Shown piece after piece: positions 1-64,000 of a stretch of 64,000 nucleotides of DNA (position 1 is its first letter; each line of letters starts with the position of its first letter). Below the pieces are notes generated by a model, which was not told where the DNA came from, ran no database searches, and worked only from the letters and a program-made list of their open reading frames with translations. This stretch comes from Armatimonadota bacterium. Its GTDB lineage: Bacteria > Armatimonadota > Fimbriimonadia > Fimbriimonadales > Fimbriimonadaceae. The DNA lies in assembly GCA_020161505.1 (NCBI GenBank), contig JAIUNY010000011.1, forward strand, positions 1 to 64,000, given 5' to 3'. A program made the position numbers and the translations under genes.

Positions 1-153
1 GTCACCGGTGGGATGAAAGCCAAGCTCGAAGAGTGCCTGAAGGCGATTGAGCAGGGAATCCCCCAGGTTCATGTCATCAGCGGACGAGAGCCGCACACGC
101 TTCTGCGCGAGGTCTTTACTGACGAAGGCTGCGGCACGCTCATCGTTCCATGA
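1..153 (+). CDS. argB: Acetylglutamate kinase, C-terminal fragment
   Basis: This is the last 50 codons of a gene that begins before the window. The residues VTGGMKAKLEECLKAIEQG, then VHVISGREPHTLL and FTDEGCGTLI, match the C-terminal end of acetylglutamate kinase, where a GGM-K segment and the FTDxGxGT segment help form the nucleotide site. The enzyme phosphorylates N-acetylglutamate in arginine biosynthesis in the cytoplasm. The stop codon overlaps the next start as ATGA, so the downstream HD-domain gene is probably translationally coupled. The identification is good for so short a piece because two family motifs are present in the right order. Confidence 0.85.
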   Translation, partial: VTGGMKAKLEECLKAIEQGIPQVHVISGREPHTLLREVFTDEGCGTLIVP

Positions 154-686
154 GCAATCTGGTGATGCAGGCCCTGCGCGTTTGCGTGGCGGCTCACGAG
201 GGCCAGTGGCGGGATGGAGAGCATCCAGTCCCTTACGCCTGCCATCCGATTGAAGTGATGCAGAATCTCCGCCTGATTGGATGCGTCACGGATCCAGAGA
301 TTCTCGCTGCGGCGCTGCTCCATGATGTGCTCGAAGAAACTCCCGTGACCCTCGAAGACCTTCATGCCGAGTTTCCTCGGCGGGTTGGAGATTTGGTCAA
401 AGAAGTCACCCGCCGCGAGCCCACCGGTGATGAGATCATCGGAATGAGCAAGCACGAGATCTGGGGCCTGCGAACCTCGATCCTGCTCGACGAAATCCAC
501 GTCATGTCTGGGGAGGCTCATCTGCTCAAGCTCGCCGATCGCCTCAGCAATCTGCGCGAGGCGAAACGCACCCGCTCCGAGAAGAAACTCACACGCTATC
601 AACTCCAAACGCGCTGGATTTTGGAACTCATCCCCCGAGAGGTCTGTCCTAGCCTCATGGACGCCATGGAAAAAGAGCTGGACTAA
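150..686 (+). CDS. HD-domain protein, MESH1/SpoT-type (p)ppGpp hydrolase-like
   Basis: The 178-residue protein is essentially one HD domain. It shows the SpoT/MESH1 hydrolase signature: H16, then PYACHP with H32, LLHDVLEET with H58-D59, and LKLADRLSNL with D130. In the family these residues hold a metal ion that removes pyrophosphate from (p)ppGpp. No synthetase, TGS or ACT domain is present, so this is a small stand-alone alarmone hydrolase type, although other nucleotide substrates are possible. It overlaps the end of argB by 4 bases (ATGA). That links a possible alarmone or nucleotide hydrolase to arginine biosynthesis, though the link may be only co-expression. Confidence 0.75.
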   Translation: MSNLVMQALRVCVAAHEGQWRDGEHPVPYACHPIEVMQNLRLIGCVTDPEILAAALLHDVLEETPVTLEDLHAEFPRRVGDLVKEVTRREPTGDEIIGMSKHEIWGLRTSILLDEIHVMSGEAHLLKLADRLSNLREAKRTRSEKKLTRYQLQTRWILELIPREVCPSLMDAMEKELD

Positions 687-993
687 AAAAATTTGCCAAC
701 AGGACGGAGAGGACAGGTCCGGTCGGCAATTCGCTGCGTATTCGCTGTGTCATCACCAGGATCCGCGTTGGACGCGGATGGTTTCTGAGTGACGGAGAGT
801 TGGTTCGGAGTTCGTCCTGGAAACCTCGAAGTGGGAATCCTTTTGTGTTCGGACGCTTCCGACCTGCTCTTGAATTATTAGAGTGATTCAGAGGCGAAGA
901 AAGTTCCGACAATCACACAAAGTCCCAACTTTCATCTTGTGCATTCAACCACAACTGGGACACGGCGGTCTCAAACTGAGGACTCGCACACAC
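687..993. other. Intergenic region, no gene recognised
   Basis: About 300 bases between the HD-domain gene and the rpsT terminator. The only structure I see is a hairpin with arms ATCCGCG (771-777) and CGCGGAT (783-789). No T-run follows it, so it is not a convincing terminator. No ORF here resembles a known protein, and no tRNA or known RNA motif was found. Confidence 0.5.
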
Positions 994-1027
994 AGAAAAA
1001 ACCCTCCATGCCAAGAGGCAAGGAGGG
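994..1027 (-). terminator. Intrinsic terminator of rpsT
   Basis: On the minus strand an 11-bp stem (arms 1002-1012 and 1017-1027, one A/A mismatch, AAGA loop region) is followed by a run of six Ts. It lies about 30 bases past the rpsT stop codon. Confidence 0.8.
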
Positions 1028-1055
1028 CCTAGATCCAAAGAGAGTCAACTCAAAC

Positions 1056-1319
1056 TTACTTAACGGCAGCAGCGACGCTGGCAATTCGGCTCTTGCGTCG
1101 GTCGGCTTGATTCTTGTGGATGATGCCGCGCTGGGCAGCCTTGTCGAGACTCTTGTAGGCCAGCTTCAGAGCAGCCGCCACTTGTTCCTTGTCTCCGGTT
1201 TCAGCCGCAACGCGAACCTTCTTCACGTAGGTCTTCAGCGAGGTGCGGACACTCTTGTTGACGACGGTCTTCTTCGCGATCCGTCGGACATCTTTCTTCG
1301 ATGATTTCAGGTTAGCCAT
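1056..1319 (-). CDS. rpsT: 30S ribosomal protein S20
   Basis: The 87-residue basic protein has the S20 pattern: MANLKSSKKDVRRIAKK at the start, a central helix ending YKSLDKAAQRGIIHKNQADR, and RRKSRIASVA at the end. S20 is a primary 16S rRNA binder in the small subunit. Length is normal. The gene is monocistronic between a terminator and a 130-base upstream gap. GAGATCG just upstream of the ATG is a possible weak ribosome-binding site. Confidence 0.95.
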   Translation of the reverse strand: MANLKSSKKDVRRIAKKTVVNKSVRTSLKTYVKKVRVAAETGDKEQVAAALKLAYKSLDKAAQRGIIHKNQADRRKSRIASVAAAVK

Positions 1320-1451
1320 AAACGATCTCTTTGGATGAGCCCTCAGATAATGGCAGAGTCCGCTCCCTTTTGCAAGGGAGCCGGGCCCGGGGACCCAGCC
1401 AACTTAGGTTCAAAGGGGCCGAAACCAGTGGTTCCGGCCCAAAACGACAGG

Positions 1452-3266
1452 TTAGTCCTTCTTGAGGAACTTCTTCTTGCTCTTGTCGAAGCCCTGATCG
1501 ACCTTCTTGTGGTCGTAGTGCCAGACCGGCGAGCCGGAGCGCTGATAGAAGCACACGTAGCTGCTGAGCAGGGAAGCGAGCATGCGTCGGCTGGTGCGTC
1601 GCACAACGTTGATTTCCCAGAGAACGGTGAGGAAGTCCGCACCCTTCGGCCAGTGGCCCATCACTTCACGCAGAAGCTCAAACGTGCTCTTGCCCTCGCT
1701 GGCGGAGGCAATTTCTCGCAGCTCTTCCATGCGCTGGTTCGACACGTAGACCACCGGGTCGGTTTGATCCAGCCACTCGAATTCGAACACGTTCGCTTTG
1801 TTTGTCTTGGTGAGTTGGAACACCGCGCCCGATTCGACCGGTTGCTCCAGCCACCAATCGAACAGGTTGAACATGAGGCGGCAATCGTGGTTGAGCCAGA
1901 CTTGCAGCTCGTTGCCCGCAGGATCGATCCAGATGAGTTCTTGCAGAGCCGGGGCCTCGCCGAACCAGCCGGTGGGGAACTGCGACATCGGGAAGGTTCC
2001 GAGTTCGCGGTGGATCGGCTTGAGGACGAGCCGCATTTGCTCGGGCATCGTCTTGGGCGCAGGCATGATTTCTTCGTCCAAGACATCGGTCGCCAGAGGG
2101 TGAACGATGAGCTTGCGGAGGCTGCTGCTCAGACCGTCGTCGTTGAGTTCGACATCCACGGGGTCTCCGTCTTCTTGAAGAAGGCCGCTGTTGACGAACT
2201 GGAACGGTTCCGGCACTTCGGTGACGAAATCAGGCGCGGTGTCCGGCTTGCGGAATCGGTCTCCGCCGACCCACCAAACGCGCTTGTCCGATTGCAACGC
2301 GTTCATCACGTTGCGCAAGTCGTCCGGGAAGGTCTTGACGCTTGGGGTGACCTCAAACTTGGTTTCAAGCAGGGACGTTGCGCGGATCGAGGCCTCGCTC
2401 TTGAGGATGGCTTGCACACATTCCTCGATGTCGCTGACCTTGAGCTCAAGCGGCACGGCATCTTCGACTTCGATGACCGATTCCAGGCTTTCCGCCATCT
2501 TGGTCGCCGCATTCACCCACGCCTTCGCTTCCGATTCCGGATAAAGCTTGCCATCCAGGCTCGCAATGAAGCCCGGGATGGAGAGCAGCTCGGCGTTGAA
2601 TTCCTTCCAGTTGTAAAGCAGGTGCTTGCGCGGATCTTGCGGGTTCAGGGCAAGCCATGCTGCGCCGCCAAGAGCCTTGATGCTGACCGGTGCGGTCTTC
2701 TCCAGGGCAATGACGATGGCTTCATCGCTTCGCCAATCAAAATCGCCCAGCTTCTTGGCCACTTCCTCTACCGCTTCCGGAGAGGTTCGGGTGATGGCCA
2801 TGGCGCGCTCGATGGATTCATCGTGAGCGGCAAAGACCATCGACGCGGTCGCCACGTGGTCGTCCTTGGTGATGAAGAAATTCGGGTCGTCTTCGGCCAG
2901 ACGTCGGATGTGGCTTTCGAGGGCATCCTCATCGCGGCCCAAGGTGCGGCTGAGTTCGATGATGGTCAGGCTCAGCGGCATCGGGGAACCGAAGCGCTCG
3001 ACCATTAGGCGGATGGTCTCTGAGATCGGTCGGCCCATCGCTTCCAGGCGGGAGGCGGGAACCCAGCGTCGCTCGTTGTAGGCAAATCGCTCCGGGTTGG
3101 AGGCCAGGAGGGATCGCACAGCGGCGAGCCCGAGTCCGTGATCCTTGAGTTGGTCGGCGATTTCGCTCGGCTTCACGACTTCAAAAAGCTCGGTGAGCTT
3201 TTCCAGGACAAGTCGGTCGGCGTAGTCTCGTGCAATCTGATCGGTGAGGTTCTTTTGTTTGGCCAA
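1452..3266 (-). CDS. Unknown 604-residue protein with winged-helix-like N-terminal half
   Basis: I do not recognise a family. I start it at a TTG codon (protein begins LAKQKNLTDQIARDYADRL) because GAGGAG lies 10 bases upstream; a longer upstream reading begins with arginine-rich sequence that does not look coding. Residues of roughly 15-110 form alternating short helices and a possible wing (PSEIADQLKDHGLGLAAVR, then ERFAYNERRWVPASRLE), reminiscent of HARE-HTH or other winged-helix domains. The middle and C-terminal parts are acidic mixed alpha/beta, with FNLFDWWLEQP and a lysine-rich end. No signal peptide or membrane segment is visible, so it is probably cytoplasmic. It diverges from the PEP-CTERM gene. 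Confidence 0.6.
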   Translation of the reverse strand: MAKQKNLTDQIARDYADRLVLEKLTELFEVVKPSEIADQLKDHGLGLAAVRSLLASNPERFAYNERRWVPASRLEAMGRPISETIRLMVERFGSPMPLSLTIIELSRTLGRDEDALESHIRRLAEDDPNFFITKDDHVATASMVFAAHDESIERAMAITRTSPEAVEEVAKKLGDFDWRSDEAIVIALEKTAPVSIKALGGAAWLALNPQDPRKHLLYNWKEFNAELLSIPGFIASLDGKLYPESEAKAWVNAATKMAESLESVIEVEDAVPLELKVSDIEECVQAILKSEASIRATSLLETKFEVTPSVKTFPDDLRNVMNALQSDKRVWWVGGDRFRKPDTAPDFVTEVPEPFQFVNSGLLQEDGDPVDVELNDDGLSSSLRKLIVHPLATDVLDEEIMPAPKTMPEQMRLVLKPIHRELGTFPMSQFPTGWFGEAPALQELIWIDPAGNELQVWLNHDCRLMFNLFDWWLEQPVESGAVFQLTKTNKANVFEFEWLDQTDPVVYVSNQRMEELREIASASEGKSTFELLREVMGHWPKGADFLTVLWEINVVRRTSRRMLASLLSSYVCFYQRSGSPVWHYDHKKVDQGFDKSKKKFLKKD

Positions 3267-3531
3267 AGTGTTCGCACTCCTCGAAGCCGAAAGTCGGCAG
3301 ATGCGGCCCTCCATTCTGGCATCTGTGCGGGCGATCAATCTAGGTCTGGCCCGCCTGCTTGAAGAGAGCACGCGCGAGGCGGTCCGGCATAGGTCAAGAC
3401 CCTCGTATTTTTACGGGGTTCTCGCGAAACCTGTCAACTCTTCGGCCCCCGTCAACCCCTCCTTACATCATACTAGGAGTATCGATTTGCGCGCATTTGG
3501 CGGGCAATGGACTCCTTTTGAGGACAATAGA

Positions 3532-4266
3532 ATGAGGAAAACGTTCGCGCTTTTGGCGCTTTGTGTGGTCTCTGGTGCCTTCGCGCTCCCCTATTCCACT
3601 TCTTTCGAGGCTCCCACCTTCACCACCGGCAACCTGAATGGTCAGGACGGCTGGGAAGACACGCTGAACAGCTACGTGGTGACCAACACTCCGGCAGCGG
3701 CTCGGACTGGCTCCCAAGGCCTGGTTTACAATGATCCCAACGGAACGGACTTCCCTTGGGCGTTCCGACAGCTCCCGATCAACACCACCAACGCCCTCGC
3801 GAGCGTCTGGGTGAAGCCAGGAGCGAACAGTGGAAGCACTTTCGCGTTTGGTCTCGACATGATCTTCGATCCGCTGAGCCCGGACTTTGCGACGATTCTT
3901 GTCGCCAACAATGGTGATGTCTATGGTACGCAGGGAACTTCGACGAACATCAACTTGAACTTGCTCGGCAACGTGGGCAATGTGTCGGAGACTTGGGTCA
4001 ACGTGACCCTGGGCACGGATCTGGCGAACCGACAGGTCATCGCCTCGGTGAATGGAACGACGTTCACTCTGCCGACGCTCAGCCTGGCGACGAATTCGAT
4101 TCTCGACATCGACATCACGTCGATCCTTGTGAATCCATCAGCCACTAACAAGCTCGGATTTGCCTACTTCGACGACTACACCGTCGCCGCTGTGCCGGAG
4201 CCATCGCTGATGCTGCTCGCGGGTATGGGCTTGGCCGCAGTGGCTCGCAAGCGCCGCCGCGCCTAA
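3532..4266 (+). CDS. PEP-CTERM sorting domain protein
   Basis: The 244-residue secreted protein starts MRKTFALLALCVVSGAFA, a signal peptide. It ends with VPEPSLMLLAGMGLAAVARKRRRA, a textbook PEP-CTERM signal: Pro-Glu-Pro, a short hydrophobic stretch, then a basic tail. The body is rich in Thr, Asn and beta-prone sequence, like the beta-sandwich surface proteins typical of this group. In the family the tail is cut and anchored by an exosortase, which is not encoded in this window. The start is ATG with TTGAGGA about 8 bases upstream; a longer in-frame reading through the promoter region is rejected. A terminator follows directly. Confidence 0.85.
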   Translation: MRKTFALLALCVVSGAFALPYSTSFEAPTFTTGNLNGQDGWEDTLNSYVVTNTPAAARTGSQGLVYNDPNGTDFPWAFRQLPINTTNALASVWVKPGANSGSTFAFGLDMIFDPLSPDFATILVANNGDVYGTQGTSTNINLNLLGNVGNVSETWVNVTLGTDLANRQVIASVNGTTFTLPTLSLATNSILDIDITSILVNPSATNKLGFAYFDDYTVAAVPEPSLMLLAGMGLAAVARKRRRA

Positions 4267-4287
4267 GGCTCCTCTCGAGGTCGAGAT

Positions 4288-4325
4288 CGCCCTTCGCTTT
4301 CCCTTGGGAAGCGGAGGGCGTTTTG
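4288..4325 (+). terminator. Intrinsic terminator after PEP-CTERM gene
   Basis: A long stem pairs CGCCCTTCGCTTTCCC with GGGAAGCGGAGGGCG across a TT loop (imperfect at one position) and is followed by TTTT. It lies 22 bases after the stop codon. Confidence 0.85.
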
Positions 4326-4413
4326 CGTACGGGATGGGCGCTTGGAGGAGGCGGGCTCGTAGTCTTCCTAGCGTCCCACCTGGGGAGGCGGGGCGTGTCA
4401 TCCTTGGGAGGAT

Positions 4414-5754
4414 ATGAGCCTGCCAACAAACCGACGCATTCTCAGCGGGATGCGCAGCACCAACCCCAAGCTCCACATCGGCAACTACGAAGGGGCACTG
4501 CGCAACTGGGTGGAACTGCAGAACTCGGGATTCGAGATGTTCTGCATGGTGGCAGACTGGCACGCGCTCACCACGATGTTCGAGAATCCGCAGGATGTGA
4601 GCGTGAACGCGCGGGAGGTGGCCAAGGACTATATCGCAGCGGGGATCGATCCGGCGAAGTCGGTGGTTTTCATTCAGAGCCATGTAAAGGAGCACGCAGA
4701 GTTCCATCTGCTGCTCAGCATGGTGACGCCTCTCGGGTGGTTGGAGCGGACTCCGACTTATAAGGAGAAGGTGCTTGACTTGCGGAAGTCATTAGTTCAG
4801 AAACTTTACTCTAGGATTTCGGAACTCATTGAAGCGGATAGTGCGACGAAGTTGCGTGAAGAGATTGAATCGATTCACGCTGACGACGGCGGACTTGCGA
4901 GTGCAGCGGTGGGGCTCTCGGACTCACTTACCAACGCTGCCTTGAGTCTTCAACACGATTTCACCCGGTTTGAACAACTGCTGCGCGAGTGTGAAATCGG
5001 ATTCGGCAAGCTCGATACCATTCTGGAACGCAAGGATCCATCGTCGGTGTCACCGAGGCTCAGCCAAGCGATGGTCGAGACCAGCCTTGGCATACATGAA
5101 CTCAGGACGATTCTGGACAGCGAGCAAGAGGTATCGATCCCCTACGGACTCCTCGGCTACCCGGTGCTCCAGACGGCGGACATCCTCCTTTATCGCCCTC
5201 ATGGAGTCCCCGTCGGGCGCGATCAGGCGCCGCACCTGGAGATTGGCAACGACATCGCGCGGCGATTCAACAACCTCTACAACGTCGAAGTCTTTGAGCC
5301 GTACAAGTACATGATCCCTGAGGATGAGAATCGGGCGAAGCTGCCGGGGCTGGATATGCGCAAGATGTCGAAGAGCTACGACAACTGCATTTATCTGAGC
5401 GACACTCCTGACGAAACGGCGGCGAAGATCAAGAGCGCGTTTACGACCCCCACGAAGATGCGCAAAACCGATCCCGGCATTCCCGAAGGGTGCGCGGTTT
5501 GCCAGTATCTGAAGCTCTATTCGCCGGATTGGGAGCGGCAATGGGCCGAGGATGTGGCGGGTGAGCGGGGCTGCATGCAGAGCAAGCAGGAGCTCACCGA
5601 GGTCATCAACGAGTTCTTCCGCCCCATGCGGGAGCGGCGGGCTGCGCTCGACGACGCCACCATTGAGGACATCCTCCGCGATGGGGAAGCCAGAGCCCGA
5701 GCAGTGGCTGCGGAAACGATGGAGTCCGTTCGACAAGCCATGGGCCTGCGATAG
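4414..5754 (+). CDS. trpS: Tryptophan--tRNA ligase with a 120-residue internal insertion
   Basis: This class I synthetase charges tRNA-Trp. The signature PKLHIGNY (HIGH motif, near residues 19-25), the KMSKS motif at residues 317-321, and YPVLQTADILLYRPHGVPVGRDQ-type active-site residues around 249-271 are all present. GGGAGGAT directly precedes the ATG. The family is normally 330-350 residues; this one has 446. The excess is a helical, charged block at residues 121-240 (bases 4774-5133), between TPTYKEKV and SIPYGLLGYPVL, where E. coli TrpS has only a short linker. The block has no intein splice residues. The reading frame is intact and all catalytic motifs are kept, so the protein is probably functional. 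The matching tRNA-Trp gene is at 19908. Confidence 0.93.
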   Translation: MSLPTNRRILSGMRSTNPKLHIGNYEGALRNWVELQNSGFEMFCMVADWHALTTMFENPQDVSVNAREVAKDYIAAGIDPAKSVVFIQSHVKEHAEFHLLLSMVTPLGWLERTPTYKEKVLDLRKSLVQKLYSRISELIEADSATKLREEIESIHADDGGLASAAVGLSDSLTNAALSLQHDFTRFEQLLRECEIGFGKLDTILERKDPSSVSPRLSQAMVETSLGIHELRTILDSEQEVSIPYGLLGYPVLQTADILLYRPHGVPVGRDQAPHLEIGNDIARRFNNLYNVEVFEPYKYMIPEDENRAKLPGLDMRKMSKSYDNCIYLSDTPDETAAKIKSAFTTPTKMRKTDPGIPEGCAVCQYLKLYSPDWERQWAEDVAGERGCMQSKQELTEVINEFFRPMRERRAALDDATIEDILRDGEARARAVAAETMESVRQAMGLR

Positions 5755-5792
5755 TCTCCTGACTCGCTTATCTGTTTCGGAAACCGCATGAG

Positions 5793-5829
5793 TTGTCCTT
5801 CGGAAAACACTTCCGAAGGACAATTTTTA
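5793..5829 (+). terminator. Intrinsic terminator of trpS
   Basis: A perfect 13-bp stem (TTGTCCTTCGGAA with TTCCGAAGGACAA, loop AACAC) is followed by TTTTTAT, 38 bases after the trpS stop. It isolates trpS from the riboswitch-controlled unit. Confidence 0.92.
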
Positions 5830-5895
5830 TGGATTTCTGACTCAAAACCCCCCGTAAACCGCCCAGGACGCATCCCCCCTGAGGTCTGAAACGTC

Positions 5896-5904
5896 TGGTA
5901 TAGT
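5896..5904 (+). promoter_or_regulatory. Extended -10 promoter for riboswitch operon
   Basis: TGGTATAGT gives a TGn extension plus a good -10 hexamer (TATAGT, 5899-5904). No convincing -35 box lies 16-18 bases upstream, which fits extended -10 promoters. Transcription would begin near 5911, just ahead of the aptamer. Confidence 0.6.
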
Positions 5905-5910
5905 AGAGGC

Positions 5911-6034
5911 ACGTCGAATCTGGGTGACGCCCAGAACGGGGGAACCAATTCTGGGGTGAAGCGCCTGATGAAAGGCGTAGGTCGTTCTTGAACCTAACCC
6001 GGCAGCTAACCTCGTAGGCGCAATCAAGAAGTTC
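5911..6034 (+). promoter_or_regulatory. Cyclic di-AMP riboswitch (ydaO/yuaA type) aptamer
   Basis: The leader carries the conserved blocks of the ydaO/yuaA aptamer in order: GAATCTGGG with a CTGGG/CCCAG hairpin, AACGGGGGAACCA, TTCTGGGGTGAA, two variable hairpins (GCGCCT with AGGCG; AGGT with ACCT), then CCCGGCAGCTAACCTCGTAGGC. The last block is almost invariant in known examples. Ligand-bound ydaO RNAs usually switch genes off. Here the downstream genes are two small proteins of unknown role rather than the usual potassium transporters, osmolyte carriers or cell-wall hydrolases. Aptamer boundaries are approximate. Confidence 0.9.
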
Positions 6035-6076
6035 GGAGGCTACGTGCCTCCCCTGACCGACGAACGAAGGAGGTAC
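6035..6076 (+). promoter_or_regulatory. Putative translational expression platform of the riboswitch
   Basis: Two mutually exclusive pairings are visible. GGAGGC (6035-6040) can pair with GCCTCC (6046-6051). Alternatively GTGCCTCC (6044-6051) can pair with GGAGGTAC (6069-6076), which contains the AAGGAGGT ribosome-binding site of the first gene. No T-run terminator lies between aptamer and ATG, so control by hiding the ribosome-binding site is the likelier mode. Which state the ligand favours cannot be read from sequence. Confidence 0.5.
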
Positions 6077-6080
6077 ACCT

Positions 6081-6350
6081 ATGTCTTTCGTCAGCCAGAT
6101 TATGCGAAAGGCGAGCATCGTCGAAAGAAGCGATGCAGCGCCAGTCGAAAAAGCAGAAAAACTCGAACAGCTCGTGAGCGAAGCGGACACGATCCGTGAG
6201 CGAATGCAATCGTCGTTTATGCGCTTGAGCGCCAATGAGATGGAAACACTCGGCCCAGGACGCATGAAAGAAATTGCTCAGCTTGATGAAACCAAGCTGA
6301 AGCTGAAAGAGAAGGTTCTGCTGTTTCTGGGCAAAAACCGTTCGGCCTGA
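6081..6350 (+). CDS. Small coiled-coil protein under c-di-AMP riboswitch, unknown
   Basis: The 89-residue protein is not one I recognise. It is hydrophilic and almost wholly helical, with heptad-like stretches (VEKAEKLEQLVSEADTIRER and METLGPGRMKEIAQLDETKL), and no signal peptide or membrane segment. A strong AAGGAGG sits 7 bases before the ATG and takes part in the proposed riboswitch platform. It is the first gene of a two-gene unit with the small hairpin-like protein that follows. A cytoplasmic scaffold or partner role is possible but unproven. Confidence 0.7.
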   Translation: MSFVSQIMRKASIVERSDAAPVEKAEKLEQLVSEADTIRERMQSSFMRLSANEMETLGPGRMKEIAQLDETKLKLKEKVLLFLGKNRSA

Positions 6351-6373
6351 TTCTTCTGAGCTTTCGTCGTTTT

Positions 6374-6408
6374 GAGAGAGCCGATTTTGTTGAGTGATCG
6401 GCTCTCTC
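6374..6408 (+). other. Intercistronic hairpin between the two riboswitch genes
   Basis: A perfect 12-bp stem (GAGAGAGCCGAT, 6374-6385, with ATCGGCTCTCTC, 6397-6408; 11-base loop) lies between the two small genes. CCCTGATCCTTT follows rather than a T-run, so it may be a weak terminator, a processing site or an mRNA stabiliser that lowers expression of the second gene. Confidence 0.65.
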
Positions 6409-6441
6409 CCTGATCCTTTATTGCATAGGAGTACGCAGAAA

Positions 6442-6768
6442 ATGAGCGAAAACATGGAGAAATTTAGGCACATGGATGGCAGCGATGCCGTCATTGAAAA
6501 GCCTTACATCAAGATTATTTTCCAGCACGGAGGGGCGCCAGAACAAGTCGGCGTCAACGGGTGCCGATTGGAAGATGTCATCGAGATTCTTCAAGAGAAG
6601 CTGCTCGATTTTCAGGGGCGTGATTTGGACTGCGATGAAAACGCGACCGCCCTCTATCACCTCGATCTCGCACGCGAAGCCTTGCTGCTTCGACGCAAGC
6701 GACGGGAGGCGCAAGGACTCCTCGGCGAACGAGCGAGGCATGCCTCTAGCGACCTTGCCGGGGTTTGA
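6442..6768 (+). CDS. Small protein resembling phage-type Acb2/Tad1-like helical-hairpin proteins (tentative)
   Basis: I start at ATG with TAGGAG 10 bases upstream; an in-frame GTG at 6394 lies inside a hairpin. The 108-residue protein reads KIIFQHGGAPEQVGVNG (residues about 23-39), then EDVIEILQEKLLDFQ, then CDENATALYHLDLAREAL and RREAQGLLGE. This pattern of FQxG, VGVNG, a helix, C-x-ENA-x-AL and a second helix ending R-x-x-G recalls small phage and prophage proteins that I associate with the Acb2/Tad1 hairpin group, which sequester cyclic nucleotide signals. The match is from memory of the motif and not from a search. Location directly downstream of a c-di-AMP riboswitch makes a nucleotide-binding role plausible. 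Cytoplasmic. Confidence 0.5.
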   Translation: MSENMEKFRHMDGSDAVIEKPYIKIIFQHGGAPEQVGVNGCRLEDVIEILQEKLLDFQGRDLDCDENATALYHLDLAREALLLRRKRREAQGLLGERARHASSDLAGV

Positions 6769-6788
6769 TCGCCGGTAGCGAGTCAGGA

Positions 6789-6828
6789 TGTCCCGACCCA
6801 GAGGGGATCGGGGCACCCGACCTTTTTT
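6789..6828 (+). terminator. Possible terminator formed by a REP-like palindrome
   Basis: TGTCCCGACCC (from 6789) pairs with GGATCGGGGCA (to 6814), followed after CCCGACC by TTTTTT (6823-6828). It sits 20 bases past the small gene and ahead of the convergent phosphatase gene. The gap between stem and T-run makes it weaker than the other terminators here. The same palindrome recurs at 52068 and 52186, so it may be a repeat that also terminates. Confidence 0.5.
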
Positions 6829-6852
6829 CTTCACGCGGCGCGGAGATTGCCT

Positions 6853-8127
6853 CTATTCCGAAAGGGCTCCGCTCCGGTCGGCGGGCAGACCAGGCGCACT
6901 CGTCAGCCGGTTGCCTTGGGGAGTCTTTCGTAGAGTGAACGCATCATACACTTCTCCCACCGCTGTGTAAGCCTTGTAGGTGAGCAGGTCCCCATCCACG
7001 TTAATGATTTGATACAGTTGGGTGTTTTGGGCGGTGCGGGTCATGGTTGACTTAGCGTCGTCGCCCACCGCGTACATCTTCGGGCCGCTGACGCTCACCA
7101 GATACATCGTGCCCGCATACTGAGTGCTCACGCCCGTTGGGACATTCATTCGACCATAGGTGTGATCGTGCCCTTGCAACACCATATCAACCTGGTTCTT
7201 CTGAATGATGGGCATCCACAGCTCCCTAAGTTCCTTGTTATCGCGACCCTTTGCCGTGCTGAACATCGGGTAGTGGAAGGTGATCATCGTCCACTTGTTG
7301 GGGTTGTTCGAGAGCACCTTTTCCAGCCATTCGGCTTGCTCTTGTCGCTTTTCCAGACTGTTCATCCCGATGATTCGGACACCCTGGACATCGATATAGA
7401 AACACGTATCTTCCAGCCCCTCAACTCCGTTGCGCGGGTACTCAAACTGCGGCTTCCAGAACTTAGAGAGCTGCCCACCCTTGTACTCATGATTCCCCGG
7501 CACCGCGATGCTCGGAATCGTCGAGTGCAACCACCCTCCCGCATAGAACCATTCCCCCCATTCGTTGTCGGCATCCGCAATGTTGATGAGATCCCCGGCG
7601 TGCAGCATAAAGTCGGCATTGGGGGCATCTGTGCTCGCTTGCCGAATCACCCGCGACCACATCGACTTCACCGCATTTTGCGCATCGCCGAAGTAGATAA
7701 AGGTGAGGGGTTTGCCGCTCGCGGCGGCTGTGGTGAAGTCGAACCACTCGCTCCACGTTTTTCCATCCCCGACTCGGTAGGAATAGCGCGTCTCGGGCTG
7801 CAGATCCCCAAAAGTGACCTTGTGGTAAGAGGCATTCGCGTTCTCAGTCAGCGCGACCGTTTCGGTGACCGCATTCACGGTTTGCGCTGTGTTTGCAAAT
7901 CGGGGATCTGCGCTTGCCACGGAAATCTGGGCCACGGCGGATTCAACCGCGCCATCGGTTCGCCAAGTGACGGTTGCCGATCGCGCCGGGTCAGCAGTCC
8001 AGGTGAGCAAGACCCGGGTTGGCTCTTGCGTTACCGGAGCAGGCGATTGCTGGATGAGAAGATGGGTCGCCACGCCAAACGTGGACATGAGGGCAATTGA
8101 CGCGCCGAGAACCCCAAGTCGAGACAT
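6853..8127 (-). CDS. Secreted purple-acid-phosphatase-like metallophosphoesterase
   Basis: The 424-residue protein has an N-terminal hydrophobic segment (residues 5-25). A fibronectin-III-like beta domain (about 35-133, LLTWTADPARSATVTWRT ... YSYRVGDGKTWSEWFDFTT) is followed by a calcineurin-like phosphoesterase domain. The metal-binding blocks are GDAQ (147-150), GDL (178-180), GNHE (211-214), H285 and GHDH (319-322). This domain order is that of purple acid phosphatases. The protein should act outside the cytoplasm on phosphomonoesters or similar substrates. The start is ATG; GGGAGC lies about 6 bases upstream. Confidence 0.85.
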   Translation of the reverse strand: MSRLGVLGASIALMSTFGVATHLLIQQSPAPVTQEPTRVLLTWTADPARSATVTWRTDGAVESAVAQISVASADPRFANTAQTVNAVTETVALTENANASYHKVTFGDLQPETRYSYRVGDGKTWSEWFDFTTAAASGKPLTFIYFGDAQNAVKSMWSRVIRQASTDAPNADFMLHAGDLINIADADNEWGEWFYAGGWLHSTIPSIAVPGNHEYKGGQLSKFWKPQFEYPRNGVEGLEDTCFYIDVQGVRIIGMNSLEKRQEQAEWLEKVLSNNPNKWTMITFHYPMFSTAKGRDNKELRELWMPIIQKNQVDMVLQGHDHTYGRMNVPTGVSTQYAGTMYLVSVSGPKMYAVGDDAKSTMTRTAQNTQLYQIINVDGDLLTYKAYTAVGEVYDAFTLRKTPQGNRLTSAPGLPADRSGALSE

Positions 8128-8189
8128 GCTCCCTGTTGTACCCGCGTCTGAGCCAGCCTTAACAGAGGCTCAGACGCGGCGGGCTGAAC

Positions 8190-9440
8190 TCAAAGTCCGG
8201 TTCGGTTGCCTTTGAGGATTTCAATGGCTTTGTCGAGCTGATTGTCCTTGCCTGGTTCGCCAAAAACCGTGTTCTCGTTGATCTCCAGCTTCACGTGAAC
8301 CTCTGGCTTGATGCCACCTGAGACGTAAACGCCGTCGTCATCAATCTTTCGGCTGATGTCCTCCCCAGAGGGCAGAAGGTACTTGGCAATCGTGATTTTG
8401 GCGCTCGCGCCATCGCTCAGGGCTTTCAGGTCTTGCACCGATGCCTTGCCATAGGTGTGTTCTCCCACCAGGACGGCACGACCGTAATCGCGCAATGCTC
8501 CGGCGAAAATCTCAGCCGCGCTCGCGGATTCTTCGTTCACCAAGACGACCACGGGGGGCATTCCCTCAATCGTCCGACCAGCGAGCGTATTGGTGGTCGC
8601 GGTGCGGTCGTTGCGGACCTTCATCGTCACCACGGGCTTGTCGCTCACAAAGAGGCTCAGCATTTCGGCCGCGGCCTCCAGCAGTCCACCCGGGTTGCCC
8701 CGCATGTCCACGATGATTCCGGTCGCTCCTTGGGCCATCGCCTCGCGGATGGCTTCTTCAAACTGGTAAGGAGTAGGCTGGCTGAACCCGGAAACCTGCA
8801 TGTAGCCGATCTTTCCGGCCAGCATCTTGGATTCGACGGTTGGGATCTCCACGCGCTGACGGGTGATGGAGAAGGGAAGCGGTGAGGAGGCCCCATCGCG
8901 GACGACCTTCAGGTTCACCGTCGTGCCTTCTTCACCGCGCACTTTGTCGACAATATCATCCACTGGCGTGCCGCCGACCTGCTCCGATCCGACGCTGGCG
9001 ATGATGTCGTTTGCTTTGATTCCCGCCCGATCCGCCGGGCCATTTTTGAAGACGGAGACAATCTTGGCCCCGAGGGGATCCTCGCTCAGCCGCGCCCCGA
9101 TGCCGACCAAATCGCCCCGAGTTTCCATGGTGAATGACTCGGTGAATTCTGGATCGAGGTAGTTGGTGTGGGGATCTCCGAGAGAGGAAGCGAGGCCCGC
9201 CATGGCGCTATGCAGCATCTCGGTGCGGTCGAGCTTGCGCTCGTAGTTGGCAATGATATGATCGAAGTTCGCCTGGAACGTGTCGACTGGGGCTTCTTGA
9301 GGCACCGGTCCGCCAAGCAAGGTCTGCAGTCGATCCACCTTCAGGTTGTCCCCTCGGAATACATCTTTGGAGAAGAATCCGAACCCAAGTCCAAGCAGAA
9401 TCGCCACCAAGGCGAGGATGACGCGACCGAAAATCTTCAT
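8190..9440 (-). CDS. S41-family C-terminal processing peptidase (CtpA-like), active copy
   Basis: The 416-residue protein has one N-terminal membrane or signal segment (MKIFGRVILALVAILLGLG), a short helical domain, a PDZ domain (about 105-185) and an S41 protease core. The catalytic Ser-Lys pair is in place: Ser307 in ESASAAEIF and Lys332 in TYGKASVQ. These proteases trim periplasmic or membrane proteins. I start at the ATG of MKIF rather than 36 codons upstream, because it forms a 4-base ATGA overlap with the preceding S41-like gene. The adjacent homologue lacks both catalytic residues, so the two may work as a pair. Confidence 0.88.
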   Translation of the reverse strand: MKIFGRVILALVAILLGLGFGFFSKDVFRGDNLKVDRLQTLLGGPVPQEAPVDTFQANFDHIIANYERKLDRTEMLHSAMAGLASSLGDPHTNYLDPEFTESFTMETRGDLVGIGARLSEDPLGAKIVSVFKNGPADRAGIKANDIIASVGSEQVGGTPVDDIVDKVRGEEGTTVNLKVVRDGASSPLPFSITRQRVEIPTVESKMLAGKIGYMQVSGFSQPTPYQFEEAIREAMAQGATGIIVDMRGNPGGLLEAAAEMLSLFVSDKPVVTMKVRNDRTATTNTLAGRTIEGMPPVVVLVNEESASAAEIFAGALRDYGRAVLVGEHTYGKASVQDLKALSDGASAKITIAKYLLPSGEDISRKIDDDGVYVSGGIKPEVHVKLEINENTVFGEPGKDNQLDKAIEILKGNRTGL

Positions 9441-10678
9441 CGAATGACCTCTGCTGAGTTGTTTTGAGATACGGACGTCTTGGCCCGGAAGATTCCCGTA
9501 TTCAGGGTGTAGCCGCTGCCATCCGGCATCCGCTGAACCTGAATCCACTTCGGGTCGGGCGGGAGCTTGCCTTCCACCGTGGCCAATCCCGCACCAACAA
9601 GCGCATGGGCAAAAATAGCGCTCACACCGGTCGTGCTGCGATCAGTGATGAGGGTGAATCGCTTGTCGCCCGCCCCTTTGCCTTCCACTCGGAAATCCTT
9701 GGCGTCTCCTTTTTCCCGGACAATCTGACCATAGACACCGCTCGGCAACAGATCCGAGAGGAGTCGGGTCATGGTGTCCAGATCCCCGGGGCCGCTGTTG
9801 CGAAGATCGAGGGTTGCCGGCAGCTTGGCTGCTTCGAGCGGCGAGTCTGAGAAAAAGCGCACTTCGCTCTCCAACATCGCGGGAACCTTGAGCTTGGCTT
9901 TTCCGATATCCGCCGACATTTCCTTGCCGTTGCGAACCCAAGTGACCTTCACCGTGCCCTCGGATCCCACCATCAGCTTCTCGCGAACCTTGCCGCCGGG
10001 GATATTGCTTTTGACGCGCTCCTGAAGGATATCGCGGAACTTGGTGAGCTCGGAAGCGTCCAGTTTCTTCTCCGTGACCTGGGTTTGCATGTCGCGAAGC
10101 TTGCGGATATCCTCCCCGGTCACGATCCATTTATCGTTGACTTTAAGAATCCTGTCCCCGGCCTCCAGACCGGCCTTGTTCGCCGGAGACCCTGGCATTA
10201 CGGCCGAGACTTCGATGACCGGCAGAAGAAGCAGGGTGTCGGTGTCACGGCTCTTCTCCCGAAGTTTGCCCAATTCCTTTTCATCGTAGAGGAATCGCAA
10301 ATCGACTCCGATCCCCTCGTACTCGCCGTGCAGCATCTTTTGATAGCTCGCAAAGGCTTCTTTGCTGAAGAACTGGCTCTCCGGGTCGAGCAGGCTGCCG
10401 ACTGCGCCTCGGATGGCGCCGGACGCCATCGCCTGATCAATTTCAATCGGTTCGACGAAGTTGCGCTGAATCAGCTCGGCAAGCTGGAAGAAGTATTCGC
10501 TCTCACTCAGCTCCAGACCTTCCTGCTGGATCCCCGCGACATTGCTGAGCTTGATCGTGCCGGATTGAGAGACCTGCTTGATCTCTGCTTGGGTTCGCAG
10601 GATGGAGCCACCGATCACCCCCGCACATCCCAGGCAGAGCACCGCGGCCCCGAACGCAAATGTCTGCAGTTTCGCCAT
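9437..10678 (-). CDS. S41/PDZ protease homologue lacking the catalytic dyad
   Basis: The 413-residue protein has an N-terminal membrane segment (FAFGAAVLCLGCAGVIGGSIL), an S41-type helical region (ELIQRNFVEPIEIDQAM), a PDZ domain interrupted by a charged insertion (about 150-240) and an S41 core (LDLRNSGPG, LITDRSTTGVSAIFAHAL). Aligned by eye to the neighbouring active protease, the nucleophile position in the ASASE-type motif is Gly (TTGVSA). The Lys of the GK motif is also gone (LPPDPKWIQ). It is therefore probably a pseudoprotease with a regulatory or adaptor role. It is first in the pair and overlaps the active gene by ATGA. Confidence 0.75.
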   Translation of the reverse strand: MAKLQTFAFGAAVLCLGCAGVIGGSILRTQAEIKQVSQSGTIKLSNVAGIQQEGLELSESEYFFQLAELIQRNFVEPIEIDQAMASGAIRGAVGSLLDPESQFFSKEAFASYQKMLHGEYEGIGVDLRFLYDEKELGKLREKSRDTDTLLLLPVIEVSAVMPGSPANKAGLEAGDRILKVNDKWIVTGEDIRKLRDMQTQVTEKKLDASELTKFRDILQERVKSNIPGGKVREKLMVGSEGTVKVTWVRNGKEMSADIGKAKLKVPAMLESEVRFFSDSPLEAAKLPATLDLRNSGPGDLDTMTRLLSDLLPSGVYGQIVREKGDAKDFRVEGKGAGDKRFTLITDRSTTGVSAIFAHALVGAGLATVEGKLPPDPKWIQVQRMPDGSGYTLNTGIFRAKTSVSQNNSAEVIR

Positions 10679-10720
10679 CCTGTTTCTCGATTCCTGAATT
10701 CTTGGTTCCTTGCTTGGAAC

Positions 10721-11173
10721 TTAGTGGTTCCCGCAAGAAAGATGCCCATCTAGCATCTGCACACGGCGAACGTGTCGTTCTCCCAGATCCGGCTTTGCCG
10801 CCAGATAGGTATCGACAATCGCGCGTGCTTGCGCTTCTTCCAAGATACGCGCCCCGAGGCACAAAACGTTTGCCTGGTTGTGTTCCACCGCCATTTGGGC
10901 CATATCGGTGCTTGTGCAGAGGGCAGCGCGAATCCCCGGGTAGCGATTGGCGCGAATGCTCACTCCTATTCCTGTTCCACAGATCAGCACGCCACAAGAG
11001 GCCCGGTTTTCCAGGATTTCAGCGACGAGGGCATCCGACGCGTTCGGGTAGTCGAAGCTCTCGGCAGACATTGCCCCGACCTCCGTGACGGTGTGGCCGA
11101 GACTCTTGAGATGGCTGCTCAGGTGGTTCCTGAGCTCCAGCCCTGCGTGGTCGCTGCCTACGACGATCGTCAC
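10721..11173 (-). CDS. rpiB: Ribose-5-phosphate isomerase B
   Basis: The 150-residue protein starts TIVVGSDHAGLELRNHL. It contains the catalytic-cysteine motif GVLICGTGIGVSI (Cys65) and NVLCLGARI, all diagnostic of the RpiB/LacAB family. RpiB interconverts ribose 5-phosphate and ribulose 5-phosphate in the pentose phosphate pathway. I start at a GTG that overlaps the stop of the upstream HEAT-repeat gene as GTGA, with GGAGGCAAGGAG just ahead. A longer reading inside the upstream gene is rejected. The coupling to a secreted HEAT-repeat protein is odd and probably reflects operon packing. Confidence 0.93.
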   Translation of the reverse strand: MTIVVGSDHAGLELRNHLSSHLKSLGHTVTEVGAMSAESFDYPNASDALVAEILENRASCGVLICGTGIGVSIRANRYPGIRAALCTSTDMAQMAVEHNQANVLCLGARILEEAQARAIVDTYLAAKPDLGERHVRRVQMLDGHLSCGNH

Positions 11174-13800
11174 TCCTTGCCTCCAAGATCGCTCGCCATC
11201 TTCCGGATGCGAGCGTCGGAGCTCTTCATCCACTCATCAAGCTTCTCTTGAGGCAGCTTGATGTTCTTGGCGATCGCGAGTTCCAGAATACCGAGCTGAA
11301 TGCCCTGGTGCGTGCTGGAGAGGGTGTTGGCAAACTCGCCCAGAACGACCGGTTCCGGGAGATCCTTAAGCGCGCGCAAGGCCGACATCACAACCTGATC
11401 GTTCTTGTCGAGAACGGCAATCCGGAAAACGTTGCGGAACTGCTCGTCCTTCCGCTGCCCGAGAGATTCCACAACCACGAATCGAACCAGGCGACTCTCA
11501 TCCCGTACGGCCCGAACCACTTCGGCGATCACGTCGTCCTTCTTGGACTGGCTGAGGTGTCCGAATGTGTAGGCTCTCACTACTTCATTCGGATCGTTCA
11601 CCGCTTGGAAAACTAGCCGTCGCGAGGCCAAATCGTCTTCCAGACTCAGCTCAAACGTGATGGCGATCCGGACATTCGGATCGGGATCTTGCAGGGAGCT
11701 GACCAAGAGAAGGCCCGCCTTATCATTCTGAACCCGAGAGAAGAGCTTGGCGGTCATGGACCGGATTTGCCAGCTCCGATTCGTCATCAGAGTGTTCAAA
11801 TGCCCCAGCCACTCAGGACCGAGAGACTTCTGAGCGTAGGGCAGGGCAAGCTGCCGATTCAGCTCGAACGGACTTCGCAGAATGGTCTGATCGATTTCGT
11901 ACGTGGCGGAATCCACGCCAGGAACCGGGTGAGTGCTGGGCGTATTCGTGCGGCCTCTCAGATCAGCCAGGAGCCGGAGAGCCATCCAGGCGAGACTCGA
12001 ATCCGTGCCCCGTGCGAGTTCGCCGAGAACCGGAATGCTTCGCGGATCGGGATTCTCGCTGAGGATGCTGAGGGCGTTCAGCTTCTCGTAGCTCGAACCA
12101 TTGGCGAGCAGATCCATGGCGTCGCGCATCTGATTCGGCGAGACAATCATCAATTCCACGCGGCTCGGGAGATCAGGATTTTCCGTCACCGAGGCCAAAC
12201 TCTCGGGCAAGGTGACGTCGATGATATCTTCCTGAGCGTCGCGGCGGTTCAAGAGTTCACCATCGACCGGAGGGCCGACGCTGAGGGCGTAGACCGATCC
12301 GTCGAGAATCGGCAGGTTGGCCAGAACCTTCTGCCATTCCCCGTTCATCGCGACCCGTCGGAGATCGATTTTGTCCTTGTTTGGGCTTTCCTTCGGTCGG
12401 TGTGATTCACCAGAAAACTGAATGCTATGGAGAATCGACCCATCTTGGGCGTGGAGATTCAGGGCAAAGTCTTCCCGGGTCTTGCTTCGTACCTGGAAGC
12501 CAAGGCCTCTCACCGTGCCCAGATCGAACAGGGGCTTTTCTAGCCCACGGGCGATGACCGCGAGCCCTCGGGTATTCCAGCCGAGGCGGTTGATGCGGAA
12601 GAAGTTCGTGCCGTTTTCCGATTCTGTCTTGATCCCGAAGTCGCCGAGCCCAAACGGAGCCGAGCGACCAACCACCTTTGGCATCCACTGCGGAATCTCC
12701 AGGAATCCGGCGAGGCTGCCGGGGTCGGATTTCAACCGCGCCGCGAAACCGCCTTCAAACGAGGTGAAATCGGCGATCTTGTCCTTACGGGAATTGAGGG
12801 CGACCAGACCATCACGCCGGGCGAAGATGATCGGTTGCCCCTCGACCACGGCGTACCGAAGGGTCTCGCGCGATCCGATGGAGAAGGGAATCCGAAGCTG
12901 ACCGGAAGGGAAGGCAGCAACCAGTTCCTTCCAGGCGCTTTGTGCTTCTTCGAATCGGGAATAAGTGGGCACAGGAGGATCGAGCAGCTTCGACTCGTCG
13001 GCATGATCCCGGCGCATCTTCTGCATCAGGGCATCTTTGATGCGCGGCGCGAGCAAGGTCGCGAGGGAATCCCGAGCGTTTTGGAAGCCGGTCCCCCAGA
13101 ACGGAACGGTGATGACTCGCTGTTCCGATTCGAGGTCGTCCACGATTGGCCGAGCCAGAGTGGCGTGGATCACGAAAACCGCCGCGTAAGGGCCACGGTA
13201 GATCGGGTCATCACCTTGGAAGCGATCAACGTTGACCCGGTTCCGCGCATACTCCGTCTGATATCGACGGGTCGTCGCTTCCCAATCCCAACGCTCGCCC
13301 GGTTGCTCGCTGTTCGTTGTCGCGACCAAAACATCGTCGTCTTCAATGATCTCGAAGACCGGGACGACCATTCCATCCGCAGCAAGAATGGCGGAAACTT
13401 GTCCGAGAACCTGCTCGATCTCCTCGTACTGCGTCACGGTGATGGCGGATCGCCGAGACGCCGCGCGACGACTCTCAGACTGTTGGTCAATCACCAGCGA
13501 CTCAGAAGCCACCACCACCTTGACCCACGGAGCCCCTCGAGGAGCGGGCTTGTAGGCGGCCTTCGCATCGGCCCAGCCGCCGAGATTCGGCACCCAGCTC
13601 CCGAGTGAGTTTGAGGTCAACGCCTCGTACTTCTGACCGTCCAGATTGACGACCGTGTAGGGCGTGGGGTTCTCGTTCGGGAGCGAGAAATCGAGGGTTT
13701 CCCGACCGAGGGTGATCTTGCCCGCAATCGGGAGCTCGGGGGCGTTAGGATCCTGGCTCTGCGTGGAGAGCAGAGCCAGGGCGATGAGAGAATTCAGCAT
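11170..13800 (-). CDS. Secreted 876-residue protein with C-terminal HEAT-like repeats
   Basis: The N-terminus MLNSLIALALLSTQSQ is a short signal peptide. Residues of roughly 20-560 are mixed beta and carry no motif I recognise. The C-terminal third contains HEAT/armadillo-like helical repeats: NALSILSENPDPRSIPVLG, SLQDPDPNVRIAITFEL, VNDPNEVVRAYTFGHLS, VRDESRLVRFVVVESLG and DKNDQVVMSALRALKDL. Such repeats usually mediate protein contacts. It lies 15 bases after mtnP and overlaps rpiB by 4 bases. A periplasmic or surface binding role is inferred; no enzyme function is claimed. Confidence 0.7.
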   Translation of the reverse strand: MLNSLIALALLSTQSQDPNAPELPIAGKITLGRETLDFSLPNENPTPYTVVNLDGQKYEALTSNSLGSWVPNLGGWADAKAAYKPAPRGAPWVKVVVASESLVIDQQSESRRAASRRSAITVTQYEEIEQVLGQVSAILAADGMVVPVFEIIEDDDVLVATTNSEQPGERWDWEATTRRYQTEYARNRVNVDRFQGDDPIYRGPYAAVFVIHATLARPIVDDLESEQRVITVPFWGTGFQNARDSLATLLAPRIKDALMQKMRRDHADESKLLDPPVPTYSRFEEAQSAWKELVAAFPSGQLRIPFSIGSRETLRYAVVEGQPIIFARRDGLVALNSRKDKIADFTSFEGGFAARLKSDPGSLAGFLEIPQWMPKVVGRSAPFGLGDFGIKTESENGTNFFRINRLGWNTRGLAVIARGLEKPLFDLGTVRGLGFQVRSKTREDFALNLHAQDGSILHSIQFSGESHRPKESPNKDKIDLRRVAMNGEWQKVLANLPILDGSVYALSVGPPVDGELLNRRDAQEDIIDVTLPESLASVTENPDLPSRVELMIVSPNQMRDAMDLLANGSSYEKLNALSILSENPDPRSIPVLGELARGTDSSLAWMALRLLADLRGRTNTPSTHPVPGVDSATYEIDQTILRSPFELNRQLALPYAQKSLGPEWLGHLNTLMTNRSWQIRSMTAKLFSRVQNDKAGLLLVSSLQDPDPNVRIAITFELSLEDDLASRRLVFQAVNDPNEVVRAYTFGHLSQSKKDDVIAEVVRAVRDESRLVRFVVVESLGQRKDEQFRNVFRIAVLDKNDQVVMSALRALKDLPEPVVLGEFANTLSSTHQGIQLGILELAIAKNIKLPQEKLDEWMKSSDARIRKMASDLGGKE

Positions 13801-13815
13801 AGCAAGCAGAGACCT

Positions 13816-14652
13816 TTAGTCAAAAATACGGATGTCGTATTCACTAGACGCGTGACCATCGCCTCGCGTGTACTTCAGGGCCTCTTTTTTGCCCAAAGAA
13901 TCCAAATCGGTGGGCATTTTCTTAATCAGGTCGAGCACGACCTTCCGGGCGTTCTCAGCGTTGCTCTTGAAGACTTCCAGCACATTGTGGGCATTCACAG
14001 CCTCCACGCCAGCGACAACTCCGCAGTCAAAATCGGTGACAAGGCTGATGTTGACCACCGCCATTCCCAGCTCGTGGCAGAGGTAAGCCTCTGGGTACTG
14101 GGTCATGTTGATGATCTCCCAGCCTGCGCTGGTGAACCACTGACTCTCGCTCTTGGTGCTGAACCGAGGGCCTTGAATGACAACCACCGTGCCGCCGTCG
14201 TGGGCGACAATTCCGTGCTCCTTGATCGTCTCGACCGCGAGCTGACGAAGGGTTTCATCGTACATGTCAGCGGGGGAGAAGTGGCTGACGATCGGGCCAT
14301 CGTAAAACGTGTCGGCCCGGCCGCTGGTGCGATCAACGAACTGATCGGCGACCAAGAAGCTGCCCGGCTCGATGTGAGCCTGGAGCGATCCTACCGCGCA
14401 CGGGCTGATGATCGCCTTCACGCCAAGCTTGTGCATCGCCCACACATTGGCGCGGAAGTTGATCTTGTGCGGGGGGATCGTGTGGTGTCGACCATGGCGG
14501 GGAAGGAAAGCCACCTTGCGCCCTCCAACCTCGGCGAGCATCACAGCATCGCTTGGAGGCCCGTAAGGCGTATCTACCTTGACCTCGGTCACATTTTCCA
14601 GCAGGCTGTAAAAGCCCGAACCACCAAATACACCAATTTCTGCCACAGACAT
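13816..14652 (-). CDS. mtnP: S-methyl-5'-thioadenosine phosphorylase
   Basis: The 278-residue protein starts EIGVFGGSGFYSLLENV. It shows the family motifs FLPRHGRHHTIPPHKINFRANVW in two parts, AVGSLQAHIEPGSFLVADQF, QGPRFSTKSES and NMTQYPEAYLCHELGMAVV. These match MTAP/MtnP of the PNP superfamily type II. The enzyme cleaves methylthioadenosine with phosphate to adenine and methylthioribose 1-phosphate in methionine salvage and polyamine metabolism. A purine-nucleoside variant is possible but the residues fit MTA use. It sits 6 bases after the BtuF-like lipoprotein gene. Confidence 0.92.
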   Translation of the reverse strand: MSVAEIGVFGGSGFYSLLENVTEVKVDTPYGPPSDAVMLAEVGGRKVAFLPRHGRHHTIPPHKINFRANVWAMHKLGVKAIISPCAVGSLQAHIEPGSFLVADQFVDRTSGRADTFYDGPIVSHFSPADMYDETLRQLAVETIKEHGIVAHDGGTVVVIQGPRFSTKSESQWFTSAGWEIINMTQYPEAYLCHELGMAVVNISLVTDFDCGVVAGVEAVNAHNVLEVFKSNAENARKVVLDLIKKMPTDLDSLGKKEALKYTRGDGHASSEYDIRIFD

Positions 14653-14658
14653 GTTCAG

Positions 14659-15531
14659 TTAGTTTCCTTTCAGTTCCTTGATCCGGCCCACGCTCGTGGC
14701 CAGGCCGTCGATGAGGACGTTGTAACGGCCCCCCGTGCGGAACAAGAGATCGGGATTGGTTCCCAAAACTTTGCGCTTCTTCACACTCTCCAAACCAGCG
14801 AGAGCGGGGTCGGTCAGGAAGCTACTCGCATCCTTCGTGCTCCCCACCAGCACGCTCGGATTCCAGCCGATGATCTGCTCGGTGCTGACCTTTTCGTACT
14901 GAGTGCTGTCCGGCCCGAGCAGCTTGATGTTGGCCTGACCCAGCAGGTCGGCAAGAACCGTTTTCGTCCCGAGAGCCATGTAACCCGTCGTCGAATTGCC
15001 CATCAGAACCGTCAGGCTCGTGCCTTCTGGGACGTTGCCCTCCAACACGCTCACCGCAGCATAAATTTTGTCGAGATACTCGCTTGCGGCGGTCTCTGTG
15101 CCCACGTCTTTGGAGAGCTTGACGACCATGTCCTCATACTCCTTCCAAGTCGTCACGTTGACTTCGACCGTGCGAGGCGCGAGGGTCTTGATCTTGGCAA
15201 TGTCGGTGTCAGAGTACAGCGACTTTTCGTAAATGATGTACTCCGGCTCCAGCGAGGCAATCTTCTCGAAATCCGGTTTGGTTCCCGCGACCACAATCTT
15301 CGCGTTCGTCAACATCTGCGGGTAGTTGCAGTTGGAGGTTCGACCAATGATGTGTTGGGCTGGATATCCCACCCCAGAGATCAGCTCCGTCGTACTCGGG
15401 CTTAAGCTAATGAGCTTCAGCGGACGCTGGAACTCGCGCGGTTTTCCCGCTACACTGACTTTCTGAGACGTGCAACCGACGAGCACTGCGGCGAGCAGGA
15501 CGGTACAAAGGAGCGAGAGCGCGTTGCGCAT
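14659..15531 (-). CDS. Periplasmic-binding lipoprotein, BtuF/FepB-like
   Basis: I start at MRNALSLL (GAGGT about 2 bases upstream), giving 290 residues. A signal sequence ends in LVGC, a lipobox, so the protein is lipid-anchored. LKLISLSPSTTELISGVGYPAQHIIGRT then KPDFEKIASLEPEYIIYEK is the start of a helical-backbone type substrate-binding domain, as in BtuF, FepB and HmuT. These deliver cobalamin, siderophore or heme to ABC importers. No permease or ATPase gene lies nearby, so the ligand cannot be inferred from context. Confidence 0.8.
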   Translation of the reverse strand: MRNALSLLCTVLLAAVLVGCTSQKVSVAGKPREFQRPLKLISLSPSTTELISGVGYPAQHIIGRTSNCNYPQMLTNAKIVVAGTKPDFEKIASLEPEYIIYEKSLYSDTDIAKIKTLAPRTVEVNVTTWKEYEDMVVKLSKDVGTETAASEYLDKIYAAVSVLEGNVPEGTSLTVLMGNSTTGYMALGTKTVLADLLGQANIKLLGPDSTQYEKVSTEQIIGWNPSVLVGSTKDASSFLTDPALAGLESVKKRKVLGTNPDLLFRTGGRYNVLIDGLATSVGRIKELKGN

Positions 15532-15597
15532 ACCTCGTGATTCTGGCATACCTGATCCAACGCGCTCCGACCCTTTTGGGTGCCCGATGCCGGGCCG

Positions 15598-16407
15598 TTA
15601 GGGTTTCGCTTTCGATTTTCGCTTCCGCAATGCCGCCAGAGCAAGAAGGGTCATCGTGGCTGGCTCGGGAACCGGATCGGCGATGAGCCCGCCGTAGATG
15701 CGGCTCGCCGCTTCGGCACTCCCGCTCGCACTCAGGTGGACAAGATCCGAGGACGTCGCGGTTGCCGGATCCATGCTCACCAGGTTGACGTACCGAACAT
15801 CGCGACCCAGTGCTCTCTGCTCGGAAACCATCTGTTGGACAAGCAAGTCGAGCTCGCCGTACCACTGGTTGCGCAGCGGATCGCCCGGCTGGTTGTTTCG
15901 GGGGTACGAAGCAAACACGAATCTCATGCTCGCGTTGTGAGCGAAGGATCGATCCAGAACGGCCTGGTACTTGTCACGCATCCAGGCCTCGGCTTGTTGC
16001 CGCGTACTCAGTTGGGTGCCCCAGGTCGATTGCCATCGCCACCAGTCGTTGCCTCCGGCGAAAAACACCATCGTGTCCGGGTTGTGGGCGGGAAGCCAAG
16101 TGCTGAGGTTGTTTCCGGATTCGCTGAGGATGTTTTCCATTCCCCAGCCCCCGTTTCCGGCGTGCTGGTTGTCAGGTGTCCAGCCTGGATTGCTCCAGGA
16201 ACCCCAGTTGTTGGGCCCCACCATATCAAAGGTGTGGTTGTTGGTGGTCAAGAGGTCGAACAGTGGCTGCCGATACGCATTCGGCGAACCAGCACCTCCC
16301 CCTGCGGTGAGGCTGTCGCCGGTCAGCATCATCCGACCAAAGTTCACGGCAAAGCTTGCCTGGGCAAGCAACGAAATCGCCCCAAGGGCGAATAGGAATC
16401 GCTTCAT
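15598..16407 (-). CDS. SGNH/GDSL-type hydrolase with PEP-CTERM anchor
   Basis: The 269-residue protein starts MKRFLFALGAISLLAQASFA, a signal peptide. The SGNH blocks are visible: GDSLTAGGG (nucleophile Ser), FFAGGNDWW (block III Asn) and SSDLVHLSASG (Asp and His). It ends VPEPATMTLLALAALRKRKSK, a PEP-CTERM sorting signal. It is therefore an exported esterase or deacetylase-like enzyme held at the surface by an exosortase. GGAGA lies 7 bases upstream of the chosen ATG. Substrate unknown; carbohydrate esters are common in the family. Confidence 0.82.
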   Translation of the reverse strand: MKRFLFALGAISLLAQASFAVNFGRMMLTGDSLTAGGGAGSPNAYRQPLFDLLTTNNHTFDMVGPNNWGSWSNPGWTPDNQHAGNGGWGMENILSESGNNLSTWLPAHNPDTMVFFAGGNDWWRWQSTWGTQLSTRQQAEAWMRDKYQAVLDRSFAHNASMRFVFASYPRNNQPGDPLRNQWYGELDLLVQQMVSEQRALGRDVRYVNLVSMDPATATSSDLVHLSASGSAEAASRIYGGLIADPVPEPATMTLLALAALRKRKSKAKP

Positions 16408-16516
16408 CTCCTTCTCCAAGTTGCACATGGTTCAAACCGAACCAATCAGAGCAACGATAAAAATGGTAACGAACGAACAAGGTTTCGCGCAAGTCGCGGG
16501 TTACCGGTTCCCCCAA

Positions 16517-16542
16517 AATCGTGTCACGTATTGCCGTGACAC
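16517..16542 (-). terminator. Probable terminator of the GNAT gene
   Basis: A perfect 8-bp stem (GTGTCACG, 16521-16528, with CGTGACAC, 16535-16542) is followed on the minus strand by GATTTTGG. It lies 20 bases after the acyltransferase stop. The short T-run makes it only moderately convincing. Confidence 0.55.
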
Positions 16543-16561
16543 TGTGCATCAACGAAATGAC

Positions 16562-17311
16562 TTAGGAGGGTTGAGGACACAGGATCCAAACGGCGGAATC
16601 AAAGTCCTCGCAAGCCTGGTTGAACGAGTCCCAGCGACGCGACGACAGGAGTCGGTGGCTTTGGAGCAGAACGCCCATCCTGCAGTTGTAGTCCGGATCG
16701 TAGAACAGCTCTGTCCCGTCCGTGGTTCCAATCGGACGCCCTCCGAACTTCTTCAATATCCGGTGGGAATGATTGCGCTCCGTCGCGACACTAATTCCTG
16801 CCAGGGCATCGAATTCCCGCTGCAGCCAGTAGCAACCAAAGTTCAAACCAGGGTTCATTCGTGCCGCCGGTTCGACGGCCCACCCCCCAACAACGATGGC
16901 GAGGGGTTCTTCTGGCTGGAAGACGATCGCCCGTTTGGCGAGGGCTTGGGCGAGGCCGAACCGCATTTCGGTGCTCTCCCGGGGGTCGAGTCGATCCAGA
17001 GTGGCCCCGACTTGGAACAGGTTCAGACGACTCCCCGACGAGAAAACCGGGCTGACATTCACACGGATGCAACGGAGAACCTCCTCTGCCTCACTCAGCC
17101 AGAGCAGATGATATGCCTGATCGTCGTACCGGCTGACATGACGACCCTCGGAGTCCAGGTCCTCCGGCTGAATCGCCCCATCCCCCAAGTACCGGCGGCC
17201 CCGCAACCGCTGAGCCTCGCTCAGCAAGCGTCGGCCTCGTTCAGGATCCTGGATTGCCGCCCTCCCCTTGAGGACGGGCAATCCGGTGGAGACAATCACG
17301 TAACGACTCAT
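16562..17311 (-). CDS. GNAT-fold acyltransferase resembling signal or N-acyl amino acid synthases
   Basis: I start at MSRYVIVSTGLPV, giving 249 residues. The region RLLSEAQRLRGRRYLGDG ... RYDDQAYHLLWLSEAEEVLRCIRVNV has the order of RLR, D-x-x-A/S-x-H and a G/C-x-x-R strand seen in LuxI, FeeM and PEP-CTERM-associated acyltransferases. Later ATERNHSHRILKKFGGRPIG fits the last helix and strand of the GNAT fold. Its likely reaction is acyl transfer to an amine, but the substrate is not readable. It lies 41 bases after the diiron-protein gene in the same direction and near a LuxR-type regulator. Confidence 0.55.
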   Translation of the reverse strand: MSRYVIVSTGLPVLKGRAAIQDPERGRRLLSEAQRLRGRRYLGDGAIQPEDLDSEGRHVSRYDDQAYHLLWLSEAEEVLRCIRVNVSPVFSSGSRLNLFQVGATLDRLDPRESTEMRFGLAQALAKRAIVFQPEEPLAIVVGGWAVEPAARMNPGLNFGCYWLQREFDALAGISVATERNHSHRILKKFGGRPIGTTDGTELFYDPDYNCRMGVLLQSHRLLSSRRWDSFNQACEDFDSAVWILCPQPS

Positions 17312-17352
17312 TTCATTTTTAGCCCCGGGCGAGGCCTCATTCGCCGTCGTTC

Positions 17353-18138
17353 CTACAGACCGAGCTCTGCTTTGGCATGAATCAGCGCATCTTCCCAAAT
17401 CGGCAGAGGATACACGCGCTCGAAACAGTCGAAACCAAACAGGATGTCTCCCTTGGCTTCCGGATAATCCTCAACCACTCGCTTGACCATCAGGGCAAGC
17501 AAGTTGGCATGACCGATATCTTCTTCGGCATGGGTATCAATGAAGACCCGAGCTTCCATCGGGAAGCCGTGCATCTGCAGGAAAGCCTTGGCGCGTTCCG
17601 TGAGCAGAGGCGTCAAGGTCTCGAACGGATACATGTATCCAAGGAAGGCAAACGGGCTCTCCGCTTCACCGATGCGCCGGCAAGTCGCGGCCATGTTGAA
17701 TGAACTGGGGGTCATTCGGCGCGACCGCGCCTCCTCTTCCGAGCCGCCCAGCTTCAGATAATCCTTCAGAGCGAGCTCGCCATGATCCACTTCGCTCAGA
17801 TCATGGAGGATCAGCGGCTTCATCAAGTCGGGGCGGTCTTTGGGGAATCGACCAATCGCGGTGAAGGTGGCTTCCGTCACGTGGGGACCGTAGGAGAACA
17901 CCTCCAAGAGAACGTACTTCACCATGGCCGCCACGAACTTCGGATCGGTCGAGGGGTTGGCGATCAGCTGATAAAGCTCCGAGTTTTCGACCGAACTCAT
18001 CATTTCCGCGACCCGACGATCGAGGGTCTGGACGAATGCTTCGGCTTCGTCGGTGAACTGCTTGCCGCGAGGCTTGATCGATTGGCTGATCTCATCTGCT
18101 TCCGCAGCGAGGGTGGATCCAAAGTGGTTGCTTGACAT
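17353..18138 (-). CDS. Heme-oxygenase-like (TENA/PqqC-fold) iron-dependent redox protein
   Basis: I start at MSSNHFGSTLA, 261 residues, with AGGAAG about 7 bases upstream; the longer reading runs into the divergent gene. The helical protein carries LILHDLSEVDHGELALKDYLKLGG and VFIDTHAEEDIGHANLL. These resemble the Glu/His and H-x-E-x-D-x-x-H metal sites of heme-oxygenase-like diiron proteins (iron-containing redox enzymes, UndA- and SznF-type). Family members oxidise fatty acids or amino-acid-derived substrates. Paired with the acyltransferase gene downstream, it may modify a small lipid-like product. The substrate is unknown. Confidence 0.6.
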   Translation of the reverse strand: MSSNHFGSTLAAEADEISQSIKPRGKQFTDEAEAFVQTLDRRVAEMMSSVENSELYQLIANPSTDPKFVAAMVKYVLLEVFSYGPHVTEATFTAIGRFPKDRPDLMKPLILHDLSEVDHGELALKDYLKLGGSEEEARSRRMTPSSFNMAATCRRIGEAESPFAFLGYMYPFETLTPLLTERAKAFLQMHGFPMEARVFIDTHAEEDIGHANLLALMVKRVVEDYPEAKGDILFGFDCFERVYPLPIWEDALIHAKAELGL

Positions 18139-18249
18139 CACGCGCTTCCTTCCTATTGAAAACCGATGATAGGGCAGCCTTATCCGGAATTGCAGTCCCC
18201 CTTTTTTGCTCAATCGTTTGTTCGGAACCCGATTCGGTACCATGCCTCC

Positions 18250-19036
18250 ATGGGCCGCGTTTCTGTTCCCACAAAAGGGGGATACCTTTCGGTTGTCGAA
18301 GAAGGCCAAGGTGAACCAATGCTCCTCCTCCACGGGTGGTCGGGTGATGTGGAACGGCAATGGCGCGGTGGTCTGTTTCCCGGCGCTCCCGACGCGCTCG
18401 GGGGCCTCGCCCAGTCTTTCCGAGTCCTCGCCCCTGACCTTCGCGGACATGGTCAAAGCGTTGCGGCAGAAGAAGCCCGGGACTACGGTCGTCAAGCGGT
18501 CGATGACCTGATGGCTGTCCTAGATTTTTTTTGAGGTCAGCAAGGCCGCAGTCGTTGCCTACTCCATGTCTGCTACCATCGGGCTTTTCCTGGCCTCCCT
18601 GGCACCCGAACGGGTGTCTCGGTTGATCCTCGGTGACAGTCTAGGCAATGTGCCTGGAGCCGACTTAGACTACATTCGATCTCGAGCTTCCGCGATGAGA
18701 TCCGAACTTTCCTACGGCGAGATGCTCGCCCTGGAGAGTGAACTATCGGAGGAGCAGGTCCAGGGAATCAACGCATTGGTTGGCCCGATCCCGAACTCTG
18801 AGGCCCTTGCTGCCGCTGCCGAAGGATCCCTTGAACACAGGGTGGATCCCGAGGCAGTGAGCGTCCCCGTGCATATCCTCAGCGCGGATCCGGGAGTGTC
18901 GGAAGCGGCGCGAGCCCTCACGCCGTTTCCCGTGACCATCGTGCCCCAGACCTCGCACATGGATCTCTTCCTCTCCCCTCAATTCGTCGAACAAATCAAA
19001 CACATCCTTGGAGCCCCGCATGAACCCAGACATTGA
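18250..19036 (+). pseudogene. Alpha/beta hydrolase interrupted by a frameshift at a T8 run
   Basis: Two adjacent reading frames form one hydrolase. The first (18250-18534) has VVEEGQGEPMLLLHGWSG and VLAPDLRGHGQS, the oxyanion and core strands. It stops right after VLDFF in a run of eight Ts (18524-18532 region). With seven Ts the frame continues EVSKAAVVAYSMSATIG, which holds the nucleophile Ser, and then the 18566-19036 reading (FLASLAPERVSRLILGDS to PQTSHMDLF with the catalytic His). It could be a pseudogene, an assembly error, or a gene read by slippage. It overlaps the start of the LuxR-type gene. Confidence 0.75.
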
Positions 19037-19838
19037 CAAACCCGTCCTTGGTCGACAACTCGACCTGCTTCATCTGGCTGCCCAAGGGCTAACCGACAAG
19101 GAGATCGCCAAAGAGCTGGCAATCTCCACGGAAACCGTACGATCTCACTGGAAGCGACTGCGTGAACGCTTCAGCTCGTCCAGCCGAACCCAGATCGTCG
19201 CGAAGGGTCTTGCCGGGTACCAATCGGAGCCAGGCGAAGAAAGGCCCCCGCTGGAAATGGAGCTCCTTCTGCTGGAGACTTCGGAACGGAAGCGCAGCGA
19301 GGAGGCTCTGAAAGAGGCGAATCAGAAGCTAGAGGAAGCTCTCGCCGAACGAAATAAGCTCCTTGCTGAACTGCGATTCGGTCGCTCCTCTCAGATCGAT
19401 GCCCTGACCGAAGAACTGGAGCGCCTACGTCACCTTGAGCGAGCAGTCGAGTCGAGCCCCTTTGTCATCTCGCGGGGAATTGTGAACCAGCACTGGACAA
19501 AGGTGTATATGTCCAACAACTTCGAGCGGTACAGCGGCATCCGAACCAGTGACTTGCTGGAAGGGAAGCGGAATCCCTTTGAATTCATCGACCAACAGGC
19601 TCTGGCGGACATGATCGGGTGTGTCGAGGCAGGATTGCCGAAGCGTCAAACCCGCTATCTGTTTGAATACCGCGGTACCCATGCGGATGGAATGGAGGTC
19701 TGGGGCAAAGAATGGATCACCTTCGACCTCGATGCTCAGGGAGTGCCAACTTTCTACAACGCCGTTTACTGCACAGACTTTGAGTTGGACGCCGAGCCGG
19801 ACAGCTCGCGCAAAAAGAATCCGGGCGATTCTGCGTAA
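19020..19838 (+). CDS. LuxR-type HTH regulator with coiled coil and PAS-like domain
   Basis: The 272-residue protein starts MNPDIDKPVLGRQLDLLHL. Residues about 12-60 are a LuxR/GerE helix-turn-helix (LHLAAQGLTDKEIAKELAIS, TVRSHWKRLRERF). A long charged coiled coil follows (about 85-140), then a PAS-like sensor (SSPFVISRGIVNQHWTKVYMS to YCTDFEL). HTH at the N-terminus and sensor at the C-terminus is the reverse of classical LuxR. There is no response-regulator receiver. TTGGAG lies about 6 bases upstream, and the start is inside the hydrolase gene, so the two are probably co-translated. Confidence 0.8.
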   Translation: MNPDIDKPVLGRQLDLLHLAAQGLTDKEIAKELAISTETVRSHWKRLRERFSSSSRTQIVAKGLAGYQSEPGEERPPLEMELLLLETSERKRSEEALKEANQKLEEALAERNKLLAELRFGRSSQIDALTEELERLRHLERAVESSPFVISRGIVNQHWTKVYMSNNFERYSGIRTSDLLEGKRNPFEFIDQQALADMIGCVEAGLPKRQTRYLFEYRGTHADGMEVWGKEWITFDLDAQGVPTFYNAVYCTDFELDAEPDSSRKKNPGDSA

Positions 19839-19907
19839 GAGAGTCCCTGCTGCCGGTGAATCCGGAGCCGCGTGTTACCCATGTCTCCGGTACGGAGAAG
19901 TGAGAAA

Positions 19908-19983
19908 TGGCAGGGGCAACAGGATTCGAACCCGCGACCTGCGGTTTTGGAGACCGCTGCTCTACCAGCTGAGCTATACCCCT
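19908..19983 (-). tRNA. tRNA-Trp (anticodon CCA)
   Basis: On the minus strand the 76-base sequence folds as a complete cloverleaf. The acceptor AGGGGTA pairs with TGCCCCT, and the gene has a GCTC D-stem, an anticodon loop CTCCAAA with CCA, a GGTTCGAATCC T-arm, discriminator G and an encoded CCA end. It reads UGG codons. No other tRNA is adjacent. Confidence 0.96.
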
Positions 19984-20078
19984 GCGAGGTGACCTATTCT
20001 ACCAGCCCGCTCCGCAAAAACCGGGCCGAGAGTCCGAATGGGGAATCGTTCAGGACACCTGAGTAGTCTGGAATCATA

Positions 20079-21329
20079 GTGATTCCAGGTCTCGCGCTCG
20101 GTCTTTTTGCCGCTCTGAGCACTCAAGCTCAAGAGCCGCTGATGCTTCGTCCCCCCACCGTGGCCGAGCCCCTGCGCTTGGCCCTCACCCCCATCTTCGA
20201 TGGTGTGGTCATGGATCAAGAGTGGGATTCTCTTGCCGAGACCCCCGACGGCCCAACGTTCTTCCAGTGGGAACCCGGCAAGCTCTATTTCGGAGCTAAA
20301 CCCAAGCCGGGATTCGATGTGATCTTGTCCCTCGATGTGAACGGCGATGGCTGGCTTGTCGGCGATGACAACCTGGAAATTCGCGCCAAGATGACCGGCG
20401 AGCAGATGGAGGCGACTATCCGCCAACTTGATGCCACCGACCGCAACGGCCCGCAGTGGGTCATCCCCCGCATCGCCCCTGATTCTATTCTGATGGCGGG
20501 CAAGCCTTCGCGGGAATACTGGAATCTGGAAGGAGGTTTCGAGCCGTTTATCTTTGGAAAGAACCCCGAGGAAGATTCTCGAATCGGCGTGCGGGTGGAC
20601 ATTGTTCCGACCGGAACCGCCGTCGGCGAGGCCTACATGCCACGGAGTTTGAGCCTGCTTCGCTTGCGATTCGACAAGAGTCGCAACCTCTTCAGTGGCC
20701 TCACCTGGAGACCTGAGATCTTGAGCCGCAGCATCGCCCGGGTGGACTCGATGAAGTTCCGCTTCAACTTCGAGAACTCTCTGGACTGTCCGCCACTTCA
20801 GTCGGTTGATATTGTCGGGGAAGGCTATGCCCGAGATGCGATCAGCCAAATCACCGTGCCTTTTCCGTCGTGGGATCGAAAGGGCCGGGCGCTTGTCGAT
20901 TTCGCGAGCGATATCAAACCCGAGGCCACGCCGGGCTACCGAGTCTTGCGCGCCACGGTGCTGAGCCAAGATGGTCGCTTGGCGATCATCCGAACGAGCA
21001 TCCGCATCGCCGATTTGGTCGATCTCGACAGCTTCATCCCCAAAGGCTTGGAATACTCCGACGAAGCTCGAGTCGTGAAGGGCCATGTCACGCTGCGATC
21101 TCAGGCGAACGGCAGGATGTCCGGCAAGTTCTCGATGGTGCTGCCCGAGAGTTGGTCTGCGCGCAAAGGTTTGGACGAAGATTTCCTGATCTATCACACC
21201 CGTGGAACCGCCCGAGTGCCCGTCGAATTCATCGTTCCCGCCGGAGCATCGGGAGTGGAATCAATCTTGCTGAAAGCCAAGATTGGTGAGAAGGAGATCA
21301 CGCAACGCGTGTACCTCTCCATCCAGTAA
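20079..21329 (+). CDS. Secreted protein with CBM9/DOMON-like beta domain
   Basis: The 416-residue protein starts at GTG with a signal peptide (MIPGLALGLFAALSTQAQ). Residues about 35-110 (LTPIFDGVVMDQEWDSLAE ... FFQWEPGKLYFGA ... SLDVNGDGWLVGDDNLEIR) resemble the DGxxxxxEW start and beta-sandwich of CBM9-like domains, which bind sugars or act as sensor modules. The rest is beta-rich and unassigned. The methyltransferase gene follows after 20 bases in the same direction. The function is not known. A weak GGAAT precedes the start. Confidence 0.6.
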   Translation: MIPGLALGLFAALSTQAQEPLMLRPPTVAEPLRLALTPIFDGVVMDQEWDSLAETPDGPTFFQWEPGKLYFGAKPKPGFDVILSLDVNGDGWLVGDDNLEIRAKMTGEQMEATIRQLDATDRNGPQWVIPRIAPDSILMAGKPSREYWNLEGGFEPFIFGKNPEEDSRIGVRVDIVPTGTAVGEAYMPRSLSLLRLRFDKSRNLFSGLTWRPEILSRSIARVDSMKFRFNFENSLDCPPLQSVDIVGEGYARDAISQITVPFPSWDRKGRALVDFASDIKPEATPGYRVLRATVLSQDGRLAIIRTSIRIADLVDLDSFIPKGLEYSDEARVVKGHVTLRSQANGRMSGKFSMVLPESWSARKGLDEDFLIYHTRGTARVPVEFIVPAGASGVESILLKAKIGEKEITQRVYLSIQ

Positions 21330-21349
21330 TCAGCCCCGAGGCAACCACC

Positions 21350-22111
21350 ATGGCAACCGATCCGCGCACTCAATTTGGACCGGCCGCAGAGCGGTATCTC
21401 ACCAGCGCGGCCCATGCCAAAGTCGATGAACTCGCCGCTCTGATGGCGCGGATTGACCCGCAGGGACGTGTCCTTGATATCGGAACCGGGGCAGGGCACA
21501 CGGCCTACGCCCTCGCCAGCGCAGGATGCGAGGTGGTGGCCTACGACATGACGCCCGAAATGCTGAGCCTGGTCTCCAGGGAGGCTGAAGCTCGTGGGCT
21601 CGGATCGATCTCAGTTCAAGAAGGGGTGGCGGAGTCGCTCGACTTTTCGGATGCAGAGTTCGATGGTGTGGCGTGCCGCCTGGCGGCGCACCACTTCGAT
21701 GGCCCGGCGGCGTTTATCGCGGAGTCGTTTCGGGTGGTGAAGCCAGGAGGATGGCTGCTGCTGATCGACACCGTCAGCCCGGAAGATCCCGAAACCGCGA
21801 CTGAGCTCGATGAAATCGAGACCCTGCGCGATCCCTCTCACCGTCACGATCTCAGCGTAAGCGAATGGGGAAGTTTGGTCGAGAACGTCGGATTTGGGAT
21901 GCAGTGGGTCGATGTCGCCCGTAAAACTCTCGATCTTGAGGACTGGCTGACCCGTATGAGCGTGGAAGATCACCGCGCCGCCACTCTTCGGGAACTCATC
22001 CTGGACAGCGAAGGCCCGCTGCGCAAGTACCTCAGCCCCGTCATCCTCCCCGACCAAACCACCTTCGATCTCTGGGAAATGACCCTCTTTGCCCGTCGTC
22101 CAGCGATCTGA
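21350..22111 (+). CDS. SAM-dependent methyltransferase, UbiE-like class I
   Basis: The 253-residue protein has the Rossmann-type motifs of class I methyltransferases: VLDIGTGAGHTAYAL (motif I), VVAYDMTPEML (motif II), VACRLAAHHFD (motif IV region) and RVVKPGGWLLLIDTVSPED (motif V/VI). This is the UbiE/Methyltransf_11 type, acting on a small molecule in the cytoplasm. The acceptor is not evident. The gene begins 20 bases after the CBM9-like gene and is followed 38 bases later by the DapA-like gene. Confidence 0.85.
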   Translation: MATDPRTQFGPAAERYLTSAAHAKVDELAALMARIDPQGRVLDIGTGAGHTAYALASAGCEVVAYDMTPEMLSLVSREAEARGLGSISVQEGVAESLDFSDAEFDGVACRLAAHHFDGPAAFIAESFRVVKPGGWLLLIDTVSPEDPETATELDEIETLRDPSHRHDLSVSEWGSLVENVGFGMQWVDVARKTLDLEDWLTRMSVEDHRAATLRELILDSEGPLRKYLSPVILPDQTTFDLWEMTLFARRPAI

Positions 22112-22149
22112 TCTGCGTCTCTGAACGCTCCTCAGCCGTCTGTACTCTC

Positions 22150-22926
22150 GTGGAATTGCCGCCTCTGATCGTGCCACTTGTGACCCCCTACACCGACGAT
22201 GGGGCGATGGTGAGCGAGATTCGCATCGCTCGCATGGTGCGATGGCACAAAGAGCAAGGCGCGGGCGGATTCATGGTGGGCTCGGATGCCGGAGAGCCAG
22301 GATCACTGAGCCTCAACGAGCGCAAGCAGGCCCTGGAGTGGGTGATGCGCGAGGCGGGAGATCTCCCGGTCTACGTCAACATCAGCGGGATGACCACCGC
22401 CTACACCATTGACTTGGCCCAAGACGCCAACGAGTGCGGGGCTTACGCCGGAATTCTGACTCCTCCACCCTGGGGCGGATTGACCCCAGAAGAGACTCAG
22501 GCTTTTCTCAGCGCGGTTCGTCGCCACGGTGGGCTTGCGTGCGGCTGGATTGATCCGACGGGCCACACCAGCGGGCAAGCGGAGATGATCCATGCTCCGG
22601 GGCGCAAGAACCCCGGCCTCCTGGCGGAACACGGGTTCGAGCATCTCTCGACGGCCCCCCATGGGCTGAACTACGAATACTGGTCGCCAAGCGGCCTGAT
22701 CCATCCGGCGGGTCTCTTCGGAGCGGAAAAAGGCGCGGCGATGCTGGAGAAGTGGGCTGCTTTCAAGCCCGTGCTCAGTGGGTTGCTCAAGCTCGCTGGG
22801 CCAGCCCGGGTAGGCAAGTACGTGTTCGAGTCGCTGGGCTTCGAGTTCGGTCCCCTTCGCGGCCCCTACATGCCCCTCAATCCACAGGGACGAGAAATCG
22901 CGGATCACTTGCTGCGCGCGGTGTAG
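22150..22926 (+). CDS. DapA-superfamily protein without recognisable Schiff-base lysine
   Basis: The 258-residue protein starts at GTG. IVPLVTPYTDDGAMVSEI, GAGGFMVGSDAGEPGSLSLNER and YVNISGMTTAYTIDLAQDA follow the DHDPS/NAL TIM-barrel pattern. However, the block that should read YNxPxxT is GWIDPTGHT, and the segment that carries the catalytic lysine (normally IxGIKxS) is replaced by LSTAPHGLNYEYWS. It is also about 35 residues short. It is therefore either an unusual aldolase with a shifted catalytic residue or a non-catalytic family member. A terminator follows. Confidence 0.7.
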   Translation: MELPPLIVPLVTPYTDDGAMVSEIRIARMVRWHKEQGAGGFMVGSDAGEPGSLSLNERKQALEWVMREAGDLPVYVNISGMTTAYTIDLAQDANECGAYAGILTPPPWGGLTPEETQAFLSAVRRHGGLACGWIDPTGHTSGQAEMIHAPGRKNPGLLAEHGFEHLSTAPHGLNYEYWSPSGLIHPAGLFGAEKGAAMLEKWAAFKPVLSGLLKLAGPARVGKYVFESLGFEFGPLRGPYMPLNPQGREIADHLLRAV

Positions 22927-22944
22927 TCACTCGCCCAGCGATCA

Positions 22945-22988
22945 AAAGAAAATTCCCCCTCTGCTAAGGCAAGAGGGGGAATTCTTTG
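22945..22988. terminator. Bidirectional terminator between convergent genes
   Basis: AATTCCCCCTCT pairs with AAGAGGGGGAATT over an 8-base loop. A-rich sequence lies on the left and TTCTTTG on the right, so it can serve both the DapA-like gene (plus) and the prepilin-type gene (minus). Confidence 0.8.
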
Positions 22989-23009
22989 TTCCGAAGAACG
23001 CGGCAAGCC

Positions 23010-23879
23010 TTACGGGCAAGCGTTGGTGTCTTCGGAGTCGGTGATGTTGGTTCCCGGAACGCCGTGAAGGTCGTTGTACGGGCCAGTGGTTCCGTTCAGA
23101 GTGAAGCCGGTTTGGCTCACGGGAACGGTTTCCAGCTGACCACCCTTGCAGAGACCAGTGGTTCCGCAGTTCACGGTGTCGACGCGCCAGCTGTAGTAGA
23201 CCGGTGCGCGGCTGCCCGTCGGGGTGGTGTAGCCCCGAGCGATGGCGGCAACGCCGTTCCAGCGATAGTACTTGGCGTGGGTGTCCGCGAAGTTGATCAC
23301 GAGGCCATCAGCGTGGCGAGCCGTACCGATGAACGTGTCGAAGTCGAGACGCGGGATGTTGCGTCGGATGTAGCCATCAAAGAATAGGATGGTGTCAACC
23401 GGTTCCGGCAGACCAGCGTGGTTTTGCGTCGGGGTGAAGGAGGTCTTCAGCGGGGTGCCGCAGAGGTACTCACCAAACACGCCGAGGTTCGGCACGTAGC
23501 TGGCTCGCTCAACCTTTTCTGAAGTGAGGTTGAGAGCGTTCAGGCGACCGCGCCACTCTTGTCCCGGGCTGTCGGCCGGGCTGACAAGGATCTGAAGGTT
23601 CTTCATGTACGGATCCAGGGATTCGTACACGGAGAACACGACCGGTCGCGGGTTCGGAGCCACCGGCGGCTTCAGGTAAGCCGAGAGAGGCAGTTGGTCG
23701 TCGTAGTCGCCCGCATAGATGATCGTAGCGGTGCCGATCTGCTTCATGTTGCTGATCGACTGCGTCTTCTTCGCCGCGTCCTTAGCTTGGGCGAAAACAG
23801 GGAAGAGAATGGCGGCCAGAATCGCGATGATCGCGATGACAACCAGGAGTTCGATGAGGGTAAAGGCTTGTCGTTTCAT
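23010..23879 (-). CDS. Prepilin-type N-terminal methylation domain protein (type II secretion pseudopilin-like)
   Basis: The 289-residue protein starts [20 protein letters not shown], a type IV prepilin signal. [26 protein letters not shown] follows, the form common in Armatimonadota and Planctomycetota (DUF1559-like). [12 protein letters not shown] resembles the H-X9-DG class tail. Such proteins are cleaved by PilD and either assemble as pseudopilins or stay at the membrane. GGAG lies 10-12 bases before the ATG. The signal is clear; the specific function is not. Confidence 0.88.
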
Positions 23880-23941
23880 TCGACAGAGATCTCCGTGATC
23901 AAGCGTCCAGGCACCCGGGGGTGCCCTTCATGCAACGGGCT

Positions 23942-23971
23942 ATGATAGCCCATTCTGTCTAAGAACGTAAA
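23942..23971 (-). promoter_or_regulatory. Possible sigma-70-type promoter of the prepilin gene
   Basis: On the minus strand TTTACG (23971-23966) and TATCAT (23947-23942) are 18 bases apart, about 60 bases before the ATG. The -10 overlaps a GGGCTAT/ATAGCCC dyad. Moderate matches only. Confidence 0.4.
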
Positions 23972-23983
23972 GATTCAGTAAAG

Positions 23984-24008
23984 GTTCCCCCGTGATCTCA
24001 CGAGGAAC
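23984..24008. repeat. Dyad-symmetric element in divergent intergenic region
   Basis: GTTCC-CC-CGTGA-TC-TCACG-A-GGAAC is an almost perfect interrupted palindrome between the prepilin-type gene and the sugar-isomerase-like gene. TATTTTTG follows 4 bases later on the plus strand, so it may be an operator or a weak terminator. Confidence 0.45.
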
Positions 24009-24101
24009 AGGTATTTTTGTTGGCCTCATTCAAGGTGCGTCGAACCTCCAAAGGAACCTGGGTCTAAGGACCGCATCCGGTAAGTTTGGAGGAGAGTCGT
24101 C

Positions 24102-24842
24102 ATGCGAATTTCCGTTCAACTTTACACACTCCGCTCTAGCTTCGAGAAATCGGTTTGGGGCACCTTTGATCAACTCGCCGAGGCAGGATTCAAAAACGTT
24201 GAACTCGCCGGCCTCTACGGGATGACCCCCGACGAACTCGCCGCCGGTCTCAAGGAGCGGGGAATCACCGCCCACTCCACCCACATGGGATTCGGTGACC
24301 TGGAAGGGAAGACAGAAAGCGTGGTGGCCTTCGCCAAAGCGTTCGGATTGGATACCGTCGTTATCCCCTGGCTGCAAATCAAGGAATTCTCGGGCGGCTG
24401 GAAAGAGGTTGGCGAGCGCGCTACCGAAGTTGCCGCCGAACTGAAGCCCCACGGAATCAAGGTCGCCTACCACAACCACGATTTTGAGTTCCAGCGCGTC
24501 GGAAGCGGTGACACGGGCTACGACATTCTCTTCCAACATGCCAGCGATGATGTCCTCGCCGAAGTGGACATCTACTGGGTCAAGAAGGCCGGATTTGATC
24601 CGGTGCGCATGCTGAAGCAAATGAGTGATCGCTTGCCGCTGGCTCACTTCAAGGACATCGACGAGGAAGGATTCTTCACTCAAGTCGGGCAGGGCAGCAT
24701 TGATTGGCCGAGCGTGATCGAAGTCTGCAAAGCCGCGAAAACCAAGTTCGCCATCATCGAGAACGACCAGCCGAAGATCGATCCGGTCGACGCGGTGGTT
24801 CAGAGCCGTCAGTACCTGTTGGGTCTCGGCCTCAAGGACTGA
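24102..24842 (+). CDS. Sugar phosphate isomerase/epimerase-like TIM-barrel protein
   Basis: The 246-residue protein (MRISVQLYTLRSSFEKS) follows the AP endonuclease 2/xylose isomerase-like TIM-barrel family. VELAGLYGMTPDELAAGL, KVAYHNHDFEFQ (metal-ligand His), AEVDIYWVKKAGFDPVRML, LAHFKDID (His/Asp) and FAIIENDQP (Glu) supply the usual metal ligands. These enzymes isomerise or epimerise sugars or inositols. The exact substrate is not readable. GGAGGAG lies 8 bases upstream. The HAD-family gene follows after 20 bases, so a sugar-phosphate pathway is plausible. Confidence 0.82.
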   Translation: MRISVQLYTLRSSFEKSVWGTFDQLAEAGFKNVELAGLYGMTPDELAAGLKERGITAHSTHMGFGDLEGKTESVVAFAKAFGLDTVVIPWLQIKEFSGGWKEVGERATEVAAELKPHGIKVAYHNHDFEFQRVGSGDTGYDILFQHASDDVLAEVDIYWVKKAGFDPVRMLKQMSDRLPLAHFKDIDEEGFFTQVGQGSIDWPSVIEVCKAAKTKFAIIENDQPKIDPVDAVVQSRQYLLGLGLKD

Positions 24843-24862
24843 TCCCCGAACATTGATTCAGC

Positions 24863-25492
24863 ATGATTCGAGCGGTGGTTTTCGATCTGGGGGGTGTGCT
24901 TGTGCGCATCCACCACACCTGGGAAGCCGCCGCTCGTGCTGTTGGCGTTTCGGGCAGGGAGATGCTTGGGCGTCTCGCCGACTATGCTCCGCTCAGCGAC
25001 TACCAAGGGGGCATCCTCTCGGAGGGGAACTATCTCGCAACTCTCGCGAAGGATCTCAAGTGCTCCGTTCAGGAGGCTGGTCAGGTTCATGCCGCGATCC
25101 TTGGTTCCGACTACCCCGGGGCGGAAGATCTCGTGAACGAACTCAAGGCATTGGGCTTGCCGACTCTCTGCCTCAGTAACACCAACGAGCTTCACTACCA
25201 GGAGTTCTTTGGAGGCCGCTTCCCGGTCTGCAATGCCTTGGATCACTTGATCGCCAGCCACCGCATTGAGGCGAACAAGCCGGCTCCGGAAGCGTTTCAG
25301 GCTATCCAAGACTTGCTCCCGCGCAGCGAGGGCGAAGTGATTTTCTTCGACGATCACCCAGGAAACGTCGCGGGCGCTCTTGAGTTTGGCTGGCTGGCGA
25401 AGCAAATCGACCCCGGCGACGAAACCGGGGCCGATCCTGTGGCCCAGATGCGCGAAGAACTCGCGCGTCTCGGCGTGCTGCAGCAGCTCTAG
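24863..25492 (+). CDS. HAD-superfamily hydrolase, YihX/epoxide-hydrolase-N-like
   Basis: The 209-residue protein has HAD motif I as VVFDLGGVLV, motif II in LCLSNTNELH, motif III Lys in HRIEANKPAPEAFQ and motif IV VIFFDDHPGNVAGAL. The lack of the second motif I aspartate (DLGGV) is normal for the subgroup that includes YihX sugar phosphatases. It probably dephosphorylates a small sugar phosphate, which would fit the isomerase gene just upstream. It overlaps the convergent ammonium transporter gene by 4 bases. Confidence 0.82.
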   Translation: MIRAVVFDLGGVLVRIHHTWEAAARAVGVSGREMLGRLADYAPLSDYQGGILSEGNYLATLAKDLKCSVQEAGQVHAAILGSDYPGAEDLVNELKALGLPTLCLSNTNELHYQEFFGGRFPVCNALDHLIASHRIEANKPAPEAFQAIQDLLPRSEGEVIFFDDHPGNVAGALEFGWLAKQIDPGDETGADPVAQMREELARLGVLQQL

Positions 25493-26798
25493 TTCTTCAC
25501 CAAGACCGCGGCAGGCTGGATGACGTAGCCTTCTTCGCCGTGGTAGTGCAGATCCAGGCCCGCTTCTTCCACCTCGTCCTCGCTGCGGAGCCCGATGGTT
25601 TTGTGGACGGCAAAGCCGATCAACCACGACCCGATAAAGGCGAACGCCCCAACCGCGACGACCGAAATCACTTGATTCCCGATCAGAGCCAAGCGGCCGG
25701 CCTCCAAATTGACGAGGGGGTTCACGGCGGGGCTGGCGAACACGCCGGTGAGGATCGCGCCGAGGAGGCCGCCCAGGCCATGGATCCCCACGACGTCAAG
25801 CGCATCATCGTAACCGAGCTTGTGCTTCAACTCAATCCCCAGACAGCAGACCGCCCCGCCGAAGAGCCCCATCAAGAGGGAGCTCCCAACCGAGACCAAT
25901 CCGGCAGCGGGGGTGATGACCACCAGGCCGGCGACCAGTCCGCTCGCGCATCCGACCGCACTGACTCGCTTGCTGCGCAGCGACTCGATGGCCATCCAGC
26001 TGATCATGGCAGCGGCTGCCGCGACGTGGGTCGTGAGGAAGGCATTCAGAGCGATCCCGTCCATCATCAGGGCGGATCCGGCATTGAATCCGAACCACCC
26101 AAACCAAAGCATCCCCGCTCCCAGCAGGGTCAGCGTGAGGTTGTTGGGGGCTGGGGACTTTTCCTTGCGGTGTCCAATCAGGAGAACAAGGGCGATCGCG
26201 CTGACCCCACTGGCCAGATGCACAACCGTTCCTCCGGCGAAGTCAAGCGCTCCCAGCTTGAAGAGCCAGCCGTCGGCATTCCACACCCAGCAGGCAAGCG
26301 GAGCATAGATCAAGATCGACCAGAGGAGGGTGAAGAGGACGTATCCGCTGAACTTGATCCGCTCTGCAACCGCCCCGAGATCAGCGCCGGGGTGATGATG
26401 GCGAACTTCATCTGGAAGAGCATGAAGAGCGCCGCGGGAATCGTCTGAGTGCCGTAGGGGGTCGTCAAGCTCACCCCGTTCGCAAGGAAGTATTGGAACC
26501 CTCCAATGAACCCGCTCGGGGCTTTGTCGAAGGCAAGGGTGAAACCAATCAGCACCCACGAGAGACTGACCAGTCCCATCGTGACGAAGCTCAGCATCAT
26601 CGTGTTGAGCACATTCTTCTTGCGGACTAAGCCACCATAGAAGATCGCCAGGGCAGGAGTCATCAAAAGGACAAGGGCCGTCGCGACAATCATCCAGGCA
26701 GAATCGCCTTTGTCAATGGCGGAGGAAGATTCGGCGGCAAAAGCAGGCAGGGAACACCCGAGAAGGCCGAAAAGCAGGAGAGATCGAAGATTTCGCAT
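25489..26798 (-). pseudogene. amtB: Ammonium transporter (Amt family) with a one-base frameshift
   Basis: The N-terminal part (26798 to about 26375) has a signal-like start, SAWMIVATALVLLMTPALAIFYGG, VRKKNVLN and MKFAIITPALISG. The remainder reads in another frame: AVAERIKFSGYVLFTLLWSI, DFAGGTVVHLASG, GWFGFNAGSAL, THVAAAAA, DVVGIHGLGG. Together they make a complete Amt channel of 11 helices with the twin-His region. The frames join if the four-G run at 26374-26377 (CCCC on the plus strand) had five. Family role: ammonium uptake, usually regulated by PII, which is not found here. This is either an inactivated gene or an assembly indel. Confidence 0.85.
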
Positions 26799-26831
26799 CG
26801 CAGTTCTCGCAATAAAGGGACAGATAACCTC

Positions 26832-26870
26832 GTGGCAGGCAATGCCACAGGCTTCTCGTCCGCGAGAAGC
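26832..26870 (-). other. Two adjacent hairpins in the amt leader
   Basis: GCTTCTCG/CGAGAAGC (8 bp, loop TCCG, 26851-26870) and GTGGCA/TGCCAC (6 bp, 5-base loop, 26832-26848) lie 35-70 bases before the amt start. No known riboswitch was matched; the glnA glutamine motif is absent. Confidence 0.5.
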
Positions 26871-27199
26871 GGCTCGACGCGTCGGCGACGTCTTCTGGAT
26901 CGTGCGCGACCGACCGTTGATTTGTCAAGTTTATGATCAGAAAATGCCTTGGAGCGCGCTTGAGTGAGAGGGAAACCGCCGGAGGTTAAGGAGGAGATCG
27001 TCGGCACTGACGATCCTCCTGGCATCATCGCCGAGCATGAGGCAGCTGGTACTGTCGATCCGGAGCGGTACCACGTTGATCGAACGGTGCAAGTGCATGG
27101 ACGTTCGACTCGAACGAGAACTCCGGTTGGAACATCGATGTCCACGCGGCCCCAAGCATCGGAGCCAGGTGGAATCCTAGCCGCAGAGCCGCCTGAAAG
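26871..27199. other. Intergenic region, no gene recognised
   Basis: About 330 bases between the amt leader and the Mpv17-like gene, both on the minus strand. TTGACA around 26932-26937 on the minus strand could be a -35 box for amt, but no good -10 follows. Short readings on both strands have coding-unlike composition. No RNA gene was found. Confidence 0.4.
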
Positions 27200-27892
27200 T
27201 CAAGATTTGGCCCGGTTTTCCACCATGAACACGAACAAAATGCTCCACGCGGCTTGGCAACCCGCGCTCACCACGAACTGCAATCGCTCCGGCAAGGTGT
27301 AGATCATCGCTACCACCGGACCCCAGAAGAACCAACACATCACGACCCCTGGGGCGACGTTCTTCATGTATCGCTTCGGCGAGTAGCCGTCGAGCAAAGC
27401 GTCAAAGTTCCACTCGGCTTTGCGCCAGGCGAACATCGCGGTCGCAAACGGAATCGAGAGGAACGGCGTGAACACGAACATATCGAACGCGACTTTCTGG
27501 ATGAGAATCCAAGCGTTCGTAGTGGGGCCAAAAGCTGCATCGAGGAACTTGTAGAGCCCCCACACCAGCCCGCCCGTGAGGCCGTACACCAACCCAGCGA
27601 AGCTCCACCGACCCCACCACTCCTTGTTGATGGTCGGGATGCGTCCGACAAGAGTCTTGGCGATCTCGGGGAGAAACCCTCCGGTGACAAAGCCCGATCC
27701 GAGGATGAAAATCCATCCCGCTTGATCCTTGAAGTTGCTGAACCCCACCAGCCCGCCCCGGATCGGCTCGAAGATGAAGTAGCCCACGACCACCGTGAGC
27801 ACGATGAGCTGAATGAGGAGCATGGGCGGCCAACTTGCCTTGACTGCTTCCCAACCTTGCCGGAAAACAGATTTCTCCTTCGCCTCATCCAT
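27200..27892 (-). CDS. Mpv17/PMP22-like integral membrane protein (tentative)
   Basis: The 230-residue protein (MDEAKEKSVFRQGWEAVK) has four or more hydrophobic helices. The pattern WWGRWSFAGLVYG, WGLYKFLDAAFG, KVAFDMFVFTPFLSIPF, DGYSPKRYMKNVAPGV and WFFWGPVVAMIYTLP, ending WSILFVF, follows the order of the Mpv17/PMP22 family (R-x-x-G, WYxxLD, KxxxDQxxxxP, Y-x-P-x-x-x-x-N-x-x-x-WP, P-x-x-x-R). That family is best known from mitochondria and peroxisomes, where it forms channels. In a bacterium it would sit in the inner membrane. An alternative start is 15 codons upstream. No ligand is suggested. Confidence 0.55.
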   Translation of the reverse strand: MDEAKEKSVFRQGWEAVKASWPPMLLIQLIVLTVVVGYFIFEPIRGGLVGFSNFKDQAGWIFILGSGFVTGGFLPEIAKTLVGRIPTINKEWWGRWSFAGLVYGLTGGLVWGLYKFLDAAFGPTTNAWILIQKVAFDMFVFTPFLSIPFATAMFAWRKAEWNFDALLDGYSPKRYMKNVAPGVVMCWFFWGPVVAMIYTLPERLQFVVSAGCQAAWSILFVFMVENRAKS

Positions 27893-27979
27893 GCCGTAAC
27901 GGACGTTACCGCGCCGCATCGCGCTGGTTCGGGACACGGCTGGACTTCTGGCGGGTGCGTTCTAGGTAGGATTCATTTC

Positions 27980-30397
27980 ATGCTCAAACAAGCACTCGTC
28001 GTGATCGGTTTTGCGGGCGCTCTCGCCGCCCAGGCGCAGCTCCCATTGGATGCAGCCATCGAGACGGGAACGGGTTACAACCGAGCCATTCCCACGCCGG
28101 ACGTTTCGATTTTTGTGCGGCTGGGAACCAGGCATCTGCGGAGTCATGAAGCCGACGACTACTTCCGCGCCGTCGATGCCGCCAGCGATCGCGTCGTCGT
28201 GAAGCGGTACGGGCAGAGCTACGGCGGGCGGAACCTTTCCTACGCCGTTGTCTCCTCGCCTGAGAACCTCAAGAATCTCGAGTCGATCCTGAACCGCAAT
28301 CGGCGACTCACGTACGACGCGCCCCAGGTCACGAAGGCAGAGATGGACAAGATGCCCGTGGTGCTCTGGGCGGGATTTGGCATCCACGGGAATGAAGCGA
28401 GCGTCGTCGAGGCGGCGTGTTTGAGCCTCTATCACTTGGCCGCCGGAACAGATGCGAAGATCAAGAAACTTCTCGATGAAGCGGTCATTGTGATCCTGCC
28501 GAACATGAATCCCGATGGGCGTGATCGCTTTGTTTTTGGCGTCAACAACGCCCGTGGCGCGACGTTCAACGCAGATGGCCAAGACTGGGAGCGCAGTTCG
28601 TCATGGCCCGGCGGTCGGGTGAGCCACTACTGGTTCGATCTCAACCGCGACTGGATGCCCCTCACTCACCCCGAAAGTTTTGGTCGCCAAGAGCTGTTGC
28701 TCGAGTTTCGCCCTCAGGTCGTGCTGGATTACCACGAAATGGGGAATCGAGGGTTCTTCTTCCAGCCAGGCGTGGCGACGCGCAACAATCCGCTCCAGAC
28801 GGCGGAGAACCGTGATCTCACCCAGCGATTTGCCAACAACACCGCGCGGGCTTTGGAAAGCGTCGGAACCCACTACTTCAGCGGAGAGCGATTCGACGAC
28901 TTCTACATCGGCAAGGGCTCGACCTACGCCGATATGATCGGCGCGGTCGGGATTCTCTACGAACAAGAAGCCACGAGCGCACTTGTCAGCTCGGGCAGCG
29001 GACTCACGTTTGCTGAGAGTATCCGGAATCAGGTAGCGACGTTCATTTCGGCGGCTCAGTCGGCTCAGGCGATGCGCCTTGATCTGCTGGAGTATCAGCG
29101 GAACTTCTGCGCGTCGGCCCTGAAACCGGGGGGAACCGTGACCGGCTACCAAGTGGCGGACGACGACGCCGGTCGGAATCTGATCCAGCTCGTGATGGCT
29201 CATGGGATTTGGGTGCGGCGTCAGCCCGAGGGCTATGTGATTACGGTGGCTCAGCCGCTCGGGACGCTGGTTCGCGCGATGTTTGACCCCATCACCAAGT
29301 TCACGGACGACGAGTTCTACGACATCTCCGCTTGGTCTTTGCAGTACGCAATGGGAGCCAAAGTCACGCCGATCTCGACGACTACGGAGGGGAAGGTGGT
29401 ATCCGAGGCTCTGCACGAAGAGGGCGCGTTTGCTCCGGCGGAAAAGCCAGTCGGGCACGTGGCCAAATCGGGGCGGATGGGATTCCATGCTCTCGTTGCC
29501 GATCTGATGCGGCGAGGTCGATCCGTGCGATTCGCGGAGAAGGCGATCGGGCATGCCCAGCCGGGCGATGTGTTTGTCCCGATCCAGGCAGGAGATGAAG
29601 CCTTGATGAAGGAGCTCGCCATGGCGCATCGTGTGGAGGTTGTGGGGGTTCCGGGGCAGACCGGGGAAGTCGTGAGCTGGGCGGGAGGGGCCCTGACCAC
29701 GATCTCGCCACGCAGAATCGCTCTCCTCGTCGGCACGGGAGTAGATGCGAACAACGCGGGCGAGATTTGGCATCACTTTGACCAGAAAATGGGTCACAAC
29801 GTGGTTCTGCTTCCGGCTTCCGCGACTCGAGTGGCAGATTTGGCCGACTACAACGTGATCTTGTTTGCGGGCGGCTCGCTCCCTGCCGCGTGGTCTGCGG
29901 CTCTGGCGACGTGGGTGCAGGGCGGAGGCACCTTCATCGCGAGTAGCTCCGGCGCCACGTGGGCGGCAAGCACCGATCTTTGGAAGCTCGACACGGTGCG
30001 CTACACCTCCGACGTTCGCGGGTTGGCTTACGGCGATATTGGTGAAGAACGAGGGCGACACGATCTGCCGGGATCGATTTTCCGGGTGGAGTTCGATCCC
30101 ACTCATCCCCTCACGTTTGGGGGAACTCAGCCTTATTCGTTCCGCGAGTCGGGAGTGTTCTTGGCGACTCCGCCTGAGCCAGGGTCTGTGGTGGCGCGCT
30201 ATGCGTCGGAGCCGCTCGTTGCCGGGTACGTCTCGGAGAAGGTTCTGCCCCTTGCAGGTGGCCGTCCCGCGATTCTCGCCAAGCCGAGCGGGGCCGGACG
30301 GATCGTCCTCTTCGCCGACAACCCGTTCTTCCGAGGCTTCTTCACCGCCCAGTCACGCACGTATCTCAACGCTGTGTTCTTCAGCGGGGCGTTCTAA
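27980..30397 (+). CDS. Secreted M14-family zinc carboxypeptidase
   Basis: The 805-residue protein starts MLKQALVVIGFAGALAAQAQ, a signal peptide. The peptidase domain shows the zinc motif GIHGNEAS (HxxE), NPDGRDRFV, the third ligand VLDYHEMGN and the catalytic glutamate region ILYEQEATSA. About 400 further residues form a C-terminal region with a class I glutamine-amidotransferase-like fold feel (VILFAGGSLPAAWSAALATW, GGTFIASSS, GAGRIVLFADNP). It should cleave C-terminal residues from peptides outside the cytoplasm. A long upstream in-frame reading over the Mpv17-like gene is rejected because the signal peptide marks the start. Confidence 0.87.
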   Translation: MLKQALVVIGFAGALAAQAQLPLDAAIETGTGYNRAIPTPDVSIFVRLGTRHLRSHEADDYFRAVDAASDRVVVKRYGQSYGGRNLSYAVVSSPENLKNLESILNRNRRLTYDAPQVTKAEMDKMPVVLWAGFGIHGNEASVVEAACLSLYHLAAGTDAKIKKLLDEAVIVILPNMNPDGRDRFVFGVNNARGATFNADGQDWERSSSWPGGRVSHYWFDLNRDWMPLTHPESFGRQELLLEFRPQVVLDYHEMGNRGFFFQPGVATRNNPLQTAENRDLTQRFANNTARALESVGTHYFSGERFDDFYIGKGSTYADMIGAVGILYEQEATSALVSSGSGLTFAESIRNQVATFISAAQSAQAMRLDLLEYQRNFCASALKPGGTVTGYQVADDDAGRNLIQLVMAHGIWVRRQPEGYVITVAQPLGTLVRAMFDPITKFTDDEFYDISAWSLQYAMGAKVTPISTTTEGKVVSEALHEEGAFAPAEKPVGHVAKSGRMGFHALVADLMRRGRSVRFAEKAIGHAQPGDVFVPIQAGDEALMKELAMAHRVEVVGVPGQTGEVVSWAGGALTTISPRRIALLVGTGVDANNAGEIWHHFDQKMGHNVVLLPASATRVADLADYNVILFAGGSLPAAWSAALATWVQGGGTFIASSSGATWAASTDLWKLDTVRYTSDVRGLAYGDIGEERGRHDLPGSIFRVEFDPTHPLTFGGTQPYSFRESGVFLATPPEPGSVVARYASEPLVAGYVSEKVLPLAGGRPAILAKPSGAGRIVLFADNPFFRGFFTAQSRTYLNAVFFSGAF

Positions 30398-30413
30398 GGA
30401 GGAGAGCCTTTTG

Positions 30414-30452
30414 AAAAAAACTTCCCCTAGCCGCGAGCGACTGGGGGAAGTT
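30414..30452 (-). terminator. Terminator of the groES-groEL operon
   Basis: On the minus strand AACTTCCCC (30452-30444) pairs with GGGGAAGTT (30427-30419) over a 16-base loop and continues into a run of Ts (30420-30414). It is 25 bases past the groEL stop. Confidence 0.85.
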
Positions 30453-30477
30453 GTGAATCGAATCACCAACCTCGATC

Positions 30478-32401
<1,924 letters not shown>

Positions 32402-32452
32402 AGTGTTTCTCTCACCATGAGGAGAAGACGAATTTTCTCCTCAAGAGTATGA

Positions 32453-32479
32453 TTAGCAGTGTACCAGTGAGACTGCTAA
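32453..32479. promoter_or_regulatory. CIRCE-like HrcA operator, copy 1
   Basis: TTAGCAGTG-N9-GACTGCTAA has the exact arm length and 9-base spacer of CIRCE (TTAGCACTC-N9-GAGTGCTAA), but with G at position 7 of the left arm and the matching C in the right arm. It covers the spacer and -10 of the groES promoter, where a repressor would block polymerase. Confidence 0.8.
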
Positions 32480-32486
32480 GGCTCAA
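32458..32486 (-). promoter_or_regulatory. groES-groEL promoter
   Basis: On the minus strand TTGAGC (32486-32481), a 17-base spacer and TACACT (32463-32458, with a TGG extension) form a good vegetative promoter. It lies 57 bases ahead of the groES ATG and is overlapped by the CIRCE-like element. Confidence 0.75.
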
Positions 32487-32487
32487 G

Positions 32488-32514
32488 TTGGCAGTCTCAG
32501 GTTAGGACTGCTGG
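32488..32514. promoter_or_regulatory. CIRCE-like HrcA operator, copy 2
   Basis: TTGGCAGTC-N9-GACTGCTGG has the same 9-N9-9 geometry and the same GCAGTC/GACTGC core as copy 1. It begins 9 bases further from the gene, just upstream of the -35 box. The outer bases are less symmetric. Centre-to-centre distance is 35 bases. Confidence 0.6.
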
Positions 32515-32582
32515 ACCCCTCGAGACTCCGTACTCGGATGGTGAGAAGGATTCATCGCTTCCTAAAAGGGCCCGGCACAAAC

Positions 32583-32614
32583 AGAAAAAGTGGGCGGTGC
32601 GTGGCACAGCCCAC
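32583..32614 (-). terminator. Intrinsic terminator of dnaN
   Basis: On the minus strand AAGTGGGC pairs with GCCCACTT over a 14-base loop and runs into TTTTTCTG. It lies 24 bases after the dnaN stop. Confidence 0.85.
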
Positions 32615-32637
32615 TTCTTTCCCTAGAGCTTCGAAGC

Positions 32638-33738
32638 CTAGCCAATCGCCATCGGCATGACGACGCAGAACGTCTCATCCGTGCTCTCCGTGGGGCGGAG
32701 GACGGCGGGGCGGGAGCTTTCGGTCATTTCGGCGCGGATGCCTTCGCCATCCAGAGCCTGGAGGGCGTCCATCACGTACTTGCCGTTGAACGCGATTTCC
32801 ACATCGCCGTTCTTGCTGATGATCGTCACTTCTTCCTTCGCTTCGCCCTTATCCTCGCTGCGAGCAGAGATCACGACCTTGTCTCCATCGCCGCGGAACC
32901 GGATGCGATTGGCGTTGTCGCGGGCCAGGATCATTGCGCGCTTCACATTGTCATAAAGCTCGCCGCGATCCATCGTCCAGGTGCGGGTGTATTCGCTCGG
33001 AACCACGCGCTCCCAGTTCGGATACTGACCGCTTAGAAGCTGGCTGACCACCTTCGCCTCGCCGATATCGACGATGAGGCGAGCCTCATCAAAGCCCAGC
33101 GACACCACATCATCATCGCCCAGATTCAGGTTCTTGATGATGCGGAGCGCCTTTTCCGGGACAATCGCGGTGATCGAGGTTCCGATGCCTTCTTGATTGA
33201 TCTTGTGAACCGCCATGCGGTGGGTGTCGGTGGCCACCAGGGTCAGCACGGAGCCATCGTAGCTGCACATCACGCCATTGAGCACGGGGCGGCTGGAGTC
33301 ATCGCTGACCGCGTAACTCACGGCGCTGATCGCCCGATTCAACTGGTTCGATTTCAGGTTGAGCGAACCAGAGACTTCCATCGCCGGGATCGGCGGGAAC
33401 TCGTCGGCGGGGAAGGCCACCAGCTTCCACTCCGACATCCCGAGTCGGAGATACACCTGCGTGCCTTCCAGGCTGATCGCGACCTCGCCCTCTGGCAGTT
33501 GGTTCACGATGTCGCTGAGGAGCTTTTGCTGAACGCAGACCGAGCCCGTGTCGCTCACATTAGCCGCGCAGACGGCTTGAGCCCACATTTCGCCATCGCA
33601 TCCCAGCAGAGTCAGGCCACCCTCCTTGGCCTCCAGTCGGATCGAGGAGAGGACAGGCAGCGCGGTACGCACGCTGGAAGCCGCTGCGGCAATCCCGAGG
33701 GCGGTACTGAGGTCTTTTCGTGTTACGGTCGCTTTCAT
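32638..33738 (-). CDS. dnaN: DNA polymerase III sliding clamp (beta subunit)
   Basis: The 366-residue protein follows the three-domain clamp: MKATVTRKDLSTALGIAAA with SVRTALPVLSSIRLEA, FPADEFPPIPAM, NGVMCSYDGSVLTLVATDTHRMA, SGQYPNWERVVPSE, NANRIRFRGDGDKVVISARS and the C-terminal end CVVMPMAIG. The M-P-x-x-x motif at the end is typical, with MPM near the tail. The ring tethers polymerase to DNA. In many bacteria dnaN follows dnaA; here its neighbours are groES and a sigma-factor pair, so the origin region is not indicated. Confidence 0.96.
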   Translation of the reverse strand: MKATVTRKDLSTALGIAAAASSVRTALPVLSSIRLEAKEGGLTLLGCDGEMWAQAVCAANVSDTGSVCVQQKLLSDIVNQLPEGEVAISLEGTQVYLRLGMSEWKLVAFPADEFPPIPAMEVSGSLNLKSNQLNRAISAVSYAVSDDSSRPVLNGVMCSYDGSVLTLVATDTHRMAVHKINQEGIGTSITAIVPEKALRIIKNLNLGDDDVVSLGFDEARLIVDIGEAKVVSQLLSGQYPNWERVVPSEYTRTWTMDRGELYDNVKRAMILARDNANRIRFRGDGDKVVISARSEDKGEAKEEVTIISKNGDVEIAFNGKYVMDALQALDGEGIRAEMTESSRPAVLRPTESTDETFCVVMPMAIG

Positions 33739-33776
33739 GGAGTCAATTCCAATTCAATAGTGTGAGTCTAGCGGAC

Positions 33777-34079
33777 TCAGCCGAACATCGGCAACTGGTA
33801 CTGGGTGCCAGGTTGGGTCTCCGATTGTTCCGGCGAAAATGGGTTTTCGGGAAGGTCGCTCGCGGCGGTGTGCATCTTGAAGAGGATGCGCAGATGGTCG
33901 GCCTCGCTGAAGCCCGGGGCAGGCATCGTGTGCAGCAGATCAACCAAAGTGCGAGCCTGGCTCATATCCATCGCCAGAGAGGGGTCGGTTTGGGCGGCTT
34001 GCTCCAGCAGAGCGACCAAGTCTTCGGGCAGTTCATGCCCGGCGTAAAGATCCACGAGTTTATGATAAAGATCATTCAT
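33777..34079 (-). CDS. Small protein coupled to ECF sigma factor, possible anti-sigma
   Basis: The 100-residue acidic protein (MNDLYHKLVDLYAGHELPED) has two helical segments (LVALLEQAAQTDPSLAMDMS and ARTLVDLLHTM) and a Pro/Gln-rich end. It begins inside the sigma gene stop as ATGA, the arrangement typical of sigma/anti-sigma pairs. The N-terminal helices resemble the short anti-sigma domain that follows ECF sigma genes (LxxYLDGELP-type). It has no HxxxCxxC zinc motif and no membrane helix, so it would be a soluble regulator if it is one. The role is inferred mainly from context. Confidence 0.5.
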   Translation of the reverse strand: MNDLYHKLVDLYAGHELPEDLVALLEQAAQTDPSLAMDMSQARTLVDLLHTMPAPGFSEADHLRILFKMHTAASDLPENPFSPEQSETQPGTQYQLPMFG

Positions 34080-34621
34080 TTCAGCTTCTCCAACGAGCCG
34101 CCGAGTTTCTCGCGCAGCGCTCTGCGACCGCGGTAAAGCCGCGATTTCAGTGCTGGCACGCTTATGCCCAACGTATCGGCCGCTTCTTTGGCCGAAATAT
34201 CCTCAAGATCACACAGGATCAGGGGTTCGCGGTAATCCATCGGGAGATCATTCAGCGCTTGCTGAACCGTCACCCTCAGAGCTGCCCGTTCCTCTGTTCC
34301 ACTGTAATGAGCCTCGGTCGGAAGCTCAAGCAGTTTGTGCTGGCGCATCTTGTCGATGCACAGGTTGCGGGCGATGCGGAACAGCCACGTCTTGAAGGCT
34401 CCATCGGCTCTTAAATCGGCCGATCTTCGGAGAACCCGCAAGAACGTCTCGGCGGTTGCATCTTCCGCGTCTGTCCGATTCCCCAGCATCCGGTACGTGT
34501 ACCGAAAGATTTTCTCTCCGTACAGTTGGTACAACCCTCCCATCGCGGAGGAGTCGCCTTTTGCAAGGGCGGTCAGCCAGCGCTTTTCTGCTAATGAGTC
34601 ATCGCGAGGATTGCTCGACAT
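34076..34621 (-). CDS. ECF-type RNA polymerase sigma factor
   Basis: I start at MSSNPRDDSLAEKRW, 181 residues. Region 2 is clear (LYQLYGEKIFRYTYRMLGNR, DAEDATAETFLRVLRR, FKTWLFRIARNLCIDKMR). Region 4 is LNDLPMDYREPLILCDLEDI then SAKEAADTLGISVPALKSRLY. There is no region 1 or 3, so it is an extracytoplasmic-function sigma factor that redirects polymerase to a small regulon. The coupled downstream gene may encode its inhibitor. The long upstream extension is not coding-like. Confidence 0.93.
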   Translation of the reverse strand: MSSNPRDDSLAEKRWLTALAKGDSSAMGGLYQLYGEKIFRYTYRMLGNRTDAEDATAETFLRVLRRSADLRADGAFKTWLFRIARNLCIDKMRQHKLLELPTEAHYSGTEERAALRVTVQQALNDLPMDYREPLILCDLEDISAKEAADTLGISVPALKSRLYRGRRALREKLGGSLEKLK

Positions 34622-34728
34622 AAGAGACGGGGGACTCCACCAATTCGACGCAGAAAGTATAGCCGACTCCCGAACCTTTGCCGGGTGGAATCGGCAAGAG
34701 CCTGTGGAGAACTCGGTGCAGCGGCAGC

Positions 34729-35466
34729 TTACAGAACCGTCGGCAACGAGACCGCGGTGATCTTCGGCTGGTTGGCCGCCACAGGGTCGCCTTCGACACC
34801 CGAGATGATGATCAAATACACCCCGCCCGCAACGAAATTGAGGTTCGCCGTCGCAAAGGTGCCATCCGCGCCATCGCGCTTGGCAATCCACGTGGACGGA
34901 CCGCTATCGACAACCAAAGTGGACGTCGTGCCGCTTTGAATCCCGCCGGTTTGGAACTGCGGGATGTCTCCCGGATTCTGGAACCTGATCGCAGGGGTCG
35001 ATGTGCCGGTTCCGCGCTCCAGGGCGTGAACCACGATCAGACGAGCCTTGCTGCCCACCGGTCGCTCACGATCCACGGTGAAGGTGGTGAATCGGAATCG
35101 CTTCAGCTCTTCGCCCGCCGCAAAGTTCACCAATCCATGGGCCAGCACGACATTGTCTGAGTTCTGGTTGAAAACGATCGCCTGTCGAGCCAATTCGGCT
35201 CCTCCCGCGCTGTGAACCGAGACATCGTAACCATCCACATCCGGCCCTTCAAAATCGACTTCCACAAAGCCCGGGGTGTTCGCGCTGTAGGCCAATCCGG
35301 CTGCTTCCACTTCGTCGTTCAGCCGATAGGTGATGCTTCCCGCATCTGGGGAGGCGTTCACGAACATGAGTTCCGGCTTGATGATGCTTCCATTTCCCGA
35401 ACCTCCGCATCCGGAGAGAACGAGGGCGGAAACAGCCACGGCGATGATGGAGAGCTTGCGCAACAT
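34729..35466 (-). CDS. DUF4397-type lipoprotein
   Basis: The 245-residue protein has a lipoprotein signal (MLRKLSIIAVAVSALVLSGC, lipobox LSGC) followed by GGSGNGS. PELMFVNASPDAGSITYRLND and FEGPDVDGYDVSVHSAG match the start of DUF4397 (vRxxhaSPdap-type), a beta-sandwich found in secreted proteins. KARLIVVHALERGTG begins a second similar repeat. Anchored outside the cytoplasm; no enzymatic motif. It shares direction with the sigma operon but is separated from it by about 110 bases. Confidence 0.72.
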   Translation of the reverse strand: MLRKLSIIAVAVSALVLSGCGGSGNGSIIKPELMFVNASPDAGSITYRLNDEVEAAGLAYSANTPGFVEVDFEGPDVDGYDVSVHSAGGAELARQAIVFNQNSDNVVLAHGLVNFAAGEELKRFRFTTFTVDRERPVGSKARLIVVHALERGTGTSTPAIRFQNPGDIPQFQTGGIQSGTTSTLVVDSGPSTWIAKRDGADGTFATANLNFVAGGVYLIIISGVEGDPVAANQPKITAVSLPTVL

Positions 35467-35509
35467 CGTCTGCAAGGATACCAGATCAAGGGTTGGGAAC
35501 GGCCCGTCC

Positions 35510-35791
35510 TTACTCTGAGCCCGCCAAGCCAGAATTCTGCGCTGCCTGCAGTTTCGAGGCCGCCTCGACGTAGGCAGGGTAGAGCGTGGTGTAGCAGAGA
35601 CCGCACCCAAACAAACTGGTGCGCACGGCCTCCGCCAAGGTCTGTCCGCATCCGGGGCAAGGGTCGGAGGCGGGGTCTCCATGCAGGGCGAGGATGAACT
35701 CGCCCAGGGCCGGAACCCCAGTCGTGTGGTCAACATCCTGAGCTTCGATCCGCTGACGGTCGCCGTGAGGAAACTTGACTGAGATCCTCAT
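35510..35791 (-). CDS. McsA-like zinc-binding protein, orphan
   Basis: The 93-residue protein contains CPGCGQTLAEAV then SLFGCGLCYTTLYPAYVEAA. This parallels the second zinc module of McsA (CPxCGxTxxxFxxTGxxGCxxCYxxF), the activator of arginine kinase McsB. Four cysteines in two CxxC pairs are kept. Unlike McsA, the first zinc module and the UVR motif are absent, and no mcsB, clpC or ctsR is nearby. GGAGAG lies about 8 bases before the ATG. It may be a zinc adaptor; the similarity is modest. Confidence 0.5.
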   Translation of the reverse strand: MRISVKFPHGDRQRIEAQDVDHTTGVPALGEFILALHGDPASDPCPGCGQTLAEAVRTSLFGCGLCYTTLYPAYVEAASKLQAAQNSGLAGSE

Positions 35792-35879
35792 GTCATTGCT
35801 CTCCCCGCAGTTTTGGGGTTGCAGTGCTCGCTTTTAGCCTCGCTCCACCGTCGGAGTCACGGACGAGTTGCAATCCTCG

Positions 35880-35938
35880 CCCTCTCCAAACTCCGTTTGG
35901 GGAGGGTGGCCAAAGGCCGGGACGGGCGGCATCACCAC
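35880..35938. repeat. Intergenic hairpin and 40-base dispersed element, copy A
   Basis: CCCTCTCCAAA pairs with TTTGGGGAGGG. The 40 bases at 35899-35938 match the reverse complement of 45049-45088 at 34 of 40 positions (counted by eye), with a shared 15-base core GGCCAAAGGCCGGGA. Confidence 0.6.
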
Positions 35939-35963
35939 GCCGCTGTGAACTCGACGCCGTCGC

Positions 35964-35987
35964 CGGAGCGGTACGGACACCGCTCCG
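35964..35987 (-). terminator. Hairpin downstream of the aminotransferase gene
   Basis: CGGAGCGGT and ACCGCTCCG form a perfect 9-bp stem with a 6-base loop, 17 bases after the stop. There is no T-run, so termination would need a factor. Confidence 0.4.
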
Positions 35988-36003
35988 CGAAATGCGCTTC
36001 AAA

Positions 36004-36876
36004 TTAGAATGCGGTTCCGCGAGTCGTCTCATCTCGGAACAGAGCGATGATCTGCTTCGTTAGTTCGCCAGGCTTGCCCGTCCCAATCGGACGCTCGTCC
36101 AGGCTGATCATCGGAATCACCTCGGCGGCTGTTCCCGTCAGAAACGCCTCGTCTGCGCTCAGAATATCGTATCGGGTCATCGTGTCTTCGACGACCGTGA
36201 ATCCCGCTGCTTTTGCGAGCGCAATAACCGTGTCGCGGGTGATGCCCTGTAGCAACCCGCTGGAAGGGTGAGGAGTTCGCAGAACGCCATCCTTGAAGAT
36301 GAACAGGTTGTCACCGGTGCATTCCGCCACGTAGCCTTCGTGGTTCAGCATCAGCCCTTCGCCCGCGCCGGCTCGGTTGGCTTCTTCCTTGGCCAGGATA
36401 TGGTACGCATACCGACCGATGCACTTCAGCCTCTGGTCGAGCGTGCTCGGGGGAGCGACACGGTAGCTGGTCGTGATGACTTTCAGGCCGGTTTCGTACG
36501 CCTCGGGCGGATACAGCGCGAGCGTCGAAACCATGATCATCACGTTGGCGTTCGTTTTCACCGCCTTCGGGTCGAGTCCAAGCCCCGTGCCGCGCGTGAC
36601 ATTCAATCGGATGTAGCCATCTTGAATCTGAGCCTGGCGGCACACATCCAGAATCTGCGCCTTCATCTCTTCTTGAGTCATTTCGACCTTGAAGTTCATG
36701 AACTTGGCTCCGTGATAGAGCCGGGTGAGGTGCTCGTCCAGCTTGAAGACTTGACCGCCGTAGATGCGGATGCCCTCAAAAAGTCCGTCGCCATAGAGGT
36801 GCGCGTGATCCGCCGCAGGGACAGACGCGGTCTCGATGGGACTCACAGTGCCGTTAAACCAGACAAGCATTGGCAT
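36004..36876 (-). CDS. ilvE: Branched-chain-type class IV aminotransferase
   Basis: The 290-residue protein follows class IV PLP aminotransferases: VWFNGTVSPIETASVPAADH, HLYGDGLFEGIRIYGG, YIRLNVTRGTGLGLDP, RLKCIGRYAYHILAKEEA (PLP lysine in RLK), ECTGDNLFIFKDG, SSGLLQGITRDTVI and AFLTGTAAEVIPM. This set fits branched-chain aminotransferase IlvE, the last step of Leu, Ile and Val synthesis. A D-amino-acid or ADC-lyase variant is less likely given LTGTAAEVIP. The gene stands alone, divergent from the VanW gene. Confidence 0.88.
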   Translation of the reverse strand: MPMLVWFNGTVSPIETASVPAADHAHLYGDGLFEGIRIYGGQVFKLDEHLTRLYHGAKFMNFKVEMTQEEMKAQILDVCRQAQIQDGYIRLNVTRGTGLGLDPKAVKTNANVMIMVSTLALYPPEAYETGLKVITTSYRVAPPSTLDQRLKCIGRYAYHILAKEEANRAGAGEGLMLNHEGYVAECTGDNLFIFKDGVLRTPHPSSGLLQGITRDTVIALAKAAGFTVVEDTMTRYDILSADEAFLTGTAAEVIPMISLDERPIGTGKPGELTKQIIALFRDETTRGTAF

Positions 36877-36936
36877 GCCAATGAGTGTACCGGGAGGTTC
36901 TCGAACGCCGCCCCTCGGCTAGGACAGGGCCCGGTT

Positions 36937-36967
36937 TTGACCCGCGACTGATAAAGAAACCTACACT
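36937..36967 (+). promoter_or_regulatory. Possible promoter of the VanW gene
   Basis: TTGACC and TACACT are separated by 19 bases, longer than ideal, about 55 bases before the start. TACACT is also the -10 of the groES promoter in this window. Confidence 0.35.
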
Positions 36968-37021
36968 TTCTCGTCCATAATCCAGAACCGCACCGATCTC
37001 GGCGCGGTCTATTGGTTGGAG

Positions 37022-38419
37022 ATGAAGGGTAGTCGCTGGCTTTGGCTCATCGTGCCGGGGATTCTGGGGGGTGGCGTTTTTGCCGTCCTCAAGAACCTGG
37101 AGGCTCAATATGTTCCGCGAGTCTGGCCGCCGCAAACAATCGCGGGCAAGACCCTGACCGGATCACCCGGAAAGGTGAAGGCGGAAATCAACAACTGGTG
37201 GAACGAGGCGTCGAGCCGCGAGCTGTCATTGTCCTCTCCGCAATTCAAAAAGGCTTCCTACAAGGGAAGTCTGACGGAGCTCGGCGTGAGCCTTGACACC
37301 GAGGGGCTCGCAAAGTCTGTCCGAATGACCGAATTCTGGCCCGATCTCATCGGCGCCTACGGCCGGGCATCCGCCGAGACCGTCGCCCTGAATTGGCACC
37401 CATTTCTCAGCGTCTCGACTCCACCGGAGCTTGTTGAGTTCGTCAAAAAGCAATCTGATACAGGCCAAGACGCCCGAGCAACCCTCGAAGGCGGGGAAGT
37501 CAAGCGCGTTTACGAAGGGCCGAGTTTTTCGCTCGTCGAAGACAAGTTTCCTGAAGCCATTGCCCTCGCGATTGACCAGGGCTCCGACGTCGAACTCCCG
37601 CTTGAGATCGGCAAAAAGCAAGTTCCGGATGATGAGCTGGATCGAGTGAAAAAGGTCATCGCCCGGTTCAGCACTACCTTCAACAATGGCCAGTATGCGC
37701 GCTCCTCAAACATCCGACTCGCGGCCTCGCGGATCAACGGTTTGGTGCTGATGCCGGGCGATTCGTTTAGCTTCAACGGCCACCTCGGTCAGAGAACTCC
37801 GGCGAAGGGCTTCAAGGAAGCCGGGGTCTATGTCAACGGTCGCCACGACACCGATGTCGGAGGCGGGATCTGTCAGGTAAGCACCACGCTCTACAACGCG
37901 GTGATGATCGCCGGGCTCAAAACAACCGCTCGATCTCCCCATTCGTTGCCCGTTCCTTATGTCCCGCTGGGCCGAGACGCTGCGGTCAGTTTCCCGAACC
38001 CAGACCTCAAGTTTGTCAACAACACCGATGCCCCGGTTGCTCTTGCCGCAAGCGTGGTAAAGGGCAAAATCGAATTCGCGATCCTGGGCGAGGAAAAGCT
38101 GGACCGGGAAGTGAAGTTCGAATCGCGACTCCTCAAAACCTGGTCGCACGGCGAGAAGTTCGTTGATGATCCCAGCCTGCCGCCCGGCAAGACGAAGCTC
38201 GTCGACAAGGGTGGATCAGGTCGGAGTGTGCGAACCTGGAAGGTGATCTACGAAGGCGGCAAAGAGGTCAAGCGGATCGATCTTGGGGTCAGCACCTACC
38301 GCGGCGGCCCGAGAATCATTGCCCGAAACAATCGTCCGGCACCGCCAAAGCCAACCGAACCAGCCGGAGAAGCCGCGCCCGTTGATTCGGCTCCTCCGAC
38401 CTTACCGACGGGCGGCTAG
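37022..38419 (+). CDS. VanW-family protein with G5 domain
   Basis: The 465-residue protein (MKGSRWLWLIVPGILGGGVF) has one N-terminal membrane segment. A peptidoglycan-binding-4-like region (about 40-200) follows, then the VanW domain: FSTTFNNGQYARSSNIRLAA, PGDSFSFNGHLGQRTPAKGF, GGGICQVSTTLYNAVMIAGL and SFPNPDLKFVNNT. A C-terminal G5-like stretch (VDKGGSGRSVRTWKVIYEGG) and a Pro-rich tail end the protein. VanW proteins are envelope-associated and thought to act at peptidoglycan, but the activity is unclear. The start is uncertain (a TTG two codons earlier is possible). It ends tail-to-tail with the next gene, sharing CTAG. Confidence 0.88.
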   Translation: MKGSRWLWLIVPGILGGGVFAVLKNLEAQYVPRVWPPQTIAGKTLTGSPGKVKAEINNWWNEASSRELSLSSPQFKKASYKGSLTELGVSLDTEGLAKSVRMTEFWPDLIGAYGRASAETVALNWHPFLSVSTPPELVEFVKKQSDTGQDARATLEGGEVKRVYEGPSFSLVEDKFPEAIALAIDQGSDVELPLEIGKKQVPDDELDRVKKVIARFSTTFNNGQYARSSNIRLAASRINGLVLMPGDSFSFNGHLGQRTPAKGFKEAGVYVNGRHDTDVGGGICQVSTTLYNAVMIAGLKTTARSPHSLPVPYVPLGRDAAVSFPNPDLKFVNNTDAPVALAASVVKGKIEFAILGEEKLDREVKFESRLLKTWSHGEKFVDDPSLPPGKTKLVDKGGSGRSVRTWKVIYEGGKEVKRIDLGVSTYRGGPRIIARNNRPAPPKPTEPAGEAAPVDSAPPTLPTGG

Positions 38420-40401
38420 AGCCGCTCGCGATCGATCTTCATCAGGCTGAACTGTTGCCCCTGATAAATCGTCGTGCCAAACGGCGACAGATCGGTCGCC
38501 GGGAGCTCGCCAAACGCTTCCGGATTCGGGATCACGACGTACTCGATCCCGGTGCGAGTCAGGATCTCCCGGATCTCCTCGGGCGAGGCCATGGCGAAGA
38601 GCCGCTCGACATCCTGGCGCCGATTTCCGTAGTCAGGTGTTTCGCTCCAGTGACCGGCGTAGGTCGTCGCCCCGGCAAGGCCCGAAAGAATCGGATTCAG
38701 ATCCGGGATGTAGGGGGGGATGAAGGGATCCTCGGGAACGTTGATCGACACCCCCGGACGAGCCGCCACGACCTTCCGGCCGGGAATTTGATGCAGTTCT
38801 CGGACAATCGCCTTGACGTCGGCACTGTAGAACACTGTCTGGACTTTGGTCGTCGCCACGTTGCTCCGGATCAGAGTGAGTTCGCGCTGGAACCAATACA
38901 GCGACGAGGCACTCATCACCGCCACCGCGAGAGCCGTCACCAGATTTCGGATGTTCCGCGCCGAATCTTTGGGCACTTGCTGGTCAATCCGGCGGAGAAT
39001 GACCTCGACGCCCAGCGCGGCAAGAACCGCCCAAGGCAAGGCTAACCCCATCGCCAGTTTTCGCTGGAATAGCTGCGGGAAGAATGGGGCCACGGCTCCG
39101 ATCACCGCCCAGGCGTAAAAGAGATTCCACCCCAGACCTTTTCGCGCCCCAAGTGCGACCACGCCAATCGCCGCGACGAAACTCGCAGCAAAAGCGCCCT
39201 GAGTCATGAAGTACGCCTTCTCGGAGTCAAATCCTGTGGCGGCAATCGCCAACGCGCCGAAAAGCGCAACGAGCGATCCCGGAGCTGCCCATTTTTGCCA
39301 TCCCTCTCGGCCCGAGGCCAAGGCCGGCAGACTCAGGAGGACAAGGGGGAAGATGCCCACGAGGATCTGGCGGAATGTCGGCGAGAACGTCTCCGTGGCG
39401 GCCCGAGCCTGGAATACGGTGTCCTGAGACAGCACGTTCATGAACCAAAGGGCGGCGGGAATCGTGCCTAGACCGATCACCACGGCGCGTGCGAGCCACT
39501 GGCCGCTGAACTCCTTGCTCACCAGAGTGGCCACAAGAAATCCGATGAGCACGAACGTGACAAGCAGAACGTCGTAGCTGTGAATGTTCATCAGCAGGAG
39601 CATGGCCGTGGCTCCAGGCAGAACCGATTTCCATGATTCTCTGGCCGCCACCACCGAGTTCATGGCCCACAGAATCAAGCATAAGCTGACCATGAAGAGC
39701 CCGTTTGTGAGCATGGAAGGGAAGACGAGAACCTCCGGCTGCCACACATCAACGGGGAGCCGACGCTCCAGAAATCCGTTCACCGGATTCGTGCTGGTCA
39801 TGTTGAGCCGCCCGAATGGCTCCCAGACCATGAACCCCAGGCCCCCGCCAAAGCAGCCCAGGATCATGGCAAGCTTAGAGGCAAAGATGCTGAACTCCAG
39901 CTTTTTCACGAACTTGCCAAGCAGAATCACGAAGAGAAACGTAAATCCGATCCGGGCCAGATTCGCAACCAGCGGCAGGGCAACTTCCGGCCCCATGCCT
40001 TCAAAAACCCGGGCAATCGTTCCCAGAGCCCAGAAGTAAAGGTGGATTGTCAGACCTGGCTGCTGCTCCACGGCAAATCGATTCTCGAACATGAACCGAC
40101 CCTCCATGGCCTGATGCATCCACGCTGCATAAACCATGTGGTCATCGGCATTGAACTGAGCTCCCAAGTAGAACCCACCGCTCGGTGTCGCCAACCAGGC
40201 AATGAGCATCGGGATCGCGGCCAGCACCGTCGCCACCAGCGCCAGACGCCACGAGAACTGCGTGAGCTTTTCCTGCTTCAGATCCTCGTTTGCGGCGGCC
40301 TTTTTCGGGGTCGGCTCGTTGATGACAATGCCGTCGCTGTCGTTCGGCTCAGGCGCGGCATCCTCGCTTCCCAGACCTTCGTTCACGGGTTCATCGCTCA
40401 C
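38416..40401 (-). CDS. Large polytopic membrane protein, GT-C glycosyltransferase-like
   Basis: I start at GTG (protein MSDEPVNEGLG), overlapping the upstream TPR gene as GTGA, giving 661 residues. An acidic cytoplasmic N-terminus of about 60 residues precedes some 12 hydrophobic helices. An early loop holds FNADDHMVYAAWMHQAMEGR, where the acidic pair resembles the D/E motif of GT-C transferases. The C-terminal soluble part (about 560-661, YIPDLNPILSGLAGATTYAGH) is extracytoplasmic. A polyprenyl-sugar transferase or carbohydrate export role is possible, but no direct family match was made. Confidence 0.65.
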   Translation of the reverse strand: MSDEPVNEGLGSEDAAPEPNDSDGIVINEPTPKKAAANEDLKQEKLTQFSWRLALVATVLAAIPMLIAWLATPSGGFYLGAQFNADDHMVYAAWMHQAMEGRFMFENRFAVEQQPGLTIHLYFWALGTIARVFEGMGPEVALPLVANLARIGFTFLFVILLGKFVKKLEFSIFASKLAMILGCFGGGLGFMVWEPFGRLNMTSTNPVNGFLERRLPVDVWQPEVLVFPSMLTNGLFMVSLCLILWAMNSVVAARESWKSVLPGATAMLLLMNIHSYDVLLVTFVLIGFLVATLVSKEFSGQWLARAVVIGLGTIPAALWFMNVLSQDTVFQARAATETFSPTFRQILVGIFPLVLLSLPALASGREGWQKWAAPGSLVALFGALAIAATGFDSEKAYFMTQGAFAASFVAAIGVVALGARKGLGWNLFYAWAVIGAVAPFFPQLFQRKLAMGLALPWAVLAALGVEVILRRIDQQVPKDSARNIRNLVTALAVAVMSASSLYWFQRELTLIRSNVATTKVQTVFYSADVKAIVRELHQIPGRKVVAARPGVSINVPEDPFIPPYIPDLNPILSGLAGATTYAGHWSETPDYGNRRQDVERLFAMASPEEIREILTRTGIEYVVIPNPEAFGELPATDLSPFGTTIYQGQQFSLMKIDRERL

Positions 40402-40763
40402 GGCGTTGGGGGTTCCTTGCCCAGGCTCTTGTAGATCATCACGATCTGATCGTCCCACTCCTTGGCCTTGGCATGGGTCGGATCAAGCTCTTGAACCTCG
40501 CGGAAGAGCCCAAGAGCTTGCGGATACTTTTCCATCGGACGCAGAACAGGGCTGAGAACCACCACTTCGCCGAAGGCGAACGCGGCCTCGACCAGGGCTC
40601 GCTTATCGGCCTCGCTCTTGCTCTTCGCGTAGGCGGCTTTTGCGGATTGATAAGCCGCCTCACCCGACTTCAACTCAGCACGGGCTTGGTCCACTTTGTT
40701 CGTCGCAGGGGCGCTCGCGATTTCTCCCTGAAAGAGCACGAGCGCGACGATCGCTGGCATCAT
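40398..40763 (-). CDS. Small exported TPR-like protein
   Basis: The 121-residue protein has a short hydrophobic N-terminus (MPAIVALVLFQGEIASA). It then has helical, alanine-rich repeats: ARAELKSGEAAYQSAKAAYA and YPQALGLFREVQELDPTHAKA, the latter a clear tetratricopeptide-type helix pair. TPR units mediate protein contacts. It overlaps the GT-C-like gene by GTGA and follows the DUF4350-like gene, so it belongs to the same operon. The exact start (40763 or one codon later) is uncertain. Confidence 0.65.
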   Translation of the reverse strand: MMPAIVALVLFQGEIASAPATNKVDQARAELKSGEAAYQSAKAAYAKSKSEADKRALVEAAFAFGEVVVLSPVLRPMEKYPQALGLFREVQELDPTHAKAKEWDDQIVMIYKSLGKEPPTP

Positions 40764-40795
40764 AAAGGCATTCTAGCCCAGGATGGCCTCAAGCG

Positions 40796-41953
40796 TTATC
40801 GGGCTTGCGGAGCGTGGCGAGCTTTCTCGCGCTCTTCCAACTGCTCCAAGGCAAGTTGCAAGGCTCGGGCGGCCGCGACGGCGTCTTTCGCCGGAGGATT
40901 CACCACGATCAAGTGCCGAACCCGAGCCACCGCATCCACCACCTCGGGAGTCGTCGCGGGCAGCAGATCCTCATTTTTCACGGTGAGCGGAGCGCGTAAG
41001 GAGCTCCGAATCCGATCGTAAGCGGCATTCAAGACCATCGAAAGTGCCTGATCTCGCCGACCCGCACGCATCAAGACAAGGGAAAGAGCATCAAGAACAT
41101 CCCTCGCGCCTCGAGTCTGCAGATTCTCGCGATCGGGGACGCCAAATCGGCGGCTCCAGGTGAACAAAACCAAGGCAATCAGGGCAAAAAACTGCCAGCG
41201 TGCCACATCAGCCCACGCTCCCAACTGGCGCAAGTGGTTGGGGGCTTCGGCATTCCCCGCACCCGCCTCCAAAACCACCAACGTCTGATTCTTGTCGACG
41301 AATCGGGTGATGGCCTCCATCCACGCGGCGGCATGATCGTTTTGCGCGAGCATGCGGTTCGAGCCAGTATGCCCGTGGCGAATCCACATCGCCACCCCTT
41401 TGTAGTACGGGCGGACAAAGGCGAAATCGCTCTCTTTCCCCTCGATGAGCGGAAGCTCGCCCTCCGCCGACTTGAACGGCGGAATAGTTTGTTCCCAACC
41501 GTCAAAGTCCGGAGGAGTCTCTGCGAGGATCTGATACTTTGCCCCTGTCGCCCGCGAGGTGAAAGTCTGAGGCTTCATTGCCACCAGATCGGAATCCCTC
41601 AGTCGGTCGTTGATCCAGACCCGAATTCCTCGCCCGCCTGACCTGATGAACGCGAGATAATTCTCCTCAAGTTCGCTCTGGGCTGGATCCTCCAGGTTGG
41701 AAGACAGCGGGCGCGGGAAGATCGGAACGCTTCCTGGTCGAAGGCGTGGGCGAATGCTTCGATCAATCACCACCCGATAGCCAGAGCGGCGGAGCAGTTC
41801 CACCACCGCAGCCATCCCCGATTCCTTCGTGCTTGTCGCGCTTGGGTTCGTCCGAACCTCTCGCTCGCCCATCAAAATCAGGATCGAGGCCACAATCAAG
41901 ATGAGGGCCAAGCCGGCGGCAAGCCTCGGCAAGATGCTCACAGATCTCTTCAA
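40796..41953 (-). CDS. DUF4350-like membrane-anchored protein
   Basis: I start at TTG (LKRSVSILPRL), which overlaps the upstream stop as TTGA and is preceded by GGAGGCGGCGAG. The 385-residue protein has an N-terminal membrane helix (LAAGLALILIVASILILMG). A DUF4350-like extracytoplasmic domain follows (STKESGMAAVVELLRRSGY, SGGRGIRVWINDR), then a second helix (WQFFALIALVLFTWSRRFG) and a cytoplasmic helical tail. Such proteins are usually found beside MoxR ATPase, DUF58 and DUF4129 genes. Only the DUF4129 partner is present here. Confidence 0.68.
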   Translation of the reverse strand: MKRSVSILPRLAAGLALILIVASILILMGEREVRTNPSATSTKESGMAAVVELLRRSGYRVVIDRSIRPRLRPGSVPIFPRPLSSNLEDPAQSELEENYLAFIRSGGRGIRVWINDRLRDSDLVAMKPQTFTSRATGAKYQILAETPPDFDGWEQTIPPFKSAEGELPLIEGKESDFAFVRPYYKGVAMWIRHGHTGSNRMLAQNDHAAAWMEAITRFVDKNQTLVVLEAGAGNAEAPNHLRQLGAWADVARWQFFALIALVLFTWSRRFGVPDRENLQTRGARDVLDALSLVLMRAGRRDQALSMVLNAAYDRIRSSLRAPLTVKNEDLLPATTPEVVDAVARVRHLIVVNPPAKDAVAAARALQLALEQLEEREKARHAPQAR

Positions 41954-42915
41954 CTCGCCGCCTCCCGCGCGCCGAGAAGTTGTGAGATGCGGGTGTACTG
42001 CTCGCGGAACCAATCGTAGTCGCTCCGCCCATCAACGATCGAGCCGTACCAGACGAGGTCGAATCGCTGCGTGACTCCTCGGAAGTCAAGGTCGCGCGGA
42101 ACCCTGGTCGAGCCTTCGATCCTGGCCAGGTGCTCCCAGTTCGTTTCGTAGCGAAGGAATCTCGCGATTCCGTGATCGTCCGCTTTCATCAGCAGAGCCA
42201 GATAGAGCGCGCGGACGGCTCGTCGGTATTCGCCTTTCGCGGCAAGTTCGTCGGCTTGTCCGAGCCATTCGTCGGCGGTGCGATCGGGCTCGCCATCTTC
42301 CAAGAGACCGCCCGCAGACGTCTGTTTGTTCTGACGCTGCGGCAGGGCGATCTTCATGATCGCCCAGATCACAAACGCGACCACGGTGACGACAATGATG
42401 AGCCAAACCAGGTTCGTCAGACCCGAGGGGATCGACATGTTCGGTCGCTGACCTTCGCGTTCTGGTTGTTTGAAGAGGTTCTCAAACCACTCCTGAACCC
42501 TCCGGAAGAATGTCTCCATGCTCTCCCCAACCCAAGTTTCGCGCTGACGCGTCTCCCGGACTCGGTAGAGCGGATTCTCGAGAATCTCTTCGGCCTGTTT
42601 CTTGGGATCAAGAATGGACGGAGCGTTTCGAGAGGGGGAGGTGGGCAACACAGGCGGCGTCGTGGAGCCGTCGGGGGGAAGGCCTAAGCGATCCCGCTCG
42701 CGCAGCATCGTCACAACCTGATCGCGCTGCGCCTCCCACGAGAGGGAAGGATCCTGACCCTGGGTGAGAGGATCTCGCTTCGCATCGGGATCGGCGAGCA
42801 ACCGGCGCCATTCGGTTTCGCTCTTTGCCTCTTCGGCGCGCTCGGTGAGATCCGCTTTCGCGAGAACCGGCAGCAACAGCACCAGAAGGAGGGAAATCCA
42901 CCACTTCTTACTCAA
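41950..42915 (-). CDS. DUF4129 domain membrane protein
   Basis: I start at TTG (protein LSKKWWISLLLVLLLPVLAKA, a signal peptide), overlapping the upstream gene by 8 bases with GGAGGC 7 bases ahead. The 321-residue protein has a soluble region, a membrane helix (LTNLVWLIIVVTVVAFVIWAI) and a C-terminal DUF4129 domain: LAAKGEYRRAVRALYLALLM, then FLRYETNWEHLARI and YDWFREQYTRISQLL. The family is associated with MoxR/DUF58 systems and envelope-related transglutaminase proteins. The role is unknown. Confidence 0.75.
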   Translation of the reverse strand: MSKKWWISLLLVLLLPVLAKADLTERAEEAKSETEWRRLLADPDAKRDPLTQGQDPSLSWEAQRDQVVTMLRERDRLGLPPDGSTTPPVLPTSPSRNAPSILDPKKQAEEILENPLYRVRETRQRETWVGESMETFFRRVQEWFENLFKQPEREGQRPNMSIPSGLTNLVWLIIVVTVVAFVIWAIMKIALPQRQNKQTSAGGLLEDGEPDRTADEWLGQADELAAKGEYRRAVRALYLALLMKADDHGIARFLRYETNWEHLARIEGSTRVPRDLDFRGVTQRFDLVWYGSIVDGRSDYDWFREQYTRISQLLGAREAAS

Positions 42916-43951
42916 TGGTGCCTCCTCGTCGGTGGGCGACCGCATCCGCGACATCCTGGGCGAGAAGGCGAATATCCAGGGCCTCGATCTGCACGCGGCG
43001 ATCAATGTAGAGGAGAGTCGAGACGATTGTCCAGAACGGCATCAGGAGCCAGATCGTGAGGTAACCAGGGATCAGCTCGAAGGCTTTGGCGAAGAACTGC
43101 CCCCAGATGGAGTTTGAAACAAACTCCGCGAAGGGGCCGGTTGAGGCGACAAAGTTCACCAGCAGACTCGCGCCCGTTTGCAGCCCGAGGAAGACGAAGA
43201 ACATCACGATCCACGCCGTGATCACCGTGCCGCCAACCGATGGGACAGTTCGATAACTCTTGAGGAGGAGAATCCCTCGCTTCACGGCGGCGCGAATCGA
43301 GAGTTCAGGCTCCATCACGATCACGGCGGGGGAGAGAGTCACGCGGTAAAGGAGGAACGGCGTGAAGAACACAGCCACGACGATTGAGAAGACACCGAAA
43401 GCTCCGAGGAGAAACGCCTGGCTCGACCCCGAAGCCGTCTGCTCGATGACCGCCCCCGCCGCCAAAGCAAGACTCATCACGAGGAGGGGAAGCAAGGCGG
43501 TCAGGCCAAGGAAGAAGAGTAAGCCCATCATCTTCCAACTCAAGCGCGCAATCTGTTCGTTGGAGATTGCCGCCCGTTCTTCACCCAGGATGATGGGGGC
43601 GACGATTTGGGTCGAAACTGCCTGGCACGAGGCAAAACCGTACACAAATAGAGGAATCGCGACAAACGCGGTCAGGAGCAGCCCAATCCCGAGATCGGTC
43701 AGATTCACTCCCACCGTCCGGGCTTGCTGCATGAAGAGAGAGGGAAAGATGAACTGGATGAAGAACAGGGCAGAGATAAAGCAGAAGAATCCAGGGATCG
43801 CGGTGCGCGCCAGGAGGCTTCTCGCTTCACGCTGATAGATCCGGGTGGCGAGGTCGAAGATGCTGTTCGTCGCCATCGGGCGCACGAAGCGACGCCGCTC
43901 AATTTTGCGCAAGCGTTCTTCGTAAAGCTCGATCGGCCCCTGCTTCTCCAT
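42908..43951 (-). CDS. Polytopic membrane protein, unknown, first gene of operon
   Basis: The 347-residue protein has a charged cytoplasmic start (EERLRKIERRRFVRPM) and about six hydrophobic helices: FFCFISALFFIQFIFPSLF, LLLTAFVAIPLFVYGFA, MMGLLFFLGLTALLPLLVM, FLLGAFGVFSIVVAVFF, VITAWIVMFFVFLG and YLTIWLLMPFWTIVSTLLY. Between them VIVMEPELSIRAAVKRGILLLK resembles the amphipathic segment of glycerophosphodiester phosphodiesterase membrane-domain and DUF975-type proteins. It leads the operon that continues with DUF4129- and DUF4350-like genes. No specific function is assigned. Confidence 0.65.
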   Translation of the reverse strand: MEKQGPIELYEERLRKIERRRFVRPMATNSIFDLATRIYQREARSLLARTAIPGFFCFISALFFIQFIFPSLFMQQARTVGVNLTDLGIGLLLTAFVAIPLFVYGFASCQAVSTQIVAPIILGEERAAISNEQIARLSWKMMGLLFFLGLTALLPLLVMSLALAAGAVIEQTASGSSQAFLLGAFGVFSIVVAVFFTPFLLYRVTLSPAVIVMEPELSIRAAVKRGILLLKSYRTVPSVGGTVITAWIVMFFVFLGLQTGASLLVNFVASTGPFAEFVSNSIWGQFFAKAFELIPGYLTIWLLMPFWTIVSTLLYIDRRVQIEALDIRLLAQDVADAVAHRRGGTIE

Positions 43952-44157
43952 TCAATCCTGCGCTGTCAGCCCTTGACTCGGCTCCTAGTCTACTAAATAC
44001 GTCCCGACCGACGCCGAGGACGCACCCGATTTCCCGGAATCCGTCTCGTTCAGGGACCAAGCGGCCCACCCTGCGAATACTCCCAGCCGTTCCGTGCGTC
44101 TCTAAACCCAGAACCCGGCAAGCTCGCGCTCTTGCCGACCCGAGGTGAGATCGAAGA

Positions 44158-44871
44158 ATGAGCATGTTCGTTGCAATTGTTGCTGGGGCCGCACTCGGCC
44201 AGACCGTTGGCATTGACGATGTATGGCAAAGCGGACTCAAAGACGCCAGCTTCCGCATGAAGGTCGATAAAGCCTCTCAAAAGGAACTCCAGAAGATCAA
44301 CAAGGACTTCGCGATGTCCTACCGATTCGACTACACCGATGTCGACATGAAGGAGCCGTTCATGCTCCGGCTGGAATCGGTGGTGGATCAAGAGCGACTC
44401 CTCTATATTGTCAACGGCCCGACTCGACTGATCAAGATCCCACGCGCGAAGATCAACAAGCGGGAGGATCTCAGCAAGTCGCCGGGCAAACGCCAGACGA
44501 TTTTCGATTTCGGAATCATCGCGCCGAGCATCTTTAGCAACTACATGCAAGCCAAGTTCGTCCGGGTGGATCGAGCGACCAGCGACGCGGTGTTCGACGT
44601 CACCTACGTGCCGGCGCTGAAGGACGGCACGCGGCACCGCATTTGGGTGGATCGCGAGAAGAAAGTCGTGACGAAGCGCGAGTGGTACAACCAGAAAGGC
44701 GGATTCCTCCAGGCGACCTTCAACTATTCGAAGCCGCAGAAGTTTGGAACTCTCTGGATGAACACTCGGATGGATGTCTACAACGCGGACGGTAAGTTCG
44801 CGGGCGGCACCGATTTTGTCGGGATGAAGGTGAACCAGAATCTCGCAGCCACCATGTTCGCGGTGAAGTAG
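44158..44871 (+). CDS. LolA-like outer-membrane lipoprotein-sorting protein
   Basis: The 237-residue protein has a short signal peptide (MSMFVAIVAGAALGQT). FRMKVDKASQKELQKINKDF, PFMLRLESVVDQERLLYIVNG, RHRIWVDREKKVVTKREWYN and GTLWMNTRMDVYNADGKFAG alternate as strands of the incomplete beta barrel seen in LolA/LolB and DUF1571-type proteins. The family carries lipoproteins or other lipids through the periplasm. Sequence identity to LolA itself is low, so only the fold group is claimed. It stands alone, about 550 bases ahead of the ribosomal operon. Confidence 0.65.
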   Translation: MSMFVAIVAGAALGQTVGIDDVWQSGLKDASFRMKVDKASQKELQKINKDFAMSYRFDYTDVDMKEPFMLRLESVVDQERLLYIVNGPTRLIKIPRAKINKREDLSKSPGKRQTIFDFGIIAPSIFSNYMQAKFVRVDRATSDAVFDVTYVPALKDGTRHRIWVDREKKVVTKREWYNQKGGFLQATFNYSKPQKFGTLWMNTRMDVYNADGKFAGGTDFVGMKVNQNLAATMFAVK

Positions 44872-45425
44872 TTTCGCGGACACGGCGTCCACCCAGACTC
44901 AGAGATACCGACCTCTTGAAGGTCGGGGATCCTTGTCCTCCATTCGGCGATTTCTCGAAAGAATGAGAATCGTAGGATACGGTCTCGGTCACGAATTCCT
45001 CCCCCATCCTGGGGGAGGGCAGTGTGGGGGCCGCTCATGCGAGAGTCAGTGGTCATTCTGCCCCTCCCGGCCTTTGGCCATCGTCCCCGAGTCAAGCTCC
45101 GAGAGGACGAGTCCAGACACCTGCTGCGGGTTCGGTCGGCAGAGGAAAACGGAGATTTCCGAAAGAAATTCCGCCGCCATGCTGGGGGAGCAAGAAAGGG
45201 GCAATCCGCACAAGCCTCGGGACATCTGACCCTGTGGAAAACGCGAACGGTCCCAATCTGGAAGGCAAGCCTAGCACCACCCACCTTGAACCTGCCATGA
45301 TTCCAAGTTGCCGCAACCTGCGGCGAGTGGCTTCGCAATGAGCCCCTGGTGATGAGTGTCCCGCGAACGCGATGCGGGCTACGCGATTTAATCCCCAGAC
45401 GGCCGAGAAGCACAAGGAGACTCGC
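44872..45425 (+). other. Long intergenic region before the ribosomal operon
   Basis: 554 bases without a recognisable gene. It holds a CCGACCT/AGGTCGG hairpin (44908-44926) that may end the LolA-like gene, a CCTCCCCCA/TGGGGGAGG hairpin (44998-45018) and a 40-base dispersed element (45049-45088). The promoter and leader of the ribosomal operon must lie here, but no clear -35/-10 pair was found. rpsJ is not encoded here. Confidence 0.55.
45049..45088 (-). repeat. Dispersed 40-base element, copy B
   Basis: Reverse complement matches 35899-35938 at 34 of 40 positions, including the 15-base core GGCCAAAGGCCGGGA. No coding function; both copies are intergenic. Confidence 0.55.
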
Positions 45426-46052
45426 GTGCTACCAGGAATCTTAGGAACAAAAATTGGCATGACCCAAGTCTTCACGGAAGACGGGAAGATGATTCCCGTC
45501 ACCGTGATTGAGGCGGGCCCAGTGTTTGTCACCCAAATCAAAACGGTCGACAACGATGGCTACAGTGCTGTCCAAGTCGGCTTCGGCGATCAAAGCGACA
45601 AGCATCTCACTTTCCCCAAGTTCGGTCACCTGAAGAAGGCCGGCCTGACCCACAACGTCCGACACCTGCGCGAGTTTCGCGTGGCGGACACTGCTGGCTT
45701 CGAACTCGGCCAAGAACTGAAAGCGGACGTTTTCGCTGAAGGTGAATCGGTTGACGTGATCGGAATCAGCAAGGGTCGAGGCTTCGCGGGCGGCGTCAAG
45801 CGCCACCACTTCAAGGGCCAACACATGACCCACGGTTACATGACCCACCGACGCCCGCTCTCGAGCGGTGCAACCGGACCCCAGCGCGTCTTCAAGGGCA
45901 CCAAGAAGCCCGGACACATGGGTGATGCGCAAATCACGCAATCCGGTCTCAAGGTCGTCAAGGTGGACACTGAGCGCAACCTGATTCTGGTCAGCGGAAG
46001 CGTTCCTGGTGCAAACGGTTCACTCGTCACGGTGAACAAGGCGAAGAGGTAA
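45426..46052 (+). CDS. rplC: 50S ribosomal protein L3
   Basis: I start at GTG (protein MLPGILGTKIGMTQVF) because AAGGAG lies about 7 bases upstream. The 208-residue protein contains the L3 signature FAGGVKRHHFKGQHMTHGYM, then RRPLSSGATGPQRVFKG and KKPGHMGDAQITQ. L3 binds 23S rRNA near the peptidyl transferase centre. It is the first gene of the operon here, although in most bacteria rpsJ (S10) comes first. Confidence 0.96.
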   Translation: MLPGILGTKIGMTQVFTEDGKMIPVTVIEAGPVFVTQIKTVDNDGYSAVQVGFGDQSDKHLTFPKFGHLKKAGLTHNVRHLREFRVADTAGFELGQELKADVFAEGESVDVIGISKGRGFAGGVKRHHFKGQHMTHGYMTHRRPLSSGATGPQRVFKGTKKPGHMGDAQITQSGLKVVKVDTERNLILVSGSVPGANGSLVTVNKAKR

Positions 46053-46057
46053 GGACG

Positions 46058-46714
46058 ATGGCACAACTGGAAATCAAAGACAGCAAGGGCAAGTCCGTCG
46101 GTAAGCACACGCTCGCCGCGCCCATCGCCGAGCTGGAAGTGAACAACATGGTGCTTCACCGCACCGTGGTCGCAGAAGAAGCGAATTCTCGACAAGGCAC
46201 CCACAGCGCTCGCACTCGAAGCGAAGCAAAGGGCGGCGGTCGAAAGCCGTACAAGCAAAAGAAGACTGGTAACGCTCGTCAGGGCACGATCCGCGCTCCG
46301 CACTATGCCCACGGTGGTATGGCGCTCGCGATCAAGCCGCGAGACTACAGCAAGAAGGTCAACAAGAAGGAGCGACGCCTCGCGATCATCGCCGCGTTTG
46401 GTGCAAAGGCCAACGCCGGTAGCGTGGAAATCGTGAAGGATCTCGTGATGACGGCCCCGAAGACCAAGGATGCACAAGGCTTCCTCAAGGCTCTCGGGCT
46501 CGACAGCGTGAAGCGCGTGCTCATCGTCATCGACGAGCACAACGAGAACGTCCTTCTGAGCTTCCGCAACCTGCAGAACGTGGAAATCCGAACGGCTCCG
46601 AGCCGCGACGGAAAGGCTTCGGCGTTCTCTGCACGCGACATTTTGGTGGCGCACAAGGTGATCCTCACCGAGGCAGCCATGAAGAAAACTGAGGAGGCCT
46701 GGCTCAATGGTTGA
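46058..46714 (+). CDS. rplD: 50S ribosomal protein L4
   Basis: The 218-residue protein has VNNMVLHRTVVAEEANSRQG, the basic loop KGGGRKPYKQKKTGNARQG with RAPHYAHGGMALAIKPRDYS, and a C-terminal Rossmann-like half. In many bacteria L4 also represses its own operon by binding the leader; no such leader motif was identified here. It begins 5 bases after rplC and overlaps rplW by 8. Confidence 0.96.
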   Translation: MAQLEIKDSKGKSVGKHTLAAPIAELEVNNMVLHRTVVAEEANSRQGTHSARTRSEAKGGGRKPYKQKKTGNARQGTIRAPHYAHGGMALAIKPRDYSKKVNKKERRLAIIAAFGAKANAGSVEIVKDLVMTAPKTKDAQGFLKALGLDSVKRVLIVIDEHNENVLLSFRNLQNVEIRTAPSRDGKASAFSARDILVAHKVILTEAAMKKTEEAWLNG

Positions 46715-47051
46715 TCCGCACATCATTCTGATCCAGCCGCACATCACGGAAAAGTCCCTGCGACTCAGCATGGGCGATCCGCGAATCGAGAAGGACAGCG
46801 ACATCGTTCGCAAATACACCTTCGTCGTGGCTGACAGCGCAAACAAGATCCAAATTAAGGACGCCGTCCAGGCGATCTACAACGAAGGAAAGAAAGACAA
46901 AGAAAAGATCACCGTGACCAACGTCGCCACCATTCGAGTCAAAGGCCGAATGAAGCGCATGGGTCAACGCAAGCCGGGCATGACGACCGGTTTCAAGAAG
47001 GCGATCGTGACCTTGGCCGCAGGCCAAAGCCTTGAGGATTACGGAGCGTAA
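46707..47051 (+). CDS. rplW: 50S ribosomal protein L23
   Basis: The 114-residue protein has [15 protein letters not shown], then [20 protein letters not shown] and [20 protein letters not shown], the normal L23 order. L23 lies at the peptide exit tunnel and docks trigger factor and SRP. The segment [13 protein letters not shown] is a small insertion after the first helix. Start overlaps rplD by 8 bases. Confidence 0.95.
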
Positions 47052-47052
47052 G

Positions 47053-47889
47053 ATGCCGACGAAACGAATGAAACCGACTTCGCCGGGCCGTCGCCACATG
47101 GTGGCTTCGACCTACTCGGAGATCACCAAACGCACGCCCGAAAAGAGCCTCCTGGCTCCGATCAAGAAGAAGGGCGGTCGCAACCACACCGGTCGCATCA
47201 CGATGAAGAACCGGGGCGGCGGCAACAAGCGACGCTACCGCATCATCGACTTCAAGCGGATGAAGGACGGAATCAATGCGCAAGTCATTGCCATTGAATA
47301 TGATCCGAACCGCACCTGCCGCATCGCTCTGCTGGAATATGCAGACGGCGTGAAGACGTACATCCTCGCCCCGCGAAATGTGGGCGTGGGTCAAACCCTC
47401 ACGAGCGGCGAAGGATCCGACATTCTGCCGGGCAACTGCCTCAAGCTGCGCAACATTCCTCTTGGTACCTTGGTGCACAACGTGGAACTGCAGCCGGGCA
47501 AGGGTGGTCAAATGGTTCGCTCCGCCGGGGCTTCGGCTCAGGTGATGGCGAAGGAAGGCGACTACTGCACCCTCCGACTCCCGAGCGGTGAAATGCGCAT
47601 GGTCAGCATGGACTGCCGTGCCACCGTCGGTGAAGTGGGCAACGCAGAGCACGAGAACGAGCAACTCGGTAAGGCGGGTAAGGCTCGAGGCCTCGGCCGC
47701 AAGCCGCACGTTCGCGGTGTTGTCATGAGCCCGCGCGACCACCCTCACGGTGGTGGTGAAGCCAAGTCGCCGGTTGGACGCCGGAAGGGTCCGGTCGACC
47801 GATGGGGCAACAAGGCTCTGGGTGTTCCTACGCGCAAGAACAAGCGCACTGACCGCTTCATCGTTCGCCGGAGGAAGTCGAGCAAGTAA
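47053..47889 (+). CDS. rplB: 50S ribosomal protein L2
   Basis: The 278-residue protein starts [17 protein letters not shown]. It shows [60 protein letters not shown] and the conserved end [20 protein letters not shown] with the universally conserved His. Length is standard. L2 is needed for subunit joining and peptidyl transfer. It follows rplW by one base. Confidence 0.97.
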
Positions 47890-47904
47890 GGCGAGGTAGT
47901 CATT

Positions 47905-48192
47905 ATGGGTCGAAGTCTTAAGAAAGGATATTTTGTGGATGACCATCTCGTGAAGAAGGTGGACGCCATGAACGAGAGCGGCGAGAAGAAGCTGATCAAA
48001 ACTTGGTCGCGCCGCTCCACCATCACTCCCGACATGATCGGGCACACGATTGCCGTCCACGATGGACGCAAGCACGTGCCGGTCTTCGTCACCGAAAACA
48101 TGATCGGTCACAAGCTCGGAGAATTTGCTCCGACGCGGACCTATCGTGGACACGACGGCAGCCTGCCCGACAGGGGGACGCGACTGCGATAA
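47905..48192 (+). CDS. rpsS: 30S ribosomal protein S19
   Basis: The 95-residue protein reads [19 protein letters not shown], then [40 protein letters not shown] and [10 protein letters not shown]. It sits in the small-subunit head near the A-site tRNA. Standard length. The gap to rplV (97 bases) is the largest in the first half of the operon and carries a strong hairpin. Confidence 0.97.
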
Positions 48193-48199
48193 GCCTCAC

Positions 48200-48251
48200 G
48201 AGAGGATTTGAACGCTCGGTACACTAGTGGGCCTTGCGTTCAAGTCCCCTC
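48200..48251 (+). other. 16-bp hairpin between rpsS and rplV
   Basis: Arms 48200-48215 and 48236-48251 pair at 14 Watson-Crick positions of 16, with the remaining two as G-U type pairs on one strand, around a 20-base loop. A second hairpin (TTGGCC/GGCCAA) follows at 48252-48270. No T-run, so it is not a simple terminator. Confidence 0.6.
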
Positions 48252-48289
48252 TTGGCCAAGAACGGCCAATCCTGAGGAAGGAAAAAACG

Positions 48290-48832
48290 ATGGAAGTCAA
48301 AGCAGTAGCAAAAGGAGTTCGGGTTCAACCCCGAAAGGTTCGCCTGGTGGCCCGCGAAGTTCGCGGAAAGAACGCTGCCGAAATGGTGAACGTTCTCCGC
48401 TTCCACCCCAGCAAGGGCGCATTTACTCTGCGTAAGGTGATCGCTAGCGCGATTGCGAACGCAGAAGCCAACCACGGTATGCGAGGGGATCGCCTGAAGG
48501 TCAGCATCATCCAAGTGGATGAAGGCCCGAAGTTCAAGCGAATCCAAGCTCGCGCTATGGGCCGAGCCAACCGCATCTTCAAGCGAACGAGCCACATTAC
48601 TGTGGTCGTGACCGAAGCTGACGCCGTCGCTGCGCCGACCGCCGGAACCCCGGCCAAGCCGCGACCGAGCTTCGAGAACCTGAAGTCGAAGAAGAAAGCC
48701 AAGGCTGCTCCCGTAGCAGAGGTTGTGGAAGAAGTGAAGGCTGAAGAAGCCGCTGTTGAAGAAGCCTCGGCAGAAAAGCCGACGGCAGAGGCAACGGAAA
48801 CGACCGACGCCAGTGGCGAGGAGACGAAGTAA
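48290..48832 (+). CDS. rplV: 50S ribosomal protein L22 with acidic C-terminal extension
   Basis: The 180-residue protein has the L22 core in its first 113 residues: VRVQPRKVRLVAREVRGKNA, FTLRKVIASAIANAEANHGM, KVSIIQVDEGPKFKRIQARA and HITVVVTEAD. The remaining 65 residues are Ala/Glu/Lys-rich low-complexity sequence (VVEEVKAEEAAVEEASAEKP), which ordinary L22 lacks. L22 lines the exit tunnel with its beta hairpin. The tail would project from the ribosome surface. It precedes rpsC by 2 bases. Confidence 0.96.
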   Translation: MEVKAVAKGVRVQPRKVRLVAREVRGKNAAEMVNVLRFHPSKGAFTLRKVIASAIANAEANHGMRGDRLKVSIIQVDEGPKFKRIQARAMGRANRIFKRTSHITVVVTEADAVAAPTAGTPAKPRPSFENLKSKKKAKAAPVAEVVEEVKAEEAAVEEASAEKPTAEATETTDASGEETK

Positions 48833-48834
48833 CT

Positions 48835-49584
48835 ATGGGTCAGAAAATCCATCCAGTCGGTTTCCGAATTGGTGTGATCCGTGGCCACGATAGCCACTGG
48901 ATCTACCCGAAGAAGGATTACCGCGCCGCCCTCGTTGGCGACGACAAAATTCGCAAGTACATCCGGGCCAAGATCGGCAAGGGCCTCATCTCGCGAGTCG
49001 AGATTGAGCGCGCCGCTGCGCGAGTCAAGGTCACCGTTTACACGTCGCGCCCCGGAGCCGTTATCGGCCGAGGCGGCAAAGGAATCGATTCGATCAGCGA
49101 AGATCTCAACAAGATGGTTCGCAAGAACGATCCCACCGCGATGGTTCAAGTGAACGTCAGTGAAGTCCGACAGCCCGAACTGGATGCCCAGCTCGTGGCC
49201 GAGAACATCGCTGTCCAGCTTGAGCGACGGGTGAGCCACCGACGCGCCATGCGACAGTGCATGACCCGAGCTCAGCGGATGAACGGTCGAGGGATGAAAA
49301 TCCTCGTGGCCGGTCGTCTCAACGGCTCCGACATCGCCCGAAGCGAAATTGATAAGTTCGGCAAAATCCCCCTCCACACTTTGCGCGCAGACATCGACTA
49401 CGGTGTCGCCACCGCCGCAACGATCTACGGATCGGTCGGTGTTAAGGTGTGGGTCTATCGTGGGGAAGTCCTGCCGGAGAAGCAACTTCAAGCACTCAAC
49501 GACGCGATGAATGATCGACGTCCGCGACGCCAACGACGCGACCGAGAAGATCGCGGACAAGAGAAGACAGAGGTGACTCCCTAA
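48835..49584 (+). CDS. rpsC: 30S ribosomal protein S3
   Basis: The 249-residue protein starts [20 protein letters not shown]. It contains the KH domain motif [20 protein letters not shown] and the C-terminal domain [30 protein letters not shown] and VKVWVYRGE, ending in a basic-acidic tail. It binds mRNA at the entry channel. Its stop shares one base with the rplP start (TAATG). Confidence 0.97.
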
Positions 49585-50015
49585 TGTTGATGCCTAAGCG
49601 AACCAAGTACCGAAAGCAATTTCGGGGCAAAATGCGCGGCAATGCCGAGCGTGGCAACGTGGTGAACTTCGGCGACTATGGCCTGATGGCCATGGAGCCG
49701 GCATGGATCACCAGCCGACAAATCGAAGCCGCTCGTATCGCCATGACCCGCCACATCAAGCGTGGCGGAAAGGTCTGGATTCGAGTCTTCCCGGACAAGC
49801 CTTACACCAAGAAGCCGCTTGAGCAGCGAATGGGGAAGGGTAAGGCCGGTGTCGAAGGCTGGGTCGCCGTCGTCAAGCCGGGCAAGATCATGTTCGAAAT
49901 GAACGGCGTCGCCCCCGACGTGGCAAAAGAAGCTATGCGACTCGCGCAGCACAAACTGCCGATCCGCACCAAGTTTGTTCTGAAGGAGGAGTTCCAAGAA
50001 GCCAACGGCGTCTAA
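49584..50015 (+). CDS. rplP: 50S ribosomal protein L16
   Basis: The 143-residue protein starts [20 protein letters not shown]. It has [60 protein letters not shown] and [15 protein letters not shown]. This is the standard L16 order; it positions A-site tRNA on the large subunit. Start overlaps rpsC by one base. Confidence 0.97.
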
Positions 50016-50039
50016 GCCCTTCACAGGAACGTTAAAGGA

Positions 50040-50249
50040 ATGAAAGCCCTGAAAGCAAAAGAACTCCGCGATAAGTCGGTTCCGGAACTCGAGGAACTGG
50101 TGAAGTCCGAGCGAGCCGCGCTCTACCGAGCACGACGCGACATGGTCTTCCGCCAATCCACCGATACCGCCGGACTGAAAACGCGGCGTCACAACATTGC
50201 CCGACTGATGACCCTGATCAGCGAAAAGCAGCGCGGAGGTACGCAATGA
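50040..50249 (+). CDS. rpmC: 50S ribosomal protein L29
   Basis: The 69-residue protein is two helices: MKALKAKELRDKSVPELEEL and ERAALYRARRDMVFRQST, then KTRRHNIARLMTLISE with the R-x-x-I-A-R motif of L29. It sits near the exit tunnel. The stop overlaps rpsQ by ATGA. Confidence 0.94.
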   Translation: MKALKAKELRDKSVPELEELVKSERAALYRARRDMVFRQSTDTAGLKTRRHNIARLMTLISEKQRGGTQ

Positions 50250-50509
50250 GCGAACAACCGACCCGCAATTCGCGTAAGGTCCGACGCGGCATTGTTGCGA
50301 GCAACAAAATGACCAAGACTGTTGTCGTCGAACTGGTGCGATCTGTCCAGCACCCGCTCTATGGCAAAACGGTCAAGCGCACGGTCCGACTCAAAGCTCA
50401 CGATGAACTGAGCTGCGATGTTGGGGATACCGTGGAAGTGATGGAAACTCGTCCGCTTAGTCGAGACAAGCACTGGCGAGTAACCCGAATTATCGAAAAG
50501 GTGAAGTAA
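50246..50509 (+). CDS. rpsQ: 30S ribosomal protein S17
   Basis: The 87-residue OB-fold protein has RRGIVASNKMTKTVVVELVR, HPLYGKTVKRTVRLKAHDE, CDVGDTVEVMETRPLSRDKH and WRVTRIIEK, the full S17 pattern. It binds 16S rRNA. It overlaps rpmC by 4 bases and is followed by a 112-base gap. Confidence 0.96.
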   Translation: MSEQPTRNSRKVRRGIVASNKMTKTVVVELVRSVQHPLYGKTVKRTVRLKAHDELSCDVGDTVEVMETRPLSRDKHWRVTRIIEKVK

Positions 50510-50551
50510 TCACCTTTTCGCGGATCCCTGAAACGGGGATCGACACGGCAT

Positions 50552-50583
50552 GGCGCGTTCGGAGCGAAAACAACGAACGCGCC
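50552..50583 (+). other. Hairpin in the rpsQ-rplN gap
   Basis: GGCGCGTTCG (50552-50561) pairs perfectly with CGAACGCGCC (50574-50583) over a 12-base loop. A smaller GATCCC/GGGATC hairpin precedes it. No T-run. It may be an mRNA processing or regulatory element inside the operon. Confidence 0.55.
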
Positions 50584-50621
50584 CTCTGCACGACTGAAAC
50601 AAGAAATTACGGAGCGAACCA

Positions 50622-50990
50622 ATGATCCAACAGTTCTCTCGGCTGAAAGTAGCCGACAATTCGGGCGCGCGGGAAGTGATGTGTATCCGCGTGCTGAAGG
50701 GGTCCCAACCCCGATATGGAACCGTCGGTGACGTCATCGTCTGCTCGGTTAAGGCGGCAACGCCGAATATGCCGATCAAGAAGGGTGATGTCATCAAGGC
50801 AGTCATCGTGCGGAGCAAAAAGGCCGTGCGACGTGCTGACGGCTCGACCCTGCGATTTGATGACAACGCGTGCGTGGTCATCAACCAAAATGGCGAACCC
50901 CGCGGTACCCGCATCTTTGGCCCCGTGGCCCGCGAACTGCGTGACGGCAACTACATGAAGATCGTCTCGCTCGCTCCGGAGGTGCTCTAA
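50622..50990 (+). CDS. rplN: 50S ribosomal protein L14
   Basis: The 122-residue protein is a canonical L14: [80 protein letters not shown] and PEVL. It forms part of the subunit interface. ACGGAG lies 7-8 bases before the ATG. Confidence 0.97.
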
Positions 50991-50992
50991 CC

Positions 50993-51406
50993 ATGCCAAC
51001 CAAAGCTGAACTCAAACTCGCCGGCAAGAAGATCAAGTGCAAGCTGCGCACCGGCGACAAGGTCATGATCGTGGCGGGCAAGGACAAGGGCGAAATTGGT
51101 GTGATCCTGAAGGTCTCCCCCAAGGAGAACAAGGCTCTCATCATCAAGGAAAACCCGGAGAATCCGGATCAGCCGCTGCCGCTGAACGCCGTGGTCAAGC
51201 ACCGCAAGGCCCGATATCAAGGCCAAAAGAGCGAGCGCGTTTTGCTTCCGGCACCGATCAACCTCAGCAACCTGATGCTCATCGATCCCACGACCAACGC
51301 CCCTACCCGTGTCGGACGACGCGTGGAAGACGGCAAGATCGTGCGATACGCAAAGAAGAGCAACACGACCTTGGTGGACACACCGAACATCAGTAAGGAC
51401 AACTAA
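50993..51406 (+). CDS. rplX: 50S ribosomal protein L24
   Basis: The 137-residue protein contains the KOW motif [20 protein letters not shown], later [20 protein letters not shown] and [20 protein letters not shown]. It is some 30 residues longer than usual, from a basic N-terminal lead and an insertion around [14 protein letters not shown]24 starts 50S assembly. It lies 2 bases from both neighbours. Confidence 0.95.
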
Positions 51407-51408
51407 AC

Positions 51409-51996
51409 ATGGCACGCAAGAAGACCGAAGCCGCCCCGAGCGGACCACAAGGCGCTCTTCCCGCGCCGCGTTTGAAGAAGATCTACCGAGAGAAGGTTGC
51501 CGGACAACTCAAAGAAAAGTTTGGCTACAAGTCAACCATGGAAATCCCCCGCCTCGTGAAGGTGGTGGTGAACATGGGCACCGGTGCTGACGAAAAAGAA
51601 CTGGATGGCGCCCTGCGCGACATGACTTCGATCACTGGTCAAAAGCCCGTGACGACCGTGGCTCGCAAGTCGATTGCTCAGTTCAAGCTTCGTGAAGGCA
51701 TGAAGATTGGCTGCCGCGTCACCCTCCGGGGCGACCGAGCCTATCACTTCCTGGATAAGCTCGCGACCGTGGCTCTGCCGCGAATCCGTGACTTCCAGGG
51801 CCTGAGCGGCAAGTCGTTCGACGGACGAGGCAACTACTCCTTCGGCCTGCAAGAGCAGCTCGTGTTCCCCGAGATCGATTACGATTCGTTCGACAAGATC
51901 CGAGGAATGGACATCACGATCTGCACTACCGCCAAGACCGACGAAGAAGGCCGCGAGCTCCTCAAGGGACTCGGCATGCCTCTGCGCGATAAGTAA
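51409..51996 (+). CDS. rplE: 50S ribosomal protein L5
   Basis: The 195-residue protein has [54 protein letters not shown] and [20 protein letters not shown], and ends [12 protein letters not shown]. An N-terminal Ala/Pro lead ([16 protein letters not shown]) is extra. L5 contacts 5S rRNA and P-site tRNA. It is the last gene of the operon; rpsN, rpsH and rplF, which usually follow, are not here. A strong terminator comes 25 bases later. Confidence 0.96.
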
Positions 51997-52021
51997 TCGC
52001 TCCTTTGGTTCGCAACCACCC

Positions 52022-52058
52022 AGGGCCGGATTCCACCAGAATCCGGTCCTGCTTTTTT
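52022..52058 (+). terminator. Terminator of the ribosomal protein operon
   Basis: AGGGCCGGATT pairs with GAATCCGGTCCT (one G-U pair and a bulge) and is followed by GCTTTTTT. It lies directly after rplE and confirms that the operon ends there. Confidence 0.9.
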
Positions 52059-52067
52059 CTCTTCAGA

Positions 52068-52212
52068 GTGCCCCGATCCCTTTAGGGTCGGGAATACTCA
52101 CCCCTTCGGCCTCCCTGGCCCTAAACGATGGTGACCACGTCCGGCCCCTAAAGGGAGCCGGGCACCCGAACTGAGTCGAATGCCTGGGTGCCCCGAACCC
52201 TTCAGGGTCGAG
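52068..52212. repeat. Cluster of REP-like palindromes
   Basis: Three related palindromes: GTGCCCCGATCCC-TTTA-GGGTCGGG (from 52068), CCGGCCCCT-AAAGGGAGCCGG (52141-52161, followed by GCACCC) and GGGTGCCCCGAACCC-TTCA-GGGTCGAG (52186-52212). A fourth relative is at 6789-6817 in inverted orientation. The shared core is TGCCCCGA-x-CCC paired with GGGTCGGG. They fill the gap between the ribosomal operon and the Nif3 gene. Confidence 0.65.
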
Positions 52213-52278
52213 CGTTCGCGGACTGCCGATCGACGTCCAGCCGAAGCTCCACAATTTGGTGCAGCAGAGCGACCGTTC

Positions 52279-53376
52279 TCAGATGAGAGGCCGACCTTCA
52301 ACCCCCGGCTCCGGCTCGTACCGATGCACGGGAACACCCACCGAGAGCAAATCCGCCATGCGCATCATCCCCGGATGCTCCGTCGCGAAGTGACCGCTCG
52401 CCGCGATCATCATTCCCGCGTCGCTGGCGACCATCCCTAAATGATGTGGAACCTCGCCGGTCACAAACGCATCCGCCCCGGCGGCCCGCGCGGCGGCCCA
52501 TTCGTCCGATGCCGCCCCGCCCGTCACCGCCACCCGAGAGATCGGGCCACCCGCCCGAGGAACCCACATCTCCGTCCGCGTCTGCAGGCGATCATTCAGC
52601 ACGGCCAAGAACTCCGCGGCCGAGAGTGGGGAAGGCAGAACCCCGATCCGCCCGGCTGGTTGCCCAGCATTCCCGCGAACCGCCACAAGATCAAACGCCG
52701 GCTCCTCATAAGGATGCGCCGCCCGCAACGCCGCCAGCACCGCCGGAGCCGCCGATTCTTCCAGCATCATTTCCACCCGATCTTCTGTGACTTCTTGTAC
52801 CGAGCCCACCGATCCAATCACGGGCGAAGCCCCCGCGACAGGACGAAAAGTGCCGACTCCCGACCCCCAAAACGCGCACCGCACGTAATTTCCGATGACT
52901 CCAGCCCCCGCTGCGCTCAGGGCATCCACCAGCCGATCCCGACCTTCCGCAGGCACAAAAACCGTCAACTTCAACCTGCTCTGCGGATTGGAGGAACCAA
53001 ACGCGGTCACACCTTCCAATCCCAAGAGAGAAGCCAGCACATCATTGATCCCTCCTGGGGCGCAATCCCAGTTGGTATGCGCGGCAATCACGCTGATCCC
53101 CGCGCGGATGCACGCCATCACGCGATCCTCGACGCTCGAACCGGCCACCAAACGCTTCACCGGATCCCAAATCAGCGGATGGTGCGCCACGATCACATTG
53201 CAGCCTTTCGCTTGAGCCTCCGAGATACACCCAAGGCTGACATCCAGCGTCACCATCACCCCGGTCACCGCGAGTGCAGGATCTCCGATCAGGAGCCCAA
53301 TGCGGTCAAAGCCGAAGGCCATCGACGGAGGAGCCAACCGCTCCACGTCAGCCAGAACATCGCGGACGAGTACCAC
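52279..53376 (-). CDS. Nif3-like dinuclear metal-centre protein (DUF34)
   Basis: The 365-residue protein has the NIF3/YbgI metal motifs: IVAHHPLIW (His pair), SVIAAHTNWDCAPGGINDVL (His and Asp) and, near the C-terminus, ASGHFATEHPGMM (His and Glu). A central PII/CutA-like insertion of about 100 residues (RLKLTVFVPAEGRDRLVDAL ... AHPYEEPAFDLV) is typical of long Gram-positive-style members. The toroid-forming family has been linked to GTP cyclohydrolase-type activity and metal chaperoning, but its role is unsettled. The REP-like cluster lies just past its stop. Confidence 0.9.
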   Translation of the reverse strand: MVLVRDVLADVERLAPPSMAFGFDRIGLLIGDPALAVTGVMVTLDVSLGCISEAQAKGCNVIVAHHPLIWDPVKRLVAGSSVEDRVMACIRAGISVIAAHTNWDCAPGGINDVLASLLGLEGVTAFGSSNPQSRLKLTVFVPAEGRDRLVDALSAAGAGVIGNYVRCAFWGSGVGTFRPVAGASPVIGSVGSVQEVTEDRVEMMLEESAAPAVLAALRAAHPYEEPAFDLVAVRGNAGQPAGRIGVLPSPLSAAEFLAVLNDRLQTRTEMWVPRAGGPISRVAVTGGAASDEWAAARAAGADAFVTGEVPHHLGMVASDAGMMIAASGHFATEHPGMMRMADLLSVGVPVHRYEPEPGVEGRPLI

Positions 53377-53407
53377 GGCCCCAACTTACCCAAAAATCAC
53401 CCAACCT

Positions 53408-53439
53408 AAAAAACGGCGGGCAGGCTAATTAGCCTGCCC
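53408..53439 (-). terminator. Terminator overlapping the stop of the 65-aa gene
   Basis: GGGCAGGCTAA and TTAGCCTGCCC form a perfect 22-base palindrome (53418-53439), followed on the minus strand by TTTTTT (53413-53408). The stop codon TAA is inside the stem. Confidence 0.85.
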
Positions 53440-53626
53440 CGATGAGCTCAAGGTCGCGAGCTGGTTCGCATGAATGATGGCGTTGATGTCTTTTACAATA
53501 ATCAACCAGCTTTTTGACCGCTTTTTCGGAATCTTTGTCGAGTGCCATCTCGCTGGTCATTGCCAATGCGAGAAGAGCAAACGCCTCGTCTTCCGTGAGC
53601 TCCAACCGTTCTCGGATTTCCTCCAT
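53429..53626 (-). CDS. Small helical protein of unknown function
   Basis: The 65-residue protein starts MEEIRERLELTEDEAFALLA, with AAGGAG 10 bases upstream, which sets the start; a longer reading is less likely. It continues MALDKDSEKAVKKLVDYCKR and a His-rich end. It is acidic, helical and soluble. I do not recognise it. The strong ribosome-binding site and its own terminator argue that it is real. Confidence 0.6.
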   Translation of the reverse strand: MEEIRERLELTEDEAFALLALAMTSEMALDKDSEKAVKKLVDYCKRHQRHHSCEPARDLELIGAG

Positions 53627-53791
53627 GGTTAGATGCTCCTTGTGTTGGGATCCCAACACAAACATTATGACGCAAGAGCCGTGCCGTAAGTTCCGCCCGA
53701 CATTACCGGTTTAGGACGGATTGAGCCGAAAATACCGAAGGTGAACTGCCGGAGACCCCTCGGGCTCCGACGGTACACTGTGAGAATTACC

Positions 53792-55126
53792 ATGACGGGC
53801 CCACAGGACGAATCGCCGACGCTGGAGGAAACCACCTCATCCCCCACGGAGAGCCCGACCCCGCAACCCACCGCCACCACCGACGATGAACCCGTGGTGA
53901 GTGAGAAGAAGGTTGAGTACCTTCAATTCGGCGGAATGGCCGTGCCCGAGGGCGTGATGATGCGCTCACCGAACTACTACGCCGTCGCTTGCCGCGCTCC
54001 GAATGGCGACATCATCGTCAAAACCGAGGCGCTCCAGAAAACCTGGTTTGGCAAACTCACGTTTCTGAAGAAGCCATTCCTGCGAGGCTCCCTCGCGTTG
54101 CTCGACACCATGGGCCTGGGAATGAAGGCGATGAACTTCGCCAGCGATGTCCAGCTGAATCCGGTTTATGTGAAGGAAGAAGACCGCGATCAGGCAAAGG
54201 CGGAGGCATTGGAACAGGCCAAGGCGACACCCAAGGAGTTCCGCACTCTTGCCATCATCTCGGTGATCCTCGTTCTGCTCGCCGGATTCTTGTTCCCCGG
54301 AATCCAGCCATTCCTCGCCGGAGCCAAGGGGTTTGATGCCAACACGATGCTCTGGCCCGCCGTGGCTCTTGGCTCGGCGATCCTCAGCACGATCATGACG
54401 ATCTTCTGGGCACCGATTAAGTTCCGGCTCTCCACCGACGAAAAGCTCGCCATTGGGGTCGCCGTCGTGTTCTCCCTCGGATTCGGATTCTTGATTTTCA
54501 AAGCCGCTCCCGAAGCCTTCGCCCAGTTCGTCAGCGGCAACGCCGACAAAGGCGGCACCGCAACCAACTACATCGCGGAAGTCTTCAAGGTGGTTCTGTT
54601 CATCGGGTATCTCGTGCTCATCCGCCGGATCCCCGCGATCCTGGATACCTTTAAGTATCACGGTGCCGAGCACAAGGCGATCAACACGATTGAAGCTCGG
54701 GTGGCCTTGGATATCCCGAACTGCATGGCGCAAACGCGGCTCCACCCGCGTTGTGGCACCAACTTCGCGATCATCGTTCTCATCGTGGGCTTCTTGCTCT
54801 TCCCGCTGTTCCCGCGATACCCGATCATCTTCGGATACCAACTCGTCGGCGCAGCGGCGGTCGTCTTCCGACTTTTCCTGGATTTCCTCGTCTTCACACC
54901 GATCATCGCGGGCATCAGCTACGAGATCATCCGTCTGGCAGGGAACATGAAGGATCAGCGGTGGGTCGAGGTGTTGCTGAAGCCGGGTCTAGCCACCCAG
55001 CTCATCACCACCGAAGAGCCCGAGGAAAAGCACGTCGAAGTGGCGGTTCGATCACTCCAGGCGGTGCTCACGGCTGAGAAAACGGGTGAGCTGGAAAACA
55101 ACGAGCTCAAACAATTCACCGTTTGA
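53792..55126 (+). CDS. DUF1385 membrane protein
   Basis: I start at MTGPQDESPTLEE, giving 444 residues with a Thr/Pro-rich cytoplasmic lead of about 40. The DUF1385 hallmarks are present: FGGMAVPEGVMMRSPNYYAV, FLKKPFLRGSLALLDTMGLG, TFKYHGAEHKAINTIEA and TRLHPRCGTNFAIIVLIVG, with about six membrane helices. The middle two-helix segment (FRTLAIISVILVLLAGFLF, FRLSTDEKLAIGVAVVFSLG) is longer than usual. The family (YqhQ-like) is conserved but of unknown function; His/Cys residues suggest metal or thiol chemistry. Confidence 0.9.
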   Translation: MTGPQDESPTLEETTSSPTESPTPQPTATTDDEPVVSEKKVEYLQFGGMAVPEGVMMRSPNYYAVACRAPNGDIIVKTEALQKTWFGKLTFLKKPFLRGSLALLDTMGLGMKAMNFASDVQLNPVYVKEEDRDQAKAEALEQAKATPKEFRTLAIISVILVLLAGFLFPGIQPFLAGAKGFDANTMLWPAVALGSAILSTIMTIFWAPIKFRLSTDEKLAIGVAVVFSLGFGFLIFKAAPEAFAQFVSGNADKGGTATNYIAEVFKVVLFIGYLVLIRRIPAILDTFKYHGAEHKAINTIEARVALDIPNCMAQTRLHPRCGTNFAIIVLIVGFLLFPLFPRYPIIFGYQLVGAAAVVFRLFLDFLVFTPIIAGISYEIIRLAGNMKDQRWVEVLLKPGLATQLITTEEPEEKHVEVAVRSLQAVLTAEKTGELENNELKQFTV

Positions 55127-55166
55127 GGGTGCTTGGTGCCCAGGAAAGGACTCGAAGAGCCCTGGC

Positions 55167-55931
55167 TCAGTAGAGGCTGGCAGGGAAGTCTTCCCGGTAC
55201 AGAGCCTCATAGGCTCGCGGAAGATACCGCATGAACAACTCGCCGTAGTCGAGGGGAACGGCGTCCTCAAAACTCGTGCCCTTCCAGTTGTCGGGGCCGG
55301 AGTTGTACTCGTGAGCGATGGTGCGAAGCATCTTCTCGGTGTAGGGAACCATGCCGCGCTGAGCTCGGTAATCGGGTCCCAGGCGATTCGGCTGAGCCAA
55401 CACCGCCGCCAAATGCCGCGATCCATCGACGATTTGCGTCGTCACATCTTCGCGATACTGGGCCGCGAACATCGCCCGCTCCATCGGATGATCCAGCCCC
55501 ATTTCAGAGGGATCTTGACGCACCTGCATGATGCCGATGCTCGCCGGGCGGGCGCCTGCCGTGAACACGCTTGCACTCGCCGAGTCGTTCCAGTGCCATG
55601 CGCTCGGAACCCCTTGGGCCGTCTCGACATAGATGATCCCCGCTACCATCCAAGCTGGGACTCCGTAGGCGCGGGAGATGCGGATGATGGTGTTGCGGTT
55701 CTCCGCCACAATCTGCTCCGCTTCTGGAACATTGAACTCCAGGCTCTGGAGCGCGGCTTTCACCGGATGAATCTCGTAGCCTTCCGCACTTCCATCCGCC
55801 AGAGCCGTAGCCTGACTCAGCTCAAGAAGCTGGCTGGCATCGGTGCGTGCTTTGGAGAAGTCTGGGGCCCAAAAGAGCATCGGCGCGATCAAAGCGATCC
55901 GCCAGAAGTTGCTTCCCTTGGTGGGGCTCAT
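55167..55931 (-). CDS. Lytic-transglycosylase-like exported protein
   Basis: I start at MSPTKGSNFWRIALIAPML, 254 residues (a start 7 codons earlier is possible). A hydrophobic N-terminus of about 17 residues should export or anchor it. RISRAYGVPAWMVAGIIYVE, then SIGIMQVRQDPSEMGL and HEYNSGPDNWKG, follow the order of SLT-type domains: catalytic Glu in YVE, the GxMQV strand and the late N-x-G-P turn. If active it would cut peptidoglycan glycan strands. Similarity is partial. Confidence 0.6.
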   Translation of the reverse strand: MSPTKGSNFWRIALIAPMLFWAPDFSKARTDASQLLELSQATALADGSAEGYEIHPVKAALQSLEFNVPEAEQIVAENRNTIIRISRAYGVPAWMVAGIIYVETAQGVPSAWHWNDSASASVFTAGARPASIGIMQVRQDPSEMGLDHPMERAMFAAQYREDVTTQIVDGSRHLAAVLAQPNRLGPDYRAQRGMVPYTEKMLRTIAHEYNSGPDNWKGTSFEDAVPLDYGELFMRYLPRAYEALYREDFPASLY

Positions 55932-56057
55932 GATCCCCGTGGATTTGGTCATCCCAGTGTTCGGGCCTGCAGACCCGTCTCTAGTGACAAGAATACGGCA
56001 AGAAATGATCCCGTGGGGGGTCCATGCACCTTGAACCTATGACTTTTGACCCGCAAC

Positions 56058-56909
56058 CTAGCCGGTTGGGGCGACGAGGTCTCCGTACAACTCTGGCCTT
56101 CGATCCCTGATCGCATTGGTTTGGAAAGACCCTGGAATCACCACTGTCTGCTTTTCTCGGGCTTTCGCGAGGTCGATCTCGGCGAGAATCATGCCTTCCT
56201 CGTTGCCGATTCGTGCAAGCTCAGAGCCATCGACGTCGTAGAGCCCGCTTCCGCCGGCAAAACTGAACCCGTTCTCGTCGCCCAGCCGGTTGCACGTGGC
56301 GTAGTAAATCTTGTTCTCCGCGCACCGTGCCGGAACCATCACGCTCGCGGGTGCGCCTTTTCGTACCGGCCAGTTGGTGGGCAAAACCACAATCTCCGCA
56401 CCTCGCAAGGCCATCACACGGGTTGCTTCGGGTGATCGCAGGTCATAGCAGATCAGGATCCCGATCCTCCCGAGCTCCGTTTCGAACACGGGCAAAGCTT
56501 GCCCAGGCTCCGCGAACTGGTCGAAGCCGAGGCAGGGCAGGTGGGTCTTCACATACCGGCGCAACCGACCATTGGGTTCAGCGAGCAAGGCGCAGTTGAT
56601 GAGCCCGAAGTCATCCTTCGCGGCAACGCCGAAGACCAAGTGAACGTCGTGCTCAATCGCAAGGTTGAGCATCGCATAGACCGCAGGATTGGCATCCGTG
56701 ACCTCAAGATCTTGCGCGCAGTGAACACGCAGCGCGATCTTCTCGGCCTCCTCCCGAGTGCCGACGCAGTATCCGCTCAGGAAGGCTTCCGGGAGGACGA
56801 TGAGCTTTGCCCCTTCGCCCGCTGCGTTCGCGATCCACTTCGACGCCTTTGCGACGTTCGCGGCTGGATCACCAAACACCACAGGGAGTTGCAAACTTGC
56901 GACTTTCAC
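56058..56909 (-). CDS. Carbon-nitrogen hydrolase (nitrilase superfamily)
   Basis: I start at GTG (VKVASLQLPVVFGDPAANVA), 283 residues, because the superfamily begins here; the longer reading overlaps the divergent gene. The catalytic triad is visible: Glu41 in LPEAFLSGY, Lys121 in YVKTHLP and Cys154 in LICYDLRSPE. These enzymes hydrolyse amides or nitriles, for example omega-amides or beta-ureido compounds. The substrate cannot be told. GGAGG sits very close to the GTG, so the start is moderately uncertain. Confidence 0.88.
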   Translation of the reverse strand: MKVASLQLPVVFGDPAANVAKASKWIANAAGEGAKLIVLPEAFLSGYCVGTREEAEKIALRVHCAQDLEVTDANPAVYAMLNLAIEHDVHLVFGVAAKDDFGLINCALLAEPNGRLRRYVKTHLPCLGFDQFAEPGQALPVFETELGRIGILICYDLRSPEATRVMALRGAEIVVLPTNWPVRKGAPASVMVPARCAENKIYYATCNRLGDENGFSFAGGSGLYDVDGSELARIGNEEGMILAEIDLAKAREKQTVVIPGSFQTNAIRDRRPELYGDLVAPTG

Positions 56910-56973
56910 CCCTCCATCATGCCCGATTCCACGGACCGGGAGGGTCTGCCCCAGGCAAGTAGAATAGAAATCA

Positions 56974-57885
56974 ATGGCCACGGTGACCCAAGGCTGGCAG
57001 AGCTTCCGCGTGTTTCTTGAGATGATCAAGATCGAACACTCGGTCTTCGCCCTGCCCTTTGCGATGATCGGCATGATGTGGGGCTCCGAGGCGATTCACG
57101 GTCATGGCTGGCCCGGATGGTCGGTGTTCCTTTGGATCCTGCTCGCGATGGTGAGTTGCCGAAGTGCGGCAATGGCCTACAACCGAATCGCCGACCGCGA
57201 GATCGACGCTGCTAACCCCCGCACCAAGATGCGCGCCATCCCCGCCGGACTTCTGAGCCTGCGCACCGCAAACCTCTACTTTTATGGCTCGATTGCCCTG
57301 TTTGTCCTCGCCGCCGCGATGCTCAATCCCTTGGCCCTGACGCTCTCGCCGCTGGCTCTGTTGGTGACCCTCGGATATAGCCTCACGAAGCGGTTCACGC
57401 CGCTGTGTCACTTTGTCCTCGGCTTTGGGCTGGGAATCGCTCCAGCTGCTGCATGGATCGCGGTGACGGGGAGCCTGGATCCGCGAATCCTCCTCCTCAC
57501 CCTCACGGTCACCCTCTGGACGGCGGGGTTCGACCTGATCTACAGTTTGCAAGACGAAGAATTTGACAAATCGCAAGGTTTGCGCTCGATGCCCCAAACC
57601 ATCGGGAAGGCGAAAACGCTCCTCCTGAGCCGGGTGTGCCACCTTCTCTGTTTGGTTAGCCTCGGGATGGCCCTGTCCACTTTCGGACTGGGCGTGCTGG
57701 CGTGGGTGGGCTTCGGGCTTGTCGCGGGGCTCCTCTTCTACGAGCAGAGCCTTGTGAAGCCGGATGATCTCAGCAAGGTGAATCTCGCCTTTTTCACCCT
57801 CAACGGGTTTGTTTCGATTGGGTTCTTCGTGTTCATCTTGCTGGACAAGGTGATCCCCCTGCCGGTGACGGTGATCGGTCGATGA
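56974..57885 (+). CDS. UbiA-family prenyltransferase, likely menaquinone type
   Basis: The 303-residue protein has eight or nine membrane helices and both Asp-rich motifs: NRIADREID (residues 70-78) and DLIYSLQDEEFD (187-198). NPRTKMRAIPAG follows the first motif, as in 4-hydroxybenzoate- and futalosine-pathway prenyltransferases (UbiA/MqnP). It attaches a polyprenyl chain to an aromatic acid in the inner membrane for quinone synthesis. Which quinone pathway applies is not shown by neighbours. It overlaps the following gene by ATGA. Confidence 0.88.
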   Translation: MATVTQGWQSFRVFLEMIKIEHSVFALPFAMIGMMWGSEAIHGHGWPGWSVFLWILLAMVSCRSAAMAYNRIADREIDAANPRTKMRAIPAGLLSLRTANLYFYGSIALFVLAAAMLNPLALTLSPLALLVTLGYSLTKRFTPLCHFVLGFGLGIAPAAAWIAVTGSLDPRILLLTLTVTLWTAGFDLIYSLQDEEFDKSQGLRSMPQTIGKAKTLLLSRVCHLLCLVSLGMALSTFGLGVLAWVGFGLVAGLLFYEQSLVKPDDLSKVNLAFFTLNGFVSIGFFVFILLDKVIPLPVTVIGR

Positions 57886-58712
57886 GCACCGAGGTTTTCG
57901 GGAAAACCAATCGGGCCGTGCCGAATCTGTGGGCGCGGCTTCTGACCGGGGACGGTGGGGAAGAGGCTCTGGTCGAATCAGTCGCGGAGAGCGGTGCCCC
58001 CTTCGACCCTGGAGCGCATCTGAGCAAGTGGGGGTATCTCACGCGAGACATCCCGAACCCCGTAATGGTCTGCCTCGGCCGCGAGATCGAAAATGCTCCC
58101 GCAGACTCCGTGGCTGCTGACTTGATCGGCGGCGAACTGGTGCAAGCTCTTTCTTCTCTGGGACGCACGAGCATTGACTTCTTCTTTCTGAGCGTGCGGC
58201 GCGCGTTGGAAGAGCACCAAATCAACGGCGCCCTCGCCTGCCTCGAAAGCGCACGCGAGGAGGGCTTGGTTAAGCACGTCGGCCTCAGCATCGAAGGTCG
58301 TGCGATGGCGGTGGCGGGGATGTGGCGATTCCATGATGCCTTCGAAATGATCCGCGTGCGCAGGAATCCGGTTTGGGAAGAGGACGTTGCCGTGGTGCGC
58401 TCGATGGCGAAGGAGCGGCGAGTGGGCGTCCTGGGGGCCGAGCCGTTTGATTGGGGGCTGGGGTTGCCCTTCTTCCGGCAGCCTGGGCTCACCTGGGCTG
58501 ATGGTGCGGGGTGCCTCGCGCAGCTTCGCACGGACCATCCTGTGTTGGTGGGCGTGCGCAGCGCTCACGAGTGGCGGGCTTGTCTGGCTGCTTCCTCTGG
58601 TGAGGGCCAACTGCCGAGCGCGGAAGAATATCGCGATCCGGTTCGCTGGGCCGATGCCGCTCTTGCTGAACCCTGGTTGAAGTCATCGCTGGAGGCGTTG
58701 CGTGGATCTTGA
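57882..58712 (+). CDS. Degenerate aldo/keto-reductase-fold protein
   Basis: The 276-residue protein has pieces of an AKR barrel: LVQALSSLGRTSIDFFFLSV (L-x-x-S-L-x-x-L-x-x-x-x-I-D), EHQINGALACLESAREEGLV KHVGLS in two parts, and VVRSMAKERRVGVLGAEPFD. The N-terminal part that should hold Asp, Tyr and Lys of the catalytic tetrad (D-T-A-x-x-Y-G) is replaced by APFDPGAHLSKWGYLT with no clear equivalent. It is probably an inactive or reassigned family member. It overlaps the UbiA gene by 4 bases and the next gene by 11. Confidence 0.6.
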   Translation: MSTEVFGKTNRAVPNLWARLLTGDGGEEALVESVAESGAPFDPGAHLSKWGYLTRDIPNPVMVCLGREIENAPADSVAADLIGGELVQALSSLGRTSIDFFFLSVRRALEEHQINGALACLESAREEGLVKHVGLSIEGRAMAVAGMWRFHDAFEMIRVRRNPVWEEDVAVVRSMAKERRVGVLGAEPFDWGLGLPFFRQPGLTWADGAGCLAQLRTDHPVLVGVRSAHEWRACLAASSGEGQLPSAEEYRDPVRWADAALAEPWLKSSLEALRGS

Positions 58713-59001
58713 TCTCGTGCGTCCCTGGCTCCAATGGGGCTCCGCCGTCAGTCTTCTCATGGCCGTGATTTGGATCATCCGCTCTCGCTCGGCTGGCGTG
58801 CGGGGCTATGTGATGGGGGGCGCGTTCGTGTGTCTTGCCGCACTTTTCCTGGGGCTCGCGAGCCAGTGGCCCATCTGGGGAATGGCGACCATCGGGGTGC
58901 TCCTCTTCGTCTTGCTCTTCGCCGATCTTTCGCTGCGTGCGGCGGAGTTGGCGGCGGCAAGAGACGCCGCGGCCAAGGAACGGGAAGGCAAAACCCCATG
59001 A
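58702..59001 (+). CDS. Small membrane protein, three helices
   Basis: The 99-residue protein starts at GTG (MDLDLVRPWLQWG), overlapping the AKR-like gene by 11 bases. Hydrophobic helices are SAVSLLMAVIWII, YVMGGAFVCLAALFLGLA and WGMATIGVLLFVLLFAD, followed by a charged Ala-rich tail (LRAAELAAARDAAAKERE). No family recognised. Part of the ubiA unit by position. Confidence 0.6.
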   Translation: MDLDLVRPWLQWGSAVSLLMAVIWIIRSRSAGVRGYVMGGAFVCLAALFLGLASQWPIWGMATIGVLLFVLLFADLSLRAAELAAARDAAAKEREGKTP

Positions 59002-59077
59002 TTCAGATCTCCTGTTCCGGGTGCTCAGATCCTCCGATGGGCGGAACGGGATTGTGTAAAGAAAGGATGAGGACGCG

Positions 59078-60358
59078 ATGAAAATCATCATTGTTGGAGC
59101 AGGGATCTCGGGGCTGCGTGCCGCCGACCTCCTCACTCAAGCCGGACATCAAGTCGAGATCTTCGAGGCCCGCGATCGCGTCGGAGGGAGGATGCTCACC
59201 TGCGAACTCCCGAGTGGCGGCTGGTTTGAAGGGGGCGGGGAATGGATGGATGCCGATCATCACCGCGTGATGCACCTGATGCGCAGCCTCGGAACCGCGC
59301 CAGAAATCAGTCGTCAGTGGCCCGGTCTTGTCGTGCATCGCGGCGAGTACGCAACTGAGAATCAAGTCTGGCCTGATGCGGAAGCCGACGCCGCTCATGT
59401 CCACGAGGAGGCCGCCCGGCTCTGCCGAGAAATGCCCGACAAGCCTTGGCTCGATCCGGAGTGGGCCAAGCTCGACGAGAAGCCTCTCTCGGAGTGGTTG
59501 GACGAGCAGTGTGTCTCGGAGAGGGGACGCTGGTGGGTCGAGGCGATCACGCGATCGGACGAGGGTGATGACACCAAGCGGGTCGGCTTGCTGGGTTGGC
59601 TTTTAGGCTACAAACATTATCTTAGCCGCGAAGAAGGCGATATGAGTTTGTATAGGATTGCCGGTGGAGGAGGTCGGCTTTGTGGTGTTTATGCCTCCAA
59701 ACTTGGACTTCCAATCCACCTGGGTGAGGTTCTTACCGAAGTTGAGCAGAGTGGCAGTCAAGTGACCCTGCGGTTCGCATCAGGGCTGGAAAAAGTGGCT
59801 GATCGGGCCGTTCTCACTGCGCCGCCTTCCGTGCTGTCTCGGCTGAGCTTGGTTGGCTTACCGGAAGACCGAAAACAAGGCTTTGAGGCCATTCCGCTGG
59901 CGAGAGCCATTAAGGTCGTGCTCGAGTTCACCGAGCGGTTTTGGGACGGCATGACCTGGTCAGGTCGGCTTCTCAGCGACCTTCCATGCCAGCAGGTGTG
60001 GGATGGGGGGCGCGCCGGGGCAAAGATTTTGAGCTTCTACCTGTGCGGCGATCATTCAGTGGAAATGGCGGATCGGAGTGATCTATTCGAGGTTTTGTAC
60101 CGAGCCTTGTGCGAGGTGATTCCAGAGGCACAAGGGAAGTTTGTCGGCGGGCAGCTCATTGATTGGGTGTCCGATCCCTACAGTCAGGGTGCCTTCACGA
60201 GCCTCGCTCCGGGAGCCGTCACCAAGGGACTCCCGACGATTGCCTTGCCATGGGAGCGGGTTCACTTCGCCGGGGATCACACCGCCACCTGGACAGGATT
60301 TATCGAAGGCGCGCTCGAAAGTGCCGAGCGTGTCGTAGCAGAAATCGGAGGATCATGA
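59078..60358 (+). CDS. Flavin-containing amine oxidase
   Basis: The 426-residue protein starts [20 protein letters not shown] (Rossmann FAD motif). It continues [30 protein letters not shown] and, at the C-terminus, [16 protein letters not shown] and [20 protein letters not shown], the second FAD-binding motif. This is the monoamine-oxidase fold, oxidising amines or related substrates such as phytoene-like lipids. AAAGGATGAGG lies just upstream. The stretch near 59600-59700 is somewhat AT-richer than the rest. The amidohydrolase gene follows almost directly. Confidence 0.9.
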
Positions 60359-60361
60359 TAA

Positions 60362-61810
60362 GTGCAAGTTTTTGCAAAGAATGACCCCCGTCTTGATAAC
60401 AAAAAGACGAAAACTTATCTTTTACCTGGCTTCATTGACGCCCATTGCCACATCCTTCCAAGTGGTCTCGATTTGCTCAAGTGCAACCTTCGAACTTGCA
60501 CTTCTAAGGATGAGGTGCTTGAAAAAGTGGCAGATGAGTTCGGAAACCATAACAAAGAAGGATGGTTCCACGCCACTCAATATGATCAGACCAAGTTTGA
60601 GGGTGCGCACCACATCACTCGCCACGATCTGGACAAGATCAGCGACTCAACCCCTATTCTTCTCCGGCATTCGAATGGGCACGCGAGCGTTGCCAATTCG
60701 GCCGCTCTGCGGGCCGCTGGGGTGACTCGGGAGACCCCGGATCCCGAGGGAGGAGAGTTTGTCCGCGACGCCGCCGGTGAGCCGAATGGAGTGCTCCTCG
60801 AGAAGGCTCACGAGTTCGTCACGAGCTCTGCCCCCGCTCCCACCACGGAACAAATGGTCGAGGCGATTCTTCGGGCGGGCGAGTCGATGAGCTCCTTCGG
60901 CATCACCACGGCGACCGACATGATGACCGGCCGATGGAACCTGGCCCAAGAGCTCGAGGCGTACCGCCTGGCGAGCGAGCGGGGTTGCAAGATCCGTTTG
61001 CGGCTTTACGTGCAGTGGGCAGACGTGCTCAGCTCCCGGGCGATTGATCCCGCGCTTTTCGAGGAACTCCAGTCGGCCATGGATCCAACGAAGTGCAAGG
61101 TGCTTGGCCTGAAAGTCTTCGCCGACGGTGCCATTGGATCCGCCACGGCTGCGATCAAGAGCAAATTTCTCACCACCGGAGGGCAAGGTCAGCTGATCTA
61201 TCCGGAGGAGAAGCTGGCCGAAATCATTGCGAAAATCGATGCTGCTGGCTACTCCTGCGCCGTTCACACCATCGGCGATTACTCAACGGATCTCGTGATG
61301 GACGCCTACGAGAAAACCGATGACCCCAAGCGCCACCGCATCGAGCACGCGATGATCCTCAGCGAAGCCCAGATTGAGCGGATGGCTCGACTAGGCTCCC
61401 ATCTCACGGTTCAGCCGGAATTCCTCATGCGGTTTGGTCACGCGTACCGGGTGCAGCTGGAGCCGGAGATTGCCGCCAATCTCAAGCCCGTTCGGAGCTT
61501 GCTCGATGCAGGTATTCCGCTCTCCTTCAACTCGGATCGCCCGATTGTGCCGGGCAATCCGTGGGATGGGATCGCAGCGGCGATCCAACGTCCCGAGGGG
61601 TTCAACCCGGCAGAAAACATCACTCTGGAAGAAGCGATTGGTCTGTACACCCACGGCGGTGCTCAAGCGAATTTCGAGCCGGAGTTTGTCGGGAAGCTGG
61701 AGCCGGGTTTTGCCGCAGACCATCAGGTCTACAATGAAAAACCGCACCCAGGGGCGACCCCGAGTGCGGTGTTCATGGACGGCAAGCTCGTCCAGGGCTC
61801 TACGGATTGA
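60362..61810 (+). CDS. YtcJ-type amidohydrolase with short N-terminus
   Basis: The 482-residue protein has the metal site LPGFIDAHCHILPSG, then LRHSNGHASVANSAALRAAG, GLKVFADGAIGSATAA, AVHTIGDYSTDLVMDAYE, RIEHAMILSEAQI and SFNSDRPIVPGNPW, all typical of the YtcJ-like amidohydrolases. The usual lead of about 50 residues (a beta sandwich ending GKTVLPG) is cut to about 22. I use GTG at 60362, 11 bases after GGAGG. An ATG at 60355 is better placed but out of frame and would need one T less in the T5 run. The first 240 bases are only about 43% GC. Confidence 0.85.
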   Translation: MQVFAKNDPRLDNKKTKTYLLPGFIDAHCHILPSGLDLLKCNLRTCTSKDEVLEKVADEFGNHNKEGWFHATQYDQTKFEGAHHITRHDLDKISDSTPILLRHSNGHASVANSAALRAAGVTRETPDPEGGEFVRDAAGEPNGVLLEKAHEFVTSSAPAPTTEQMVEAILRAGESMSSFGITTATDMMTGRWNLAQELEAYRLASERGCKIRLRLYVQWADVLSSRAIDPALFEELQSAMDPTKCKVLGLKVFADGAIGSATAAIKSKFLTTGGQGQLIYPEEKLAEIIAKIDAAGYSCAVHTIGDYSTDLVMDAYEKTDDPKRHRIEHAMILSEAQIERMARLGSHLTVQPEFLMRFGHAYRVQLEPEIAANLKPVRSLLDAGIPLSFNSDRPIVPGNPWDGIAAAIQRPEGFNPAENITLEEAIGLYTHGGAQANFEPEFVGKLEPGFAADHQVYNEKPHPGATPSAVFMDGKLVQGSTD

Positions 61811-62444
61811 TGTGATCAGACCGGTCGATCGAGCACGCTCGGCCGGTCTTTTCCGAGTACTGTTGGTGATAGTCCTCAGCCATCCAAAAGCGCGGAGCCA
61901 TCTTGATTTCCGTCACGATGGGGCGCTTGAACAACTTTGCTGCCGCTTTCTTAGACTCTTCTGCGGCCTTCAGTTGAGCAGAGTTCAAGGCGAAGATAGC
62001 AGACCTATACTGATCGCCATAGTCCGGCCCTTGCTTGTTGAGGGTGCAGGGGTTGTGAATTTGCCAGAATCGATCTAAAACTTGTCGATAACTGATCACG
62101 CTCGTGTCGTACTCAACCATCACCGCTTCGGTATGCCCCGTGTTTTCGTAGCAGATGGCTTCATAGGTCGGGCGTTCTATTTTGCCGCCGATGTATCCCA
62201 CGGCCGTCGCCACAATCCCCGGGGTTTGACGCAGATACTTCTCGGTACCCCAGAAACATCCTCCCGCGACAATGGCTCGCTCGAGCTTGGCGTCGGGGGT
62301 TGTCATGAACTTCGTCGCCGCAAGTTTGATCTCCAGCGGCGGAAGCTCCTTGGCTTTCACTTGGGTGCCGGATCCGCGAGGAGCCATCGCGACGGCAACG
62401 CCCACGCCCACCGCGACCACGAGTAACGGGATAATCGGTTTCAT
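61800..62444 (-). CDS. msrA: Peptide methionine sulfoxide reductase MsrA, membrane-anchored or exported
   Basis: The 214-residue protein starts MKPIIPLLVVAVGVGVAVAM, an export or anchor sequence. The MsrA core follows: AIVAGGCFWGTEKYLRQTPG (catalytic Cys63), VGYIGGKIERPTYEAIC, HTEAVMVEYDTSVISYRQVL, FWQIHNPCTLNKQGPDYGDQ and YRSAIFAL. It repairs oxidised methionine in exported proteins. AAGGAG is 5 bases before the ATG, within the end of the CBM9-like gene. It ends convergently with the amidohydrolase gene, overlapping by 11 bases. Confidence 0.94.
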   Translation of the reverse strand: MKPIIPLLVVAVGVGVAVAMAPRGSGTQVKAKELPPLEIKLAATKFMTTPDAKLERAIVAGGCFWGTEKYLRQTPGIVATAVGYIGGKIERPTYEAICYENTGHTEAVMVEYDTSVISYRQVLDRFWQIHNPCTLNKQGPDYGDQYRSAIFALNSAQLKAAEESKKAAAKLFKRPIVTEIKMAPRFWMAEDYHQQYSEKTGRACSIDRSDHINP

Positions 62445-62446
62445 CA

Positions 62447-63412
62447 CTACTCCTTGGGAACGCAAGACGGGCGGAGCGAGTTCGCGGCATCTGGGCCTGT
62501 TCCCACAAACTTCCCGTCGTGAGTGAGCGTCACGGGTCCACTCGTCAGGCCCTCTTCGCTTCGGGTCACGCCGGGCGGTAGATCCAGTGCTCCGAAATCA
62601 TGCAGCCCCTCAGCGCGCTTGCGAGAGTTCAGTCCGCTGATTTGGGCCAGGGTCTCCCGATCCCCCCAAGTTGCATCCTGCACGCGCCAAGTCGGGTCGG
62701 AGGCAAAAGCCAGATACGCCCAGGAATGAGGGCGATGGATATCCACGATCCCCGTCGAAGCGGCCACCCAGTATCGCTCGGCATCGCCCCCAACCCTTCG
62801 ATATTGACCGTCGCGTACCTCCACCGGGTAGGCGACCTTCATCAGATTCGCCCTCCAGACGTCGCCAATCGCCGGCGCCTGACCGGTACCGCCGGGTGCG
62901 CCGAACGCCGCCCACGGAAAGAATGCGGTCAGATCCCAGCCTTGGCACTCGGAGGAGGGATCGTTCACCGGACCATAGGTGACGATGTGGGTGGCGAGTC
63001 CAGGGATTTCCCAGTCGTCGTTGCGGGCGCCTCCGCAGACGTAGGGGCGATCCATCGTCAGATCGAGAGTGACACCCAGCGGGTTGATCTCCCATTCAAA
63101 GTAGTGGTGCCCGTCGCCATCGGGTTCGACAAAGAGCTCGAAAACGTCGTCAAGATAGAGCTCCGCGTCGTGTTCTAGCTGGGTCACCCAGAGGTGGTTT
63201 TGGGGGATTTCGGCGTTCAGGTAGAGTCCGCGTTCCGTCCATCCGAGCCGCGCACGCAGTTCTTGAGGGCCGCGACCGTTTTCTGGCCCCAAGATATCGA
63301 CGAACTCGGTGAACCACGCGACGCCAGCCCACTCAGGTGCTTCCGCGCCCTGGTTCACATCTGGGTCGCGGGGAAGCTGAAGGCACAGAATCGTTGGCGG
63401 CTGAGGTCGCAT
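62447..63412 (-). CDS. Carbohydrate-binding family 9-like protein
   Basis: The 321-residue protein starts MRPQPPTILCLQLPRDPDVN. GLYLNAEIPQNHLWVTQLEH, DDVFELFVEPDGDGHHYFEW, PLGVTLDLTMDRPY, GWDLTAFFPWAAFG and DVWRANLMKVAYP match the CBM9-like (DOMON-related) proteins often encoded near sugar catabolic genes. IHRPHSWAYLAFASDP ends the domain. There is no clear signal peptide from this start. It precedes msrA by 2 bases, so both are probably co-transcribed. The ligand is unknown. Confidence 0.8.
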   Translation of the reverse strand: MRPQPPTILCLQLPRDPDVNQGAEAPEWAGVAWFTEFVDILGPENGRGPQELRARLGWTERGLYLNAEIPQNHLWVTQLEHDAELYLDDVFELFVEPDGDGHHYFEWEINPLGVTLDLTMDRPYVCGGARNDDWEIPGLATHIVTYGPVNDPSSECQGWDLTAFFPWAAFGAPGGTGQAPAIGDVWRANLMKVAYPVEVRDGQYRRVGGDAERYWVAASTGIVDIHRPHSWAYLAFASDPTWRVQDATWGDRETLAQISGLNSRKRAEGLHDFGALDLPPGVTRSEEGLTSGPVTLTHDGKFVGTGPDAANSLRPSCVPKE

Positions 63413-63457
63413 GAAGTCCAGGTTACCAGGGGAGCAGACGGGTAAGTTGGAGCCGAA

Positions 63458-64000
63458 ATGAAGCGGATCGTGGTCTTGGGCAGCACAGGGAGCATCGGGC
63501 GGCAGACGCTGGATATCGTCCGCCAACTCCCCGATCAGCTTCAGGTCGTGGGGCTCGCCGCCAATCGTTCGGCCGAGGAATTACAGGATCAAGCGCGCGA
63601 GTTTGGGGTGACCGACATCGCCCTCATGGACGAAAAGACGGCTCAGGCAGCAGGGATTCCGGGGGGAATGAATGCCGTTGTGGATCTCGCCACGCGCCAC
63701 AAGGCTGACCTGGTTGTTGTCGCGGTGGCCGGTGTGATTGGCCTTCAGCCGACGCTGGCGGCGATCCAAGCGGACAAGCAGATCGCTCTGGCCAGCAAAG
63801 AGGTGCTGGTTGCTGCGGGCCACCTGGTGATGCCTCTCATCAACGAACGGGGGATCACGATGACCCCGATCGACAGTGAGCACAGCGCCATTTTCCAGTG
63901 CCTTCAAGGCTACGAGGCGAAACATCTGCACTCGATCATCCTGACGGCGAGCGGCGGACCGTTTCGAGGATGGACTGCCGAACAGATTCGCGATGTGACT
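63458..64000 (+). CDS. dxr: 1-deoxy-D-xylulose 5-phosphate reductoisomerase, N-terminal part
   Basis: The gene starts at ATG with TTGGAG 5 bases ahead and runs off the window. The 181 visible residues read MKRIVVLGSTGSIGRQTLDI (NADPH-binding), VVVAVAGVIGLQPTLAAIQA, IALASKEVLVAAG and TPIDSEHSAIFQCLQG, with the metal-binding Asp-Ser-Glu, then LTASGGPFRGW. This is the DXR signature. It makes MEP in the non-mevalonate isoprenoid pathway, which fits the UbiA prenyltransferase gene nearby. Confidence 0.96.
   Translation, partial: MKRIVVLGSTGSIGRQTLDIVRQLPDQLQVVGLAANRSAEELQDQAREFGVTDIALMDEKTAQAAGIPGGMNAVVDLATRHKADLVVVAVAGVIGLQPTLAAIQADKQIALASKEVLVAAGHLVMPLINERGITMTPIDSEHSAIFQCLQGYEAKHLHSIILTASGGPFRGWTAEQIRDVT

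Follow-up and report, generated by a model that had tools for sequence, protein, structure and literature searches.

A c-di-AMP riboswitch that is followed by two small genes raises the question of what a cell might do with the signal that such an RNA reads. The locus considered here lies in a stretch of 64,000 nucleotides (the window), which lies in contig C34 of a 3.14-Mb Fimbriimonadaceae (Armatimonadota) genome. The precedents for this riboswitch class, the ydaO/yuaA RNAs upstream of Bacillus subtilis kimA and Corynebacterium glutamicum nlpC, belong to the same Rfam class and have targets in potassium transport and the cell wall, whereas the products here are a Tad1-family protein, as judged from sequence and predicted fold, and a small helical protein.

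A riboswitch-led transcription unit

The elements of the locus are listed below in window coordinates.

5899..5904, plus strand: −10 promoter element TATAGT, immediately 5′ of the aptamer, read from the sequence
5902..6035, plus strand: c-di-AMP (ydaO/yuaA) riboswitch aptamer, RF00379
6034..6080, plus strand: leader from aptamer to gene 1, with a hairpin and then a Shine-Dalgarno sequence, without a U-run terminator
6081..6350, plus strand: gene 1, 89 amino acids, predicted three-helix protein
6374..6408, plus strand: intergenic hairpin of 13 base pairs without a U-run (81-base fold, −25.6 kcal/mol)
6442..6768, plus strand: gene 2, 108 amino acids, chromosomal protein assigned to the Tad1 family
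about 6786..6828, plus strand: intrinsic terminator, a stem followed by CCTTTTTT (−22.1 kcal/mol)

The covariance model RF00379 aligns to 5902-6035 of the plus strand over its full length (model positions 1-134 of 134) with 80.1 bits and an E value of 5.2e-17, well above the gathering score of 38, which bears out the riboswitch that a preliminary description of the locus had recognized by eye. That description also placed the two small open reading frames correctly, and each has a Shine-Dalgarno sequence, AAGGAGGT at 6067-6074 for gene 1 and GGAG at 6428-6431 for gene 2. Its extent of 5896-6768 needs revision at one end only: the start agrees with the promoter, but the terminator carries the unit to a total span of about 5896 to 6828.

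TATAAT-like (GGTATAAT-like) boxes occupy the same site in relatives from the genus, and in two of these TTGACA is also present at normal spacing to the −10 box. The presence of this box at the same place indicates that the aptamer opens a transcript of its own. Both open reading frames have dN/dS values of 0.00-0.06 in close pairs (G002/G004 and G005/G006), with changes mostly at third codon positions, indicating that both are real genes under strong purifying selection. Promoter, riboswitch, gene 1, gene 2 and terminator thus appear to constitute a single transcription unit in which the two genes are presumably co-transcribed. The hairpin at 6374-6408 may either weaken the gene 2 message by reducing read-through or stabilize it.

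Within the leader, the hairpin GGAGGC-TACGT-GCCTCC lies 5′ of the Shine-Dalgarno sequence, and no terminator with a U-run was found in 6034-6080, suggesting that control is probably exerted at translation. In lacking a terminator the RNA resembles the nlpC riboswitch of C. glutamicum. Leader folds computed in the apo and aptamer-constrained states do not reveal whether the switch is ON or OFF. Characterized c-di-AMP riboswitches are OFF switches, one of them translational (PMC9960051). A diadenylate cyclase (PF02457) is encoded in all 37 genomes searched, including that of the window. The same genome has a second c-di-AMP riboswitch on the minus strand (G000:C6:98752-98897; loci L002 and L176), which precedes an apparent small membrane protein of about 100-140 amino acids.

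Assignment of gene 2 to the Tad1 family

Tad1 proteins are hexamers that sequester gcADPR or cyclic oligonucleotides, and each subunit combines an N-terminal beta-sheet with two long C-terminal helices. The Acb2 fold instead consists of a short N-terminal helix and a helical hairpin, without a beta-sheet. The preliminary description had assigned gene 2 to the Acb2/Tad1 type on the basis of the pattern FQxG - VGVNG - helix - CxENAxAL - helix. This pattern is present, and its core (Q28, G31, G37, N39, G40, C64, E66, N67, R84 and R88) is invariant among 42 relatives, as are Q58, L74, A77, Q91 and H100.

Sequence searches, PHROG assignments and the predicted fold all agree with this family call and place gene 2 nearer to Tad1 than to Acb2. 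Single-sequence searches retrieved the solved Tad1 proteins (phmmer E values of 1.6e-4 to 3e-4) and phage gp184 (4.8e-5), and a profile of the 42 relatives reached CmTad1 at 5.9e-15 and CbTad1 at 3e-10. Among PHROGs, gene 2 scores best with phrog_2428 (E 3.7e-14); all 42 relatives match this family, and the CmTad1 and CbTad1 fragments have it as their top PHROG too. Top matches in BFVD include proteins named Acb2/Tad1 hairpin domain-containing, and no sequence match between gene 2 and Acb2 was found.

The AlphaFold2 model of gene 2 is moderately confident (pLDDT 78.6) and contains a beta-hairpin, a GxNG loop and two long helices (strands at 17-20 and 23-27, helices at 43-58 and 65-90), which is the sheet-plus-two-helices architecture of Tad1 with a shorter sheet. 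In a Foldseek search of the PDB, the best 20 matches of this model are all Tad1 chains with a probability of 1.00, and VIA comparison with Tad1 gives Z 8.8 over 90-93 residues. For T4 Acb2 (7uq2) the alignment is limited to the helical hairpin of the model (54 residues, Z 5.2), and unrelated helical hairpins rank alongside it. On both sequence and model, gene 2 therefore belongs to the Tad1 family as a host-encoded member.

Residues F82, N92, R109 and R113 of CbTad1, which we take to be important for ligands, align with F57, N67, R84 and R88 of gene 2. Position 57 is F, Y or H within the gene 2 family. These conserved positions are a lead on the residues that might contact a ligand.

A candidate c-di-AMP circuit and its ligand

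We give roughly even chances to the reading that gene 2 encodes a host Tad1-family protein whose dose is set by the riboswitch and which binds c-di-AMP or a close cyclic nucleotide. The protein would bind this ligand stoichiometrically, as a receptor or buffer, while c-di-AMP, acting on the leader RNA and probably at the level of translation, would set the amount of protein. If the switch behaves like its characterized counterparts, the genes would be OFF at high c-di-AMP. Synthesis of the gene 2 protein at low c-di-AMP would keep the free pool small, so that a latch or positive feedback is expected rather than a homeostatic buffer, which would require an ON switch. Alternatively, the protein may act together with gene 1 as an effector of the low-c-di-AMP state. 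We infer the ligand, the oligomeric state, the direction of regulation and what gene 1 contributes; taken as a whole, the circuit is plausible, and comparative genomics anchors it well.

The proposed binding of c-di-AMP or a related nucleotide follows from what Acb2 and Tad1 bind. T4 Acb2 binds 2′,3′-c-di-AMP with a Kd of about 62 nM (PMC12657218), and Acb2 has high affinity for 3′,3′-cAA (reviewed in PMC12043709). Tad1 binds cyclic dinucleotides, cyclic trinucleotides (CTNs) and gcADPR, but CbTad1 binds 3′,3′-cAA weakly (PMC12043709), which counts against c-di-AMP as the ligand.

The range of nucleotides bound by Tad1 also bears on a second reading, which we regard as unlikely, in which the ligand is an immune nucleotide (a cyclic trinucleotide, cGAMP or gcADPR). 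Gene 2 would then temper the host's own nucleotide immunity, and the riboswitch would only tie its dose to the state of the cell. In favor of this, gcADPR and cyclic trinucleotides are established Tad1 ligands, and CD-NTase genes (PF18144) track with gene 2: within families f1 and f5, each of the 14 genomes that have a CD-NTase carries gene 2 as well, corresponding to 14 of 68 carriers and none of 25 non-carriers, the latter counted by hand in these two families (Fisher 0.008, a value that ignores relatedness). This association points tentatively to a host protein that dampens the immune signalling of its own cell. Invariant N67, R84 and R88, together with an aromatic residue or His at position 57, are likewise consistent with an immune ligand, given the presumed roles of their CbTad1 counterparts. 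However, 54 of the 68 carriers, including the genome of the window, have no CD-NTase match, no immune genes adjoin gene 2 in the loci compared, and PADLOC gave no match.

Recurrence of the riboswitch-gene 2 linkage

In 16 genomes, which represent 8 genera, a riboswitch lies 5′ of gene 2 on the same strand at a distance of up to about 1 kb, and the combination of riboswitch and gene 2 thus recurs in related genomes. The linked genomes comprise all eight of the window's genus (G000-G007) as well as G014, G017, G018, G024, G031, G132, G156 and G163. These counts were obtained by joining the places of gene 2 and of RF00379 matches and by scanning upstream of most remaining copies, with G158 covered by the RF00379 search of the genomes alone. 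About 0.02 copies would be expected to be linked by chance. Five changes are required to explain the linkage on the gene tree, of which at least three gains or losses are forced by well-supported branches, showing that it is recurrent, although the deep branches have little resolution and so gains cannot be distinguished from losses. Most gene 2 copies, a second one in genus mates among them, have no riboswitch. Of the 68 genomes that carry gene 2, 52 yielded no riboswitch-linked copy, suggesting that the circuit represents only one of the ways in which a wider host protein family is used.

It is improbable that the riboswitch serves gene 1 and that gene 2 merely follows as a passenger. Other riboswitches of the order do precede helical proteins like that of gene 1 without gene 2, and a stable hairpin separates the two genes at the present locus. 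In G018 and G163, however, only 47-49 base pairs separate the riboswitch from the gene 2 start codon, and neither gene 1 nor any other gene lies between them. Moreover, the intervening gene changes from genus to genus while gene 2 remains.

Gene 1 has close sequence homologues only in the window's genus, and no viral relatives were found. Its model is a confident bundle of three helices (pLDDT 92.6) for which structure comparison returned only generic three-helix bundles, none of them significant in Foldseek, and for this reason we claim no function for gene 1. Searches of Pfam and NCBIfam at E values up to 10 gave nothing useful for either gene.

Many other c-di-AMP riboswitches in Fimbriimonadales precede small helical proteins with an MLTExxVRRE...RKARRLLR... 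pattern (L033, L040, L044, L045, L048, L049, L050 and others). Profile comparison links two such groups to each other with 93% probability, and links gene 1 weakly to one group (67%). From these positions and profile links, the order seems to have an apparently undescribed c-di-AMP regulon made up of small helical proteins, with gene 2 added to it in some lineages. Several further riboswitches of the order precede a hisB-like gene, as read from its translation.

A host branch of the family

The Tad1 fold might also have been reused for a role that does not involve nucleotides, for example a structural or protein-binding one, which we consider quite improbable. The Pfam entry PF24729 (Acb2_Tad1_hairpin), against which the preliminary description had proposed to compare the 108-residue protein, matches neither it nor any other of the 42 members in hmmscan even at E 10, yet passes on the CmTad1 and CbTad1 fragments, and the N-terminal region of gene 2 is unlike that of Tad1. 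Against such reuse, conservation within the family is highest at the motif residues that gene 2 has in common with Tad1, and gene 2 recurs in a c-di-AMP regulon.

A profile search found gene 2 in 68 of 291 Armatimonadota genomes, confined to two families of one order. Its neighbors are chromosomal and vary between genomes; in the window they include trpS, a metallophosphatase, S41 peptidases, rpiB and rpsT. Annotated phage records yielded only three weak matches. The suggestion that gene 2 is a stranded phage or prophage gene, prompted by the phage origin of its known relatives, is hardly credible and is contradicted by its conservation in 68 genomes among housekeeping neighbors such as trpS, rpsT and rpiB, by an identity of 54-77% for most copies between host genera compared with 34-39% to the closest viral relatives in IMG/VR, and by gene 2 dN/dS values of 0.02-0.06. 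The chromosomal, non-phage location proposed at the outset is therefore upheld.

Most genus mates have two gene 2 paralogues, one linked to the riboswitch and one elsewhere (L004, L005, L010, L095, L097 and L101-L103), and the unlinked copy often lies behind a GH38-like gene, as read from sequence. Only the riboswitch-linked copy was found in the genome of the window. The neighboring trpS (4414-5754, plus strand) is itself unusual: at 446 amino acids its product is longer than usual, with Pfam tRNA-synt_1b matched in two stretches separated by about 100 apparently helical residues, and with a weak Mod_r match at 135-223.

Relation to known systems and implications

Tad1 (Thoeris anti-defence 1; CmTad1, 8kbb; CbTad1, 7uav) shares with gene 2 its PHROG, the beta-hairpin, the GxNG loop, the long helical hairpin and the FQ...EN...R...R positions. 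Unlike phage Tad1, gene 2 is known here from host genes without a phage link, is chromosomal and conserved in Fimbriimonadales, has a shorter N-terminus, escapes PF24729 and stands under a c-di-AMP riboswitch in 8 genera. Acb2 (phage anti-CBASS 2, T4 Vs.4) has a similar helical hairpin, forms cyclic-nucleotide sponges and binds c-di-AMP isomers, but it lacks the beta part and is the weaker structural match. A limited literature search, in which absence proves little, found no paper tying Tad1 or Acb2 to a riboswitch and none on c-di-AMP riboswitches in Armatimonadota.

Panoptes (OptS/mCpol with OptE/2TMbeta) is a host system built around c-di-AMP and its capture by proteins of the Acb2/Tad1 type. 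In Panoptes the sponge comes from the phage and the decoy from the host, whereas at the present locus the sponge-like protein is a host product and c-di-AMP is read by an RNA. A similar logic, read by RNA, could operate if a phage enzyme or sponge depleted cyclic dinucleotides and so released the OFF riboswitch, whereupon gene 1, which encodes a fast-changing small helical protein, and the Tad1-like protein would be made as a response to the depletion. We regard such an RNA-based guard as very improbable.

So far, Tad1 and Acb2 have been familiar as proteins with which phages sequester immune nucleotides. That Tad1 has a host branch, conserved across an order and tied repeatedly in evolution to c-di-AMP-sensing RNA, suggests that nucleotide sponges may have a normal role in second-messenger biology, and that they are perhaps of host origin. 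The same linkage would add a new class of small proteins to a c-di-AMP regulon so far associated with potassium transport and the cell wall.
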